From the NCBI GenBank assembly GCA_014376785.1, contig JACMQW010000010.1:1-49404 (forward strand): a stretch of 49,404 bases of DNA, read 5' to 3'. The notes below the pieces were generated by a model, which was not told the origin of the DNA, searched no databases, and saw only the letters and a program-made list of their open reading frames with translations. Made by a program: the position numbers and the translations under genes. This DNA is from Oligoflexia bacterium. Its GTDB lineage: Bacteria > Bdellovibrionota > UBA1018. Position 1 is the stretch's first letter. Each line of letters starts with the position of its first letter. Shown piece after piece: positions 1 through 49,404 of the stretch.

Positions 1-1347
1 AGCTAATCTCAAAAAGTCTGATACCCCTTTCCGGTAATACGGCCACTCCACTCGCCGAAAGGCGGTGAAAAATCCGCCGCCGAGCGAACGCGCGGCAAAC
101 CGGGCGTTCCTCCGTCCGATAGATTCTCCTTCGCTCACGACAGGCACGAGGAAACGATACCCAAGTGGAAGAAGAAGAACGGCGTGTAAGAATAGGATGA
201 CGGTGAAATTTCCCGAAAAAGGATCCAAAAAAGTAAATGGCGCGAGGGAGTAAGCGAGCAAAAACCCAAGCGACAGGGTTAGCGCGCCCATCCCCAACGG
301 AAGGATCGAAAAGAGCTTCACCACCTCACGAAACCTAACTCCGCCCGGAGATGCAAAGATCAGCAAGGCGAAAATCAGAGCACAGACGGAGCTGAGCGTG
401 GCGATGAGAAAACTCGTGCCAAGAGCTCTCACAAACTCGAGACCAAAAATTTCGCCCGTAGGAATGCCGTCAGAGAATACCCCTGCTCCGAGTACCATCA
501 GAGGGGCGGCTAGCCAGAGCAAGACGACCAGAGTGCCGACCGATGCATCGATCCGATGATTCAAATTTACCGGAAGTGCCGAGGCTCTGATGTTCGTCTC
601 AGCGATCGCTTGGGAGCCCTTCATTCGAAGCCTTGAAACAATCACCAAGGGAAGCGCGACCAATAGAAGTTCCGTCACCGCAAATTGGGCGGCTTCGGAG
701 ACATTTAAGCCACCGCCTCGAATCTGCGCGAAGATTTCCGTCTCAAGCGTGCTCATCGGTGGCCCGCCTCCCAAGAGAAGGACAATCGTAAAACTCATCA
801 CGCAGAACGCGAAGACTTGGGCGGTGGCGACGCCCACCCGGGAGGCATACCAGGGAAGTTTCAGTTTGAAAAAAATCTGCCCGCGCGATGCTCCGAGCGA
901 TCGACCACTAAGTTCCCATTCGGAAGGAAAATTTTTCCGCGCCTCAAACACTGCCAATGCAATCCACGGAGTGTTCAAATAAGCATGGGCACCCACCACT
1001 AAAGAAAATCCGAACTCTAAATTAAATCGCTTCGCTAGAACCATGAAGAGGCCGACTAAAACCATACTCGGCAGCGAAAAAATTCCGAGCAACAAGCGGT
1101 TTAGAAGTGGCGTGCTGTTACGAACTGCCGAACAGAATAAACCTGCCAGCGCGAGCGAGGCAAAGCAGCTGAAACTTGCCTGCTTCAAAGTCACGAGCAG
1201 CACCGGCACGAGAATCGGAGAGAGGCTGCCGTGAAGAACTCCGCCCGTGCGGGAGAAGATGGCGAATAGTGGAAGGATGAGAAAGCCGATGATCAGGACG
1301 AAAATTCCGAAATACCGAATGGTTTTAAAAATTCGGCGGAACGTCAT
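1..1347 (-). CDS. thiP: Thiamine ABC transporter permease ThiP (partial, C-terminus beyond window)
   Basis: Inner-membrane permease of a binding-protein-dependent thiamine/TPP importer. Reading the reverse strand from an ATG at 1347 gives 449 open codons to the window edge with no stop. The protein starts MTFRRIFKTIRYFG and runs into hydrophobic helices. Two EAA-type coupling loops are visible: one near residues 145-167 (ELSGRSLGASRGQ) and one near the window edge (RRNARFAARSLGGG), as expected for a fused two-domain permease like ThiP. The start codon overlaps the thiB stop (TGATG), implying translational coupling. ThiP is usually about 530 residues, so some 80 residues lie outside. The ATPase gene (thiQ) is not in the window and may follow. 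The specificity call depends on the neighbouring ThiB; without it this would be a generic Fe3+/thiamine/putrescine-type permease. Confidence 0.88.
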   Translation of the reverse strand, partial: MTFRRIFKTIRYFGIFVLIIGFLILPLFAIFSRTGGVLHGSLSPILVPVLLVTLKQASFSCFASLALAGLFCSAVRNSTPLLNRLLLGIFSLPSMVLVGLFMVLAKRFNLEFGFSLVVGAHAYLNTPWIALAVFEARKNFPSEWELSGRSLGASRGQIFFKLKLPWYASRVGVATAQVFAFCVMSFTIVLLLGGGPPMSTLETEIFAQIRGGGLNVSEAAQFAVTELLLVALPLVIVSRLRMKGSQAIAETNIRASALPVNLNHRIDASVGTLVVLLWLAAPLMVLGAGVFSDGIPTGEIFGLEFVRALGTSFLIATLSSVCALIFALLIFASPGGVRFREVVKLFSILPLGMGALTLSLGFLLAYSLAPFTFLDPFSGNFTVILFLHAVLLLPLGYRFLVPVVSEGESIGRRNARFAARSLGGGFFTAFRRVEWPYYRKGVSDFLRLA

Positions 1348-2447
1348 CAGCGGATCGCTTGATTCCAAAGCGATAATGCGGAATCGAGTTTCTCAGCGTC
1401 CATTTCGGGTGGAAATTTCTTCGCGACCACCGGTAGCGATTGGAAAATAGGAGGAAGTTTTATGCCGAGACGCACTGGCATCATCCACTGATGTTCCGGA
1501 ATCTCCGTCTGAATCTGTTCGGACGTGAGCAGCTCTAAAAACTCCAGAGAACGCTTCCGCATCTTCGCGCCACCTGGGGCGTCTTTTAAAATCGCCGCGC
1601 CCTCGATTTGGACGGGATGGCCCTCCTGAAAAATCACGGCGTGGTAACGATCCGGAGTGGAGCAGTTGTCCTTTTTACAGGTCGTCCGGTGGTAGGCTTC
1701 GCTCGTGACGTAGCTCCAAACAAGGGGCGCCTCCTCCCGTATAAAAAGGGAGTAAGCTTGCGTCCATCCCGGGGCGAGGACTTTCCACTGTGACCGAAGG
1801 TCCTTCCAGTAATCCTTGAATCCATCCCCGGTCACCGCGAGGGACCCGAGCAAGAATGCCATACCCGGAGAGGAGGTGCGCGGATCTTCAAGCAAAAGTG
1901 ACTTTCTGTATTTCCACTTCAGCAGGTCGGTCCATTTTTTAGGAAAGTCAGCCGGAGGGAGTTTCTTTGTGTCCGCTATGAATGCAAATACGCCATAATC
2001 GAACGGCACGAACGCTTCTCCCAACCACCATTCGCGGTCTACGAACTTCATGAAAGCCCCCTCGCGCGCACGATCGATTGGAACCAGATAGTCTTTTAAT
2101 TTGGGCTCTAGATTCTGATCAATTCCAAGGACGACGTTCGCGCCCTCCATGAAAGCTTTGTTTTTCCTACGTTCCGAATCGAGCTGAATGCGGGCTAGAA
2201 GCTGACCGGCGTCCCCCACCGTCACAAACCTCAGTTTTTCTCCGGTCTTTTTCTCGTAGGCCGCTTGCAGGATCGGACCTAGTCCCTCTTTCCCGACAAA
2301 CGAGTCGTAAGTGTAAACCACCAACTCAGGACCCTGAGCACCCTTGTCTTTCGCGTGCGCGTGATGTGCGGCGAACGAGAGAAAAACGGCCATGAAGACC
2401 GCAATTGCCATTTTTAAGGCCGTCTCAGAAGAGGAGCGAGTTTGCAT
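1347..2447 (-). CDS. thiB: Thiamine ABC transporter periplasmic binding protein ThiB
   Basis: Periplasmic receptor that delivers thiamine or its phosphates to ThiP. The 366-residue product has a Sec signal peptide (about residues 1-32, hydrophobic AIAVFMAVFLSFAAHHAHA). The mature N-terminus reads LVVYTYDSFVGKEG, matching the ThiB start (VYTYDSF). The family motif VVLGIDQNLEP follows at about 105, and the C-terminal PVRLG/LPPIF segment is also ThiB-like. TTAGGG lies about 9 nt before the ATG. It sits 11 nt after the stop of the upstream unknown gene and overlaps thiP, so the three genes look like one leftward operon. I could not recognise a TPP riboswitch upstream. A related ferric-iron or putrescine binder is possible but less likely given the motif order. 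Confidence 0.88.
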   Translation of the reverse strand: MQTRSSSETALKMAIAVFMAVFLSFAAHHAHAKDKGAQGPELVVYTYDSFVGKEGLGPILQAAYEKKTGEKLRFVTVGDAGQLLARIQLDSERRKNKAFMEGANVVLGIDQNLEPKLKDYLVPIDRAREGAFMKFVDREWWLGEAFVPFDYGVFAFIADTKKLPPADFPKKWTDLLKWKYRKSLLLEDPRTSSPGMAFLLGSLAVTGDGFKDYWKDLRSQWKVLAPGWTQAYSLFIREEAPLVWSYVTSEAYHRTTCKKDNCSTPDRYHAVIFQEGHPVQIEGAAILKDAPGGAKMRKRSLEFLELLTSEQIQTEIPEHQWMMPVRLGIKLPPIFQSLPVVAKKFPPEMDAEKLDSALSLWNQAIR

Positions 2448-2458
2448 GATGAAAAACC

Positions 2459-2881
2459 CTAATGCGCCGGCGGAGGGTTACCCGGCGGCTCGGGGTCGCG
2501 ATTCCCGCCTTCGCGAGACTTAAATTTCAGGACACGAAGGTTTCCGTCTTTGCCGTCGCCTTTGCCTTTTTCCGCAGGAACTTCGTACCGCCACAGAATT
2601 TCACAGTGATGAAGGTGGGTTGTGGTTTCTTCGCTTTTCGCCCGCAGGTGAACGACTCCGTTTTCAAACAGCGTCACCATACAATCATCGACGTAGGTCC
2701 CTTCTTCACCGGGATAGAAGAAAACGACTCGCATCGCAGCGGCGTGCTTGAGGACTCGAACGCCGTCTGATTCGTTCAGGGCCTGGGCATCCGACGGTTT
2801 CCGTGCTGCCGAATCGGCAGCTAACCGCGCAGCTTTTTCATGCGCCCTTTTCGCTTTAAAACTTTCGAACCATTTCCTCAT
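2459..2881 (-). CDS. Conserved-looking hypothetical protein upstream of thiBP
   Basis: Not recognised. The open frame extends back to 2953, but I favour the ATG at 2881 (140 residues, starting MRKWFESFKAKRAHEK) because GGTAGGG lies upstream of it and the longer version would fill the nadA promoter region; the longer 164-residue form cannot be excluded. The N-terminal third is a charged Lys/Arg/Ala-rich helix. The middle (AMRVVFFYPGEEGTYVDD, then HLHHCEILWRYE) looks like a small beta-rich fold, and the tail is Gly/Pro-rich. No signal peptide or membrane segment is evident with the short start. It ends 11 nt before thiB, so it is probably co-transcribed. Whether it acts in thiamine uptake is unknown. 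Confidence 0.6.
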   Translation of the reverse strand: MRKWFESFKAKRAHEKAARLAADSAARKPSDAQALNESDGVRVLKHAAAMRVVFFYPGEEGTYVDDCMVTLFENGVVHLRAKSEETTTHLHHCEILWRYEVPAEKGKGDGKDGNLRVLKFKSREGGNRDPEPPGNPPPAH

Positions 2882-2972
2882 GAGATTCGCGCACCCTACC
2901 CGAACGGTCTCCCCTGCAGCAATCATCAATTTAATATGGTATCTCATGCTCATTCGCTGAGGAGAACTGGTT

Positions 2973-3914
2973 ATGCGCGACGCGTTATCTGGAATAGATC
3001 TGGTACATGAGATTGGTCGGCTGAAACGCGAAAAAAATGCCGTCTTACTCGCCCACTATTATCAAGAAGAAGACATTCAAGACGTCGCGGATTTCATCGG
3101 GGATTCGCTTGAACTTGCTAAGGCCGCAAAAAAATCAGAAGCAGACATCATCGTCTTCAGCGGTGTGCACTTCATGGCCGAAGGAGCGAAAATTCTGAAT
3201 CCGAGTCGAAAAGTTCTCCTTCCGGACCTTCGCGCAGGATGTTCACTTTCTGATTCCTGTCCGCCCGAAGCATTCGCCCGTTACCGCGCGCTCCACCCCG
3301 ACCATTTCGTGGTTTCTTACATCAACTGCTCGGCCGCAATTAAAGCCCAATCCGACGTGATCGTCACGAGCTCGAACGCGGTGAAAATTGTGAACAAGAT
3401 TCCCAAAGATCGGGAGATTATTTTCGCTCCCGACCGAAACTTGGGCGCCTATGTCGCAAAGCAAACCGGCCGCGAGATGCTTCTTTGGCAGGGAACCTGT
3501 ATGGTTCACGAAACTTTTTCTGAACGAAAAATTGCCGCTTTGAAAGTCGAGTATCCAGAAGCAGAACTGATCGCCCATCCCGAGTGCGAGGCATCGTTGC
3601 TTGAAAAAGCGGAGTTCATCGGCTCTACGAGTGCTCTCCTCACCTATGTAGAGAACAGTCCGAAAAATAGTTTTATCGTCGCGACCGAAGAGGGCATCCT
3701 GCACCAAATGCGAAAACGGGCTCCGGGTAAATTATTGATTCCTGCACCGCCGAATCAAAACTGCGCCTGCAACGAATGCCCCTTCATGAAACTGAACACT
3801 TTGGAAAAAATCTACCTCTGCCTTCGAGATGAGTCTCCCGAGCTCGTCATGAGCGAAGAACTTCGCTTGAAAGCATTGGCTCCGCTCGAACGAATGCTGG
3901 AGTGGTCGAATTAA
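2973..3914 (+). CDS. nadA: Quinolinate synthase NadA
   Basis: Condenses iminoaspartate with dihydroxyacetone phosphate to quinolinate in de novo NAD synthesis; a cytosolic [4Fe-4S] enzyme. The 313 residues match the short bacterial/archaeal form. Visible family motifs are [19 protein letters not shown] (from residue 26), the AGCSLSDSC segment with Cys90, [28 protein letters not shown] with Cys176, HPECEA, and the C-terminal CACNECPFM with Cys264/266/269. Three of these Cys (90, 176 and most likely 269) fit the known cluster-ligand spacing. TGAGGAG lies about 7 nt before the ATG. It is divergent from the thi operon. No nadB or nadC is in the window. Confidence 0.96.
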
Positions 3915-3979
3915 CGGATTCGCGCAGGTCCAGTTGCAGAATTATTTGATGTGGACTCATTCTTTTGGATGGCCAACAC

Positions 3980-4930
3980 CTAGTCTTCTCGAAAAGAGGC
4001 ATCATTCCCAAGGTAAGGTTCGATTCCATCGACCAGCTCTTCCGCAGTAAACGGCTCATCGGCACCCCGGTTAGAGAGCGAAGTCGAAGGCCATCGACTC
4101 GATTTCTCAGAACTGGGGCTGCAGTACTGCTTGAGAATTTTCCGTATCCGCGTGACATCCCTTTGCAGTCCGCGATACGGAACGGTCTCGTACTTCGAGT
4201 CTCGAACTTGACCGTCGCCGTACCGGTAGGACCAGGTGTAGGTCAGCGCAGGATAATTGCTGTCCACGATGTCCATCGTGTATCCTCCAGGCAATCGAGA
4301 CATTCCGATCACCAGCGCCGCATGGGCATCGATGCCTTTCAGTTGGAGCATCACCCACGGGAAAAAATTCTCCGCCGCCCCCCGCAGGGTGTACTTGTAG
4401 AGGTCATCCATGATTTTGCGCATGCGGCCCGGTTGGCGACCCAAATCTGCTCGACCGGCAAGGCCTCTTAGCCAGGACTGATTCAATATCCCGTCCCGCA
4501 ACTGCCAAGCGTTTAACTCGGACTGAATTTCCGGCTTAAAATCAGCGGAAAACGAATCGAAATCTCTGTAGCCCGGGATAATCTGGACACCTCGGAAGTG
4601 GGCCAACCCATTGATTAAGCGGACGGCTTCGTCCCGAGTGGGTTTTGGCTCATTTGCCCGAAACTCAGCGAGCGCCCAAACGCTCCGTTGGAAACGCGAA
4701 TGCCACCAGCAGGTTCCGGCATTCATCAGTCCTCCGCTGTTTTTAAAATCGAAGCGAGAATCGGGATCGCGAGAGACCTCGCGGTGCAGATCCGAGTGGA
4801 TGTACCTCGCGCAGACGCTCGGGGGAGCAGACGCAGAAGAAACTCGAGAGACAGCGGCTACCGCGATCACCGAAAGAAAGAAGCCAATCCCTAGCTTGGA
4901 AAGAATGGTGACGCCGAATCCTTGGTTCAC
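3980..4930 (-). CDS. Secreted protein of unknown function, possible papain-like hydrolase
   Basis: Not assigned to a named family. The 316-residue product begins at a GTG with AAGGTGA just upstream. It has an N-terminal hydrophobic segment (GIGFFLSVIAVAAVSRVSSASA), consistent with a signal peptide. Three sites are spaced like a Cys-His-Asp/Asn hydrolase: GGLMNAGTCWWHSRFQR (Cys about 73), DAHAALVIGM (His about 202) and YTMDIVDSNYP (Asp/Asn about 220). That order is typical of papain-like or C39-like folds, but this is inference from local motifs only. It lies 5 nt downstream of the GT87-like gene, so it is probably in the same operon. It converges with nadA across a 65-nt gap. Confidence 0.65.
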   Translation of the reverse strand: MNQGFGVTILSKLGIGFFLSVIAVAAVSRVSSASAPPSVCARYIHSDLHREVSRDPDSRFDFKNSGGLMNAGTCWWHSRFQRSVWALAEFRANEPKPTRDEAVRLINGLAHFRGVQIIPGYRDFDSFSADFKPEIQSELNAWQLRDGILNQSWLRGLAGRADLGRQPGRMRKIMDDLYKYTLRGAAENFFPWVMLQLKGIDAHAALVIGMSRLPGGYTMDIVDSNYPALTYTWSYRYGDGQVRDSKYETVPYRGLQRDVTRIRKILKQYCSPSSEKSSRWPSTSLSNRGADEPFTAEELVDGIEPYLGNDASFRED

Positions 4931-4935
4931 TCACC

Positions 4936-6105
4936 TTAGGATTGCAGATCTTTTCGAAAGATACAAATCGCAGCTAAGCTTCCCCAGAGTTTCACGGATA
5001 AAAACTCCAGTCGGGATCCGGCCGCACCCATCGTTTTAGCAGTCACTGCGCCGATCAAAAGCGCGCAGAAACCGTAACCGATGACCCGCCTCCATCGAAG
5101 GTTTTTCATCGCTTCTTCCGCTCCAAATACCAGCATGGGGTAGGTGAAAAGAAAGACGTGGAACCACGCCAGCGGCTGAACCGCAGGTAAAACAGCGAGC
5201 CAACCGATCCACTGAACCTCAGGCTTTAAACGCCGAGAAAGAAAGATCCAAAAACCGACGATGAATGCGGTCGAAACCGAAATCGCAAAAAGAACATCCC
5301 TCGGTTTCTTTTCATCCAAGCCCGTCTCGCGAAGGAGAAAAGAGGGCAGCCCTTGCACTTCGCGAGTGGTAAAACCGATTCGAACCCGGTCCACATCAGA
5401 GGTGCCCGAAAAAAGCGCCGCGGACCACTCCGTTCGAAGTGCTCGGTAATGTCCTCTGTAGGAATGAAAATAGATCGGAAGGGAAAGAGCAATGAAGAGG
5501 GCTCCCACACCCAAGACATTCAGGATGATTTTCTTTCTTTTCACGGAGTGAAGAAGTGGAAGAAGCGTCGTGAGCTTTGCGGAAAATGCGAAAGCCAGAA
5601 TGAAAAATTTCGCAAATGAGGAGCGGACGGGATCGATCCATAGGGCAAGCGCCAGCACGAGAAGCGTGATTTGGCCGGTCATCCCATGACTTCCGAAAAG
5701 CGCGAAAAAAGTCAGGAGAAAAAATGCCTGGATTGCCGGCCGGACCGCGGGCAGTCGCCCAATTCCGCGGTGGATTCGAATCACGATCGCGAATAATGAT
5801 CCCGCTTCCACAAACCCCCAGATGAGCTTCGCAGTGAGCGGATCCATAAAACCAAAAGGCAGAAAAAGCGGGAGGATCCAAGGCGGGTACTTGAAAACCA
5901 TGTTCCCATACGTGACCGAGTCGTACGGTCGAACGCCGTCCCAGAACCGCTGGGCGACTCGGTAAAAAACGAGGAAGTCATCGCCCCGAGAAAGGGTTCG
6001 GCCCATCAAGACCGCACTCAAACCGAGGGTCACGAGAATCAGGAGAATGAGCGGACCGCGATAACGTTTCATGAGGGTTGGAAAGTCCTGGGGCATGAAC
6101 CCCAT
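4936..6105 (-). CDS. GT87-like polyprenyl-linked mannosyltransferase family membrane protein (DUF2029)
   Basis: Multi-pass inner-membrane protein with roughly nine to ten hydrophobic helices. The first loop contains DFLVFYRVAQRFWDGVRPYD followed by YPPWILPLFLPFG. This matches the GT87/DUF2029 pattern: a D-F-x-V-Y-x-A motif, then a Y-P-P motif that normally faces the outside and binds lipid-linked sugar. By family it would transfer a sugar (often mannose) from a polyprenyl phosphate donor to an unknown acceptor. The open frame begins at a TTG at 6135, but ATG codons at 6105, 6096 and 6072 are better candidates; 6105 is given and the true start is uncertain. The secreted protein gene follows after 5 nt. 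Confidence 0.7.
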   Translation of the reverse strand: MGFMPQDFPTLMKRYRGPLILLILVTLGLSAVLMGRTLSRGDDFLVFYRVAQRFWDGVRPYDSVTYGNMVFKYPPWILPLFLPFGFMDPLTAKLIWGFVEAGSLFAIVIRIHRGIGRLPAVRPAIQAFFLLTFFALFGSHGMTGQITLLVLALALWIDPVRSSFAKFFILAFAFSAKLTTLLPLLHSVKRKKIILNVLGVGALFIALSLPIYFHSYRGHYRALRTEWSAALFSGTSDVDRVRIGFTTREVQGLPSFLLRETGLDEKKPRDVLFAISVSTAFIVGFWIFLSRRLKPEVQWIGWLAVLPAVQPLAWFHVFLFTYPMLVFGAEEAMKNLRWRRVIGYGFCALLIGAVTAKTMGAAGSRLEFLSVKLWGSLAAICIFRKDLQS

Positions 6106-6222
6106 TCGTAACCTATAACTCGATGCATCGACCAATCGAATGCCAAGTCAGTCGCATGAAAGAATCTCGCTAGCGTTTGGATGTTTCTGGGCATACTGGA
6201 GAGAGGAAACCGATAAAACTAA

Positions 6223-6936
6223 ATGGGTCAGGCACTTTCTCTCCCTCAGCATTTGAACACTCACGCTGCGCAAGGACTGATTCCGGGCGAAATCGTCGCG
6301 CAATACGAGCTCGGTCCACTGAGGAACTTTGTCTACCTCGTGATCGACTGGACTGAAAAGTCGGCCGTCATCATCGATCCCGCTCGGGATTTAACCCCCC
6401 TGAAAGATTTGGCCGCGCACGGAATCGAGCTGAGTGGAATCCTCCTCACCCACTCTCACCACGATCACATCGCGGGGGTTCCGGGGATTTTAGCTCTTTA
6501 TCCCGATTTGCCTCTCTACGTTCATCAAGAAGACCAGCACCGATTAACCAGTCTGAAATCTCCGCGTTTCCATTCAGTTCGAGACGGTGAACAATTAAAA
6601 CCGATGGGTGCGAAAAGCGCTTTAACCTTCAAAGCGATCCACTCCCCCGGACACACGTCCGGAGAAATCTGCTACCTCCTTGAGGGCGAATTCGGCGGCT
6701 ACCTCTTTTCGGGTGATACGCTCTTCATCCGGGACTGCGGCCGCACCGATTTCGACACCGGAAGTAATGAAGAGATGTATTCGACTCTCCAAAAACTAAA
6801 GCAACTTCCTAACGAAACCATTTTACTCCCCGGACACCATTACGCACCGGAAACATCAAGCTTCATGGGGATTGAAAAAAAATCGAGTCCCCCGCTTCTG
6901 GTGAGCTCCGTCGCTGAGCTCCGCTCACTCCCTTAG
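6223..6936 (+). CDS. MBL-fold metallohydrolase (glyoxalase II / persulfide dioxygenase-like)
   Basis: Cytosolic 237-residue metallo-beta-lactamase-fold hydrolase. The metal-binding motif is LLTHSHHDHIAG (His77, His79, Asp81, His82), with further ligands in SPGHTSGE (His144), GDTLFIRDCGRTDF (Asp about 165) and LPGHHYAPE (His about 205). The GDTLFIRDCGRTDF string is characteristic of the ETHE1/persulfide dioxygenase and BlH-like subgroup. It lacks an obvious rhodanese domain or the long C-terminal domain of true glyoxalase II. The substrate is therefore uncertain: a persulfide or a thioester. It is followed by kup after only 6 nt, suggesting co-transcription. Confidence 0.85.
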   Translation: MGQALSLPQHLNTHAAQGLIPGEIVAQYELGPLRNFVYLVIDWTEKSAVIIDPARDLTPLKDLAAHGIELSGILLTHSHHDHIAGVPGILALYPDLPLYVHQEDQHRLTSLKSPRFHSVRDGEQLKPMGAKSALTFKAIHSPGHTSGEICYLLEGEFGGYLFSGDTLFIRDCGRTDFDTGSNEEMYSTLQKLKQLPNETILLPGHHYAPETSSFMGIEKKSSPPLLVSSVAELRSLP

Positions 6937-6942
6937 GAATTT

Positions 6943-8838
6943 ATGTCACACTCTGAACCTAAAAGTTTCAAAGCCACGCTGGCGCTCTCGTTTGCCGCGC
7001 TCGGTGTCGTCTTCGGGGACATCGGAACGTCCGTCCTCTACACTTTTCAAGAATGCTTCCATGGTGCCCATCCGGTTCCCATCGATTACGATAATGTGAT
7101 GGGCATCACGTCCCTCATCCTCTGGTCCCTCATCATCGTCGTAACGGTGAAGTACGTTTGGATTATGATGGAGGCCGAAAACAAGGGCGAAGGCGGCATC
7201 CTTTCTCTTCTTTCTCTCGTCCCCGCTCCCCTCCGGTACAATGCGGCCGGAACTTTGGCCGCAGCATCCCTCCTCGCCGTGGCGGGAGCCGCCTTACTCT
7301 TCGGCGATGGGATCATCACCCCAGCGATCTCCGTGCTGGGCGCGATGGAGGGGTTAGAACTAGCGAACCCTGATTACGTTCAATACGTGGTTCCGGGAAC
7401 GATCACGATTCTGTTTCTGCTCTTTGCAATCCAACGGACCGGCACCGCCCGCATCGGAAAATATTTCGGGAGCATCATCCTTGTTTGGTTTGCGGTCATC
7501 GCTTTCTTAGGCGTTCGAAAGATCATTGGTTACCCGGTGGTTCTGCGAGCGTTTAATCCTCGCTACGCCTCTCACTTCTTCGTGCACGAAGGGTGGAGCG
7601 GAATAAAAGTACTCGGTTCCGTGATTCTGGCGATCACCGGCGGTGAAGCCCTCTATGCAGACATGGGACATTTCGGTAAAAAGCCCATTCGCATCGCGTG
7701 GCGCACGGTCGTGCTTCCCGCGCTGATGCTAAATTATCTCGGCCAAGCCGCACTCATTTTACAGGATGAAAAAGCTTCTTTTCGACCTTTTTATTCCTTG
7801 ATTGAGGGTCGGGGAGTCGCCTACTACGCGCTCATCTTGCTCGCTACCGCAGCGGCGATCATCGCTTCTCAAGCCCTCATTACGGGCGCGTTTTCCCTGA
7901 CGCAACAAGCGATCCGGATGGGAGTTTTTCCCCGCGTGAAAATCATCCACACCTCAGAAGATGTTCAGGGACGCGTTTACATTCCATTTATGAATTGGCT
8001 GCTCGCGTTTTCTTGTATTGCCATCGTACTGGGCTTCCAAAAATCTGAACGCTTGGCAGCGGCCTACGGACTTGCAGTCAGCGGCACGATGCTAATGACC
8101 ACTCTCGTGTTTTTCTTTGTCGCGCATTACCGCTGGAAATGGGAACTCTGGAAAGTCCTACCTCTCGTGCTTTTCATGGGAATCGTGGATATCGCATTCC
8201 TCTATGCAAACCTGCTTAAAATTCCGGACGGAGGCTACCTCCCGCTGATGATTGGTTCGGTCTTTTTCTTGGTCATGATGACTTGGCAATACGGGCGTGC
8301 CCAACTTTCAAAATTCTACCGCGAACGATCCAAAACGATGGATGGATTTTTTAACGAAATCGATTGCAAACAAACTCGCCGGATTCCCGGTTGCCTGGTG
8401 GTGCTCGCTTCGACTGAAAATAAAGTGCCGCCCGTACTCGCCCGGCTCGTCGACTCCATGCATGTGATTCACGAACACGTCGTACTCGTCACCGTCACGA
8501 CCGTAGACGCTCCGTTTGTCCGTGAGGACGAACGGGTCCGCGTGACGGATATGATGCACAATGTTTCTCGCGTGATCATGAAGTACGGGTTTATGGAAGC
8601 CATGGATGTGCCTGAAGTGCTCTCTCGCTGTTACTTTTCGCACATGAATGGATTTCCGAAAGATTCAGCCACTTACCTGCTCGGTCGCGAAACGTTCATC
8701 ATCAACGGGGATTCGCTCTTCGAACGGGCAAGACAACTCTGTTTCTCGGCGATGAGTCGGAACACGACCTCGGCGTCTGATTACTTTAACCTGCCTTCCA
8801 GCCAAGTCATCGAACTTGGGGCCCAGCTCGCGGTCTGA
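6943..8838 (+). CDS. kup: Low-affinity potassium uptake protein Kup
   Basis: K+/H+ symporter of the KUP/HAK/KT family in the inner membrane. The 631 residues match the usual length of about 620-630. The N-terminus carries the hallmark LGVVFGDIGTSVLYTFQECF, followed by VKYVWIMMEAENKGEGGI and FGDGIITPAISVLGAMEGL. About twelve hydrophobic helices span residues 15-455. A cytosolic C-terminal domain follows, containing CLVVLASTENKVPPVL and the FMEAMDVPEVL segment. AGGA sits 6 nt before the ATG. It is sandwiched between the MBL hydrolase (6 nt) and the LysR regulator (4 nt), so these genes probably share a transcript. Confidence 0.96.
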   Translation: MSHSEPKSFKATLALSFAALGVVFGDIGTSVLYTFQECFHGAHPVPIDYDNVMGITSLILWSLIIVVTVKYVWIMMEAENKGEGGILSLLSLVPAPLRYNAAGTLAAASLLAVAGAALLFGDGIITPAISVLGAMEGLELANPDYVQYVVPGTITILFLLFAIQRTGTARIGKYFGSIILVWFAVIAFLGVRKIIGYPVVLRAFNPRYASHFFVHEGWSGIKVLGSVILAITGGEALYADMGHFGKKPIRIAWRTVVLPALMLNYLGQAALILQDEKASFRPFYSLIEGRGVAYYALILLATAAAIIASQALITGAFSLTQQAIRMGVFPRVKIIHTSEDVQGRVYIPFMNWLLAFSCIAIVLGFQKSERLAAAYGLAVSGTMLMTTLVFFFVAHYRWKWELWKVLPLVLFMGIVDIAFLYANLLKIPDGGYLPLMIGSVFFLVMMTWQYGRAQLSKFYRERSKTMDGFFNEIDCKQTRRIPGCLVVLASTENKVPPVLARLVDSMHVIHEHVVLVTVTTVDAPFVREDERVRVTDMMHNVSRVIMKYGFMEAMDVPEVLSRCYFSHMNGFPKDSATYLLGRETFIINGDSLFERARQLCFSAMSRNTTSASDYFNLPSSQVIELGAQLAV

Positions 8839-8842
8839 TGAG

Positions 8843-9721
8843 ATGAATCTCGACTTTATACGTTGTTTCGAAGTCTTGGCGGAAACCCTTTCATTTTCGG
8901 CGGCAGCCGAACGCCTAAATCTCGCGCAGTCGAATGTCTCCCGCCAAATTCAGCTCCTCGAAAAAGAAGTGGGCGCTCAGCTTTTTCAAAGGACCCGCCA
9001 CGGCGTATCGCTGACTTCGGAAGGTCAGAGGTTCAGAGAACAAGTCCTGCCGCCTTGCCTTTTTTTCAGAGAAAGCATCGCGAAATTTACCCGCTCTGAG
9101 CAGGAAGAAGTGGGTGAAATCAAATTCGGATGTTTTGGGGAAGTCGGAAAAACGTTCTTCATGCCGCTTTGCTTGGAGTTCCAAAAACTCTATCCGCGAG
9201 TCACAATCGAAATGACTTACGAAAGCGAAAGCACGATTTTTTCAATGATCAACCACTCGCGGATCGAATTTGGCATTGTTTCGCATCCACCGATTATCGA
9301 AGGCCTCGCCGCCTACCCCGTACTCAGTCAAAAAATATCTCTGTTTGGTCCTAATCGCGACGGGACACCCGCGCGCGAAGAAATCGAGAAAGCACCCTTC
9401 ATTGCGTACGAGAAATCAGACGTCCTGCTGAGTGAGCTCTGGCTTCGTAAAATTTCTAAACGAAAAAAACCCAATGTGGTTACGGTTGTGAATTCGCACG
9501 ACTCGATGATGACAGCGATCGAAACTCTCGGAGCTTATGCCGTACTCCCCGCAGGTTCAGCGAAAGAGCGCGTCAGGGAAGGCCGCATCAAACCGATCAG
9601 CGGCTATGGATTCGAAGTTCCCCTTTTTCTCGTCCATCCCGCGGGAACATTTATGTCTAAAAAGAATAAAACTTTTAAACAGTTCGTTTTACAGCGGTCC
9701 CGCGAAACTGGGGAAACGTGA
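8843..9721 (+). CDS. LysR-family transcriptional regulator
   Basis: DNA-binding regulator of 292 residues. I chose the ATG at 8843 (MNLDFIRCFEVLAET) rather than the TTG at 8816 inside kup, because LysR proteins start a few residues before the helix-turn-helix. The winged HTH covers about residues 15-60 (FSAAAERLNLAQSNVSRQIQ, then ALF-like QLFQRTRHGVSLTSEG). A periplasmic-binding-like effector domain follows, from GEIKFGCFGEVGKTFF at about 90. The start is 4 nt after the kup stop, and its stop overlaps the start of the TonB-domain gene (GTGA). It is not divergently placed from any target, so its regulon cannot be read from context. Regulation of kup is possible but not shown. Confidence 0.93.
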   Translation: MNLDFIRCFEVLAETLSFSAAAERLNLAQSNVSRQIQLLEKEVGAQLFQRTRHGVSLTSEGQRFREQVLPPCLFFRESIAKFTRSEQEEVGEIKFGCFGEVGKTFFMPLCLEFQKLYPRVTIEMTYESESTIFSMINHSRIEFGIVSHPPIIEGLAAYPVLSQKISLFGPNRDGTPAREEIEKAPFIAYEKSDVLLSELWLRKISKRKKPNVVTVVNSHDSMMTAIETLGAYAVLPAGSAKERVREGRIKPISGYGFEVPLFLVHPAGTFMSKKNKTFKQFVLQRSRETGET

Positions 9722-10467
9722 AACACGTAGCGGCAAGCCTCACTTTTCATGCGGCACTCGCGGGACTGTTGATCGGTGTTTTGGCTTATTCCCATCCCTC
9801 CGTAAAAGGTTCTTCCGGAAAAACCGGCTCGCCCGGAGCGCATTTAGAAATGACCGTCGGACCTCTCACCGCGCTCGAAACATCCCAGGTCCAACCTAAA
9901 ACCCAGTCCGTTCCAACGGTTCCGAAACCTGCTCCAGTTGCACCATCGGCAAGCCAGCTTTCCACCGCCGAAGAAGGAATACCGATCAAACCTTCCAACG
10001 AGAGCATTACCCAAACAGACTCGGACACGAACGATAGTGAAAGTCGAGACGATGCGACCCTTGCTCGCAGCCTTCCGACCACATTGAAAAACACTCACCC
10101 CCGGAATATCGGCGCAAGTGGACAGGCCGGAGCGGGAGGCGAGAATGGCTTCGGAAATACTCATTCTGACCAGATCGGGAATTCGAATCATTCCGATGCG
10201 CTTGGAATTTATCTCTTGAAGATGCATCGAAAAATTCAGGCGAATTTAAAAGGCGTCGGATACATTCGTTTCGAAAGTCGTGCGCTGCTCACCCTTTCAC
10301 TCCGTAAAAGCGGAGCGGTCGATCGAATCGTCATTACGACGTCCTCCGGAGATCCGAATCTCGATCAAAAAGCCATCAATGCGGTAAAGGCCGCGGCACC
10401 TTTCGACCCGTGGGAGAGCGACCAGACGATCCAGGTGCCCGTGACATTCAAAGCCTCGGAAGAGTAA
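9718..10467 (+). CDS. TonB C-terminal-domain protein
   Basis: Probable periplasm-spanning energy-coupling protein. The 249 residues start at a GTG overlapping the LysR stop. One N-terminal membrane anchor (ASLTFHAALAGLLIGVLAYS, residues 5-24) is followed by a low-complexity Pro/Ser/Thr/Asn/Gly-rich spacer (about 30-150). The C-terminal domain (about 165-249) contains YIRFESRALLTLSLRKSG, IVITTSSGDPNLDQKAINAV and AAPFDPW, the pattern of the TonB/TolA-type C-terminal fold (S-G-x-x-x-L-D-x-x-A). No exbB/exbD or TonB-dependent receptor is nearby. It may couple to motors elsewhere or act in gliding or secretion; the partner is unknown. Confidence 0.83.
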   Translation: MKHVAASLTFHAALAGLLIGVLAYSHPSVKGSSGKTGSPGAHLEMTVGPLTALETSQVQPKTQSVPTVPKPAPVAPSASQLSTAEEGIPIKPSNESITQTDSDTNDSESRDDATLARSLPTTLKNTHPRNIGASGQAGAGGENGFGNTHSDQIGNSNHSDALGIYLLKMHRKIQANLKGVGYIRFESRALLTLSLRKSGAVDRIVITTSSGDPNLDQKAINAVKAAAPFDPWESDQTIQVPVTFKASEE

Positions 10468-10542
10468 GGTGCGAATCAGGTAAATTTTGCCGAGATTATT
10501 TTACCTCTCGAGCAAAAGCAGCCCGCACCGAAAGGAAACTGT

Positions 10543-10565
10543 AGGCCTCATCCCAGGCCTGGAGG
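10543..10565 (+). promoter_or_regulatory. Hairpin abutting the ribosome-binding site of the lipoprotein gene
   Basis: AGGCCT is repeated at 10543-10548 and 10555-10560 with a 6-nt spacer; being self-complementary, the two copies can pair. The strong Shine-Dalgarno GGAGG (10561-10565) begins directly at the foot of this stem, 6 nt before the ATG at 10572. Such a stem could tune translation or be incidental. Confidence 0.35.
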
Positions 10566-10571
10566 TTTCCC

Positions 10572-11297
10572 ATGCGTCTTTCGACCGTTTCTCTCGCCCT
10601 TTTCCCGGTTGCAGCTTCTCTCGCCTTTTCCGGATGTGATCTCGGGAAGTTCGGCACTAAAACCACGACGGAACTAAGCGGATACGACACGATATCAGGC
10701 TATTACACGAGCCTCCCGCAGTCGGTTGCCTTCTCCGCTACGATGAAACATGAAGATCCAAGGAACCAAAACGGAACCGTGAATCAAATTCCAGACTTCT
10801 TAAAAAGTGTCATGGCAAATCCAACCCTCCTTTACTACGACGATCCCATTAAAGGCCTTGGCTCTCTCCGTTCGCACGTGGACACTGCGAATGGGATTCC
10901 CACAAAAATTCAAGACAAGACCGGCACGTTCGGCTCATCCTCTTCCGCGTATGGTGAGGTCACGGGCTGTCGCTTGGTTCAAGAAAAAACCAATAGCGGC
11001 ACTTTCTCCCAACTTGCGGACACCGTGATCGTGAACAAATACAAAGCCAGAGGACGCCTCGCGCTGGACTTCGAACTGAAGTACTCGCTCGAAGGAACGG
11101 ATGCGGATTGTGACCCGGTCCGTGCTCTCTTCAAGTCGTGTTACATCGATGGAACAAATTGCTCGTCGGATAGCCAAAGCATTTTCTACCGGGCTTTCAT
11201 CCAGGAAATTTTCGATCCATTCATTCACTCCGGAATCATGACCGAAGAGGAAATCGGGGTCTTTCGCGATGTCCGCTATGAAGCGAAGTACGAATAA
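10572..11297 (+). CDS. Predicted lipoprotein of unknown function
   Basis: Not recognised. The 241-residue product has a classic lipoprotein signal: basic start, hydrophobic core (LALFPVAASLAFSGC) and lipobox LAFSGC with the acylated Cys at about residue 21. The next mature residue is Asp (CDLG), which under E. coli rules would keep it in the inner membrane, though that rule may not apply here. The mature protein has four to five further Cys (GCRLV, DCDPV, SCYIDGTNCSS), suggesting disulfides in the periplasm. GGAGG precedes the ATG. It stands alone between the TonB-domain gene (104 nt) and rdgB (70 nt). Confidence 0.78.
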   Translation: MRLSTVSLALFPVAASLAFSGCDLGKFGTKTTTELSGYDTISGYYTSLPQSVAFSATMKHEDPRNQNGTVNQIPDFLKSVMANPTLLYYDDPIKGLGSLRSHVDTANGIPTKIQDKTGTFGSSSSAYGEVTGCRLVQEKTNSGTFSQLADTVIVNKYKARGRLALDFELKYSLEGTDADCDPVRALFKSCYIDGTNCSSDSQSIFYRAFIQEIFDPFIHSGIMTEEEIGVFRDVRYEAKYE

Positions 11298-11329
11298 CGT
11301 CTCGCTTCGCTCACTCTCTGAGTCTGAAT

Positions 11330-11358
11330 TTGATCGGGCCCATTCTCCGTGCTAGCCT
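11330..11358 (+). promoter_or_regulatory. Candidate sigma-70 promoter for rdgB
   Basis: TTGATC (11330-11335), 17-nt spacer, TAGCCT (11353-11358). The predicted transcript would start only a few nt before the rdgB ATG at 11368, giving a very short leader. Called by eye from consensus only. Confidence 0.35.
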
Positions 11359-11367
11359 AAAAGCACT

Positions 11368-12009
11368 ATGCGCATGTCACCCGAAATTGTACTGGCCTCG
11401 ACGAATCTGGATAAGTTTCAAGAAATGCGTGCGCTTTTCGCTCGCTACCCCGAACTTCAGCTCGTGAAGGCAGACTCCGTTCTTCGGAACGCAGAAAAAA
11501 TCGGGATGGTGGAAATTTATTCATCGTACGCAGAGAACGCAGCTGCGAAGGCCCGCTTGGTGAACCAAGGGTGCCACTTTCCCTCTCTCGCGGACGACTC
11601 GGGCTTAGAGGTTTTCGCCCTCGATGGAAAACCGGGAGTTCGCTCCGCTCGGTTTGCATCCCTAGAAGGCAAACCTTCGAAACTCTCTCAGGACCAGGCG
11701 AATGTGGAAAAGCTACTCACTGATCTCAAAGGTGCTGCAAATCGCGAAGCGCGATTTGTTTGCACCCTGGTATTAGTGATTGAGGGAATGTCGCTTTCTG
11801 CAACCGGCACGCTCGAAGGAATGATCACTGACACTCCTCGCGGAGAAATGGGATTCGGATACGATCCGGTTTTCGTTCCGAAGGGTGAGACCCGCACCCT
11901 CGCAGAAATGACAGAAACTGAAAAGAATGCGATTTCTCATCGCGCACACGCGCTTCAAAATTTAATGCAAGAGATCGCCTCCCACGGAATTCAGTTCGCT
12001 AAGCCGTGA
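11368..12009 (+). CDS. rdgB: RdgB/HAM1 non-canonical purine NTP pyrophosphatase
   Basis: Hydrolyses dITP, ITP and XTP to monophosphates, keeping deaminated purines out of DNA and RNA; cytosolic. The 213 residues match the family length. Motifs are IVLASTNLDKFQEM at the N-terminus (substrate-binding [ST]-N-x-x-K), SYAENAAAKA, the active-site block SLADDSGLEVFALDGKPG (Asp pair), GVRSARFA and the C-terminal GEMGFGYDPVFVP. The C-terminal ETEKNAISHRAHAL is the conserved S-H-R segment. An in-frame ATG two codons downstream (11374) could be an alternative start. It converges with the secreted-protein gene at 12081. Confidence 0.95.
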   Translation: MRMSPEIVLASTNLDKFQEMRALFARYPELQLVKADSVLRNAEKIGMVEIYSSYAENAAAKARLVNQGCHFPSLADDSGLEVFALDGKPGVRSARFASLEGKPSKLSQDQANVEKLLTDLKGAANREARFVCTLVLVIEGMSLSATGTLEGMITDTPRGEMGFGYDPVFVPKGETRTLAEMTETEKNAISHRAHALQNLMQEIASHGIQFAKP

Positions 12010-12023
12010 AGCTTACGGACCTG

Positions 12024-12043
12024 CATTTTGCAAAGGCAAAATG
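12024..12043. terminator. Short hairpin between convergent rdgB and secreted-protein gene
   Basis: CATTTTGC-AAAG-GCAAAATG is a perfect 8-bp stem with a 4-nt loop in the 71-nt gap between convergent genes. No run of T follows, so terminator function in either direction is only a guess. Confidence 0.35.
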
Positions 12044-12080
12044 ATTCATCATTTCGTGCGAACATTCTGATAAGATCTCA

Positions 12081-13139
12081 TCAAATCGACTGACAGCGAT
12101 TTTGGGTGCAGGCCGTCTGGGTGGCAGCCGGGTTACATCCCGAGAGCGTGTAGCCAGCATCGTCGTGACATTTGCAAAAGCCTTGTCCAGTCGGATCGTA
12201 CCAAGACCCGAAAGCATTCGTCGAAATAAAGCAGACGGCCGGATTAATGTCGCAGGAGTGGTTATCGTACTGAGAACAATTCACTGCCGCCGGAGGAACG
12301 TATGCTGGGTCGGGCGCGCACTGCGTATCAGATGAATAGAAACACGGACTGGTAATCGTAACCGTCGTGCAGAAGCACTGACTAGCTCCCGGGGTACTAG
12401 TTTGAGTATACGATGTCTCTGGATCGGCGCATCCGCCTACACCTTGAACTGTATAAACGTTCCCCGATGAGCAATCAAAAGGCGAACTGGTAGGGGTAGG
12501 CGAGGGAGGTGTGATCGACAAAGTGGGAGACGGCGTGGGCGTCGAACTCGACGGAGGATTCCCTGTCCCCGAAATATAAATGGTTTCAGCAGGATAATCT
12601 TTCCCACACTGCCCCTTCATTTCCGCTCCTTCGAAGCAGGCACTGGCAAGTTGGCAATAGGCGCCGGTGCTTCGAGTAAAACACGCTACAACATGCGCTT
12701 CGACGATTTCGTTTGGCTGCAAGCTCGGGCAATCGATCCCCGTCGGAGTGAGAACCATTTTGCCTAAGTCGACCACGCCACCCGGCCCCTGATCCTTCGC
12801 ATAACGCTCAAATCCGCGCATTCCCACGCAGCGATTCAAAAAATCGAACGGTTCGTCTATTCCTGTATGGCCTGCGGACAACTCGAAAAATCGAGCAACC
12901 GCCGGTGTGTTGGGCGACGGGCAATAAGCGGCTTTATTGGATTCCCTCTGACAATCGATCAAGGCTTTATACTCTGGAGACCATATCGGATAGATCTTGG
13001 TCTTATCTAAAGAGATGTTTCCAACCATTGGAAAAAGTGAACTCAGAGATTTCGGAGCTGCGTGAAGGAGAGTCGGGCTCGATAGGATACCCGCCGCACT
13101 TAAAAAACTCATTAGGAAAAGTCGAAGAAGTAATCTCAT
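12081..13139 (-). CDS. Secreted Cys-rich protein, paralogue of the broken lectin-like gene at 22.7-24.2 kb
   Basis: Not in a family I can name. The 352-residue product has a signal peptide (LLLRLFLMSFLSAAGILSS to about residue 28). A conserved N-terminal domain (about 30-195) contains WSPEYKALIDCQRE, FFELSAGHTG, FDFLNRCVGM, VVACFTRSTGAYC and QCGKDYP. This domain aligns closely with the N-terminal part of the pseudogene at 22701-24192. A Ser/Thr/Pro linker follows (about 200-225). The C-terminal domain (about 226-352) is Cys-rich with about 16 Cys, suggesting an extensively disulfide-bonded module. AGGGGAAACC precedes the ATG. It lies 17 nt after a short prepilin-like gene, so it probably belongs to that operon. 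Confidence 0.75.
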   Translation of the reverse strand: MRLLLRLFLMSFLSAAGILSSPTLLHAAPKSLSSLFPMVGNISLDKTKIYPIWSPEYKALIDCQRESNKAAYCPSPNTPAVARFFELSAGHTGIDEPFDFLNRCVGMRGFERYAKDQGPGGVVDLGKMVLTPTGIDCPSLQPNEIVEAHVVACFTRSTGAYCQLASACFEGAEMKGQCGKDYPAETIYISGTGNPPSSSTPTPSPTLSITPPSPTPTSSPFDCSSGNVYTVQGVGGCADPETSYTQTSTPGASQCFCTTVTITSPCFYSSDTQCAPDPAYVPPAAVNCSQYDNHSCDINPAVCFISTNAFGSWYDPTGQGFCKCHDDAGYTLSGCNPAATQTACTQNRCQSI

Positions 13140-13156
13140 GGTTTCCCCTTTCCCTT

Positions 13157-13387
13157 TTACGGATCGGCCGGTGGAGGCGGCGATACTTTTCTTTCGTAAC
13201 GCATTTGCTGCTGATAACTGAAGGCTTCTTGCTTCACGCGAATATTCGTTTCGGTCTTAGTCGTGGAAGTCATCAACATCGCCAGTCCCATAGCGATCAC
13301 GACACTCAGTCCTGCGGCAATGATGATCTCGAGCAGCGTGAAACCGCTCGAATTTTTCAAATCTGGTCCGATCTTTAAATCATCCAT
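13157..13387 (-). CDS. Very short type IV prepilin-like protein
   Basis: A 76-residue product with a class-III prepilin leader: 15 residues ending in Gly, then FTLLEIIIAAGLSVVIAM. Gly15 | Phe16 with Glu20 at mature +5 is the canonical PilD/GspO processing and methylation site. It would be cleaved in the inner membrane and could join a type IV pilus or type II secretion pseudopilus. Beyond the helix only a short charged tail ending in Pro (SPPPPADP) remains, with no globular pilin head. The open frame extends to 13456, but the start at 13387 (MDDLKIGPDLK) gives a normal short leader. It is the middle gene of a three-gene leftward operon. Confidence 0.7.
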   Translation of the reverse strand: MDDLKIGPDLKNSSGFTLLEIIIAAGLSVVIAMGLAMLMTSTTKTETNIRVKQEAFSYQQQMRYERKVSPPPPADP

Positions 13388-13418
13388 CCTGCTGCATCTC
13401 TCTAGCTGTCTTTGAACA

Positions 13419-13673
13419 TTAAGGGGGCGAAGGCGAAGGGTCAGGAAATCGACCATTCGCCAACATGTATTTTTCCAAATTCCTGCCCGTTACGTACTGG
13501 TCTCTTGCTCGGAGTCGACTCATACTTTTACTAAATGAGGTCGAACTGCTGGTGAGATAAAGTGCCATCAGACTTAAAAAAGCGCCGAGCATGATCACTT
13601 GAATCATCCCGATCCCTTCTTCACTTCTCAGGGTCAGACTTGCTCTCACAAACACGTTCCGCATGACTCCCAT
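13419..13673 (-). CDS. Short prepilin-like protein lacking the conserved Glu5
   Basis: An 84-residue product with a basic leader (MGVMRNVFVRASLTLRSEEG) followed by IGMIQVIMLGAFLSLMALYL, the layout of a type IV prepilin leader and N-terminal helix. If cleaved after Gly20, the mature +5 residue is Gln rather than Glu, an exception seen in a few tip-type minor pseudopilins such as GspK. The remainder is a short helix (SRLRARDQYVTGRNLEKYML) and a Pro/Ser tail. There is no globular head domain. A start at residue 4 (13664) is equally possible. It is first in the leftward operon and about 245 nt from the divergent 803-residue protein gene. Confidence 0.6.
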   Translation of the reverse strand: MGVMRNVFVRASLTLRSEEGIGMIQVIMLGAFLSLMALYLTSSSTSFSKSMSRLRARDQYVTGRNLEKYMLANGRFPDPSPSPP

Positions 13674-13917
13674 TCTAGCTGCGATTGCTCGAAATAAGCA
13701 AAAGCCAACACTTTGACGAAAACACCTCTGCTATCCGACGGCCTAGCATATTTTAACCCCGGATCACGACGTGTTGATGTCTAATCTATCGAATCAGGCT
13801 GCCATCCGTAATGAGTCAAATTAGCCACAGATTGTGGAATGTTCCGGTATCTTGATAGACTGATAGAAACCGATACTGAGTAACGAACGAAAGTCTCAGA
13901 CTACCAGAGGGGTTCCC
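13674..13917. other. Divergent intergenic region of the surface locus
   Basis: These 244 nt separate the leftward prepilin-like operon from the rightward 803-residue gene. It must hold both promoters, but I see no convincing -35/-10 pair at standard spacing on either strand. There is no ORF of note. The rightward gene has AGAGGGG 5 nt before its ATG. Confidence 0.5.
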
Positions 13918-16329
13918 ATGCCGATGACTTCCCAATTTCGCCGAAGTCTTTTCCATAAAATTCGCATTCTCACCGCAGCGGTAGCGCTCGGTGTGGTCTG
14001 CACCCCTCTTCCAAACGCCGATGCTTTGAATAACGCCCTCACCATCATCTCGACTTCTCCGATCATCACCCGGCAAAGTGGAATCGTTAAAGTTCCGCTC
14101 AGCGGACTCTTTCCTACGGCAACTTCGGCGACGCTTGGAACCTTTTCATCGGTAGCGGGAAATAATTCGATTAGCGCCCAAGCGAATTATAAAACGATGA
14201 TGTCCCTATGCCGGGTGTACGGTGCTCCCGCAGTTCCGTGCAACGGTCTCGCCGCATTCGGAACGGTGAATTCCGCGAGCGCTCCAGAATCTCAGCGCGC
14301 GATGAATAGAATGGTCACGCTGAATCCTCTCGGCGCGAGACGGTATGTCGACGTGGATGTGTCCGGCGGGAATGTTTCTTTTCCCGAAACGGACGTCCGC
14401 CAAAACGAAATTGGATTTGTGAACGTCAGCTATTACGAAGGCCAAAAAGGCATGCCTTTTAATCGTTGTGATGCGGAGATCATCGCCTGTGGATCGGAAG
14501 TAGTCGGTTGCCCCATCGCCCAAAAGTCGGCGTCTTGCACGCCCGTCGTGGCTTCGAATACATTTGTAAACGCGAACTGCGAATGCCGGGATTCCAGTGG
14601 CCAACCAGACCCCACAAAATATTTAGCGAGCTGCATAAATAATGTCCCCGTCTGTAATCCGATACCGCCTCAGATCATTAATTGCCCGGTCGGACAAATC
14701 GCTGACGGGGGAATTTGTAAATATTCTTGGAGCTGTAATTCTCTGACGCCTGCGGAGTCAGCGACCCGTACGAACGTCTGCGATACGACGACCCTATCAT
14801 TCGACCGATCGCTAAGTGTCCCTGCTTATTTCCCTTCCACCCTTTACTGCAGCGGAACGATGGCGTGCCCTGCGAATAATTGCCAAGCCGGAAACTACGT
14901 TTCTGGCCAGAGTTGTTCTACTTGCGCGCCAGGAAACTATGCGCCTTCGACGAATATGAACGCCTGTATTTCTTGCCCGGCAGGAAGCATCGCGCCTGCT
15001 CCCGGAGCGGCGACCTGTAACGCTTGTCCCGCCGGCTCTTCTTCTTTAGACGGACTGACCTGCACGCCTTGCGCAGCGGGAACTTATCAGTCGACCCCTG
15101 GATCTGCGACATGCGCGGCTTGTCCGAATGCGACGATCCCCGGAGCGGGAACCGTCAGCACGACCTCGCCGGCAGGAGCTAGCACACTCAGCCAGTGCTC
15201 GACTCGCCCACTCACTTGCGTCGCAGGTTACTCCGTCGACCCAACAGGAACGATGTGTAATCCGAATCCTGGGGCAAGCAATCCTCCTCCAGGATGCAAT
15301 TTCACTCTGACGACCTACCCGGTCCAACCGGGTAACGCCACGGCTCAGAATGGCGCCATTAATGTCTATACTGCCGGTACTTTCATCGGGCCGATGAGTT
15401 TTAGCTACACGAAGAACGGCGCGCCCCAAGGAATCGTCACAAATGTTACCGCCTCTACCGCCCGACTTTCGAATGCCGGAGAAGGCTCTTACGTCATTAC
15501 GGCCACTGACACCGGCGCGGGCGGATCGTCTTGTAATCAGTCCGTTACTCAACCCCTCTCTGGATCTTGTGGATCGGTTTCTTGGTGCCATTTAGCTACG
15601 AGAACGAAGACTTGTTACAATGATGGCACGAACTCCACCGGCCCCGGAATGGGATCCTGCAGTCCCGACCAGGGCGGAGCATCTCCTGCCTGCCCGGGTG
15701 CCTGCGGTGGCGGAGGACCAGCAAAGCTCGTATATAACGTCCACGACGTGAACGACTGCACCGTCGGCGGTGGAACCGTCGTCCAAGGCCCGCTCGGTTT
15801 GAACGAGCAATTTTGTAAATTTAGTTTCCCCACCGCCTCAGGCTCGACAAATAATTCCTGCCCATCCGGTTGGACGAACTATAATAATTACCGCGCGACT
15901 GAAGGTCGATTCATTCCGGTCACGTATGTGAATGGCGGTCTCTACGCTAACCGATGTACGATACCAAGGACGGATGGGAATACTGGAAAAACGATCACCC
16001 AGTACGACAGGTTCTACACGGCGGACACACCGACCGTGGTTTCGCAGCCTTTCGCTATGAACGCGTCGAATTTGAGTTCACAGCCTTATTATAACTTCTA
16101 CAGTGACAACTGCGCACAAGACCCTTATTCGATTTCTGCTCCTACCCCGAACGTCGGCGGAGCCATCACGATGCTTCAAGGGCTCGACCATTGGTTCGGC
16201 AAAGGACTGGATTTCTGGATCAAGTCCGCTTTCGCTTTCCGATTCTGCCCTGGCGGAAACATCACCTGCGATATGACCGAAGGCTTCACTGACGTTCCAC
16301 TCTACATAAAAGAAATCGGATGCTACTAA
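13918..16329 (+). CDS. Large secreted Cys-rich protein with ephrin-receptor-like (GCC2/GCC3) repeats
   Basis: An 803-residue exported protein. The signal peptide ends near residue 36 (AAVALGVVCTPLPNADA). About 45 Cys are spread along the chain. Residues about 330-410 hold tandem modules of the form C-x-x-C-x-x-G-x-Y/S-x(8-12)-C-x-x-C (CSTCAPGNYAPS, CISCPAGSIAPAPGAATC, CTPCAAGTYQSTPGSATC), the signature of the GCC2/GCC3 / ephrin-receptor-like family better known from eukaryotic surface proteins. Other regions: an Ala/Ser-rich N-terminal domain (40-200), an SprB-like or Ig-like segment near 460-545 (NGAINVYTAGTFIGPMSF, GEGSYVITATDTGAGG), and an Asn/Tyr-rich C-terminal domain. It has no transmembrane anchor. 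It is divergent from the short-prepilin operon and followed by a small secreted protein. Confidence 0.75.
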   Translation: MPMTSQFRRSLFHKIRILTAAVALGVVCTPLPNADALNNALTIISTSPIITRQSGIVKVPLSGLFPTATSATLGTFSSVAGNNSISAQANYKTMMSLCRVYGAPAVPCNGLAAFGTVNSASAPESQRAMNRMVTLNPLGARRYVDVDVSGGNVSFPETDVRQNEIGFVNVSYYEGQKGMPFNRCDAEIIACGSEVVGCPIAQKSASCTPVVASNTFVNANCECRDSSGQPDPTKYLASCINNVPVCNPIPPQIINCPVGQIADGGICKYSWSCNSLTPAESATRTNVCDTTTLSFDRSLSVPAYFPSTLYCSGTMACPANNCQAGNYVSGQSCSTCAPGNYAPSTNMNACISCPAGSIAPAPGAATCNACPAGSSSLDGLTCTPCAAGTYQSTPGSATCAACPNATIPGAGTVSTTSPAGASTLSQCSTRPLTCVAGYSVDPTGTMCNPNPGASNPPPGCNFTLTTYPVQPGNATAQNGAINVYTAGTFIGPMSFSYTKNGAPQGIVTNVTASTARLSNAGEGSYVITATDTGAGGSSCNQSVTQPLSGSCGSVSWCHLATRTKTCYNDGTNSTGPGMGSCSPDQGGASPACPGACGGGGPAKLVYNVHDVNDCTVGGGTVVQGPLGLNEQFCKFSFPTASGSTNNSCPSGWTNYNNYRATEGRFIPVTYVNGGLYANRCTIPRTDGNTGKTITQYDRFYTADTPTVVSQPFAMNASNLSSQPYYNFYSDNCAQDPYSISAPTPNVGGAITMLQGLDHWFGKGLDFWIKSAFAFRFCPGGNITCDMTEGFTDVPLYIKEIGCY

Positions 16330-16396
16330 AGACCGTGTTTGCATTCGATCAGTGAGAGGTCTTGTTTTTCTGTAAAAAGAGCATCATATTCCGCGC

Positions 16397-16840
16397 ATGC
16401 TTTTAACCGCTGCGCTTCTGATGTCGTCGTCCCTGGTCCAAAACTTTTCTTGTTTCCCCGACGACATCCAGTCGAATGACCGGGTGGTCATTTCGCTGAA
16501 CCTCGCCGATTCCGCAAATGACTTGCCAGCCACCGGAACACTCTTTCTATCGAGCGGAATCGATGGCGAGGGCGACCAAGCCAGCTCCGGAGTTTTAAAA
16601 ATGAGTCTCGATGCATCGGTTCCCCACGAAGCGGACTCCGTCGCTTACGCAGGCTCCGACGAATCCTCAAACTACAGCGTCGTTCTCCCCCTCGATGCGA
16701 TCGGCCACGCTTCTAAAAACGTACGGGTGAAAATCGAACTCGAAAACAGTGACCACACGAACGCCGGTTACTACGAGATGTCCTGCTACACGAATGTGTA
16801 CGGTGCAGGCGGTTCCGACTCCCCTCGTGGACTCGACTAA
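16397..16840 (+). CDS. Small secreted protein of unknown function
   Basis: Not recognised. The 147-residue product starts with a hydrophobic stretch (MLLTAALLMSSSLVQNFSC) that may be a signal peptide. It is acidic and Ser/Asp-rich, with alternating patterns suggesting a beta-sandwich (RVVISLNLAD, NVRVKIELEN, YYEMSCYTNVYG). Two Cys (in NFSCF and MSCYT) could form a disulfide. The Shine-Dalgarno is weak, so the start is uncertain. It follows the 803-residue gene by 67 nt on the same strand and may be co-expressed. Confidence 0.6.
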   Translation: MLLTAALLMSSSLVQNFSCFPDDIQSNDRVVISLNLADSANDLPATGTLFLSSGIDGEGDQASSGVLKMSLDASVPHEADSVAYAGSDESSNYSVVLPLDAIGHASKNVRVKIELENSDHTNAGYYEMSCYTNVYGAGGSDSPRGLD

Positions 16841-16862
16841 CCTGCTCGTCCGCTGGCAACCT

Positions 16863-17534
16863 TTAAGTAGGCACCGGTCCCGGCTCCCAGAAGCTCGTGT
16901 AGTAAATCCATTTTAAGTACTCGAGCATCGTCACGCGAATCCCGTTCATGCTCTCGCGCCATTCTTCGGACGAAAACGCTTCTTGGTAAATGGTGAGCGT
17001 GTCGACGTCGAGTTTCTGCCCCGATTCAGCGAGTACTTTTCCGAAGATGTAGCGTGACCGCCTCATGTGGTAAGGAGACGTCATCAGAACGATTCGCTTC
17101 CAACCGCGCAAGCGTGCGTTTTTCACCACCCAAAGCGCGTTTTCTTCCGTATTTCGACTCTCTGTTTCCAGAACCACATTTAGAGGCTTCATCGCTCGGA
17201 GAATTCCCGGACGAACGCTTTTCGCAAAAGTCGCCCAGTTCGAATTCGGTCCCATGCCCGAAATGTAAAGCAGGGGCGCCACTTCGGTCGAATCGCCCTC
17301 TTCCCGTTCATAATACCGGAACCAAAAATCACCGGCTGCAGCGATGCGTCCTCGCCCCCCCGCTAAAACGACGATTGCATCTGAAGCGGGCAACTTCGCC
17401 CCATCCAGCGTGTCGGCATAATCATAGAGGGCCCCCGCTTTGAAAAATGCAAAGAGCAAGATTCCCGCGAAAATTCCTAAGATGAAAAATGAGAGACTCG
17501 CCAGAAACTGGAGTCGACGCCGAGGCATCATCAT
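16863..17534 (-). CDS. YdcF/SanA-like DUF218 membrane protein
   Basis: A 223-residue DUF218-family protein anchored by one N-terminal helix (FLASLSFFILGIFAGILLFA, about 10-30) with the domain outside the cytosol. Family landmarks are AIVVLAGGRGR (about 54), LLYISGMG (about 88), ETESRNTEENALWVV (about 122, the conserved R-N-T-x-E-N) and RIVLMTSPYHMRRS (about 145). Members (SanA, ElyC, YdcF) are linked to envelope integrity and lipid-carrier metabolism, but the reaction is not settled. It follows ridA after 12 nt in the leftward run. Confidence 0.85.
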   Translation of the reverse strand: MMMPRRRLQFLASLSFFILGIFAGILLFAFFKAGALYDYADTLDGAKLPASDAIVVLAGGRGRIAAAGDFWFRYYEREEGDSTEVAPLLYISGMGPNSNWATFAKSVRPGILRAMKPLNVVLETESRNTEENALWVVKNARLRGWKRIVLMTSPYHMRRSRYIFGKVLAESGQKLDVDTLTIYQEAFSSEEWRESMNGIRVTMLEYLKWIYYTSFWEPGPVPT

Positions 17535-17546
17535 CGAGCTTACGTT

Positions 17547-17927
17547 TTAGGAATAAATGGCGATGACTTCGATCTCGACCGAAACATCTTTCGGAAGGCG
17601 CGAAACTTCAACGGTCGAGCGAGCCGGAAACTCTCCTTTGAAATAGCTTCCGTAAACTTCGTTCACCACTGGGAAATCAGCCATCGATTTCAAGAAGATC
17701 GTCGTTTTGACGACTCTACTAAGATCGAGTTCGGCCGACTTCAAAAGAGCCGCAATGTTATCCATCACTTGCTTCGTTTGGGCTTTCACATCGCCCTGGG
17801 CGATTTCTCCGCTAGACGGGACTAAAGGGATCATGCCCGAACAAAAAAGCAAATTACCGACACGTACCGCTTGGGAATAAGGGCCAATCGGAGCTGGGGC
17901 GTCTTTGGTTAAAATAATTTTTTTCAT
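17547..17927 (-). CDS. ridA: RidA family reactive-intermediate deaminase
   Basis: Hydrolyses reactive enamine/imine intermediates (for example from threonine dehydratase) to keto acids plus ammonia; a cytosolic trimer. The 126 residues match the family length. It carries APIGPYSQAVRVGNLLFCSG at the N-terminus, the central AQTKQVMDNIAALL, VVKTTIFLKSMADF, and the signature FPARSTVEVSRLPKDVSVEIE. The Arg of PARSTVEV is the substrate-carboxylate-binding residue that marks true RidA members. The start ATG has GAGGATAAC upstream. It lies between maeB and the DUF218 gene. Confidence 0.95.
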   Translation of the reverse strand: MKKIILTKDAPAPIGPYSQAVRVGNLLFCSGMIPLVPSSGEIAQGDVKAQTKQVMDNIAALLKSAELDLSRVVKTTIFLKSMADFPVVNEVYGSYFKGEFPARSTVEVSRLPKDVSVEIEVIAIYS

Positions 17928-17951
17928 AAGTTATCCTCTGAGTTCTGAATC

Positions 17952-17998
17952 GCCTCGGTTTCCCGAGGGCTATGGGACGACCTCGGAATCCGAGGTCC
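17952..17998. terminator. Twin hairpins between maeB and ridA
   Basis: Two adjacent stem-loops share the same core. The first is CCTCGG-TTTC-CCGAGG (17953-17968). The second is a perfect 8-bp stem GACCTCGG-AAT-CCGAGGTC (17979-17997). They lie in the 124-nt gap between two leftward genes. No T-run follows on the minus strand, so they may be processing or stability elements, or a weak terminator. Confidence 0.45.
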
Positions 17999-18051
17999 AG
18001 TTTGAAAACATCACCGCCGAGGGTTATCCGATCACGCCAAATTCCGAATTC

Positions 18052-20397
18052 TCAACCCCGCGGCATCGCGCCGGTTTTTCTCATCTGGATTTCCATCGCC
18101 GTGATCGCCGCCATGTTCACTACGTCGTTCACGTCGCTGTTTTGCTGAAGCACCATCATCGGTTTATTCATGCCGATTAAAATCGGACCGATTGCCTCAG
18201 CGCTGGTTAACCTTGCGAGAAGTTTGTACGCGATGTTCGAACTCTGCAGGTCCGGAAAGATCAGAACGTTTGCGTCGCCGGCAACGCCGTTAAAAGGAAA
18301 GCTCTCCTGCGAGATTTCCGGAACGAGCGCGGTGTCCGCTTGCATTTCGCCGTCTACCGTAATGTCAGGCGCACGCGCCCGAATGATTTCGGTGGCTTTC
18401 CGAACTTTTAAAACAGCAGGATGATCGCTTGATCCGAAGTTCGAGAAAGAGAGCATCGCGACTTTCGTTTCCTGGACCATGAACTGTTTTGCCATCCGCG
18501 CGGTCTCGATCGCGATGTCCGCGAGTTCTTCGGCCGTCGGATCGATGTTCACCGTCGTGTCCGCCAGCCAGAGCACGCGCTTTTTAAAAATGAACATGTA
18601 AATTCCAGCCAATCGCTTCCCGGGCTTCGTTCCAATGCACTGAATGGCCGGCTTCAGGGTCGAGGAATAGGACTGGGTCATTCCATTTAAGACTCCGTCC
18701 GCATGCCCTTCCTGAACCATCATCGCGCCGAAGTAGTTCATCTGGCGCATCACTTGATAGGCGGTTGCGGGAGTGACCCCTTTGCGGGATCGGCGCTCGA
18801 AATACTTGTTCGCAAATTCCTGGCGGTAGGGCGAGGACGATGGGCGGATGATTTTCATCCCCTTCAGTGCCTCGGTCAGTCCGGCTTCCGCGATGCGTTC
18901 ACGTACGAGGTTATCGTCGCCGAGCAGAATCGGTTCGCAAATCCCCTCCTCGATCATGATGCTTGCCGCTTTGATGATCTTCAGATTTTCACCCTCAGGC
19001 AGCACGATTTTCGGCAGTGCACGAATCGGGTTTCCATCCACTCCGATGGTCGGTCCGGCACTGTCGGCATGGACTCCCGCATGAACTCCAGCGATCACTC
19101 GGCGCTTAATCCCGCGCATAACCGTGTAGATCGAACCGAGGTGCTCCTCTAAGCGTTCGCGGTACTTCGGCATGTCGAGCTTAATCCGCGCCACGCCACT
19201 GTCGATCGCAGCTTGTGCGACGGCCGGCGCCACCCAGAGAAGCACGCGACGATCGAAAGGTTTCGGAATCAGGTAATCCCGACCGAACCGGAATTTCGCT
19301 CCCGAATAAGCGCGGGAGACGCTTTCGGGAACGTCTTGCTTGGCAAGCGAAGCCAGCGCTTTCACGGCCGCCATTTTCATTTCTTCATTGATGGCACTCG
19401 CGCGCGTGTCGAGCGCCCCTCGAAAGATAAACGGAAATCCTAGAACATTATTCACTTGGTTTGGATAATCCGAGCGCCCCGTGGCGACGATGGCGTCCGA
19501 TCGGACTTTCAAAACTTCTTCCGGCGAGATCTCCGGATCCGGGTTCGCCATGGCAAAAATGATCGGGTCTTTCGCCATCTTCAGCGCCATTTCACCGGTC
19601 ATGATGTTTCCGGCTGAGCATCCGATGAACGCGTCCGCTCCTTCGAGCGCTTCGGAGAGCGTCCGCTTTTTTGTGTCGACCGCGTAGCGCTCCTTATACG
19701 GATTCATTTCTTCAACGCGACCTTTGTAGATCACGCCTTTGATGTCGGTCATCAAGATATTTTCCGGACGCACGCCGAGGTTCAGATAAAGGTTCGCGCA
19801 CGCAATCGATGCGGCTCCTCCACCCGTAAACACGACTTTCACTTCGCTAATCTTTTTACCGACGAGTTCGAGCGCATTTAAAAACGCCGCGCCGGAAATC
19901 ACGGCTGTTCCATGTTGGTCATCGTGGAAGACGGGAATCTTCAGCTTCTTCTTCAGAGCCTCTTCGATTTCGAAACACTCTGGAGCCTTGATGTCTTCCA
20001 GGTTAATTCCGCCAAAGGTAGGTTCCAGCATCTCGCAAGCCCGAATCACATCCGCGGGCAAAACGGCGTTTAGCTCGATGTCGAAGACATCAATGTCAGC
20101 GAATTTTTTGAAGAGGACACCCTTTCCCTCCATGACGGGCTTTGCGGCATAGGGGCCGATGTTTCCGAGTCCGAGAACCGCCGTGCCGTTCGAAACGACG
20201 GCAACCAAGTTTCCTTTGGCGGTGTACTCATAAACCTGGTCTTCGCTTTCGGCGATCATCCGACAGGGCTCGGCAACTCCGGGACTATAAGCGAGACTTA
20301 AATCGTGTTGGGTCGCCACGGATTTCGAAGCAACCACTTCGATTTTCCCTTTGCGGCCGCGTGAGTGATATTCCAGTGCGTCTTCGTAGAGTCCCAT
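18052..20397 (-). CDS. maeB: NADP-type malic enzyme with phosphotransacetylase-like domain (MaeB)
   Basis: Oxidatively decarboxylates malate to pyruvate, giving NADPH. I chose the ATG at 20397 ([20 protein letters not shown], 781 residues) because family members begin at this A-L-x-Y-H motif; 20415 is also in frame. The N-terminal malic enzyme domain (about 1-420) shows [47 protein letters not shown] (metal-binding Asp pair) and [16 protein letters not shown]. The C-terminal phosphotransacetylase-like domain (about 450-781) has [10 protein letters not shown]-type and [15 protein letters not shown] motifs. In known MaeB it binds acetyl-CoA and inhibits the enzyme rather than acting as Pta. First gene of the leftward maeB-ridA-DUF218 run. 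Confidence 0.94.
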
Positions 20398-20583
20398 GCA
20401 TCGAAACTGGCACATGACGCGCCACGTTTAGTACGAAAAAGAAATCTCGAAACGCGCTTTGAAATCCAAGGGTTGCCCCTGCCTTTTTCGTTGTGGCACA
20501 CTGTGAGCAGTACAGTCGTAGTGCAGGTAGCAGTAAAGCAGCCGGAACGACTCCCCCGAACCCAAAGCCAGTTAGGTCTAACG

Positions 20584-21888
20584 ATGCAAAGCCCCTTTTC
20601 TTCACGCCTCATGAGACTCTCCACTACGGCACTTCTGGCGCTCACGCCCGCAGTGGCTTCTGCCACGTCTCTTTTCCGATTTGAAAACCGTAGGGAGAAT
20701 GGGCACTCGTGGCGCATCCTTCCGGAAACCTCCCTCCTTTCGACCAAAGACAACTATGATGCGTCCGGATCTAAGGTGGTGGTTCCAGGGTTGAATTCTT
20801 ACAAAAAAACGAGTTTCGATCTCACTGCAGTGTATGGAGTGACTCGCTCGCTTTCGGTATTCGGACGAGTCAGTTTTGCGTCTGTCTCCTTTGAGACGAC
20901 CAGTTTAACCGGCAGCGGTTCGGGGCTGACCGAGCAAGGCGTCGGCGCGAACTACCGGGTTTGGGAATCGGCGCCGATCCGCCTCGCTGACGGATCCGTG
21001 AAAAGAACCAGTGCACTCGATGCCCAACTCCAGCTCGACTTTCCACTTTACGATAATGTTTCCTCGCGAGCGAGCAATCCACGCCAACCTCTCCGCGGTG
21101 ACGGCACCTTCGATCTCACTCTAGCGGGATTCGGAACGATGCCGATCAACCAAGGTGTCGGAACCCGCCTTTTCCTCATCGGAGGAGTGGGACTGACGAC
21201 TCGGAACAACAACTACTCGAAGGCTATTCCCTACCAACTCCAGATCGTCGGACTTCCCGAAAAATCCGGGCTACTTTACCGAGCCGGACTTCATGGGTTT
21301 AAGTCGATGACCACCGATGCGGGGTCTTCATCGACTCTTTCTCCCCAAGCTCAGTCCACGCCCGGAGTGCTGGATCCGCAGGACGCAGGCCGAAGTTTGG
21401 TCGTCGATGCACTGAATTCTACCTACATGACTTTCCGAGCGACGCTCGGCTACCAGTGGGGCGCGGGCGATCAAGTTTACGCAACGTATGTGATGCCTCT
21501 TTCCGGAACTTCCACGGCCGCGCTGACCGGCATTTTAGTCGGTGCTCAATTTCGTTTTTCTGGGGGTAACACCTCAAACTCGGCCGCACAGAAGTCCGCG
21601 GCGAGCGCTCGTCTGTCGTACGACCTCGAAGGACACGTAAAACAAGCAAACGACCGATTAAACCTCATTAAAATCGATCTCGGCGAATCGGACGGCATCG
21701 ACAAAGGCAACACCATCGACATCTACCGAGTGAGTGGCGATGGCGTCGCATCGGACCTGATCGCTCGCGGCATCGTGACCAGCGTCAGTGGGAACGAATC
21801 AGTCGTGAACCTGCGACAGTATAAGAAAGAAGTTTGGGTGCAGACGGGATTCATCGCTCGTCGCGTCGCTGTGAAAAAAAATCCGTAA
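20584..21888 (+). CDS. Outer-membrane beta-barrel protein with C-terminal FlgT-like module
   Basis: Unnamed outer-membrane protein. The frame is open from 20365 but that part overlaps maeB. The ATG at 20584 (MQSPFSSRLMRLSTTALLAL) has TTAGG upstream and begins a signal peptide ending near PAVASA; an ATG at 20611 is an alternative. The mature chain (434 residues in all) shows alternating beta-strand patterns through about residue 330 (FDLTAVYGVTRSLSVFGRVS, YMTFRATLGYQWGAGDQVYA). It ends in a small domain (about 350-434: LNLIKIDLGESDGIDKGNTI, IARGIVTSVSGNESVVNLR) resembling the C-terminal SH3-like module of FlgT and similar proteins. A secreted partner gene follows after 38 nt. Confidence 0.75.
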   Translation: MQSPFSSRLMRLSTTALLALTPAVASATSLFRFENRRENGHSWRILPETSLLSTKDNYDASGSKVVVPGLNSYKKTSFDLTAVYGVTRSLSVFGRVSFASVSFETTSLTGSGSGLTEQGVGANYRVWESAPIRLADGSVKRTSALDAQLQLDFPLYDNVSSRASNPRQPLRGDGTFDLTLAGFGTMPINQGVGTRLFLIGGVGLTTRNNNYSKAIPYQLQIVGLPEKSGLLYRAGLHGFKSMTTDAGSSSTLSPQAQSTPGVLDPQDAGRSLVVDALNSTYMTFRATLGYQWGAGDQVYATYVMPLSGTSTAALTGILVGAQFRFSGGNTSNSAAQKSAASARLSYDLEGHVKQANDRLNLIKIDLGESDGIDKGNTIDIYRVSGDGVASDLIARGIVTSVSGNESVVNLRQYKKEVWVQTGFIARRVAVKKNP

Positions 21889-21926
21889 ATGACTTTCCAC
21901 TTTTCTAACCGTCTAAAGGACCTGCT

Positions 21927-22661
21927 ATGAAAAAAACCCTATTAAATTCTCTCCTCGCCGCAATCGTGATGACTGCCTTCCTGCCGAGCGCGCACGCGGC
22001 GAAGTTTGCTAACCAATTCACCGAATTCGAACTCCCGCCGGGCTGGGCTTGTAACCTGGAAGTCGCAGAATGGGTTTGCCAAAACACCAATCCTGCCAAG
22101 AGCAAAGAAGCGATCATCGTGCTTGCGGCGAAACTGAAAGGCGATCAAGACTCGCTTGATCAGTACCTCACTTATCTGAAGGCGACGAAATCCTTTACGA
22201 GCGTGGGCGGAAAGGCACTGAAATCCGAGCCAAAATACGCAAAAACCCTGAACGTGAATGGACACCCTTGGGTAGACGCCCTCCACCTGGAGTCTGAAAT
22301 TCCCGGATTTTACACCCGCTACCTCGCAACCGTTAAAGATGACATCGGTGTGCTCGTGACGTACTCGATCGCGAAAGCAAAGTATCAAGACTACTTAAAA
22401 GATTTCGATAACCTCGTGAATACTCTGAAGGTTTTCCGGAAAGCGGGCGGCATTAACATCGCTCCGGCAAACACTAATTTACTCCAGCCGAATATCCCCA
22501 CCACGATTTCAGGCGAGACCGTTTTCCCAGGCGTGAATCCCCAGGGCGGATCGGATGCACCCGCTCCGAAACGCGCGGCACAGAATAACGACCTCATTCT
22601 CTATGGTGTCATCGGAGTCGCGGCGGTTGCGCTCTTTATTATAAAGAAACGCAAAGGCTGA
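21927..22661 (+). CDS. Secreted protein with C-terminal membrane anchor
   Basis: Not recognised. The 244-residue product has a clear signal peptide (LLNSLLAAIVMTAFLPSAHA). The soluble domain (about 25-175) starts FANQFTEFELPPGWACNLEV and contains two Cys (WACNL, WVCQN), probably disulfide-linked. A Pro/Asn/Gly-rich linker leads to a single C-terminal helix (LILYGVIGVAAVALFII) followed by KKRKG. This tripartite tail resembles sorting-type C-termini, but there is no PEP or LPXTG motif, so a simple stop-transfer anchor is equally likely. GGACC-type ribosome site before the ATG; same strand as the barrel gene, so the two may work together. Confidence 0.72.
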   Translation: MKKTLLNSLLAAIVMTAFLPSAHAAKFANQFTEFELPPGWACNLEVAEWVCQNTNPAKSKEAIIVLAAKLKGDQDSLDQYLTYLKATKSFTSVGGKALKSEPKYAKTLNVNGHPWVDALHLESEIPGFYTRYLATVKDDIGVLVTYSIAKAKYQDYLKDFDNLVNTLKVFRKAGGINIAPANTNLLQPNIPTTISGETVFPGVNPQGGSDAPAPKRAAQNNDLILYGVIGVAAVALFIIKKRKG

Positions 22662-22700
22662 ACGAACTCTCCCTCACAGGATAGTCACTCACGAAAGTCT

Positions 22701-24192
22701 TCACGGGAGCTGACTGGTAATGTTCACGTAGATTTTTCCAGCGTTTTTATTCCACTCCCAATTATTGTGAATGGTGAAGAATAGTCGAGTGGCGCCCGGA
22801 GGAACCACGAACTTCTGAACAGCGCCTCCCGTTGTTTTGCCGTCCCCAATAAAGAACATTTGTTTCAGTTTCGGGCGAAATTCCAGGCGATTGAATCTAA
22901 AGCCGGAATCGGTGAAAGGTTCGGCGCATCGGGACCTAGAAAAATACCGATCAAGGCAGATGCCGGGGCGGCCAGGTAAGGAATGAATCCAATTCCAATG
23001 GTTTTACAATTTTTCGCAGCATCCACTCCAGCACACGTTTCTCCAGGGCTAGTAACGGTCGCTCCCGCGGTCGTCACCATTACCAGAGTGGTTGCGCAGC
23101 TGTTCGTCACATCGTCTGGTAACTTATAGCTCGTAGAAGGGATGACAGACCATCCGCGCGATAGAAAATCAAGATACTCCTGGGTCGGCGCGGGAATTTC
23201 GCCCGGATTGCCAAAGAATTGGTTGTTGTATTGTTTCCCGCAATTACCCTCGGCGGGAGTGAACTTGGTTTTCTTTCTCCAAAACATCATCAGCGCAATC
23301 GAATCTCTCGGTCCTTGGTAATAATCCAATGTGTAAGGAATTTTTACTCCCTGTTTCATCGTGAGCACATCGGACGCGCATCCGTATTGGTTTGGATGAT
23401 TCCCGTCGTTATCGACCCAAAGCTTTAGGGGGCGCCATTTCCGGCAAATAAGTGACTTGAGCGAAAATACCGTCGCGCACGCCGACCGGTTCGTTTGTCG
23501 CGAATGCACCGCAAACAACGGGCGCGTTCGCAGTAGGTGGCACCGAAGAAGGAATCATTATTTTCATCACATCGAGTACTGCACCATTCTGAACCAACAC
23601 GTAGGCGTACAGATCCGTTGCCGTGCTCAGGGTGACCGTTGTTCCGCTCGGATCCACGGACGGAACGACGGCACTCGCAACGGGAGCGGGCAACCAAGGC
23701 GTTGGACCGGAAAGAATCTGGGTAATCTTTCGCACACTGATCGCTGTGACCCACTCCCGCAAAACAGGCAGTCGCCGCGGTACAATAAGCGCCGGTTAGG
23801 CGTTCATAACAAGCCACTAGCTGGAGCGCGACCACATCGTTTTTCTGCGTATTACAGGTCACATTCCCCGAAGCATCGAACGTGGGAAATCCGATCTGGT
23901 TGCCTTCGCCCGATGCAGAAACAGCCACGCACCGATTCATGATATCGAAACGATCGGTGCCTTCAGAGCCAGAGAGCTGAAAGAAATGAGCGGGCGCGAC
24001 AGGGTCGCACGACTCCTTCTGATTCGCACAGCGGACAAAGTGGAGGTACTCGGGAGAACCCGTTTGATAAATTTCCGACGAATCGATTCCGGTGATGTTC
24101 GGAATTAAAGTCGCCAGGGGTTTACCGTAGTCCAGACTGGACAGCGGCACGATCATGATCCCCATTGCGATGATTCTGTCTTTCAAACTCAT
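22701..24192 (-). pseudogene. Frameshifted PA14/LecA-like lectin-type secreted protein
   Basis: One gene read in four successive pieces. From 24192, the N-terminal domain matches the 12.1-13.1 kb protein (GSPEYLHFVRCANQKESC, FDIMNRCVAV, LVACYERLTGAYC, QCAKDYPDS). A shift near 23708-23718 (run of T) moves to LSGPTPWLPAPVASAV. A shift near 23423-23433 (run of C or A) moves to LWVDNDGNHPNQYGC, then YTLDYYQGPRDSIALMMFWR, resembling PA14-type sugar-binding domains. A third near 22890-22900 (short T run) moves from ALIGIFLGPDAPNLSP to FFIGDGKTTGG and VVPPGATRLFFTIHNNW, ending at TGA 22701; this last part looks like a LecA/PA-IL-type lectin domain. One-base corrections restore about 497 codons. Recent decay is likely; assembly error is possible. 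Confidence 0.72.
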
Positions 24193-24352
24193 AGCCTAGT
24201 TATGAAGAAAGAGTTCAGAAAAAAATACTGGGTTAATTTTGATTTCGAAAATCTATACCAATCTAACTACTTGATATAAATATGTTTTATAATAAGACAA
24301 CGACCCGCCTGAAGCGGTTAGGCTTAAATATGAATAAATTATGTGTAAATTT
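24193..24352. other. AT-rich intergenic region
   Basis: A markedly AT-rich 160-nt stretch between the pseudogene and the M16 peptidase gene, both leftward. It contains a short hairpin-like CCGC-CTGAA-GCGG near 24306-24318 that may belong to the end of the M16 transcript. On the minus strand, TTGGTATAGATTTTC near 24253-24267 is a possible -10 region for the broken lectin gene. No ORF. Confidence 0.4.
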
Positions 24353-25732
24353 TTACTTTAATTGACCGTATTTTTTAGGATAAGTTGGCTTCAATTTTCG
24401 ATGCACTCGCTTTGACGGGGACGGACCGTACACAAGGATGGATCGACCGCGGGAACGAAAGACCTTGCGGCAAACCCGGCGAATGTCATTTGGCGTAATG
24501 GAGTCGAGCTCTGCGCAAACCTGCTCCACTGGGTAGACTTGCTTGAGGTAGATTTCATCCACGGCGTTCGATTGCATGACGCTCTCGGCGCTGTCAGACG
24601 AAAGCAACATCATCCCCTTCAGACTCTCGCGCACCTCATTTAGCGCTTCGATGGAAACGAGGTCTTGGCAGAGTTTCTCGACTTCGACATCGATCAGGTT
24701 CAAGCACTGGGTGATTTGTCCGACATTTGCGCCGAGGTAAATACTCAGCGTTCCGCTATCTGAAAAGGACGTAAGGCTAGAGTAGACGGTGTAAGCGAGC
24801 CCTTTTCTCTCCCGAATTTCCTGGAATAAAACCGAGCTCATCCCGCCACCTAAGTAGGCAGAAATTAAGATGAGCGCAGTCTGATCTTTAGAGGCGTATT
24901 TCGGCGTTTCCACTGCCCACATCAAATGGGCTTGCTCCGTCGGTCGCCGAATCCACCACAAGCCCTCACGAACGTGAGGTGGGGCGCTGGCCGGAAGGGT
25001 TTTTCTCTGGCCTGCGGACACAGCCGGGCGACCGGGCCAGTTCCGCTTTCGTAGCTTTAAAAGGCTTTTCATCACTCTTGCGGGCGAAACGTCTCCGGCC
25101 ACTGAAACGATCATATTTCCCGGCCGGTAATGCTTTCTGAAATAACGAATGAGATCCGCACGCTTCAAATTTCGCACGCTGTTTTCGGTACCGAGAATCG
25201 ACCGCCCTAAAGGATGCGAGCCGTACATGAGTTCCGAATGGATGTCTCCGGCGACTTCTTCGGGCGATTCATCAACCATCGCGAGCTCTTGGAGAATCAC
25301 TTTTTTCTCGCGACTAAACTCCTCGGCATCAAAGGTCGAATGGAGCAAAATATCGGACAAAATTTCCATCGCAAGCTCTAAGTCGCGCGCCAGTACGGTC
25401 ACGTGAAAACAGGTAAACTCCCGCGCCGTGAAAGCATTTAACTCCCCGCCGACTCGCTCGATTTCCCGGGTGATGTCGGTGGCGGTTCGAGTGGCGGTGC
25501 CCTTAAAGACCATGTGCTCTAGGAAATGAGAGATGCCCGATTCCCGATTTGTTTCGTGGCGCGTACCGACTCGGACCCAAATTCCGATTGAAAGAGTCTT
25601 GAATCCTGGCAAGCGCTCTGTGACGACGGCCAGACCGCTCCCCAAAACTGTTCTCTTCACTTTTCTTGTTTTGCCAACGATGCTTTTCTTCACGGCGCCC
25701 ATCGTCTTAGTATAAGACAGAGCTGAACCCAT
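24353..25732 (-). CDS. M16 family zinc peptidase (processing-peptidase-like)
   Basis: Zinc metallopeptidase of the pitrilysin/insulinase clan. The frame is open to 26143, but everything before 25732 is antisense to the sigma factor. I give the ATG at 25732 (MGSALSYTKTMGAVKK, 459 residues); the ATG at 25702 (449 residues) is equally plausible. The inverted zinc motif HFLEH lies in ESGISHFLEHMVFKGT (about residues 65-75), and a downstream Glu in MVDESPEEVAGD (about 145) supplies the third ligand. The C-terminal inactive-type domain has the WAVETPKY and SSVLFQEIRERKGLAYTVYS patterns (R-x-x-x-G-L-A-Y). This is the single-gene YmxG/MPP-beta-like type, often about 420 residues. No signal peptide; probably cytosolic. 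Head to head with the sigma-factor gene. Confidence 0.92.
   Translation of the reverse strand: MGSALSYTKTMGAVKKSIVGKTRKVKRTVLGSGLAVVTERLPGFKTLSIGIWVRVGTRHETNRESGISHFLEHMVFKGTATRTATDITREIERVGGELNAFTAREFTCFHVTVLARDLELAMEILSDILLHSTFDAEEFSREKKVILQELAMVDESPEEVAGDIHSELMYGSHPLGRSILGTENSVRNLKRADLIRYFRKHYRPGNMIVSVAGDVSPARVMKSLLKLRKRNWPGRPAVSAGQRKTLPASAPPHVREGLWWIRRPTEQAHLMWAVETPKYASKDQTALILISAYLGGGMSSVLFQEIRERKGLAYTVYSSLTSFSDSGTLSIYLGANVGQITQCLNLIDVEVEKLCQDLVSIEALNEVRESLKGMMLLSSDSAESVMQSNAVDEIYLKQVYPVEQVCAELDSITPNDIRRVCRKVFRSRGRSILVYGPSPSKRVHRKLKPTYPKKYGQLK
25689..25718 (+). promoter_or_regulatory. Candidate promoter and palindromic operator for the RpoH-like gene
   Basis: TTCACG (25689-25694), 16-nt spacer, TATAAG (25711-25716). 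A perfect palindrome GTCTTA-GTA-TAAGAC (25704-25718) overlaps the -10 box. It would allow repressor binding, and it also lies at the 5' end of the M16 gene. The expected transcript start is only about 8 nt before the ATG at 25731. Confidence 0.4.
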
Positions 25733-26972
25733 GGTCCGAAAAAAGGCTGATTTTCCAAAAAGATTAAACGCTCGAAAACTCCCCGCCACCCCCGCGCAGC
25801 GCCGAGCTGACGGAACTTCGGCTGCGGCAACTCCTGAGCTTTTGCCCGCAGAAAAGAAACCCCGAAAGCCAACCTCCGCCAAAAAGAAGGCGCCGAAATC
25901 GGCGCGCTCGTTTGAAAATTCAAGAAAAAATTCATTCCCGGCCGAAGACAACTCCATCGAGGACGATTCCTCGGATGAAACCTTAGACACTGATTCTGAG
26001 GAGGTCGACCCCGACAATGCAGGTCCTGAGCCGATCGATGGGGATAACGGAGACCCCTCTACCGAAATTTCAAGCGAAATTGCGAGTTTGGACGAAAACG
26101 TCGAACGCTCGCTTTCGAAAGTCGGAAGTGCCATCAGCGCCACTGACCCCCTTCGCCGCTACCTTGACGAAGTCCGTCACTATTCCCTCCTCTCTCCGGA
26201 AGAAGAAATTAGTCTCGCAACCAGGCTCCACGAAACCGGCGACATCGACGCTGCGAAAAGGCTCGTCCAAGCAAATCTCCGCCTCGTGGTGAAAATCGCG
26301 TTCGAGTATAAAAGCGTTTACGCGAATGTGATGGACCTCATCCAAGAGGGAAACATCGGCCTGATGAAAGGCGTCTCGAAGTACGACCTCACGAAGGGCG
26401 CGCGCGTCGGCTACTACTCTTCGTGGTGGATCCGCAGTTACATCTTGAAATACCTTTTAGATAATTTTCGATTGGTCCGCGTGGGGACGACGGCCGCCCA
26501 GAAAAAACTTTTTTTCCACCTAATGCGTGAAAAAGACCGACTAGAGGCGCTCGGACTGGGGTCGGCTCCGAAGTTGATTGCAGACCGGCTGCATGTCCGC
26601 GAAAAAGACGTGGTCGAAATGGAAAAGCGCTTGGGAAGTTCGGGCAACGAAGTGTCATTGGACGCACCGGTCGCTCCACACGGGGAAACAAAAAATACTT
26701 ATGTCGATTTTTTAGAAGATACCCGCGAAGCTGTCGACGATCGCCTCGCTCGCGACCAACTCCTCGGCATGATCCGCACCCGTTTGCCTGCGTTTGAAAA
26801 AACGCTCAACGACCGAGAGAAAAAACTTCTCCGTGACCGAATGCTGGCTGAGGAGCCGAAGACGCTTCAAGAAGTCGCCGATCTCTACGGCCTTACCCGC
26901 GAACGCGCACGACAAATCGAGGCCGGAGTGCTGGTGAAGCTTCGCGAGTTTTTAAAGTCGACGATGCGCTAA
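25731..26972 (+). CDS. rpoH: RpoH-type (sigma-32) RNA polymerase sigma factor with long charged N-terminal extension
   Basis: Alternative sigma factor that recruits RNA polymerase to heat-shock-type promoters. The 413-residue product is much longer than typical RpoH (about 285). Residues 1-70 are Lys/Arg/Pro/Ala-rich and 71-112 strongly acidic (EDNSIEDDSSDETLDTDSEE), likely disordered. The sigma core starts near 138 (DPLRRYLDEVRHYSLLSPEE). Region 2: LVQANLRLVVKIAFEYK, LIQEGNIGLMKGVSKYD, GARVGYYSSWWIRSYILKYL. The RpoH box (TTAAQKKLFFHLMREKDRL) separates it from sigma-70/RpoS types. Region 4.2 HTH: TLQEVADLYGLTRERARQIE. If the extension is real it may control stability or core binding. The ATG is in CCATGG, overlapping the opposing M16 start; the Shine-Dalgarno is weak. 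Confidence 0.92.
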   Translation: MVRKKADFPKRLNARKLPATPAQRRADGTSAAATPELLPAEKKPRKPTSAKKKAPKSARSFENSRKNSFPAEDNSIEDDSSDETLDTDSEEVDPDNAGPEPIDGDNGDPSTEISSEIASLDENVERSLSKVGSAISATDPLRRYLDEVRHYSLLSPEEEISLATRLHETGDIDAAKRLVQANLRLVVKIAFEYKSVYANVMDLIQEGNIGLMKGVSKYDLTKGARVGYYSSWWIRSYILKYLLDNFRLVRVGTTAAQKKLFFHLMREKDRLEALGLGSAPKLIADRLHVREKDVVEMEKRLGSSGNEVSLDAPVAPHGETKNTYVDFLEDTREAVDDRLARDQLLGMIRTRLPAFEKTLNDREKKLLRDRMLAEEPKTLQEVADLYGLTRERARQIEAGVLVKLREFLKSTMR

Positions 26973-26979
26973 AATAACT

Positions 26980-28248
26980 TCACTGCTGATCCAGGCCGTA
27001 ATCGTGGATGATGAGTGTTCTAAAGCGTTGTTGAAAACTTCCGCCACTTTTCATCCTCAGACTTTTCGAAATTCCATCGGCTCTAATGAGGAAGGGCTCC
27101 ATTTTCATCTGGCGCTGAACTTCAGGCGGATAGAATCGATTTGCGAAATCTTTCACTGAAAAAACCTCCCACAAATCTTGATAGCTTTGCCGGAACTTTA
27201 GTTTCTTCACCAGTTCATAAGCAACCAATTCACGTGGATTAGTAAATCCATCTGATGTGCTTAATGTTGAGCCCGGTTTTTCGGTTAAGTAGGTATTAGC
27301 GGGGGAAAGATTTCCTAAAAGATAATACAAGTGACCGGCTACGACCGCCTCACCTGGAATCAGCGTTCGTGCGGCAGCGACATTTTGATCGCCGAAATCG
27401 TCAGCCAAATTCTTCCACAAAATCTCGTGTTGGGCGTTTGAAATCTGCATTTGATTCGAAACCAGAAGGTAAATGAACAACGTCGCGTAACGCCGGAAAT
27501 GCGTCGACTGGGAGACGATGTGCGCAGTCCTTCTCGCGGACCACCGGGTAAACATCGTTCCCAAGTAGAGGTTAGGGGCCAAGTTGGTGTTGCAGGCGTC
27601 GTCGTTGTCGCAATAAGGAGAATATTTAGATCCGTCGACGGGCTTGAGAATCCGGTACGGTTCTATTTGATGTCGTGACCGTAAGAATTTGACGAGGTGA
27701 CGGCCTTCGGCGAGATCGTGAGGCCCTCGGGATCCATCAATTCGATCCTCCCGACTTCCATAGACCCCTTCCCAATTGAGGTAGCTTCCCCATATCGGCA
27801 TCGGGTTTGCGCCATGACAAGAAAGACAAACCGCTGGGTTTTTTTCTGGCCTGACGATGCGACCCTGGCGATCTCGCTTGAGCGGAAACTCTAAACTAAA
27901 CAATTCAAAAGACTGGTTTGCCTGGTTGAATTGCATCATCTCCATTGAGCGATCTGCAAGCGATCGATGCATGCCGGTCATACCCACTACAAAGTCTGCC
28001 CGGTTTGAATAAAGTATGGCTCGGGGTTTTTCGTAGCTCGCAGTCTGCATACTGCTGCTTCGATAAACGAGCGAAAAACGACTGAGCATTCTCGGCGGGA
28101 GCGATAGAAGGGCTTGCTCAAGACTAGATGGATTTTGAATTTCTAGTCGATCCAAAAATTCGGAAACGGGCGACGCTCCAACTTCTGAGGCTAAAAACAA
28201 GCAGAATAGAGTCACGATAGTCTTCAAAATTTCCTGAAAGCGATTCAT
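26980..28248 (-). CDS. Secreted protein with single CxxCH haem-binding motif
   Basis: Unknown function. The 422-residue product has a signal peptide (ILKTIVTLFCLFLASEVGAS). One CxxCH motif is present in NPAVCLSCHGANPMPIWG (Cys about 140 and 143, His about 144), the attachment site for c-type haem, followed by Met and Pro residues that could give the distal ligand. The other Cys pair (YCDNDDACN) may form a disulfide. The rest is not a recognisable cytochrome fold and is helical, rich in Arg/Tyr. Bdellovibrio-like genomes are known to carry many long secreted proteins of this general kind, but I cannot match it to a named family. Convergent with the sigma-factor gene at a 7-nt gap. Confidence 0.75.
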   Translation of the reverse strand: MNRFQEILKTIVTLFCLFLASEVGASPVSEFLDRLEIQNPSSLEQALLSLPPRMLSRFSLVYRSSSMQTASYEKPRAILYSNRADFVVGMTGMHRSLADRSMEMMQFNQANQSFELFSLEFPLKRDRQGRIVRPEKNPAVCLSCHGANPMPIWGSYLNWEGVYGSREDRIDGSRGPHDLAEGRHLVKFLRSRHQIEPYRILKPVDGSKYSPYCDNDDACNTNLAPNLYLGTMFTRWSARRTAHIVSQSTHFRRYATLFIYLLVSNQMQISNAQHEILWKNLADDFGDQNVAAARTLIPGEAVVAGHLYYLLGNLSPANTYLTEKPGSTLSTSDGFTNPRELVAYELVKKLKFRQSYQDLWEVFSVKDFANRFYPPEVQRQMKMEPFLIRADGISKSLRMKSGGSFQQRFRTLIIHDYGLDQQ

Positions 28249-28331
28249 TACTTCCGCAAGTAACGGACCGACTCCCTAAATTCAATCTCACATCGAGAAG
28301 TAAGAATTATCTAGATCAAACTCCAAAACAG

Positions 28332-28358
28332 CTTTTTTGACGTGAAGCGACAAAAAAG
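28332..28358. repeat. Inverted repeat upstream of rpsO
   Basis: CTTTTTTG (28332-28339) and CAAAAAAG (28351-28358) form a perfect 8-nt inverted repeat around an 11-nt centre. It lies between the divergent CxxCH gene and the rpsO leader. It could be an operator or a weak AT stem; function unknown. Confidence 0.35.
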
Positions 28359-28440
28359 AACCGTTTTTCTCCTCCTTACTCAAACGTTCCGCACTTGTAC
28401 CGGCCCGCGCCGCTATGCTAGACCCATCAGGTAAACATAA

Positions 28441-28527
28441 ATGGCATCAACTGTAGCCCTGGAATTCTCCCGGGCGAATTCATCGAGGTTCCGGGGGTTT
28501 CATCAGCTCCTTGATCCCGTAAGGTAA
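28441..28527 (+). CDS. Possible 28-codon upstream ORF in the rpsO leader
   Basis: An ATG at 28441 opens a 28-residue frame (MASTVALEFSRANSS, then RFRGFHQLLDPVR) ending in TAA 9 nt before the rpsO ATG. AGGT lies about 8 nt before its start. The same stretch contains GAATTC-TCCCGGGC-GAATTC (28452-28471), which can fold. The frame may be a translated leader peptide, or may only reflect a structured autoregulatory leader where S15 binds. I cannot distinguish these by eye. Confidence 0.3.
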   Translation: MASTVALEFSRANSSRFRGFHQLLDPVR

Positions 28528-28536
28528 GGCAATAAA

Positions 28537-28815
28537 ATGGCTGGAAAAACGGCAATTAAAGCAAAAAAAGCTGAAATCATTACGAAATTCGCGCAAGGTG
28601 CGAAGGACACTGGTTCACCAGAAGTCCAAGTCGCCCTTCTGACGAGCCGTATTTTAGAGCTAACTTCGCACTTCAAAGCGAACAAAAAAGATCACCACGG
28701 CCGCCGTGGATTGATTGCTCTCGTGAGCCAGCGCCGTAAACTGCTCACCTATCTGAAAGCAAAAGATGCAAGCCGTTACACTGCGCTCATCACGACTCTC
28801 GAACTCCGGAAGTAA
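28537..28815 (+). CDS. rpsO: 30S ribosomal protein S15
   Basis: Primary 16S rRNA-binding protein of the 30S platform and part of bridge B4 to the 50S subunit. The 92 residues match the family (88-90) with a short N-terminal MAGKTA. Landmarks are [36 protein letters not shown] and [18 protein letters not shown], the S15 signature. AAGGTAAGG precedes the ATG by about 7 nt. It is followed by pnp, the conserved bacterial order. In many bacteria S15 represses its own mRNA through a 5' leader; the 100-nt leader here is consistent with that. Confidence 0.98.
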
Positions 28816-28847
28816 TATCTCGGACTCGAATCACTTTCTGAAGAATT

Positions 28848-28930
28848 TTGCGAAGGCTCTGACCTCGACGTTTTTCCGCACAACAGTGCGAAAAGCGGAG
28901 GGGGTCGGGGCCTTCGCCTTTTTGTGTTTT
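28848..28930 (+). promoter_or_regulatory. Long rpsO-pnp intergenic hairpin followed by T-run (terminator/attenuator)
   Basis: GCGAAGGCTCTGACC (28850-28864) pairs with GGTCGGGGCCTTCGC (28903-28917), allowing G-U pairs. Inside is a second stem with CGCAC-AACA-GTGCG (about 28877-28890). TTTTTGTGTTTT follows. This rod resembles the RNase III-processed stem upstream of pnp in enterics, through which PNPase limits its own expression. The T-run suggests partial termination as well. Confidence 0.65.
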
Positions 28931-28973
28931 GACGCAGTTCTTCTTCCCCGCCTACCGAAAGGAAATCTAAAAC

Positions 28974-31211
28974 ATGTCTCTGAATAAACCTGTCTCTGTC
29001 TCTGCCGAAATCGGCGGAAAAAAGATGACGATCGAAGCCGGAAAAATGGCCAAACAAGCCGACGGTTCCGTTCTCGTCTCCTACGGTGATACGCGCGTGC
29101 TCGTCACCGCTTGCTCGTCGAAAAACCCTAAAGAAGGCCTCGACTTTTTCCCCCTTACCGTCGAGTTCTCCGAAAAGTATTACGCTGCCGGAAAGATTCC
29201 AGGATCCTTCCATCGCCGTGAAGCGAAAGCGACCAGCGAGTCGACTCTTTCCGCACGATTGATTGATCGTCCGATCCGTCCCCTCTTCCCCGAAGGCTAC
29301 CGAAACGAAACTCAAGTCATCGCAACCATCCTCTCCGTCGATCTCGATGCGGATGTGGATTGTGCGGCGGCAATGGGAGTTTCTGCGGCCCTCTCCATCT
29401 CCGATATCCCTTTTGCAGGCCCTACGGGTGGCGTGCGAATCGGACGCATCGGTGGAAAGTTCGTTGTAAACCCTTCCTGGACCGCGGTTGAGAACGGCGA
29501 AACGGATCTGGAGATCTTCATCGCGGCAACGAAGAACGCGATCATGATGGTCGAAGGCGGAGCGCGCGAAGCTTCCGAAGAAGACTGCCTCACTGCGATC
29601 ATGATGGGTCATAAAGAGATCCAAAAAGGGATCGCGATGATCGAAGAGCTGAAAGCGAAAGTCGGAAAGGCGAAACGTGTTTTCGTCGCTCCTCCTGCCG
29701 ATGAGAGCATCACGAAAAAAATCGAAACCCTCGCGAAAGCGGGGCTTGAGAAAGCCCTGCGCACGAAGGAAAAACACGCTCGTTACGGCCTCGTAGATGA
29801 CACCCGGAAAGCTGCTCTCGCGGGCATTATTTCGGATGACTTGAAAAAAACGAATCCAGACGGCGCAAGAAAGATGGAGAAAGAAGCAAAAACCGCTTTC
29901 GAACTCCTCCAATATAATTTGATGCGCGAAATGATCTTGGCCGATAAGACTCGTATCGATGGACGGAATCTTACGACCGTTCGTCCGATCGAAGTCGAAA
30001 CCGGACTCCTTCCCCGCACGCACGGAAGTGCGCTCTTCACCCGCGGTGAAACCCAAGTACTCGCGACCCTCACGCTCGGAACTTCGGAAGACGAAGGAAT
30101 CATCGATACGATGTTCCAGCGCGCTTACCGAAAATTTTCGCTCCACTATAACTTCCCTCCGTTCTCGGTAGGCGAAGCCGGTCGTCTCGGGTTCACGAGC
30201 CGACGCGAAATCGGACACGGCGCGCTTGCTGAGCGTTCGATTAAAGCGATGTTCCCGAAGCATGAAGACTTCCCGTACACCGTGCGCCTCGTTTGCGAGA
30301 CGCTCGAGTCGAACGGATCGAGCTCCATGGGGTCAGTCTGTGCTTCTTCGATGGCGATCATGGACGCGGGTATCCCTTATCCGAAGCCAGTCGCCGGGAT
30401 CGCAATGGGTCTGATCAAGGAAAGCGACCGAGTCGCCGTCCTCACCGATATTCTCGGAGATGAAGATCACCTCGGCGATATGGACTTCAAGGTTGCCGGA
30501 ACGAAAGACGGCATCACCGGGATCCAGATGGACATCAAAATCGAAGGCGTGAACGAGTCGATCTTGCGCACGGCCCTGGCCCAAGCGCGTGAAGGACGTC
30601 TCCACATCCTCGGTGAAATGGCGAAAGCGATCACGGAAACGAAAGCGGAAATGTCCGCATTCGCTCCACGCATCACGACGTTGAAAATCCCGGTCGATAA
30701 AATCCGCGAAGTCATCGGCTCCGGCGGAAAGGTCATCAAAGACCTCGTCGCGAAATCCGGCGCAAAAATCGACATCAATGACGACGGCGTGATTCAGATT
30801 GCAACCAGCGACATGGCTGCCCGTGACCGCGCGCTGCAGATGATTAACGACATCATCGCAACCCCGGAAATCGGCAAGATCTACAAAGGTAAAGTGAAGA
30901 AAATCGTCGAGTTTGGAGCCTTCATTGGCATCCTTCCGAACCAAGACGGACTTCTCCACGTCTCCGAGATCGCGCATGAACGCGTGAACCGCGTCGAAGA
31001 CTTCCTGAAAGAAGGCGACGAGATCGAAGTGAAGGTTCTCGAAGTCGACAAAATGGGTAAAGTTCGTCCCTCCCGCAAAGTTCTCCTTCCGCCTCCAGCA
31101 GGCGGAGCTGCCCCGACGGGCGGCGCAGGCGGAACCGGTGGTGGAGACCGAGGACCCCGTCGCGATGATCGCGGTGGTGCCGGCGGCGGAGACCGTGGCC
31201 CACGCAGATAA
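28974..31211 (+). CDS. pnp: Polyribonucleotide nucleotidyltransferase (PNPase)
   Basis: 3'-5' phosphorolytic exoribonuclease of the RNA degradosome; a trimeric ring in the cytosol. The 745 residues match the family. The first RNase PH domain contains VSYGDTRVLVTACSS, FSEKYYAAGKIPGSFHRREA and RLIDRPIRPLFPEGYRNETQ. The second has THGSALFTRGETQVLATLTL, REIGHGALAERSIKAMFP, and the catalytic DILGDEDHLGDMDFKVAGT (Asp pair). The KH domain is at about 565-620 (VIGSGGKVIKDLVAKSG). The S1 domain is at about 630-700 (YKGKVKKIVEFGAFIGI, DGLLHVSEIA). The tail is Gly/Arg-rich with GGDRGPRRDDRGG repeats, likely disordered and RNA- or partner-binding. A strong terminator follows. Confidence 0.98.
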   Translation: MSLNKPVSVSAEIGGKKMTIEAGKMAKQADGSVLVSYGDTRVLVTACSSKNPKEGLDFFPLTVEFSEKYYAAGKIPGSFHRREAKATSESTLSARLIDRPIRPLFPEGYRNETQVIATILSVDLDADVDCAAAMGVSAALSISDIPFAGPTGGVRIGRIGGKFVVNPSWTAVENGETDLEIFIAATKNAIMMVEGGAREASEEDCLTAIMMGHKEIQKGIAMIEELKAKVGKAKRVFVAPPADESITKKIETLAKAGLEKALRTKEKHARYGLVDDTRKAALAGIISDDLKKTNPDGARKMEKEAKTAFELLQYNLMREMILADKTRIDGRNLTTVRPIEVETGLLPRTHGSALFTRGETQVLATLTLGTSEDEGIIDTMFQRAYRKFSLHYNFPPFSVGEAGRLGFTSRREIGHGALAERSIKAMFPKHEDFPYTVRLVCETLESNGSSSMGSVCASSMAIMDAGIPYPKPVAGIAMGLIKESDRVAVLTDILGDEDHLGDMDFKVAGTKDGITGIQMDIKIEGVNESILRTALAQAREGRLHILGEMAKAITETKAEMSAFAPRITTLKIPVDKIREVIGSGGKVIKDLVAKSGAKIDINDDGVIQIATSDMAARDRALQMINDIIATPEIGKIYKGKVKKIVEFGAFIGILPNQDGLLHVSEIAHERVNRVEDFLKEGDEIEVKVLEVDKMGKVRPSRKVLLPPPAGGAAPTGGAGGTGGGDRGPRRDDRGGAGGGDRGPRR

Positions 31212-31265
31212 GCTTGCTTCTCATCTGAGACAGATAAGCCGGTAGCGGCAAAGTCTTGAAAAAAT

Positions 31266-31310
31266 AAAAAGGACTGGTCCCGAGTCTCTCGGAACCAGTC
31301 TTTTTTATTT
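31266..31310 (+). terminator. Rho-independent terminator of rpsO-pnp
   Basis: GACTGGTCCCGAG (31272-31284), TCT loop, CTCGGAACCAGTC (31288-31300) with one mismatch, then TTTTTTATTTT. The upstream AAAAAG extends the stem, so it may also work for the opposing chemoreceptor transcript. Confidence 0.9.
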
Positions 31311-31401
31311 TGGATTCAACTTAAAATGAGAGCGCTGGGATCACACACGGGTGAAACCTGTAGCGTTACAGGCAGCCATCTCACAAAAATTTGAAAAACT
31401 T

Positions 31402-33192
31402 TTAAACATCTTCAAAACGAGAATCGTCAGAACTTGGAATCGCGCCCGATGTGCCCGTTCCTAACATTTTCGTAGGTTCAGATTTCGGAGTCGAGGCAAC
31501 TTCTTTACGAACAGCACGCGAAATTGGAATCACTGGCGCCTTCGCTCCTTGGCGAGCGAGGGCGGCTTTCACGCGATTAACGGGTGCAGGACTTTTCACA
31601 GCTAGGCGGACGGGTTCCGAACCCTCGCCCTGAACGGCATTCATTAAACGCGAGACCGAACTCCTCAATATCGCGGCCTGTGCAGAGAGCTGTTCCGCGG
31701 AAGTGGCTGTTTGCTGACTCGCGCTCGAATTTTGCTGAGTGACTTGGTCTAACTGGGCCATCGCTTTCGCGACTTCGCGAACTCCGTGGTCTTGTTCCTT
31801 CGAGGCAATCGCGATTTCGTCGACCGTGGTGTTTACTTGGACAACGCTGCCCACGATCGAGTCGAGCACCTCTCCGCATTGCGCGGCGATCCCCGCGCCG
31901 GTTTCGACTTTCGTCCGTCCGTTTGCGACCGCACGTTCCACATTCGTTTTCATATTATTCACGATCGCTTCGACTTGGGAAATGCTCGCGTCCAGCATTC
32001 CCGAAATCTCACGAGACGCGTTCCCACTCATCTGGGCAAGGTTACCGACTTCTTCGGCCACGACTGCAAAACCTTTTCCGTGTTCCCCTGCGCGTGCAGC
32101 TTCGACGGAGGCATTAAAGGAGAGTAGTTTCGTTTGGAAAACGATGTCGTTGATGACTTTCGTTTTATTGCCGATCTCTGCGATGACTTTGATGATGTTT
32201 GAAATCTCGAGATTGCTCTTTTCGATTTCCAAAGCCATCTCGCCATTACTGGTGTTGATTTCTTGGATCGCGGTGATCATTTGTCCAACGATTTTCTTAC
32301 CGCGCGTCGCGGCCGTCTGGCTGTCGCTCGAAAGCTCGCTCGACTTCGAGCAATTCTCGGTATTTTTCGTGACCATGGCACTCATCTCTTCAATGGATGC
32401 GGCGGTTTCTTGGAGAGCGGCGGCCTGTTCGGTTACTGCGGCCGAAAGTTCTTCACTCGAAGAAGCAATCGCGCTCGAAGCAGCGGCCACTTCAGTTGCG
32501 CCGCCACTTAAACTCATCGCGATTTCGTGAAGTGTTTTCGAAAGGGAGCGAGAGAAGAAATAGCCGAGGGACATCATGGTGGCGAGACTGATGAGCACCA
32601 AAGCAATGGCTAAAAGGTTACTTTTTGCGGCGATAGCTTGTGCTGCGCTAACGGAACCTTTAGCGGAAGCATCATCGAAAGCCAGCAGCTCCGCAGAACT
32701 TTTACGGAAGCCATTTGCTCCTTCGCGAATATCGATGAGGAGAATTTGGGAAAGTTTTGCTGAGTCTTTCGCTCGGAACGCCGCGATTCCATGATCAAAG
32801 GACTTGTTAAGCGACGTCCAGCTTGCCTCTACCCTTTTAAAGATTTCTTCCGCTCCGGGTGAAAACGGAACGGAAAGGTAGAGCTTCGTTGCATCGAGAT
32901 AATCTTTTCTTGATGCCTCCAATGTTTTCATGGATTCTTCGACCATCTCGTCCGTCACGCCACTCACGGCAAGCATCAGGACCGCCGCCTGAATTTTCCG
33001 GAAAGAAAGCTGCATTCGACCGACACATTGAATGTTCGGAAGGTCATTGTTGGCTACTTGATCGTATTTAGCGGAAACGGAGCGCAGTGATAAGACGCTC
33101 ACCGTTCCGATTCCCACCGTAAACAGAGTGAGAGATCCACAAAGCAGCAGCAACTTCCCTTTGATTCCGAAACGTTTCAGCATGATTTTCAT
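31402..33192 (-). CDS. Methyl-accepting chemotaxis protein
   Basis: Transmembrane chemoreceptor that controls CheA. The 596 residues have TM1 at about 12-33 ([20 protein letters not shown]), a helical periplasmic four-helix-bundle-like sensor domain (35-190) and TM2 at about 192-213 ([20 protein letters not shown]). A HAMP-like linker is short or not obvious. A long cytoplasmic coiled coil then carries the conserved hairpin tip: [20 protein letters not shown], then [18 protein letters not shown] (about 350-390), where the usual I-x-x-I-A-x-Q-T-N-L-L-A-L-N-A is recognisable with substitutions. Glu/Gln-rich helices offer methylation sites. The tail is basic/Pro-rich and lacks a CheR-binding NWETF pentapeptide. 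The ligand is unknown. A start at residue 4 (33183) is also possible. Confidence 0.95.
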
Positions 33193-33604
33193 TTCTTCCG
33201 ACGGAGGTCGAAAATTCCTTAAATACCTTTCGTCGAGGCCCTGCCTAAACTTGAGCTAGAGACGTCATCCCCCGAGTTATCCGGAAATCTTCACAATTTT
33301 ACTTTGAGGGGCTGAGACACTTTCTTGCGGGATGAGACGTTTTCTGGACGCTCGAGAGGGTGCATTTGGACCCCAGAGCGCGAAACGCACCGACCATCTC
33401 ATCGTCCAAACCGGCAAACTCTGCGATAAGATTGGACATTATTCGCTCTCGGCCGTCCCAGACCAGAAAGACAGTTCTTTGACGTTGGCAGACCCTTTGC
33501 TATAGCCTAAATGATTCTTAATCAGCGGCTCAGGAACGGATTTCGGACCGCAGTCCCAGCGCAGGGAGAAAGTCCCCGCGCTAAGAAAATTAGAGGAGCG
33601 TTTA
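33193..33604. other. 412-nt divergent intergenic region with possible small ORF
   Basis: Between the leftward chemoreceptor and the rightward outer-membrane protein. A good promoter for the latter lies at 33479-33506. A 57-codon rightward frame (33332-33505, starting MRRFLDAREGAFGPQ, ending TLADPLL) has only a weak ribosome site and overlaps that promoter, so I do not call it a gene. No other structure was recognised. Confidence 0.5.
33479..33506 (+). promoter_or_regulatory. Sigma-70-type promoter upstream of outer-membrane protein gene
   Basis: TTGACG (33479-33484), 16-nt spacer, TATAGC (33501-33506). This is the best consensus match in the window. The expected leader is about 90 nt to the ATG at 33605, which has GAGGAG upstream. 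Confidence 0.6.
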
Positions 33605-34750
33605 ATGGGTTTGTTGAAATCTCGGTTCAGTGGCTTAGCTCTCATCGTTAGCATCCTTACTCTGGGCAGCTCCTTTGCCGCGGATTTCGGAACGTCTAGC
33701 GGCGGTGGGGCAGGCGATTCGAAAGCTTCGGGTCAGACAAACAAAATTCAGATTAAGCGAAACGCTGCGGCACAGCCCCCCACGAAAAAATTAGGGAAAC
33801 GAAAGTCCGCACCGGCAAAGAATTTGAACTCAGAAAACACGGGCAGCTCTTCTCAAGCAAATCCTGATGAAACGCCTACGTCGCTTTCACCTGCAAACTC
33901 TTCCTATAGCAGCGGATCTCCGTCATCCACGTCGACTCTCCCGGGCCTGACCGCGGGAACTTCCACTTCCGTTTCTCCAGAAAATAAAAAAGTCCCTGCG
34001 CTGGAGCGTCTCCGCGTAGGTCTTCTATTCGAATTTTATGGTCCCTCAGTGACCGATCCCTTTTCGGGTTATCAGCCGGACACCACCTCCGGTTACTCAC
34101 AGGGCAATGACGCCCAAGATCTCGATACCACCTTTATTATCGGTTACCGCGCGAGCAGCAATATTACCCTTACGCTGAATCCAATGTTTTCGACGCACGG
34201 ACAAAGCGCCGATGGCACCGCTAAAGCCGGCGGTTTCCGCTTTAATGAAAATTACTCGGGCGCAAGGATTACGTTTGGTAAGTTCCTGAAGGTTGGAAAA
34301 TTCACTTGGAACGGAGACCTTCGCGTGAGTCCAGGGGGCATGGGTCAAGCGACGAAAGAACGCGGTGTTTACTTTCGGAACGGCGAAAACTTCATGTACT
34401 CGCTCACCCCTCGCGTGAACCTCGCAATGTACAATACCTATCGTTATTACAACTGGTCAGCCGCCGCTCTAGCGGCGAAGTCGACCCTCGTGGATCACCG
34501 ATTCACTCTTTCGCCTGCGATCGAATACCAATTTAGCGACTGGGCCATCGGATCTTTCAGTTTCAACATGGACCTTCGCCATCAGCAAATCTCCGGTGAC
34601 CTGCTCCATCAGCCTTCGTACTTCGAACTCGGTGGCCTAATCGACATTTCGAAACGGTTTAACTTAAACCCTTACATCGACATTTATCCCCAGCGGGCAA
34701 ACGTCGAAGCTTGGCAGTTTGGCGCAAACTTAGCGGTGAATATTCTCTAA
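33605..34750 (+). CDS. Outer-membrane beta-barrel protein with Ser/Pro-rich N-terminal region
   Basis: Unnamed outer-membrane protein of 381 residues. The signal peptide (LLKSRFSGLALIVSILTLGS) is cleaved near SFAADF. Residues about 28-130 are low-complexity, rich in Ser, Gly, Thr, Asn and Lys, likely disordered in the periplasm. From about 135 to the end, alternating hydrophobic strands with aromatic girdles are visible (RLRVGLLFEFYGPSV, TTFIIGYRASSNITLTLNPM, SLTPRVNLAMYNTYRYYNW, AIGSFSFNMDLRHQQ). It ends in a terminal strand WQFGANLAVNIL of the kind recognised by BamA, though without terminal Phe. TTAGAGGAGCG precedes the ATG. It is monocistronic, with its own promoter and terminator. Confidence 0.8.
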   Translation: MGLLKSRFSGLALIVSILTLGSSFAADFGTSSGGGAGDSKASGQTNKIQIKRNAAAQPPTKKLGKRKSAPAKNLNSENTGSSSQANPDETPTSLSPANSSYSSGSPSSTSTLPGLTAGTSTSVSPENKKVPALERLRVGLLFEFYGPSVTDPFSGYQPDTTSGYSQGNDAQDLDTTFIIGYRASSNITLTLNPMFSTHGQSADGTAKAGGFRFNENYSGARITFGKFLKVGKFTWNGDLRVSPGGMGQATKERGVYFRNGENFMYSLTPRVNLAMYNTYRYYNWSAAALAAKSTLVDHRFTLSPAIEYQFSDWAIGSFSFNMDLRHQQISGDLLHQPSYFELGGLIDISKRFNLNPYIDIYPQRANVEAWQFGANLAVNIL

Positions 34751-34780
34751 GCTGAACGCCTTCACTGTTTGTGAAAATCT

Positions 34781-34822
34781 AAAAAGCGGGTGGGTCTATC
34801 TAGACTCATCCGCTTTTTTTTT
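34781..34822 (+). terminator. Rho-independent terminator of outer-membrane protein gene
   Basis: AAAAAGCGGGTGGGTCTA pairs with TAGACTCATCCGCTTTTT along 18 positions with two G-U pairs and a minimal loop, followed by further T. It immediately precedes the GYF_2-domain gene. Confidence 0.9.
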
Positions 34823-34900
34823 GACGATTTCAACGAGGCGCGAATTCAGCCTCCGTCGCCGCTTGTCAGAGTGAATGACCTCCCTTACCCTAAGAGTAGA

Positions 34901-36037
34901 GTGAATGATTTAGAGTGGTACCTTAGCATCGGGGGAAAACAATCCGGGCCGCACGCGGCTCGTGAAATTGTTGAGCTCGTGCGATCGGGTAAAATACCCA
35001 GCACTGCTCAGGTCACGGCTGCTCGGATGTCCGGTGACTGGGTTACCGCAAAAGACATGGTCGAAGCTTACGACGAACTCTTCGCCAAGAAGACGGCCGA
35101 ATTTCCTGCCTTTACAAACTCCGCTAGCCCGAAAGGCGATGGGAGTTTCCAGATTCCCCCGAGGCCCACCGAACAGCTCGAGCGATCGAAAATCATTAAT
35201 TTGAGCGAACTCAATGCCGAGCGAGCGCCCGACCCGACCGACGCGCTTTTCCAAGCGATCCAAGCGGTCCGCGAAAAATCTCAGCAAAAAGCTGTCGCAC
35301 CTGTTTCTTCAATCGGCCATTCCTCCCACCAGCGCGAAGGTCCGGGACAAGTCAGACAGATTTCAAAAGGCGGCGGATCACCGCAACTGATTTTGATTCT
35401 CACGCTCGCCGCGATTTTCGGACTCACCGTGTACGGGATTGCCGCGCTGACGGGGAACAAATCCGCCTCTGAGGCAAAAAATGGCGGGAAAAACTCGGAA
35501 GCGAAGAAATCGGATTCCGCAGACACGGCTTCCGGTCGTACCGCTCGTTCGCTCCCCGCTGAAAAGAACTCAGAGCGTACCCAATCGAATGGCCTGCTCG
35601 ACTCCGGCGGTTCCGGTTCCCGATCAGCCGCCCCGTCTCAGGTCCGAAATGAACCTCGACTGGGAAATTCGGGCTCAAACCAAAACGGTCGATTGGGCAA
35701 TAGTGGCTCATTTGGCAACAGCGGAGCTGCAAGTTACAGCGGCTCTGCAGGCAATAACGCAGGAGCTAATGCACGCCCCCCTACCGTCTTTCGGACTCCG
35801 CCGAACGATCGCCTGGAAAAAGGCGGCGGTGCCCGTTACCGAGATGAACGAGACCCTCCTGCGGAGGCTTCGCCGTTCGAAGGCGCAGAAATGGACGACT
35901 CAGATACTGACGCTCGTAATCAAGATGCCGACCTGATCGCAAATCCGGTCGATCCTTCTCAGGTCGCGCCGATGAATCCAGACGGAACCACCGTGGCTCC
36001 GGGAGCTTATCCGTACGAATCCGGCTCTCCCCAGTAG
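34901..36037 (+). CDS. GYF_2-domain (DUF4339) single-pass membrane protein
   Basis: The frame is open from a GTG at 34790, but that codon lies inside the preceding terminator. I chose the GTG at 34901 (VNDLEWYLSIGGKQ, 378 residues), with TAAGAG upstream; GTG 34871 is the alternative. Residues about 1-55 form a GYF_2 domain (EWYLSIGGKQSGPHAAREIV, GKIPSTAQVTAARMSGDWV), a small fold seen in cytosolic domains of bacterial membrane proteins and thought to bind proline-rich partners. A hydrophilic linker follows, then one TM helix at about 165-185 (LILILTLAAIFGLTVYGIAA). The external part is a long Asn/Gly/Ser repeat region (RLGNSGSFGNSGAASYSGS) with an acidic C-terminus. Function unknown. Confidence 0.68.
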   Translation: MNDLEWYLSIGGKQSGPHAAREIVELVRSGKIPSTAQVTAARMSGDWVTAKDMVEAYDELFAKKTAEFPAFTNSASPKGDGSFQIPPRPTEQLERSKIINLSELNAERAPDPTDALFQAIQAVREKSQQKAVAPVSSIGHSSHQREGPGQVRQISKGGGSPQLILILTLAAIFGLTVYGIAALTGNKSASEAKNGGKNSEAKKSDSADTASGRTARSLPAEKNSERTQSNGLLDSGGSGSRSAAPSQVRNEPRLGNSGSNQNGRLGNSGSFGNSGAASYSGSAGNNAGANARPPTVFRTPPNDRLEKGGGARYRDERDPPAEASPFEGAEMDDSDTDARNQDADLIANPVDPSQVAPMNPDGTTVAPGAYPYESGSPQ

Positions 36038-36084
36038 GTCGCGCCTTGCGAAAGGCCACGTCTGACGAATAGACTCGGCTCCTA

Positions 36085-36786
36085 ATGAAAGCTCCGACGT
36101 CTTCCCTTCCCCATTCCGGCATTTTTATCTCCTTCGAAGGAACGGAAGGGGCTGGAAAATCGACCCTCATATTAGCGCTTGCGGAGCGGCTCATCGACGA
36201 GGGATTTCAAGTCGTCACCACGAGGGAACCCGGTGGCTCCGCTGTCGCCGAAAAAATCCGCGCACTCATTCTGGGCGAACCCATGGATGCTTGGACGGAA
36301 GCTTTCTTGTACGAAGCCGCGCGAGCAGAACACCTGGCTAAAACCGTCGTTCCAGCACTGCGGAGCTCAACGAAGCAAGATCCAGTCATCGTTCTTTGTG
36401 ACCGCTTCACAGACTCGACTCTCGCCTACCAGGGAATGGCGCGAGGCCTGGACTGGAAGACTCTGAAAAAATTAAATGCCATCGCGACTGCGGGACTGAA
36501 ACCTCGCCTCACTGTTTTTGTCGACATCGATCCTGCGCAGGGACTGAAGGATGCCAAAGATCCAAACCGGTTCGAAGCCGAAGGAACTGCTTTTCAAACG
36601 AAAGTCCGCAAAGGATTTCTGAAAACGATTCGCGAGGAACCCGGACGGTTCTTAAAAGTTCAAGCGAGGTCAGGATCTCCCGAGCAAATGGCACACGAAC
36701 TTCACGGGCGCATCGTAAAGAAAATTCCGAGCTTGAAAAAGAATGTGAAAAAGTCGAGTCCGAGGCCGTCGAGGCTGAAAAAATGA
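36085..36786 (+). CDS. tmk: Thymidylate kinase
   Basis: Phosphorylates dTMP to dTDP in dTTP synthesis; cytosolic. The 233-residue protein has the P-loop FEGTEGAGKST (Lys25), TREPGGSAVAEKIRALIL (the DR[EP]-type substrate loop), the DRFTDSTLAYQG motif and the LID region after VDIDPAQGLKD. The TAYQG-like segment and GTEGAGK pattern fit bacterial Tmk. The C-terminus has an extra basic tail (KNVKKSSPRPSRLKK) of about 20 residues beyond the usual end. The holB ATG overlaps the tmk stop (ATGA), giving a coupled pair; thyA lies elsewhere in the window. Confidence 0.95.
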   Translation: MKAPTSSLPHSGIFISFEGTEGAGKSTLILALAERLIDEGFQVVTTREPGGSAVAEKIRALILGEPMDAWTEAFLYEAARAEHLAKTVVPALRSSTKQDPVIVLCDRFTDSTLAYQGMARGLDWKTLKKLNAIATAGLKPRLTVFVDIDPAQGLKDAKDPNRFEAEGTAFQTKVRKGFLKTIREEPGRFLKVQARSGSPEQMAHELHGRIVKKIPSLKKNVKKSSPRPSRLKK

Positions 36787-37889
36787 GCACGAAAAAATCA
36801 TCCAAATCCTCAAAATTAGATTCCCCGCTTCCGATTGATCCCGAACTTCTAGAGGCTCATCGCCACCCGGTTCTGGATGCGCTCGATCATTGGAAAGAGA
36901 ATGGAAAAATTCCACCCGTGCTCATGCTTTCTGGGCCGAGGGGTTGTGGAAAAAGAGACATCGCCTTTTTCATTGCGCAGACCCTGCAGTGTGAAAACTC
37001 CGGATTATCTGACAGTCCACCGAGTCTCTTCGGAGGTTCTGTTGACCCCGGGGTGGGTCGGCCCCGGCCGTGCGGTGAATGCGGCCCCTGCTTAAGAAAC
37101 CTTTCTGGCCAGTCTCTCGACTTTAAAGAAATCACATTGGCAGCCGACTCCAGCACCCTTAAAATCGACCAATTTCGAGAGATGAAAGAGACGATGGGTT
37201 TTTCGAGCTTCGATGGAAGCTACCGTATTTTTCTCATTACAGATGCGGAAAAGATGACGGTCCAAGCGGCGAACTCCTTGCTGAAATTACTCGAGGAGCC
37301 GCCGGAAGGCTGGATTTTCCTTCTCACGGTTTCGGACCCAGCCCTTCTGCCATCGACCGTCGTATCGCGGTGCCAGATCCTCAGGCTTCGGCCCTTACCT
37401 GAATCGGTGCTACGGCCGATGCTCGAGCGCCGCGAAATTCCCGCGGACCGAATCGAAATCGCCACACTCCTCGGCGAAGGATCCCTCTCTCGCGCACTCG
37501 AAATCGCGGAAGATGAGGCGTGGGAAATGCGCAGCACGCTCATGAGATTCTTAGTGCTGCCTCAGTCTGTTTTTCACGAGCTCATCGATTATGCGGCGAG
37601 TGATTCCGCGAACTTTCGCATGATGCTTGACTCGTTTGAGCTGATCTTGAATGACCTCGTGATTCACGCGAAAGAACCGGCCGCCTCCTTCCGAAATTTT
37701 GATGCAAAGTCTGTGATCACGGAACATCAGAAACTTTGTGTTTTGAGAAAAGGCGGATTGGACGCGGCACAGGCGTTTTGGATTGAGAGAGCAGAGCGGC
37801 TTTTTCGCATGAGACGCGAAATCACCGTTCCTCTGAACCAAAAGGTCCTGGCGACTGACTTTCTTTCTCCGTGGCTAGATGCCGTCTAA
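36783..37889 (+). CDS. holB: DNA polymerase III delta-prime subunit
   Basis: Clamp-loader subunit of the AAA+ family. The 368-residue protein has a degenerate P-loop LSGPRGCGKRDIA (about 45-57). A zinc-binding module CGECGPC (with an upstream Cys at about 60) is typical of delta-prime and DnaX. Then follow SSTLKIDQFREMKE, FLITDAEKMTVQAANSLLKL (sensor/Walker B region), LEEPPEGWIFLLTV and the SRC motif STVVSRCQILRLRPL, which supplies the arginine finger. The C-terminal domain is helical. It overlaps tmk by 4 nt, a common bacterial arrangement. Confidence 0.92.
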   Translation: MSTKKSSKSSKLDSPLPIDPELLEAHRHPVLDALDHWKENGKIPPVLMLSGPRGCGKRDIAFFIAQTLQCENSGLSDSPPSLFGGSVDPGVGRPRPCGECGPCLRNLSGQSLDFKEITLAADSSTLKIDQFREMKETMGFSSFDGSYRIFLITDAEKMTVQAANSLLKLLEEPPEGWIFLLTVSDPALLPSTVVSRCQILRLRPLPESVLRPMLERREIPADRIEIATLLGEGSLSRALEIAEDEAWEMRSTLMRFLVLPQSVFHELIDYAASDSANFRMMLDSFELILNDLVIHAKEPAASFRNFDAKSVITEHQKLCVLRKGGLDAAQAFWIERAERLFRMRREITVPLNQKVLATDFLSPWLDAV

Positions 37890-37967
37890 AAGCGGTTTTT
37901 AGCTGCAGTTTTAACTTTAGAGATGGACTGCCCTGCTTGACCGAACGATTTAATCGAACCTTTTTTC

Positions 37968-38303
37968 TTAAAGCACTGCCCCCGACTTGAAAGACAGTCG
38001 CCCGCTGAGCAGGTGAAAAAAAAGCAGGGCATCTGCGCGCAGGCTGTAAAGGGGTTGGCGGAAACTCGCCGGTCGATTTTTTTCGATAAAAAAATGGGAA
38101 GCCCAAGTAGACCCATAACCAAAAAATGGGACCAGGTAGATTCGACCCCAGTCGTGAGTGATCACGATCGTGACGAAGGTTGCGAAAACAAGGCAACTTC
38201 CAAGAAAATGAGCCTGTTTCGTCCCCGAAGCAGAATGCTCGCTTAAATAGAACGGATAAAAATCATCAAACCGCGTGAACTTTGCGCGAGGTGGCGATTC
38301 CAT
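37968..38303 (-). CDS. DUF962 / Mpo1-like membrane protein
   Basis: A 111-residue small membrane protein. FDDFYPFYLSEHSASGTKQA at the N-terminus is the family hallmark (Y-x-x-x-H-x-x-x-x-x-x-x-x-H). It continues with helices (HFLGSCLVFATFVTIVITHD, LVPFFGYGSTWASHFFIEKN), RPASFRQPLYSLRADALLF and HLLSGRLSF. Yeast Mpo1 of this family is an Fe2+-dependent dioxygenase that alpha-oxidises 2-hydroxy fatty acids; bacterial members are less studied. The conserved His residues suggest the metal site is kept. Its ATG directly follows the glpD stop (TAAATG), so the two are translationally linked. Confidence 0.83.
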   Translation of the reverse strand: MESPPRAKFTRFDDFYPFYLSEHSASGTKQAHFLGSCLVFATFVTIVITHDWGRIYLVPFFGYGSTWASHFFIEKNRPASFRQPLYSLRADALLFFHLLSGRLSFKSGAVL

Positions 38304-40070
38304 TTAGGTGCGGTGTCCAGAGTCACGCGCGAGGATCTGCCGCTCCAGTTTCTCGACTGCTCGCACACGTTCGGGTTCTGCAAATCCACGTTCTTCCGCC
38401 CACACGCGCGACAGTGATGGGATCCAATCTCGTGCATGGTCCTGGCGTCCGAGGTAGAGCGGAAGTCTGCGGAAATAAAAATCGTCCAAGCCCAGCACCA
38501 TTTCGAAACGAATGGCGTAACGAAGTTGGGATTCAAGGTAAGGAAGTCCCGCGGGACTCGGCCGAGACTCCGAGAACTGCGCATGCAGTTCCAGAACCGT
38601 CCGCGCATCAGCGCCGTAACGCTCAATCAGGGCATTGATCGAAGCGACTTCTGCAGCTCCGAGCCCGAGGCGCCTTGCCTCCTCGACCTCCGCGCGAAAT
38701 CCATCGATGGCTTCCCGAGTGACCGCCGAACTCATCGGCCCTTCAGTCTGCGCTTGGTGCCATGCCGGAACTCGAGCGGCTCGGTCCTGCCAGAAATCTT
38801 CACGCCAACTCTCCAGCGCATGGTCCACGATCTCGAGCGCCATCGTCCGGTGGGTCGTGTACTTCCCTCCCGCAACAAAAGTCGTGTGACCAGGCCCCGG
38901 ACCGATGTGATGTTCACGACTGACTTTTGAGAGGGCAGCTCCCCCGCCTCCCGCGTGACTCCCAAACTCCGGATCCATCAGCGGACGCACGCCCACATAA
39001 CGAGAGATGATGTCTGCTTCGGTGAGTTTTAACTCTGGGAAATACCGCTTGAGTAAACGCAGTAAATAAAGAATGTCCTCGCCCTCTGCGAGCACCGCAT
39101 CGGGATCATTCGGAGACGGCCCGTCGGTCGTGCCGACGATGACGACGCCCGATCCGAAATCTTCGCGCGGAATCACAAACGAAATGCGCCCGTCTTCTTC
39201 ATTCGACAAAAGCAGCGCGCCGGGCACCGGAAAACGCTCTTTTGCAAAAACCAAATGAGTTCCGCGCGATGGCTTTAACCACGGCATCCACTTGCCTTGC
39301 GGGTCGATGAACTGCTTCTTCTCCGCAACCGGAGCGCCCTGCAAAAGCAGGTCGCCCATGAGGTCCGTATAAGGACCGACGCAAATCACGGTGTGGTGGG
39401 CCCGTACAGTATGCGAGTGACCTGATTCGACGTCTCTGCATTCGAGGCCGCGAATCATGCCGTCTTTCCAGAGCGGCGAGATCGCTTCGAAACGCGTCAC
39501 GACGGCAGCTCCAAGTTCGGACGCAGCTCGCGCGTTTTCGACGCACATCACGTCGTCCCACATCGAAGCGTCGTAATAGGTAAATCCGCCGACTAAACCC
39601 TCTTTTTTCAGGCTCGGCAGTTCTTTCGAGATCTCGCTCTTCGAAAGCCGGCGGTGAAAATGAGGCGCCCGAAAAAGGGAAAGTAAATCATAGAGCCAGA
39701 GACCGAGCGAAATGAGATTTTTCCCGCGCGCATCGGACTGATAAACCGGGAGGTAGAACTTTAGCCAGCGCACCATATTCGGTTGCGTGCGAATCAAATG
39801 CGCTCGCTCCGACAAAGATTCGAAGACCAACTTAAATTCGAAATTTTCTAAGTAGCGAAGTCCGCCGTGCACCAACTTCGATGAAGCGGAGCTCGTGCCC
39901 GATGCGAAATCGTGCTTTTCGATCAACGCGACTTTTAAACCGCGCGACGCCGCATCTCGGGCCACCGCGGCACCGGTGATCCCACCACCCACGACTAAAA
40001 AATCAAAAGTCTCTGCAGCGAATCGCTCAATCGACTGATTTCGGCTGGCGAACGAAAATTCCGAGTTCAT
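38304..40070 (-). CDS. glpD: Aerobic glycerol-3-phosphate dehydrogenase
   Basis: Flavoprotein at the inner face of the membrane that oxidises glycerol-3-phosphate to DHAP and passes electrons to quinone. The frame is open to 40169, but the ATG at 40070 (MNSEFSFASRNQSIER, 588 residues) is the sensible start. The FAD-binding Rossmann motif is FDFLVVGGGITGAAVARDAA (about 22-41). The family block SSASSKLVHGGLRYLENFEF follows (about 63). Later landmarks are GGFTYYDASMWDD, THLVFAKERF, IVGTTDGPSPNDP, and ISRYVGVRPLMDP. The C-terminal domain is helical. The start overlaps the 3' end of aspS by 44 nt. Confidence 0.94.
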   Translation of the reverse strand: MNSEFSFASRNQSIERFAAETFDFLVVGGGITGAAVARDAASRGLKVALIEKHDFASGTSSASSKLVHGGLRYLENFEFKLVFESLSERAHLIRTQPNMVRWLKFYLPVYQSDARGKNLISLGLWLYDLLSLFRAPHFHRRLSKSEISKELPSLKKEGLVGGFTYYDASMWDDVMCVENARAASELGAAVVTRFEAISPLWKDGMIRGLECRDVESGHSHTVRAHHTVICVGPYTDLMGDLLLQGAPVAEKKQFIDPQGKWMPWLKPSRGTHLVFAKERFPVPGALLLSNEEDGRISFVIPREDFGSGVVIVGTTDGPSPNDPDAVLAEGEDILYLLRLLKRYFPELKLTEADIISRYVGVRPLMDPEFGSHAGGGGAALSKVSREHHIGPGPGHTTFVAGGKYTTHRTMALEIVDHALESWREDFWQDRAARVPAWHQAQTEGPMSSAVTREAIDGFRAEVEEARRLGLGAAEVASINALIERYGADARTVLELHAQFSESRPSPAGLPYLESQLRYAIRFEMVLGLDDFYFRRLPLYLGRQDHARDWIPSLSRVWAEERGFAEPERVRAVEKLERQILARDSGHRT

Positions 40071-41895
40071 CAAGTTGCTCTTTCGTGACCAGGCTTGGCG
40101 TTTCAGACATGAGATCCGTACCACTTGCGGTTTTTGGAAAAGCGACCACTTCACGAATCGCGCTCGCACCGCACATGAGCATCACCAGACGGTCCACACC
40201 GAAAGCAAGCCCGCCATGCGGAGGAGTTCCATATTGCAAAGCTTCGAGGAAAAATCCGAACTTCTCTTTCGCTTCTTCCGGAGTGAGACCAAGCAGTTTA
40301 AACATCGCGCTCTGCACATCAGATCGATAAATCCGCAGTGATCCGCCGCCCACTTCGACGCCGTTTAACACGAGGTCATAAGCGGAAGCTTCGATCCGGT
40401 CGAGGTTTGTTCCCGCAATAAAATCATCGAAGAATTCTGGACGTGGGCTCGTGAAAGGATGGTGACACGCAAAAAAGCGTCCTTCCTTGTCATCGAATTC
40501 GAGCAGTGGGAAATTCACAACCCAGAGGAAAGCATACTTTTGGTCCACAGGTTTTGGAACAACCCCGAGCTTCTCGCCCACTTTCAGTCGAAGCGCACCC
40601 AATGCGTCGAAGACGACTTTTGCTTTCGCGTCCGCCACGCAGAGAACAAGATCACCGACCTTCAATCCGAGTTTCGTTTTCAGAGCCGACTTCTCAGCGT
40701 CAGTCATGAACTTCGCCGCCGGGCTTTGGATGTCGACTTCCGATGCGTTGCCGGTCGCCGATGGAACGACCTTCATCCAAAGAAGACCTTTTGCTCCGTA
40801 AGGTCCGACGAATGCGGTGAGCTCATCGAGGTCTTTTCGAGAAAATTTCTCGGCTGCGCCAGGAGCAATGATTGCGCGAATCGCGCCGGGAATGCCGCGA
40901 TTATTTTTCTGAAGTGCATTCGAGAAAACTTGGAATTCGGATTTTTCGAAAACTCCGGACAGGTCGTTTAACTCCAGACCGAACCGAACATCGGGCTTGT
41001 CGGAACCGAAGCGCTCCATCGCTTCATGGTAAGACATGCGCGGGAACGGAGCAGAAATCGTCACGCCGAGCACTTCTTTCCAAAGTTTCTGGATCATGCC
41101 TTCGAGAATCGGGAAGAACGCCTCTTCATCCATGAAGCTCTGCTCGATATCGATTTGGGTGAATTCAGGCTGACGATCCGCTCGCAAATCTTCGTCCCGA
41201 AAACAGCGCGCGATTTGGTAGTAGCGATCCATCCCGCTGATCATCAGAAGTTGTTTCAGGGTCTGGGGAGACTGCGGGAGGGCGTAGAACGTGCCCGGGT
41301 TCATTCGCGATGGCACCACAAAGTCGCGAGCGCCTTCCGGCGTGGATTTATAAAGAATCGGCGTCTCAACGTCACAGAATCCTTGGCCATCGAGGTAATT
41401 TCGGACGATCGAAAGAACCTTAGCGCGAGTCAGGAGATTCCGCTGTAAAGGCCCGCGACGCAGATCCAGATAACGGTATTTCAATCGCAGGTTTTCGGAT
41501 GCGTCCGACTCGTCTTCGATCGCAAAGGGAGGAGTCTTTGCTTCCGACAGAATTTCCAAGTCCGAGCAAATGATTTCCACTTCGCCCGTCGCAAGCTTCG
41601 TATTCGTCATCCCTTCCGGACGAGCGCGCACTTTGCCTTTGATCCAAACCACGAATTCGCTCCGGAGTCGGCCGGCGCGCTCATGCGCTCCGTCACTGCC
41701 CGCGACCGCCGGGTCAAAAACAATTTGGGTGAGGCCATAACGATCTCGGATATCCGCGAAAATGAGTCCTCCGTGATCTCGGCGCTTACTGATCCATCCG
41801 CAAAGGGTGATTTCTTCGCCTAAATTCTTCGCGCGAAGTTCGCCGCAGTGGTGAGAACGGACCGTTCGCTTAACCTTCTTGATCTCGGGATTCAT
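40027..41895 (-). CDS. aspS: Aspartyl-tRNA synthetase
   Basis: Class II synthetase charging tRNA-Asp. The 622 residues match the bacterial type. The N-terminal OB-fold anticodon-binding domain contains ITLCGWISKRRDHGGLIFAD and RYGLTQIVFDP. Motif 1 region: RNYLDGQGFCDVETPILYKS, then TPEGARDFVVPSR. Motif 2: RYYQIARCFRDEDLRADRQP, then EFTQIDIEQSF. A GAD insertion domain occupies about 290-430. Motif 3: PPHGGLAFGVDRLVMLMCGA near the end. Whether it also charges tRNA-Asn cannot be decided; no gatCAB is in the window. The 3' end overlaps glpD. Confidence 0.97.
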   Translation of the reverse strand: MNPEIKKVKRTVRSHHCGELRAKNLGEEITLCGWISKRRDHGGLIFADIRDRYGLTQIVFDPAVAGSDGAHERAGRLRSEFVVWIKGKVRARPEGMTNTKLATGEVEIICSDLEILSEAKTPPFAIEDESDASENLRLKYRYLDLRRGPLQRNLLTRAKVLSIVRNYLDGQGFCDVETPILYKSTPEGARDFVVPSRMNPGTFYALPQSPQTLKQLLMISGMDRYYQIARCFRDEDLRADRQPEFTQIDIEQSFMDEEAFFPILEGMIQKLWKEVLGVTISAPFPRMSYHEAMERFGSDKPDVRFGLELNDLSGVFEKSEFQVFSNALQKNNRGIPGAIRAIIAPGAAEKFSRKDLDELTAFVGPYGAKGLLWMKVVPSATGNASEVDIQSPAAKFMTDAEKSALKTKLGLKVGDLVLCVADAKAKVVFDALGALRLKVGEKLGVVPKPVDQKYAFLWVVNFPLLEFDDKEGRFFACHHPFTSPRPEFFDDFIAGTNLDRIEASAYDLVLNGVEVGGGSLRIYRSDVQSAMFKLLGLTPEEAKEKFGFFLEALQYGTPPHGGLAFGVDRLVMLMCGASAIREVVAFPKTASGTDLMSETPSLVTKEQLDELGIFVRQPKSVD

Positions 41896-41932
41896 AGTTC
41901 CCGATTCTAGAGAAGATCTGTCGACTTCTCAA

Positions 41933-43237
41933 TCACTTCTTACGGCGACGCTTGGTTCGGCCTCGACGTTTTGCGACGCGCTCTTGATACTGAAGCGAAG
42001 TCGCCGGCTCGAGCTTATACGGAGGTATGGTCACCGAAGCCATTTGGGCTTTCGAAGCCAGACCCTGATTGCTCGTGAGGGCATTCAGCGTAGGCTTCGC
42101 AGTCGCATCGCTCGTATCTGCATCGATCGACGCAAGCTGGCGGCTGGCCATGGAATCCTCTGCGCTTTCTTCATCCGTCGCTTCCGAAGCCTCGCCGGGA
42201 GCTGCATTGTTCACCATTAAGCCCTCGTCGTCACCGCCGTCCTCATCTTCTTCCAGGTTTGGATCGGACATGCAGCCGGGCACTCCGGGCCCGCTGCCAA
42301 CGCGAATGTGAAAATGGTCGCGATGTCCCTTTGCATGACGAATGAAGCGCCGAACTTTCGACCACTCCGGATCATCCTTCGCGTATCGATCGAGCATGCG
42401 AATATTTTTTTGATCGGTGAAAATAATTTTGATGCAAGCAAAGGGGTTTTTGAAAACTTTTTTCAAAAACCACCAGTTCGATGCCACGTAAAACGTCTTC
42501 GTGAATCGCTCTTCTGGAGCAAATCCCGCGCGGGGATTGAAAAAAGTCACATCGATGTCTTGGCCTGAAGTGTGCGACTTGTGGGCGCGACGGCCGGAAC
42601 GTCCCGCAACGCAGCCTCCCCGCGGAGCGGAGGCATCCCCCATAATGAGACGAGCCCGCTCGAACTCTGGCTCATGAAATTCACGCTTGATTTCGCGACC
42701 CACCCATTCGATGGCTCCGACCATCGGATCGGTTCCGAAATTTGAACAGCGGAGTTCGTTTCGAATTTCGATTCGATTCAAAGGTGAAGCGATGATCGGC
42801 CTACCCTCGACTAAGAAGCCATTACTGGTATTGCAGAAAGCCTGATTGCCGTGACTTCCCATGTTTTCCGAAACACTGAGCAGCGGATCAACCCGTCCCG
42901 ACTTCACGTTTTCGGTGTACTCGCGCTGAGCCGGAGTCATCCCATCGCAGAAAGTCCACTTTTGACGATCCGGAGCGCAACCATTGCTTCTCCCGCCGCC
43001 GCGTCTCCGACGCCCTTTACGAGCGATCGACGCAGGTACACGTCCGGTAATTTGGTTCGAACAGCAGCGATAACCTCGGTAAGCGAATTCCGGATTCCAT
43101 TTTGCGCAGAAATCGATCGGCGGTTCGCCGGCAACTGCGGGAAGAAAATCACTGAATGGGCCCGAAGCAGGAATTTCGGTCGCTAAGGCCTGCCCGACTG
43201 CCAGCAAAGCGAAAACAACGAGCGCGCTCAATCGCAT
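41933..43237 (-). CDS. MepA-like LAS-family murein endopeptidase (M74)
   Basis: Periplasmic zinc peptidase of the LAS type that cuts D-Ala-mDAP or related peptidoglycan cross-links. I chose the ATG at 43237 (MRLSALVVFALLAVGQALA, a signal peptide; 434 residues) over the longer frame at 43282. The zinc/catalytic motifs are AHKSHTSGQDIDVTFF (His-x(6)-Asp) and KGHRDHFHIRVG (His-x-His), as in MepA. Several Cys (FCAKW, RCCSN, GCAPD, FCDGM, FCNTS, RCSNF, GGCVAG) suggest disulfides. It has a long acidic then basic C-terminal tail (about 320-434, ending RVAKRRGRTKRRRKK) not found in classical MepA (about 275 residues). The 5' end overlaps srkA by 10 nt. Confidence 0.85.
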   Translation of the reverse strand: MRLSALVVFALLAVGQALATEIPASGPFSDFLPAVAGEPPIDFCAKWNPEFAYRGYRCCSNQITGRVPASIARKGRRRRGGGRSNGCAPDRQKWTFCDGMTPAQREYTENVKSGRVDPLLSVSENMGSHGNQAFCNTSNGFLVEGRPIIASPLNRIEIRNELRCSNFGTDPMVGAIEWVGREIKREFHEPEFERARLIMGDASAPRGGCVAGRSGRRAHKSHTSGQDIDVTFFNPRAGFAPEERFTKTFYVASNWWFLKKVFKNPFACIKIIFTDQKNIRMLDRYAKDDPEWSKVRRFIRHAKGHRDHFHIRVGSGPGVPGCMSDPNLEEDEDGGDDEGLMVNNAAPGEASEATDEESAEDSMASRQLASIDADTSDATAKPTLNALTSNQGLASKAQMASVTIPPYKLEPATSLQYQERVAKRRGRTKRRRKK

Positions 43238-44292
43238 GCTTCGTCGCCGAAAAAAAGTTGTCCGAGTCGGATTCGGTGCCACTGTTGCTCCAAGTCTTCA
43301 GTTTCATCTTTCCAGTATCGATAGGAACCGAACTGAGGGAAAGCCTGCGGAAACGCAGGATCATCCCATCTTCTCGCCACCCATCCAGTATAGTGGATGA
43401 AGCGCAGTGCACGCAAAGGCTCGATTAAACGGAGAGAAGTTCGATCAAACTCCCCGATTTCCTCATAACCTTCAAGCAAAAGTTCAAGCTTTTGACGGCT
43501 TCGAGTGGGGAGAAGCAACCACAAATCCTGCACGGGAGGACCGATTACCATGTCGTCGAAATCGATAAAAAATGCATTTTCTCCGCGAAAAAGCAGATTT
43601 CCGAGATGACAGTCACCATGAATCCGCTGCATTCGAGCGTCACGAAACCAAGGATCCACCGTGCGACAAATTTCTCTCGCCGCAAGCGCATAACGTTCAC
43701 GGAATTCTGACGGTATTAAATTTTTTTCAAGTAAGTACTCGAGATTGGCTTCTCCGTAAGTGCTTGGGTTTAAGACGGGACGCGAGGGCGCACTGCGCTC
43801 ACGCCCCACTTGGTGGATTCGCGCGAGCAATCGACCGACCCTTATTAAACCCTCGTCATTGATTTCATCAGGGGACCTTCCCCCGATTTTCGGAAACAAA
43901 CAGTAGTGAATGCCAGACGAAAGCGTAGCGATGGTTTCTCCGTTCGGAAATTTCAACGGGGCAATTGCAGGAATCTCTGCGCGCGCGAGATCGCTGACGA
44001 ACTGGTGCTCTTCTAAAACTTGCTCCTTCGTCCACCGGCCCGGTCGATAGAATTTTACAATACGCTGGCGGCCGTAAGCAGAAGACGCAAAAGGTGCATC
44101 GCCCTTCTCAGCAGAAGAGCGGGAATCACCTTCTTCGATCTCGACATCGTAAACTCGGTTTTCAAACGAGTTCATCGGAACACAACGGCCAGTGCATTGG
44201 ATGCCGGATGCTTCGACTGCATCCAAAACCCGCTCGGGGGTAAGCTCGAAAAAATATTGTGTTCGAGCGTCGCCCCAACTCGAAGTGCTCAT
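43228..44292 (-). CDS. srkA: SrkA/YihE-like stress-response Ser/Thr kinase
   Basis: Aminoglycoside-phosphotransferase-fold protein kinase. In E. coli SrkA/YihE counteracts MazEF-type and envelope stress killing. The 354 residues match the family (about 330). Key features are LNSFENRVYDVEIEEG-like N-lobe sequence (MNSFENRVYDVEIE), QRIVKFYRPGRWTKEQVLEE (nucleotide-binding Lys), APLKFPNGETI, the catalytic loop QRIHGDCHLGNLLFRG (His, Asp) and FIDFDDMVIGPPVQDLWLLL (metal-binding Asp). An extra acidic insert (EEGDSRSSAEKGDAP) lies near 55-70. The start overlaps the HNH gene stop (ATGA), and the stop overlaps mepA, so the three genes are tightly coupled. Confidence 0.92.
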   Translation of the reverse strand: MSTSSWGDARTQYFFELTPERVLDAVEASGIQCTGRCVPMNSFENRVYDVEIEEGDSRSSAEKGDAPFASSAYGRQRIVKFYRPGRWTKEQVLEEHQFVSDLARAEIPAIAPLKFPNGETIATLSSGIHYCLFPKIGGRSPDEINDEGLIRVGRLLARIHQVGRERSAPSRPVLNPSTYGEANLEYLLEKNLIPSEFRERYALAAREICRTVDPWFRDARMQRIHGDCHLGNLLFRGENAFFIDFDDMVIGPPVQDLWLLLPTRSRQKLELLLEGYEEIGEFDRTSLRLIEPLRALRFIHYTGWVARRWDDPAFPQAFPQFGSYRYWKDETEDLEQQWHRIRLGQLFFGDEACD

Positions 44293-44720
44293 CGGAAGTC
44301 GTCGTCTGAGTCAGAATCCGCAGCATCGTCCGAATCCTCGTCAAACTCGTCGGAATTCGGCTCGGAGGTTTCATCCAGTGAACCGAGGGAGAAAGATTTT
44401 TCGATGCGCTCGCGCTCTAATTGCGCAAAGAGATCATCCGTCGGGGTATCGAGCCGCTTGCTTGAGTTACACGGTTTACAGGCCGGCACGCAGTTGCCTC
44501 GAGTCGACGTTCCGCCCCGCGCGAGTGGGATCACATGATCGAGGGTCAGCGCGGAAGCTTTAAACTTCTGGTGACAATAGTGACACAGCCCCTTCGAAAT
44601 CTGGGTGCGCCACCAGTTCGTGTTTTTTAGCTCTCGCGCCTTTTCGCGCTCTCGCTTCAGACGCGCGGGATCCGTGTGCGCGCGATCCAAAATATGAAAT
44701 GAATCCGGGGACTTCTTCAC
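44289..44720 (-). CDS. Small HNH nuclease-domain protein with acidic tail
   Basis: A 143-residue protein with a stand-alone HNH domain: CHYCHQKF (zinc Cys pair), LTLDHVIPLARGGTST (the catalytic D-H), and NCVPACKPCNSSKR (second zinc pair and Asn/Lys). This is the McrA-type HNH fold with two CxxC knuckles. The N-terminus is basic and helical (ARLKREREKARELK). The C-terminus is strongly acidic (DEDSDDAADSDSDDD). No methyltransferase, terminase, intron or integrase is nearby, and it is first gene of an operon with srkA and mepA. The biological target is unknown. Confidence 0.85.
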   Translation of the reverse strand: MKKSPDSFHILDRAHTDPARLKREREKARELKNTNWWRTQISKGLCHYCHQKFKASALTLDHVIPLARGGTSTRGNCVPACKPCNSSKRLDTPTDDLFAQLERERIEKSFSLGSLDETSEPNSDEFDEDSDDAADSDSDDDFR

Positions 44721-44769
44721 TTACAGAAGTCTTACACGCCCTTGTCCGTAACTCCAGCATGATAGGAGA

Positions 44770-45759
44770 ATGGCAAACCTTACCGCTCCCATTGCTTTGA
44801 ACCGCCCTGTAGTCACTGCCGAAGTCGCACCCGTCGCTCCCGCTCTCCGAGTGACAGAAAAGCCGGTGATGACGCAGATCCGTGAAATTCATGCGACGCG
44901 GTCCATTCCCTTTCTCGCATTCCACTTGGTTGCGATCGTTGGGGTTTGCCTGGTGCCTTTCGCCTGGAAATGGGTCGGTCTCTGCGTCGGTATGTATTAC
45001 CTACGCATGTTTGCCATCACGGGCGGGTATCACCGCTATTTCTCTCATCGAACGTACAAAACTTCGCGCGCCTTCCAATTCTTCATGGCATGCCTCGCCC
45101 AATCGTCCGCTCAGAAAGGCGCCCTATGGTGGGCGGCTAATCATCGCCACCATCATAAGTTTTCAGATCATGAAAATGACATCCACTCTCCCCTTCACAC
45201 CGGATTTTTTTGGTCCCATGTCGGCTGGATTCTCAGCACCGAAAATGATCGGACGCACTGGGAGCTGATTCAGGACTTTAAGAAATATCCTGAGCTCGTG
45301 TGGTTGGATCGCCACCAACATGTGCCTGCGGTGGCGCTTGCGATCGGATTGTTTCTCGCTGGAGGAGCTCCCGCTCTCTTCTGGGGCTTCTTCCTCAGCA
45401 CCGCGCTTCTCTGGCACGGGACTTTTACGATCAACTCACTCTCGCACGTCTATGGATCGCGTCGGTACACAACGACGGACACGAGTCGGAATAATTTCTG
45501 GCTTGCCCTGCTCACTATGGGGGAAGGTTGGCATAATAATCACCACACCTATCAAAGCTCTACGAATCAGGGGTTTTTCTGGTGGGAAATCGATCCCACT
45601 TACTACGTTTTGAAAGGTCTCGAAAAAGTCGGCATCGTTTGGGACCTTCGCAAGCCACCCCTCGAACTGCTCGAAGCGAAACGCATTTCAAAAGACGTTC
45701 GCGATGCTATGCCTCGAAACGTGAGCGAGGCCGTTCGCAAAAAGTCAGCCGTTCACTGA
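44770..45759 (+). CDS. Delta-9-type acyl-CoA/acyl-lipid fatty acid desaturase
   Basis: Membrane di-iron desaturase introducing a double bond into acyl chains, adjusting membrane fluidity. The 329 residues carry the three His boxes: HRYFSHRTYK (about 88), HRHHHKFSDHENDIHSP (about 126) and EGWHNNHHTYQS (about 257). Hydrophobic helices fall in two pairs (FLAFHLVAIVGVCLVPFAW, LRMFAITGG; VALAIGLFLAGGAPALFWG). The first 35 residues form a Pro/Val/Ala-rich extension. The family includes bacterial Ole1/DesA-like enzymes acting on acyl-CoA or phospholipids. AGGAGA lies immediately before the ATG with short spacing, so Met34 (44869) is an alternative start. Divergent from the HNH operon. Confidence 0.93.
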   Translation: MANLTAPIALNRPVVTAEVAPVAPALRVTEKPVMTQIREIHATRSIPFLAFHLVAIVGVCLVPFAWKWVGLCVGMYYLRMFAITGGYHRYFSHRTYKTSRAFQFFMACLAQSSAQKGALWWAANHRHHHKFSDHENDIHSPLHTGFFWSHVGWILSTENDRTHWELIQDFKKYPELVWLDRHQHVPAVALAIGLFLAGGAPALFWGFFLSTALLWHGTFTINSLSHVYGSRRYTTTDTSRNNFWLALLTMGEGWHNNHHTYQSSTNQGFFWWEIDPTYYVLKGLEKVGIVWDLRKPPLELLEAKRISKDVRDAMPRNVSEAVRKKSAVH

Positions 45760-45785
45760 GATTTACTGCCTAGACCGGAGCATCT

Positions 45786-45840
45786 TAAAAGAGAGAAGCC
45801 AAGCCACAGACCTCTGTGACTTGGCTTCTCTCTTTCTTTC
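45786..45840 (+). terminator. Strong rho-independent terminator of desaturase gene
   Basis: AGAGAGAAGCCAAGCCACAG (from 45790) pairs with CTGTGACTTGGCTTCTCTCT across a four-base ACCT loop, with one mismatch, then TTCTTTC. A second GC-rich hairpin (CCCC-TTTC-GGGG near 45856-45867) just beyond may serve the opposing gene. Confidence 0.88.
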
Positions 45841-45876
45841 GTACGAAGGACGGCCCCCTTTCGGGGAGGTCTCGTA

Positions 45877-46380
45877 TTAATGAGTCCCTGGAGTTGGAGC
45901 GGCTGGTTTCGTCAGGTCGGGATTCGGAGCGTCGGGACCGGGTCCGCCGAGTGGGCCGCCCATTGGTCCGTCCTTAGGACCTTCACCCGGAGGGTGATCG
46001 CCTGGGCCTGGCTTGTAGCCCTTGCGCTGGCAATGATCGCAAGATTCGCAATCTTTTTTGCCGGACTTACAATCTGGGCAATCGTTGCATTCGGCCTTCA
46101 TTTTTTTATCCGCACGTTTTTTTACATCTTTGCAAGCTTTGCATTCTGGCTCGCCTTTATCGTGGCACTTCTCGCAGTGAAGTTTTTCGTTCGACTCATG
46201 AATCGTTCTCAGAGGTCCTTTCGGAGGTAGTTTTGGTTTCCCGGTATCTTCTTGAGCCATGGCTTTTTTTGCTTCCATCGCGTTTTGCGCTGCCGCCGCT
46301 TTGGCGAGCGGAGCGGAAAGAAGGGAAAGACTAAAAGTCAGTGATAAGAGAACCAATGAACTGAATTTGACCATATGCAT
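45877..46380 (-). CDS. Secreted Cys-rich CxxC-repeat protein
   Basis: Not recognised. The 167-residue product has a signal peptide (SSLVLLSLTFSLSLLSAPLA, cleaved near AKAAA). The core (about 65-125) holds repeated Cys pairs: LHCEKCHDKGEPECKACKD, AECNDCPDCKSG and KKDCESCDHCQRKG. The first is also a CxxCH (CEKCH), so haem attachment is possible, but clustering of Cys with Lys/Asp/Glu fits metal binding or a disulfide-rich fold better. The C-terminal 45 residues are Pro/Gly-rich (GPMGGPLGGPGPDAP). AGGAAG precedes the ATG by about 8 nt. Confidence 0.75.
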   Translation of the reverse strand: MHMVKFSSLVLLSLTFSLSLLSAPLAKAAAAQNAMEAKKAMAQEDTGKPKLPPKGPLRTIHESNEKLHCEKCHDKGEPECKACKDVKKRADKKMKAECNDCPDCKSGKKDCESCDHCQRKGYKPGPGDHPPGEGPKDGPMGGPLGGPGPDAPNPDLTKPAAPTPGTH

Positions 46381-46633
46381 AATTTTCTTCCTGAATGAGA
46401 GGTTAAACCGCAGAGGTTAAACAAACGATAGCGTGGAAAACAAAATCCACCAATGTCCTCCGGATTTTCTCGCTGATAGCGGCCTAGAGCGGTCGAGAGA
46501 GATTCTTTCCGTAAACTTCAGAGCAACCTTGCGGCCGAAAAAAATCAAAAAATCCCGTCAATCAAAAATTCACGCCGATTTACGGATAAACCTGTTGGAA
46601 AAATCTTTTTTCGTCACTACATACTGAAAGTCT
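46381..46633. other. Divergent intergenic region
   Basis: 253 nt between the Cys-rich protein gene and the XRE regulator, partly AT-rich. The XRE-side promoter candidate is TTGGAA (46595-46600), 17-nt spacer, TACATA (46618-46623). No ribosome site of strength is seen. A 64-codon frame at 46433 looks non-coding. Confidence 0.45.
46595..46623 (+). promoter_or_regulatory. Candidate promoter of XRE regulator
   Basis: TTGGAA, 17-nt spacer, TACATA. The expected start of transcription (about 46630) is within a few nt of the ATG at 46634, which would make a nearly leaderless mRNA. Confidence 0.4.
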
Positions 46634-47068
46634 ATGAAAACACGCGGACGTCCTAAAGGTCGATCAACCGACCGCAGATCCTTTGGCCCACTCGGAGACC
46701 TCATCCGTAAAAACCGACTCGAACAAGGTTACGGTTTGGCTGATGTGGCGAAAGCTTGTTCCTGCAGCGTGCAGTTCATTTCAAATATTGAACATGGCCG
46801 CGCTCCCCTCCCATGGGAAAAAATTTCGGCTGTCTCTTCCTTTTTAGGAATCGCGGTCGACGAACTTCAAGCGGCAAACCTTGCGGTTCGCTCTGATTTC
46901 CAGAGTTTTGCAAAAACGGCTAAAGCTCGCGCAGGCATTGCGGCTTCTACGTTCACTCTGGCTGCGAGAGATAAAGAGCTTCAAGACATCTTGGCCGCCT
47001 ATCACGGCGCCTCGATCGCAAGCCGTAAGAAGTTCGTGAAATCCGCGATTAAACTTCTAACGGAGTAG
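46634..47068 (+). CDS. XRE-family helix-turn-helix regulator
   Basis: A 144-residue DNA-binding protein. The basic N-terminus (MKTRGRPKGRSTDRRS, an AT-hook-like GRPKGR) is followed by a Cro/CI-type HTH: FGPLGDLIRKNRLEQGYGLA, ADVAKACSCSVQFISNIEHG (about residues 36-55), and LPWEKISAVSSFLGIAVDEL. The C-terminal 60 residues are helical and end in [15 protein letters not shown]. It is convergent with folA and the two genes overlap by 20 nt at their 3' ends. Neighbouring targets are not evident; autoregulation is common in this family. Confidence 0.9.
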   Translation: MKTRGRPKGRSTDRRSFGPLGDLIRKNRLEQGYGLADVAKACSCSVQFISNIEHGRAPLPWEKISAVSSFLGIAVDELQAANLAVRSDFQSFAKTAKARAGIAASTFTLAARDKELQDILAAYHGASIASRKKFVKSAIKLLTE

Positions 47069-47627
47069 CAACTCGGTCGAAAACCAAATATCGAAAGCTG
47101 GGGCGTCCTGCAGAGAGATCGGCAGGGCGCTCTTCGCATTTCGATTGGATGAACTGGATCGACTTTCCGTCGACAGCAATCGCGCCGTCTTTGATCGCTG
47201 GCCATTCCGGGAAGAACGCGTCGCCGTCAGTATCGAGATCGATTTCCGTGATGTAGAGGCGGTCCGAAAAAGGTAGAGCCATCCGGTAGATTTCTCCCCC
47301 TCCGATCACGAAAACGTCCGAAGCATTCTCGCTCGCGAGCTGAATAGCACGATTAAGTGTGGGTGCCATCCAGGCCCCGGGCACGAGCCGAGTTTGGTCG
47401 CGCGAGATGATGACGTTTTTTCTACCGGGTAAGAGTCTCCCGATGGATTCGTAAGTTTTTCGACCCATCACGACCGGCGCGCCGTAAGTAACTTCTCGAA
47501 ACCGTTTCAGGTCTTCGGGCAAGTCCCAGGGCATCGATCCGCCCAAACCGATCACGCCGTTCAGGGAAACAGCGGCGATCAAATTAATCCTCACCGGAAG
47601 TGACGCTTGCGCTTGCTCGGTCGTCAT
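47049..47627 (-). CDS. folA: Dihydrofolate reductase
   Basis: Reduces dihydrofolate to tetrahydrofolate with NADPH. The 192 residues include [20 protein letters not shown] (from about residue 14), [20 protein letters not shown] (substrate-binding Asp in place of bacterial Asp27), [40 protein letters not shown] and [17 protein letters not shown] short insert near the C-terminus ([13 protein letters not shown]) makes it a little longer than E. coli FolA (159). The start ATG overlaps the thyA stop, coupling translation with the enzyme that makes its substrate. Confidence 0.97.
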
Positions 47628-48418
47628 ATGGCCACCGGCGCTTTTATTCCCGGATGGGGGTCGTAGCCGAGAATCTCGAAGTCCTCGAAATTAAAATCGA
47701 AGATGTCTCTCACTTCCCGTTTGATCACGAGTTTCGGTTTCGATTTTTCATCGCGAGAGAGTTGGAGGCGAACTTGGTCCCTATGATTGGAATAAATATG
47801 GGCATCACCCAGAGTGTGGATGAAGTCTCCCACTTCCAGACCCGTGACGGCCGCGACCATGTGGGTGAGCAACGCGTAACTGGCGATATTGAAGGGAACG
47901 CCGAGAAATAAATCTGCCGAGCGCTGATAAAGTTGGCAGGAAAGTTTTCCGTTCGCGACATAGAATTGAAAGAAGGCGTGGCATGGAGGCAACGCCATTT
48001 TTTCGATCTCCCCGACGTTCCAAGCGCTCACGATCAGCCGGCGCGAATCCGGGTTTTTTTTAATTTGCTCAATCACATTTGAAATTTGATCAATGGTTTT
48101 TCCGTCGGCGCCCTTCCAGGAACGCCACTGAGCGCCGTAAACCGGCCCGAGGTTGCCCGACTCGTCTGCCCACTCGTCCCAGATCGAAACGCCTCGTTCT
48201 TTCAGCCACTGTGTGTTTGTGTCGCCACGAAGAAACCAGAGCAGTTCTTGGAAGATAGAACGCACGTGAACTTTTTTCGTGGTCACGAGGGGAAATCCCT
48301 CGGCGAGATTAAATCTCATTTGGTATCCAAAAACACTGCGCGTTCCGGTTCCGGTGCGATCGTGTTTCTCGACACCATTTTCCATCACGTGACGAAGGAG
48401 ATCGAGGTAAGGTTTCAT
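47624..48418 (-). CDS. thyA: Thymidylate synthase ThyA
   Basis: Methylates dUMP to dTMP using methylene-tetrahydrofolate. The 264 residues equal E. coli ThyA in length. Motifs: [20 protein letters not shown] at the N-terminus (phosphate-binding Arg), [33 protein letters not shown], DPxS-like [19 protein letters not shown], the catalytic [13 protein letters not shown] (Cys about 146), [20 protein letters not shown] and [13 protein letters not shown]. It is first gene of the thyA-folA operon. Together with tmk it supplies dTTP. Confidence 0.98.
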
Positions 48419-48539
48419 CGACGATCAGCTTTGCACGGGACCCAGAATCCGGGCGAGCAGAATCGCATAATACAAGGTGTCGAAAGGACGTTTGAAACCA
48501 GGGTTTGCTCTGAGGGCTCGTCTCCTTTAATTTGGACGG

Positions 48540-49313
48540 ATGACCGATCTGCTCTCCTTTCCGTCTGGGCTTGTTCCGCGCATCGTCTTCGAGGATACGC
48601 ACTTAATAGTCGTGTCGAAACCAGCCGGTTTACTCTCTCAAGGAGAAATTTCGGGCGAAGCAAGTCTCGTGGATTGGTGCCGTGGTTATTTCGGCCGGAA
48701 TTATGTCGGGCTCGTTCATCGGCTAGACAGGAATACTTCGGGGCTGATGGTGGTCGCGAAAAGATCCAAGGCGGCGGAGCGGTTATCGAGCGCGCTCCAG
48801 TCGGGTGATTTAGTGCGGAACTACCGCGCGTTGTTGGTTGGAAATTTACGGTCGGCAGCACACTGGACGCATTGGTTGAAAAAAAACGAGTCAACGAATA
48901 CGTCGTCAGTCGTTCGACCGGGAACATCCGGAGCGAAGGAAGCGCTCCTTAAAGTAAATCCGCTCGCTTGGTATTCGGAGCGAGGAGCGGGCGAAGGATC
49001 CGTCGCGATGACGCTTGCGGAATTTCAGCTCGATACCGGACGGTCCCACCAGATTCGCGTGCAATCGGCGGCGATGGGATTTCCGCTCGTCGGGGATACG
49101 AAGTATGGAGGAGTGAGTGCGCGCGAGGGGGGCGGAAGTCGGCTCGGTGGAGTGGGCTCAAGGCCGCGACTCGGAGAATTTCCGCGGCCCGCGCTTCATT
49201 CGAGTGAGCTTCGATTTCCGCACCCGATGACGAAGGAGATGATGGAGTTTCACGAGGCGAGCGCGCCGGATGTGCAGCGCTTTTTAGCTGGGTTTGTTTT
49301 AGTGAGTGACTGA
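48540..49313 (+). CDS. RluA-family pseudouridine synthase
   Basis: Isomerises uridine to pseudouridine in rRNA or tRNA. The 257 residues show IVFEDTHLIVVSKPAGLLSQ (about 15), the catalytic YVGLVHRLDRNTSGLMVVAK with Asp63, KAAERLSSALQSGDLVRNYR, and TGRSHQIRVQSAAMGFPLVG near 175, followed by the PALHSSELRFPHP end motif. There is no S4 domain. A Gly/Arg-rich insert (REGGGSRLGGVGSRPRLGE) separates the last two motifs. The target site (RluA, RluC, RluD or TruC-like) cannot be told. The stop codon lies inside the first copy of the 8-bp tandem repeat. Confidence 0.93.
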   Translation: MTDLLSFPSGLVPRIVFEDTHLIVVSKPAGLLSQGEISGEASLVDWCRGYFGRNYVGLVHRLDRNTSGLMVVAKRSKAAERLSSALQSGDLVRNYRALLVGNLRSAAHWTHWLKKNESTNTSSVVRPGTSGAKEALLKVNPLAWYSERGAGEGSVAMTLAEFQLDTGRSHQIRVQSAAMGFPLVGDTKYGGVSAREGGGSRLGGVGSRPRLGEFPRPALHSSELRFPHPMTKEMMEFHEASAPDVQRFLAGFVLVSD

Positions 49314-49404
49314 GTGACTGAGTGACTGAGTGACTGAGTGACTGAGTGACTGAGTGACTGAGTGACTGAGTGACTGAGTGACTGAGTGACTGAGTGACTG
49401 AGTG
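49304..49404. repeat. 8-bp tandem repeat (GAGTGACT), 12.6 copies to window edge
   Basis: GAGTGACT is repeated perfectly at least 12 times from 49304 and continues to the end of the window. The first copy overlaps the last codons and stop of the pseudouridine synthase gene. All forward frames contain stops within a copy or two. On the minus strand the repeat is open in every frame, so a leftward gene could read into it. The true length is unknown because the window ends inside. Confidence 0.97.

Follow-up and report, generated by a model that had tools for sequence, protein, structure and literature searches.

Paired headless prepilins and exported cysteine-rich proteins in an uncultured relative of Bdellovibrio: a candidate type IV filament tip module

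The m1, m2, g3 and big genes

Two genes for headless prepilins and one for an exported Cys-rich protein lie in the order m1, m2, g3 on the minus strand of the window, the whole 49,404-nucleotide stretch of DNA analysed here, which is contig C35 of assembly G000, an uncultured genome of 3.2 Mb (96.6% complete) from a relative of the predatory Bdellovibrio. m1 (13419-13673), recognised as an ORF with homologues, encodes 84 aa without Glu at mature position 5 (Gln5) and is separated by 31 bp from m2 (13157-13387), an ORF of 76 aa with Glu5 that has homologues and a match to Pfam N_methyl, with g3 (12081-13139; 352 aa, 22 Cys), called as an ORF, following after 17 bp. The initial annotation had read this stretch as two mini-prepilins with leader, helix and Pro-rich tails but no head followed by an exported Cys-rich gene, and all three genes are present as it described. 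The trio is real, but the conserved cluster extends beyond it to big (13918-16329, plus strand), a divergent gene encoding an exported Cys-rich protein of 803 aa with 47 Cys, identified by Pfam PF07699 and by homologues in two related genomes, G001 and G049. Because big is conserved too, the cluster is counted as four genes, and on sequence comparison the conserved unit is m1, m2 and g3 together with the divergent big. The 244 bp between m1 and big (13674-13917) presumably hold both promoters; a consensus scan for promoters in this region and scans for terminators gave a signal not above that of shuffles.

m1 has a class III prepilin leader with predicted cleavage after Gly20 to leave a mature protein of about 64 aa, and the leader and helix (G/IGMIQVIM) in m1 and its homologues fit the class III pattern as judged by eye, with no Pfam or NCBIfam family matching m1. 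In the case of m2, processing is predicted at G/FTLLE to give about 61 mature residues, and the score of 21.2 bits against Pfam N_methyl is exactly the gathering score; an alternative longer ATG frame for m2 opens at 13456, within m1. Both mature proteins are made of one long helix at the N terminus and an end rich in Pro, the tails PDPSPSPP of m1 and SPPPPADP of m2 being encoded at 13422-13445 and 13160-13183, respectively. A count by hand put four or more Pro among the last 10 residues of five mini-prepilins out of the six homologues in window-type clusters, against 1 of 150 background ORFs. Such tails characterise the m1/m2 sub-family and a few others, with the other headless prepilins of the order lacking them.

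g3 carries a signal peptide, 6% Cys and no membrane anchor, with an N-terminal KSLSSLFP motif followed by a domain (12585-13052), a Pro/Ser/Thr linker and a Cys-rich end. big likewise has a signal peptide and no membrane anchor, with an N-domain (14095-14514), Ephrin_rec_like repeats in the middle of the protein (PF07699, E 1.9e-7) and a C-domain (15727-16326) ending EIGCY. The g3 domain and the big N-domain are related (hhalign 88.7%, E 2.5e-6), profile comparison having been used as a joint MAFFT alignment misplaced the Cys columns, and an LxxLFP-like motif lies close to the mature N terminus in nine g3/big proteins. The AlphaFold model of the g3 domain, of middling confidence (pLDDT 68), had no PDB match that could be used (Foldseek E 0.73 and VIA-align Z 3.5 at best), its profile matched no PDB sequence, and the model of the big C-domain was too poor for use (pLDDT 41). 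No match for big was found by tblastn among plasmids.

Elsewhere in the window, a g3 paralogue at 22865-24192 (minus strand) has a g3 domain (23713-24123) and then two other frames, so coding through three frames as a pseudogene or through assembly indels; its end recalls a PA14-like domain by eye, with no Pfam match. A gene with no prepilin nearby, at 45877-46380 (minus strand), encodes another exported Cys-rich protein (6% Cys in 167 aa), which has CxxC pairs and ends in a tail rich in Pro and Gly. Across the phylum, exported proteins whose front parts are otherwise unrelated share a recurrent Cys-rich domain at the C terminus (HxxxDC ... CK ... CPxGW ...), often ending GCY, which is found in the window at 15727-16326 and at L019 9471-10103, L047 4616-5902 and L042 1-1755.

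Conservation of the headless state

The four-gene set is kept in three genomes from two families. Named contigs homologous to that of the window belong to the MAGs Bdellovibrionales bacterium SZAS-2 and Oligoflexia bacterium AM-2014_bin-1399. In G001, which belongs to the same genus, the three genes encode 69, 74 and 183 aa with 4-bp overlaps at both m1/m2 and m2/g3, and the divergent layout of m1 and big is also present, the big homologue (512 aa) likewise ending EIGCY. In G049, from another family of the same order, the prepilin pair (75 and 73 aa) is spaced by 3 bp, the g3 and big homologues are divergent from the pair such that g3 does not lie behind m1/m2, and two further copies of the g3 domain are present. 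Of 291 genomes searched in the phylum, three contain the g3 domain, and of 241 searched for the big N-domain, the same three contain it; the cluster was not found in G002, an 87% complete assembly from the same genus. As such, the expectation that the trio would be conserved in related genomes is borne out within a narrow range, three of 291 genomes, and with g3 divergent in one of them.

In all three genomes both prepilins lack a globular C-terminal head, with only a short tail after the helix, and the m1 homologues of G001 and G049 have leader, helix and tail in common with m1. Mature position 5 is Gln, Phe or Leu in m1 and Glu in m2. Broken frames do occur elsewhere in the assembly, at 22865-24192 and in a prepilin on contig C37, and might suggest that m1 and m2 are decaying truncated pilin genes or products of assembly errors. 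This is barely credible given that lengths and tails agree across three separate genomes in which heads would have no space, and that the protein sequence of a related headless prepilin is unchanged in three genomes. This last gene, from another clade, shows 21-26 nucleotide differences and 0 amino-acid differences among the three genomes, and purifying selection, as judged from the sequences, acts on it. m1 and m2 are not truncations, since G001 and G049 encode the same headless pair in genes that overlap or lie 3 bp apart, and no frameshift-truncated full-length pilin, which had been named as grounds for rejecting the reading, lies behind the mini-prepilins. Truncation or frameshift of full-length pilins is thus excluded by the headless homologues and by spacing without room for heads, and the comparison indicates that the headless state is a maintained form.

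Headless prepilins and their neighbours across the order

A search of 55 genomes of the order with an m2 profile, followed by reading of the loci one by one, revealed about 30 headless prepilins in 15 genomes, some 26 with Glu5 and five without, the headless status of those on G045:C29, G051:C51 and G047:C10 being taken from frame length alone. The mature proteins are mostly 58-76 aa, with one of 101 aa carrying a long Gly/Ser tail. When a second profile built from 17 headless sequences was run over 291 genomes of the phylum, the best 23 matches were short frames of this order (the 17 in the profile and six new), and among those listed, the matches outside the order were full-length prepilins except for three near contig ends and another of 134 aa. 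For several headless prepilins, the T2SS minor pseudopilins are the nearest models in NCBIfam.

Genes for exported, Cys-rich proteins (3% Cys or more) made up 15 of the 31 genes lying within 260 bp of a headless prepilin and 8 of the 127 remaining genes at these loci (odds ratio 14, Fisher p 1.6e-7), a p value to be taken as indicative because the loci are partly non-independent, three being window-type, and a simple rule on hydrophobicity served to call signal peptides. At least three sets of partners, with no similarity detected between them, can be told apart: g3 and big; the proteins of G043-G050-G052, G025 and G041, linked by hhalign (84%, E 7.7e-6, and 77.5%, E 1.9e-5); and two proteins from G041 and G001:C27. 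hhalign did not link the g3 domain to the other partner families. In one group of genomes (G051, G045, G038 and G048) the headless prepilins instead adjoin Cys-poor genes. This diversity of partners, together with the group that has Cys-poor neighbours, could mean adjacency without partnership, in which general minor pilins of the main pilus happen to lie beside unrelated Cys-rich surface proteins, but the enrichment of exported Cys-rich neighbours, the 4-bp overlaps and a four-gene set kept across families make this very unlikely.

In family f5, an S4/pseudouridine-synthase-like gene is followed by the headless prepilin (L084 4980-5225; L085 4834-5097; L086 4778-5023; L088 5099-5338 and 5349-5576 in tandem) and then by Cys-poor genes, with the prepilin identical as a protein in three genomes.

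A putative tip module and its precedents

The pairing of a headless prepilin with Glu5 and one without is found in the window-type cluster, at G001:C27 (L078 4547-4837 and 4864-5085) and at G041:C6 (L083 3936-4223 and 5113-5310), and at the latter two the member without Glu5 directly adjoins a Cys-rich partner of the third set, homologous between the two loci. The tip complex of type IV filaments is capped by a subunit without Glu5 (PMC10191384), and it is mainly for this reason that m1 and m2 are read as a tip-priming complex that may have been cut down to its helices. The genome of the window encodes two prepilin peptidases (Peptidase_A24), nine secretion-ATPase matches and, on contig C86, T2SS pseudopilins. 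Taken together, we give about an even chance to the cluster encoding a pared-down, multi-part module for the tip of a type IV filament, either a pilus or a T2SS-like pseudopilus.

In such a module the prepilin peptidase of the cell would cleave m1 and m2, and one of the several secretion ATPases present would drive the filament. m1, lacking Glu5, would cap the filament with m2 docking below, and the pair would therefore prime assembly in the manner of GspK/GspI/GspJ or PilX/PilW. g3 and big would take the place of fused heads, being exported by Sec and folded with disulfides in the periplasm before binding m1 and m2 at their exposed ends, with the LFP motif or N-domain most likely contacting the Pro-rich tails. 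The growing filament would then carry g3 and big through the secretin, to serve as a tip adhesin or to be released. The suggestion in the initial annotation that the mini-prepilins may be shafts or adaptors by which the co-encoded protein is exported or displayed is compatible with the Glu5/non-Glu5 pair, the tight gene coupling and the recurrence of the design with other exported Cys-rich partners.

An alternative is a dedicated T2SS-like secretion route, with the headless pair tipping a pseudopilus that pushes out g3 and big as soluble or cell-surface proteins and with no displayed pilus. The presence of T2SS pseudopilins in the genome, the T2SS minor pseudopilins as nearest models for several headless prepilins, and the signal peptides of g3 and big without any anchor would all be in keeping with this, but the sequence data agree equally with a displayed pilus tip and we consider pure secretion unlikely.

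The tip module proposed here shares features with several known systems. In type IVa tips (PilX/PilW with PilY1, and T2SS GspK/GspI/GspJ), as here, subunits with and without Glu5 are encoded with a large exported Cys-containing tip protein (PMC10191384), but in this cluster both prepilins are headless and g3 and big are unmatched by the PilY1 model. The PilY1 propeller PF05567 gave no Pfam match for g3 or big at E up to 1, and for g3, big and the other partners a PilY1 identity is rejected on the missing Pfam match; an order-wide search for PilY1 was silent, its controls being equally silent, and is uninformative on whether PilY1 is present. TcpB/TcpF of V. cholerae and CofB/CofJ likewise combine a minor pilin with a co-encoded exported protein, and the secreted protein, TcpF hooking onto TcpB by its N terminus, has a conserved segment close to the mature N terminus, as in g3 and big (PMC9565799), a likeness of layout. 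TcpB and CofB, however, bind their cargo through large trimeric heads, whereas m1 and m2 are headless.

Headless pilins are not unprecedented, with both Flp pilins and Geobacter PilA-N known. In Geobacter, as here, a headless pilin of about 60 aa adjoins a gene for a separate exported protein (PMC5174107), although there a single major pilin with Glu5, PilA-N, has a small beta-sheet protein as its partner, in contrast to the Glu5/non-Glu5 pair and large Cys-rich partners described here. For Geobacter PilA-N/PilA-C it has been proposed that the pair arose by gene fission (PMC5174107), and applied to m1 and m2 this would make the Cys-rich protein a detached head that rejoins the helix, the two together making up a whole filament subunit that may repeat. 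Among solved structures, the truncated pilins of Geobacter come nearest to the headless profile, over the N-terminal region only. In addition, a C-domain profile built from big, the G043/G050/G052 partners and one G193 lipoprotein picks up, in the same genome, a long prepilin by its head (E 7e-4), a protein not among the profile sequences. The C-domain match and the Geobacter structural neighbours are the reasons for considering that some partners may be derived from prepilin heads by gene fission. A split subunit as the account of the cluster is nevertheless quite unlikely, since two different helices, one without Glu5, are more in keeping with a tip than with a subunit that repeats, no fusion of the g3 domain to a prepilin turned up in a search of 291 phylum genomes, and the partners are of several unrelated kinds, some far above the size of a pilin head (803 and 1053 aa).

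The Kil system of Myxococcus (Tad) comes from another predator and also has exchangeable tips with a headless short pilin in the tip cluster, the 59-aa headless KilO being required for one of the tips (PMC12075869). It differs in that KilK and KilO are Flp adapters and the KilLMN tips are prepilins with heads, whereas the partners here have ordinary signal peptides and m1 and m2 are unmatched by the Flp Pfam model. Neither m1 and m2 nor the homologues of the pair matched Flp_Fap (E up to 1 or 0.5), and an Flp/Tad identity for m1/m2 is rejected on this missing Pfam match. With these precedents (PMC5174107; PMC12075869), describing the cluster as a candidate new surface system goes too far, as it resembles a stripped-down version of a known type IV tip complex; searches of the open-access literature found no account of clusters like these in relatives of Bdellovibrio.

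Since related loci combine the same headless socket with other Cys-rich partners, the tips of the proposed module would be exchangeable. Extending this, it is tentatively possible that these Bdellovibrio relatives possess a lineage-specific class of modular type IV filament tips, in which a headless Glu5/non-Glu5 pair forms a general two-helix socket into which unrelated exported Cys-rich proteins plug non-covalently, giving several exchangeable tips per genome for tasks such as the recognition of prey or surfaces. Tip complexes set what type IV filaments adhere to and export, and their intertwined heads are difficult to dissect. A headless two-helix socket with separately folding partners would rank among the smallest tip complexes known, and because the priming pair is separate from its partners, filament priming could be tested apart from cargo. 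Likewise, exchangeable pilus tips, known from Myxococcus Kil, would reach Bdellovibrio relatives via a different architecture.

Elsewhere in the same genome, on contig C37, the L043 locus (4326-11266) encodes long Cys-rich prepilins, one with Gln5 and one frame-broken, downstream of a 1235-aa lipoprotein, and an RCC1-repeat protein of the same kind as at this locus adjoins headless prepilins in G025, G043 and G050.
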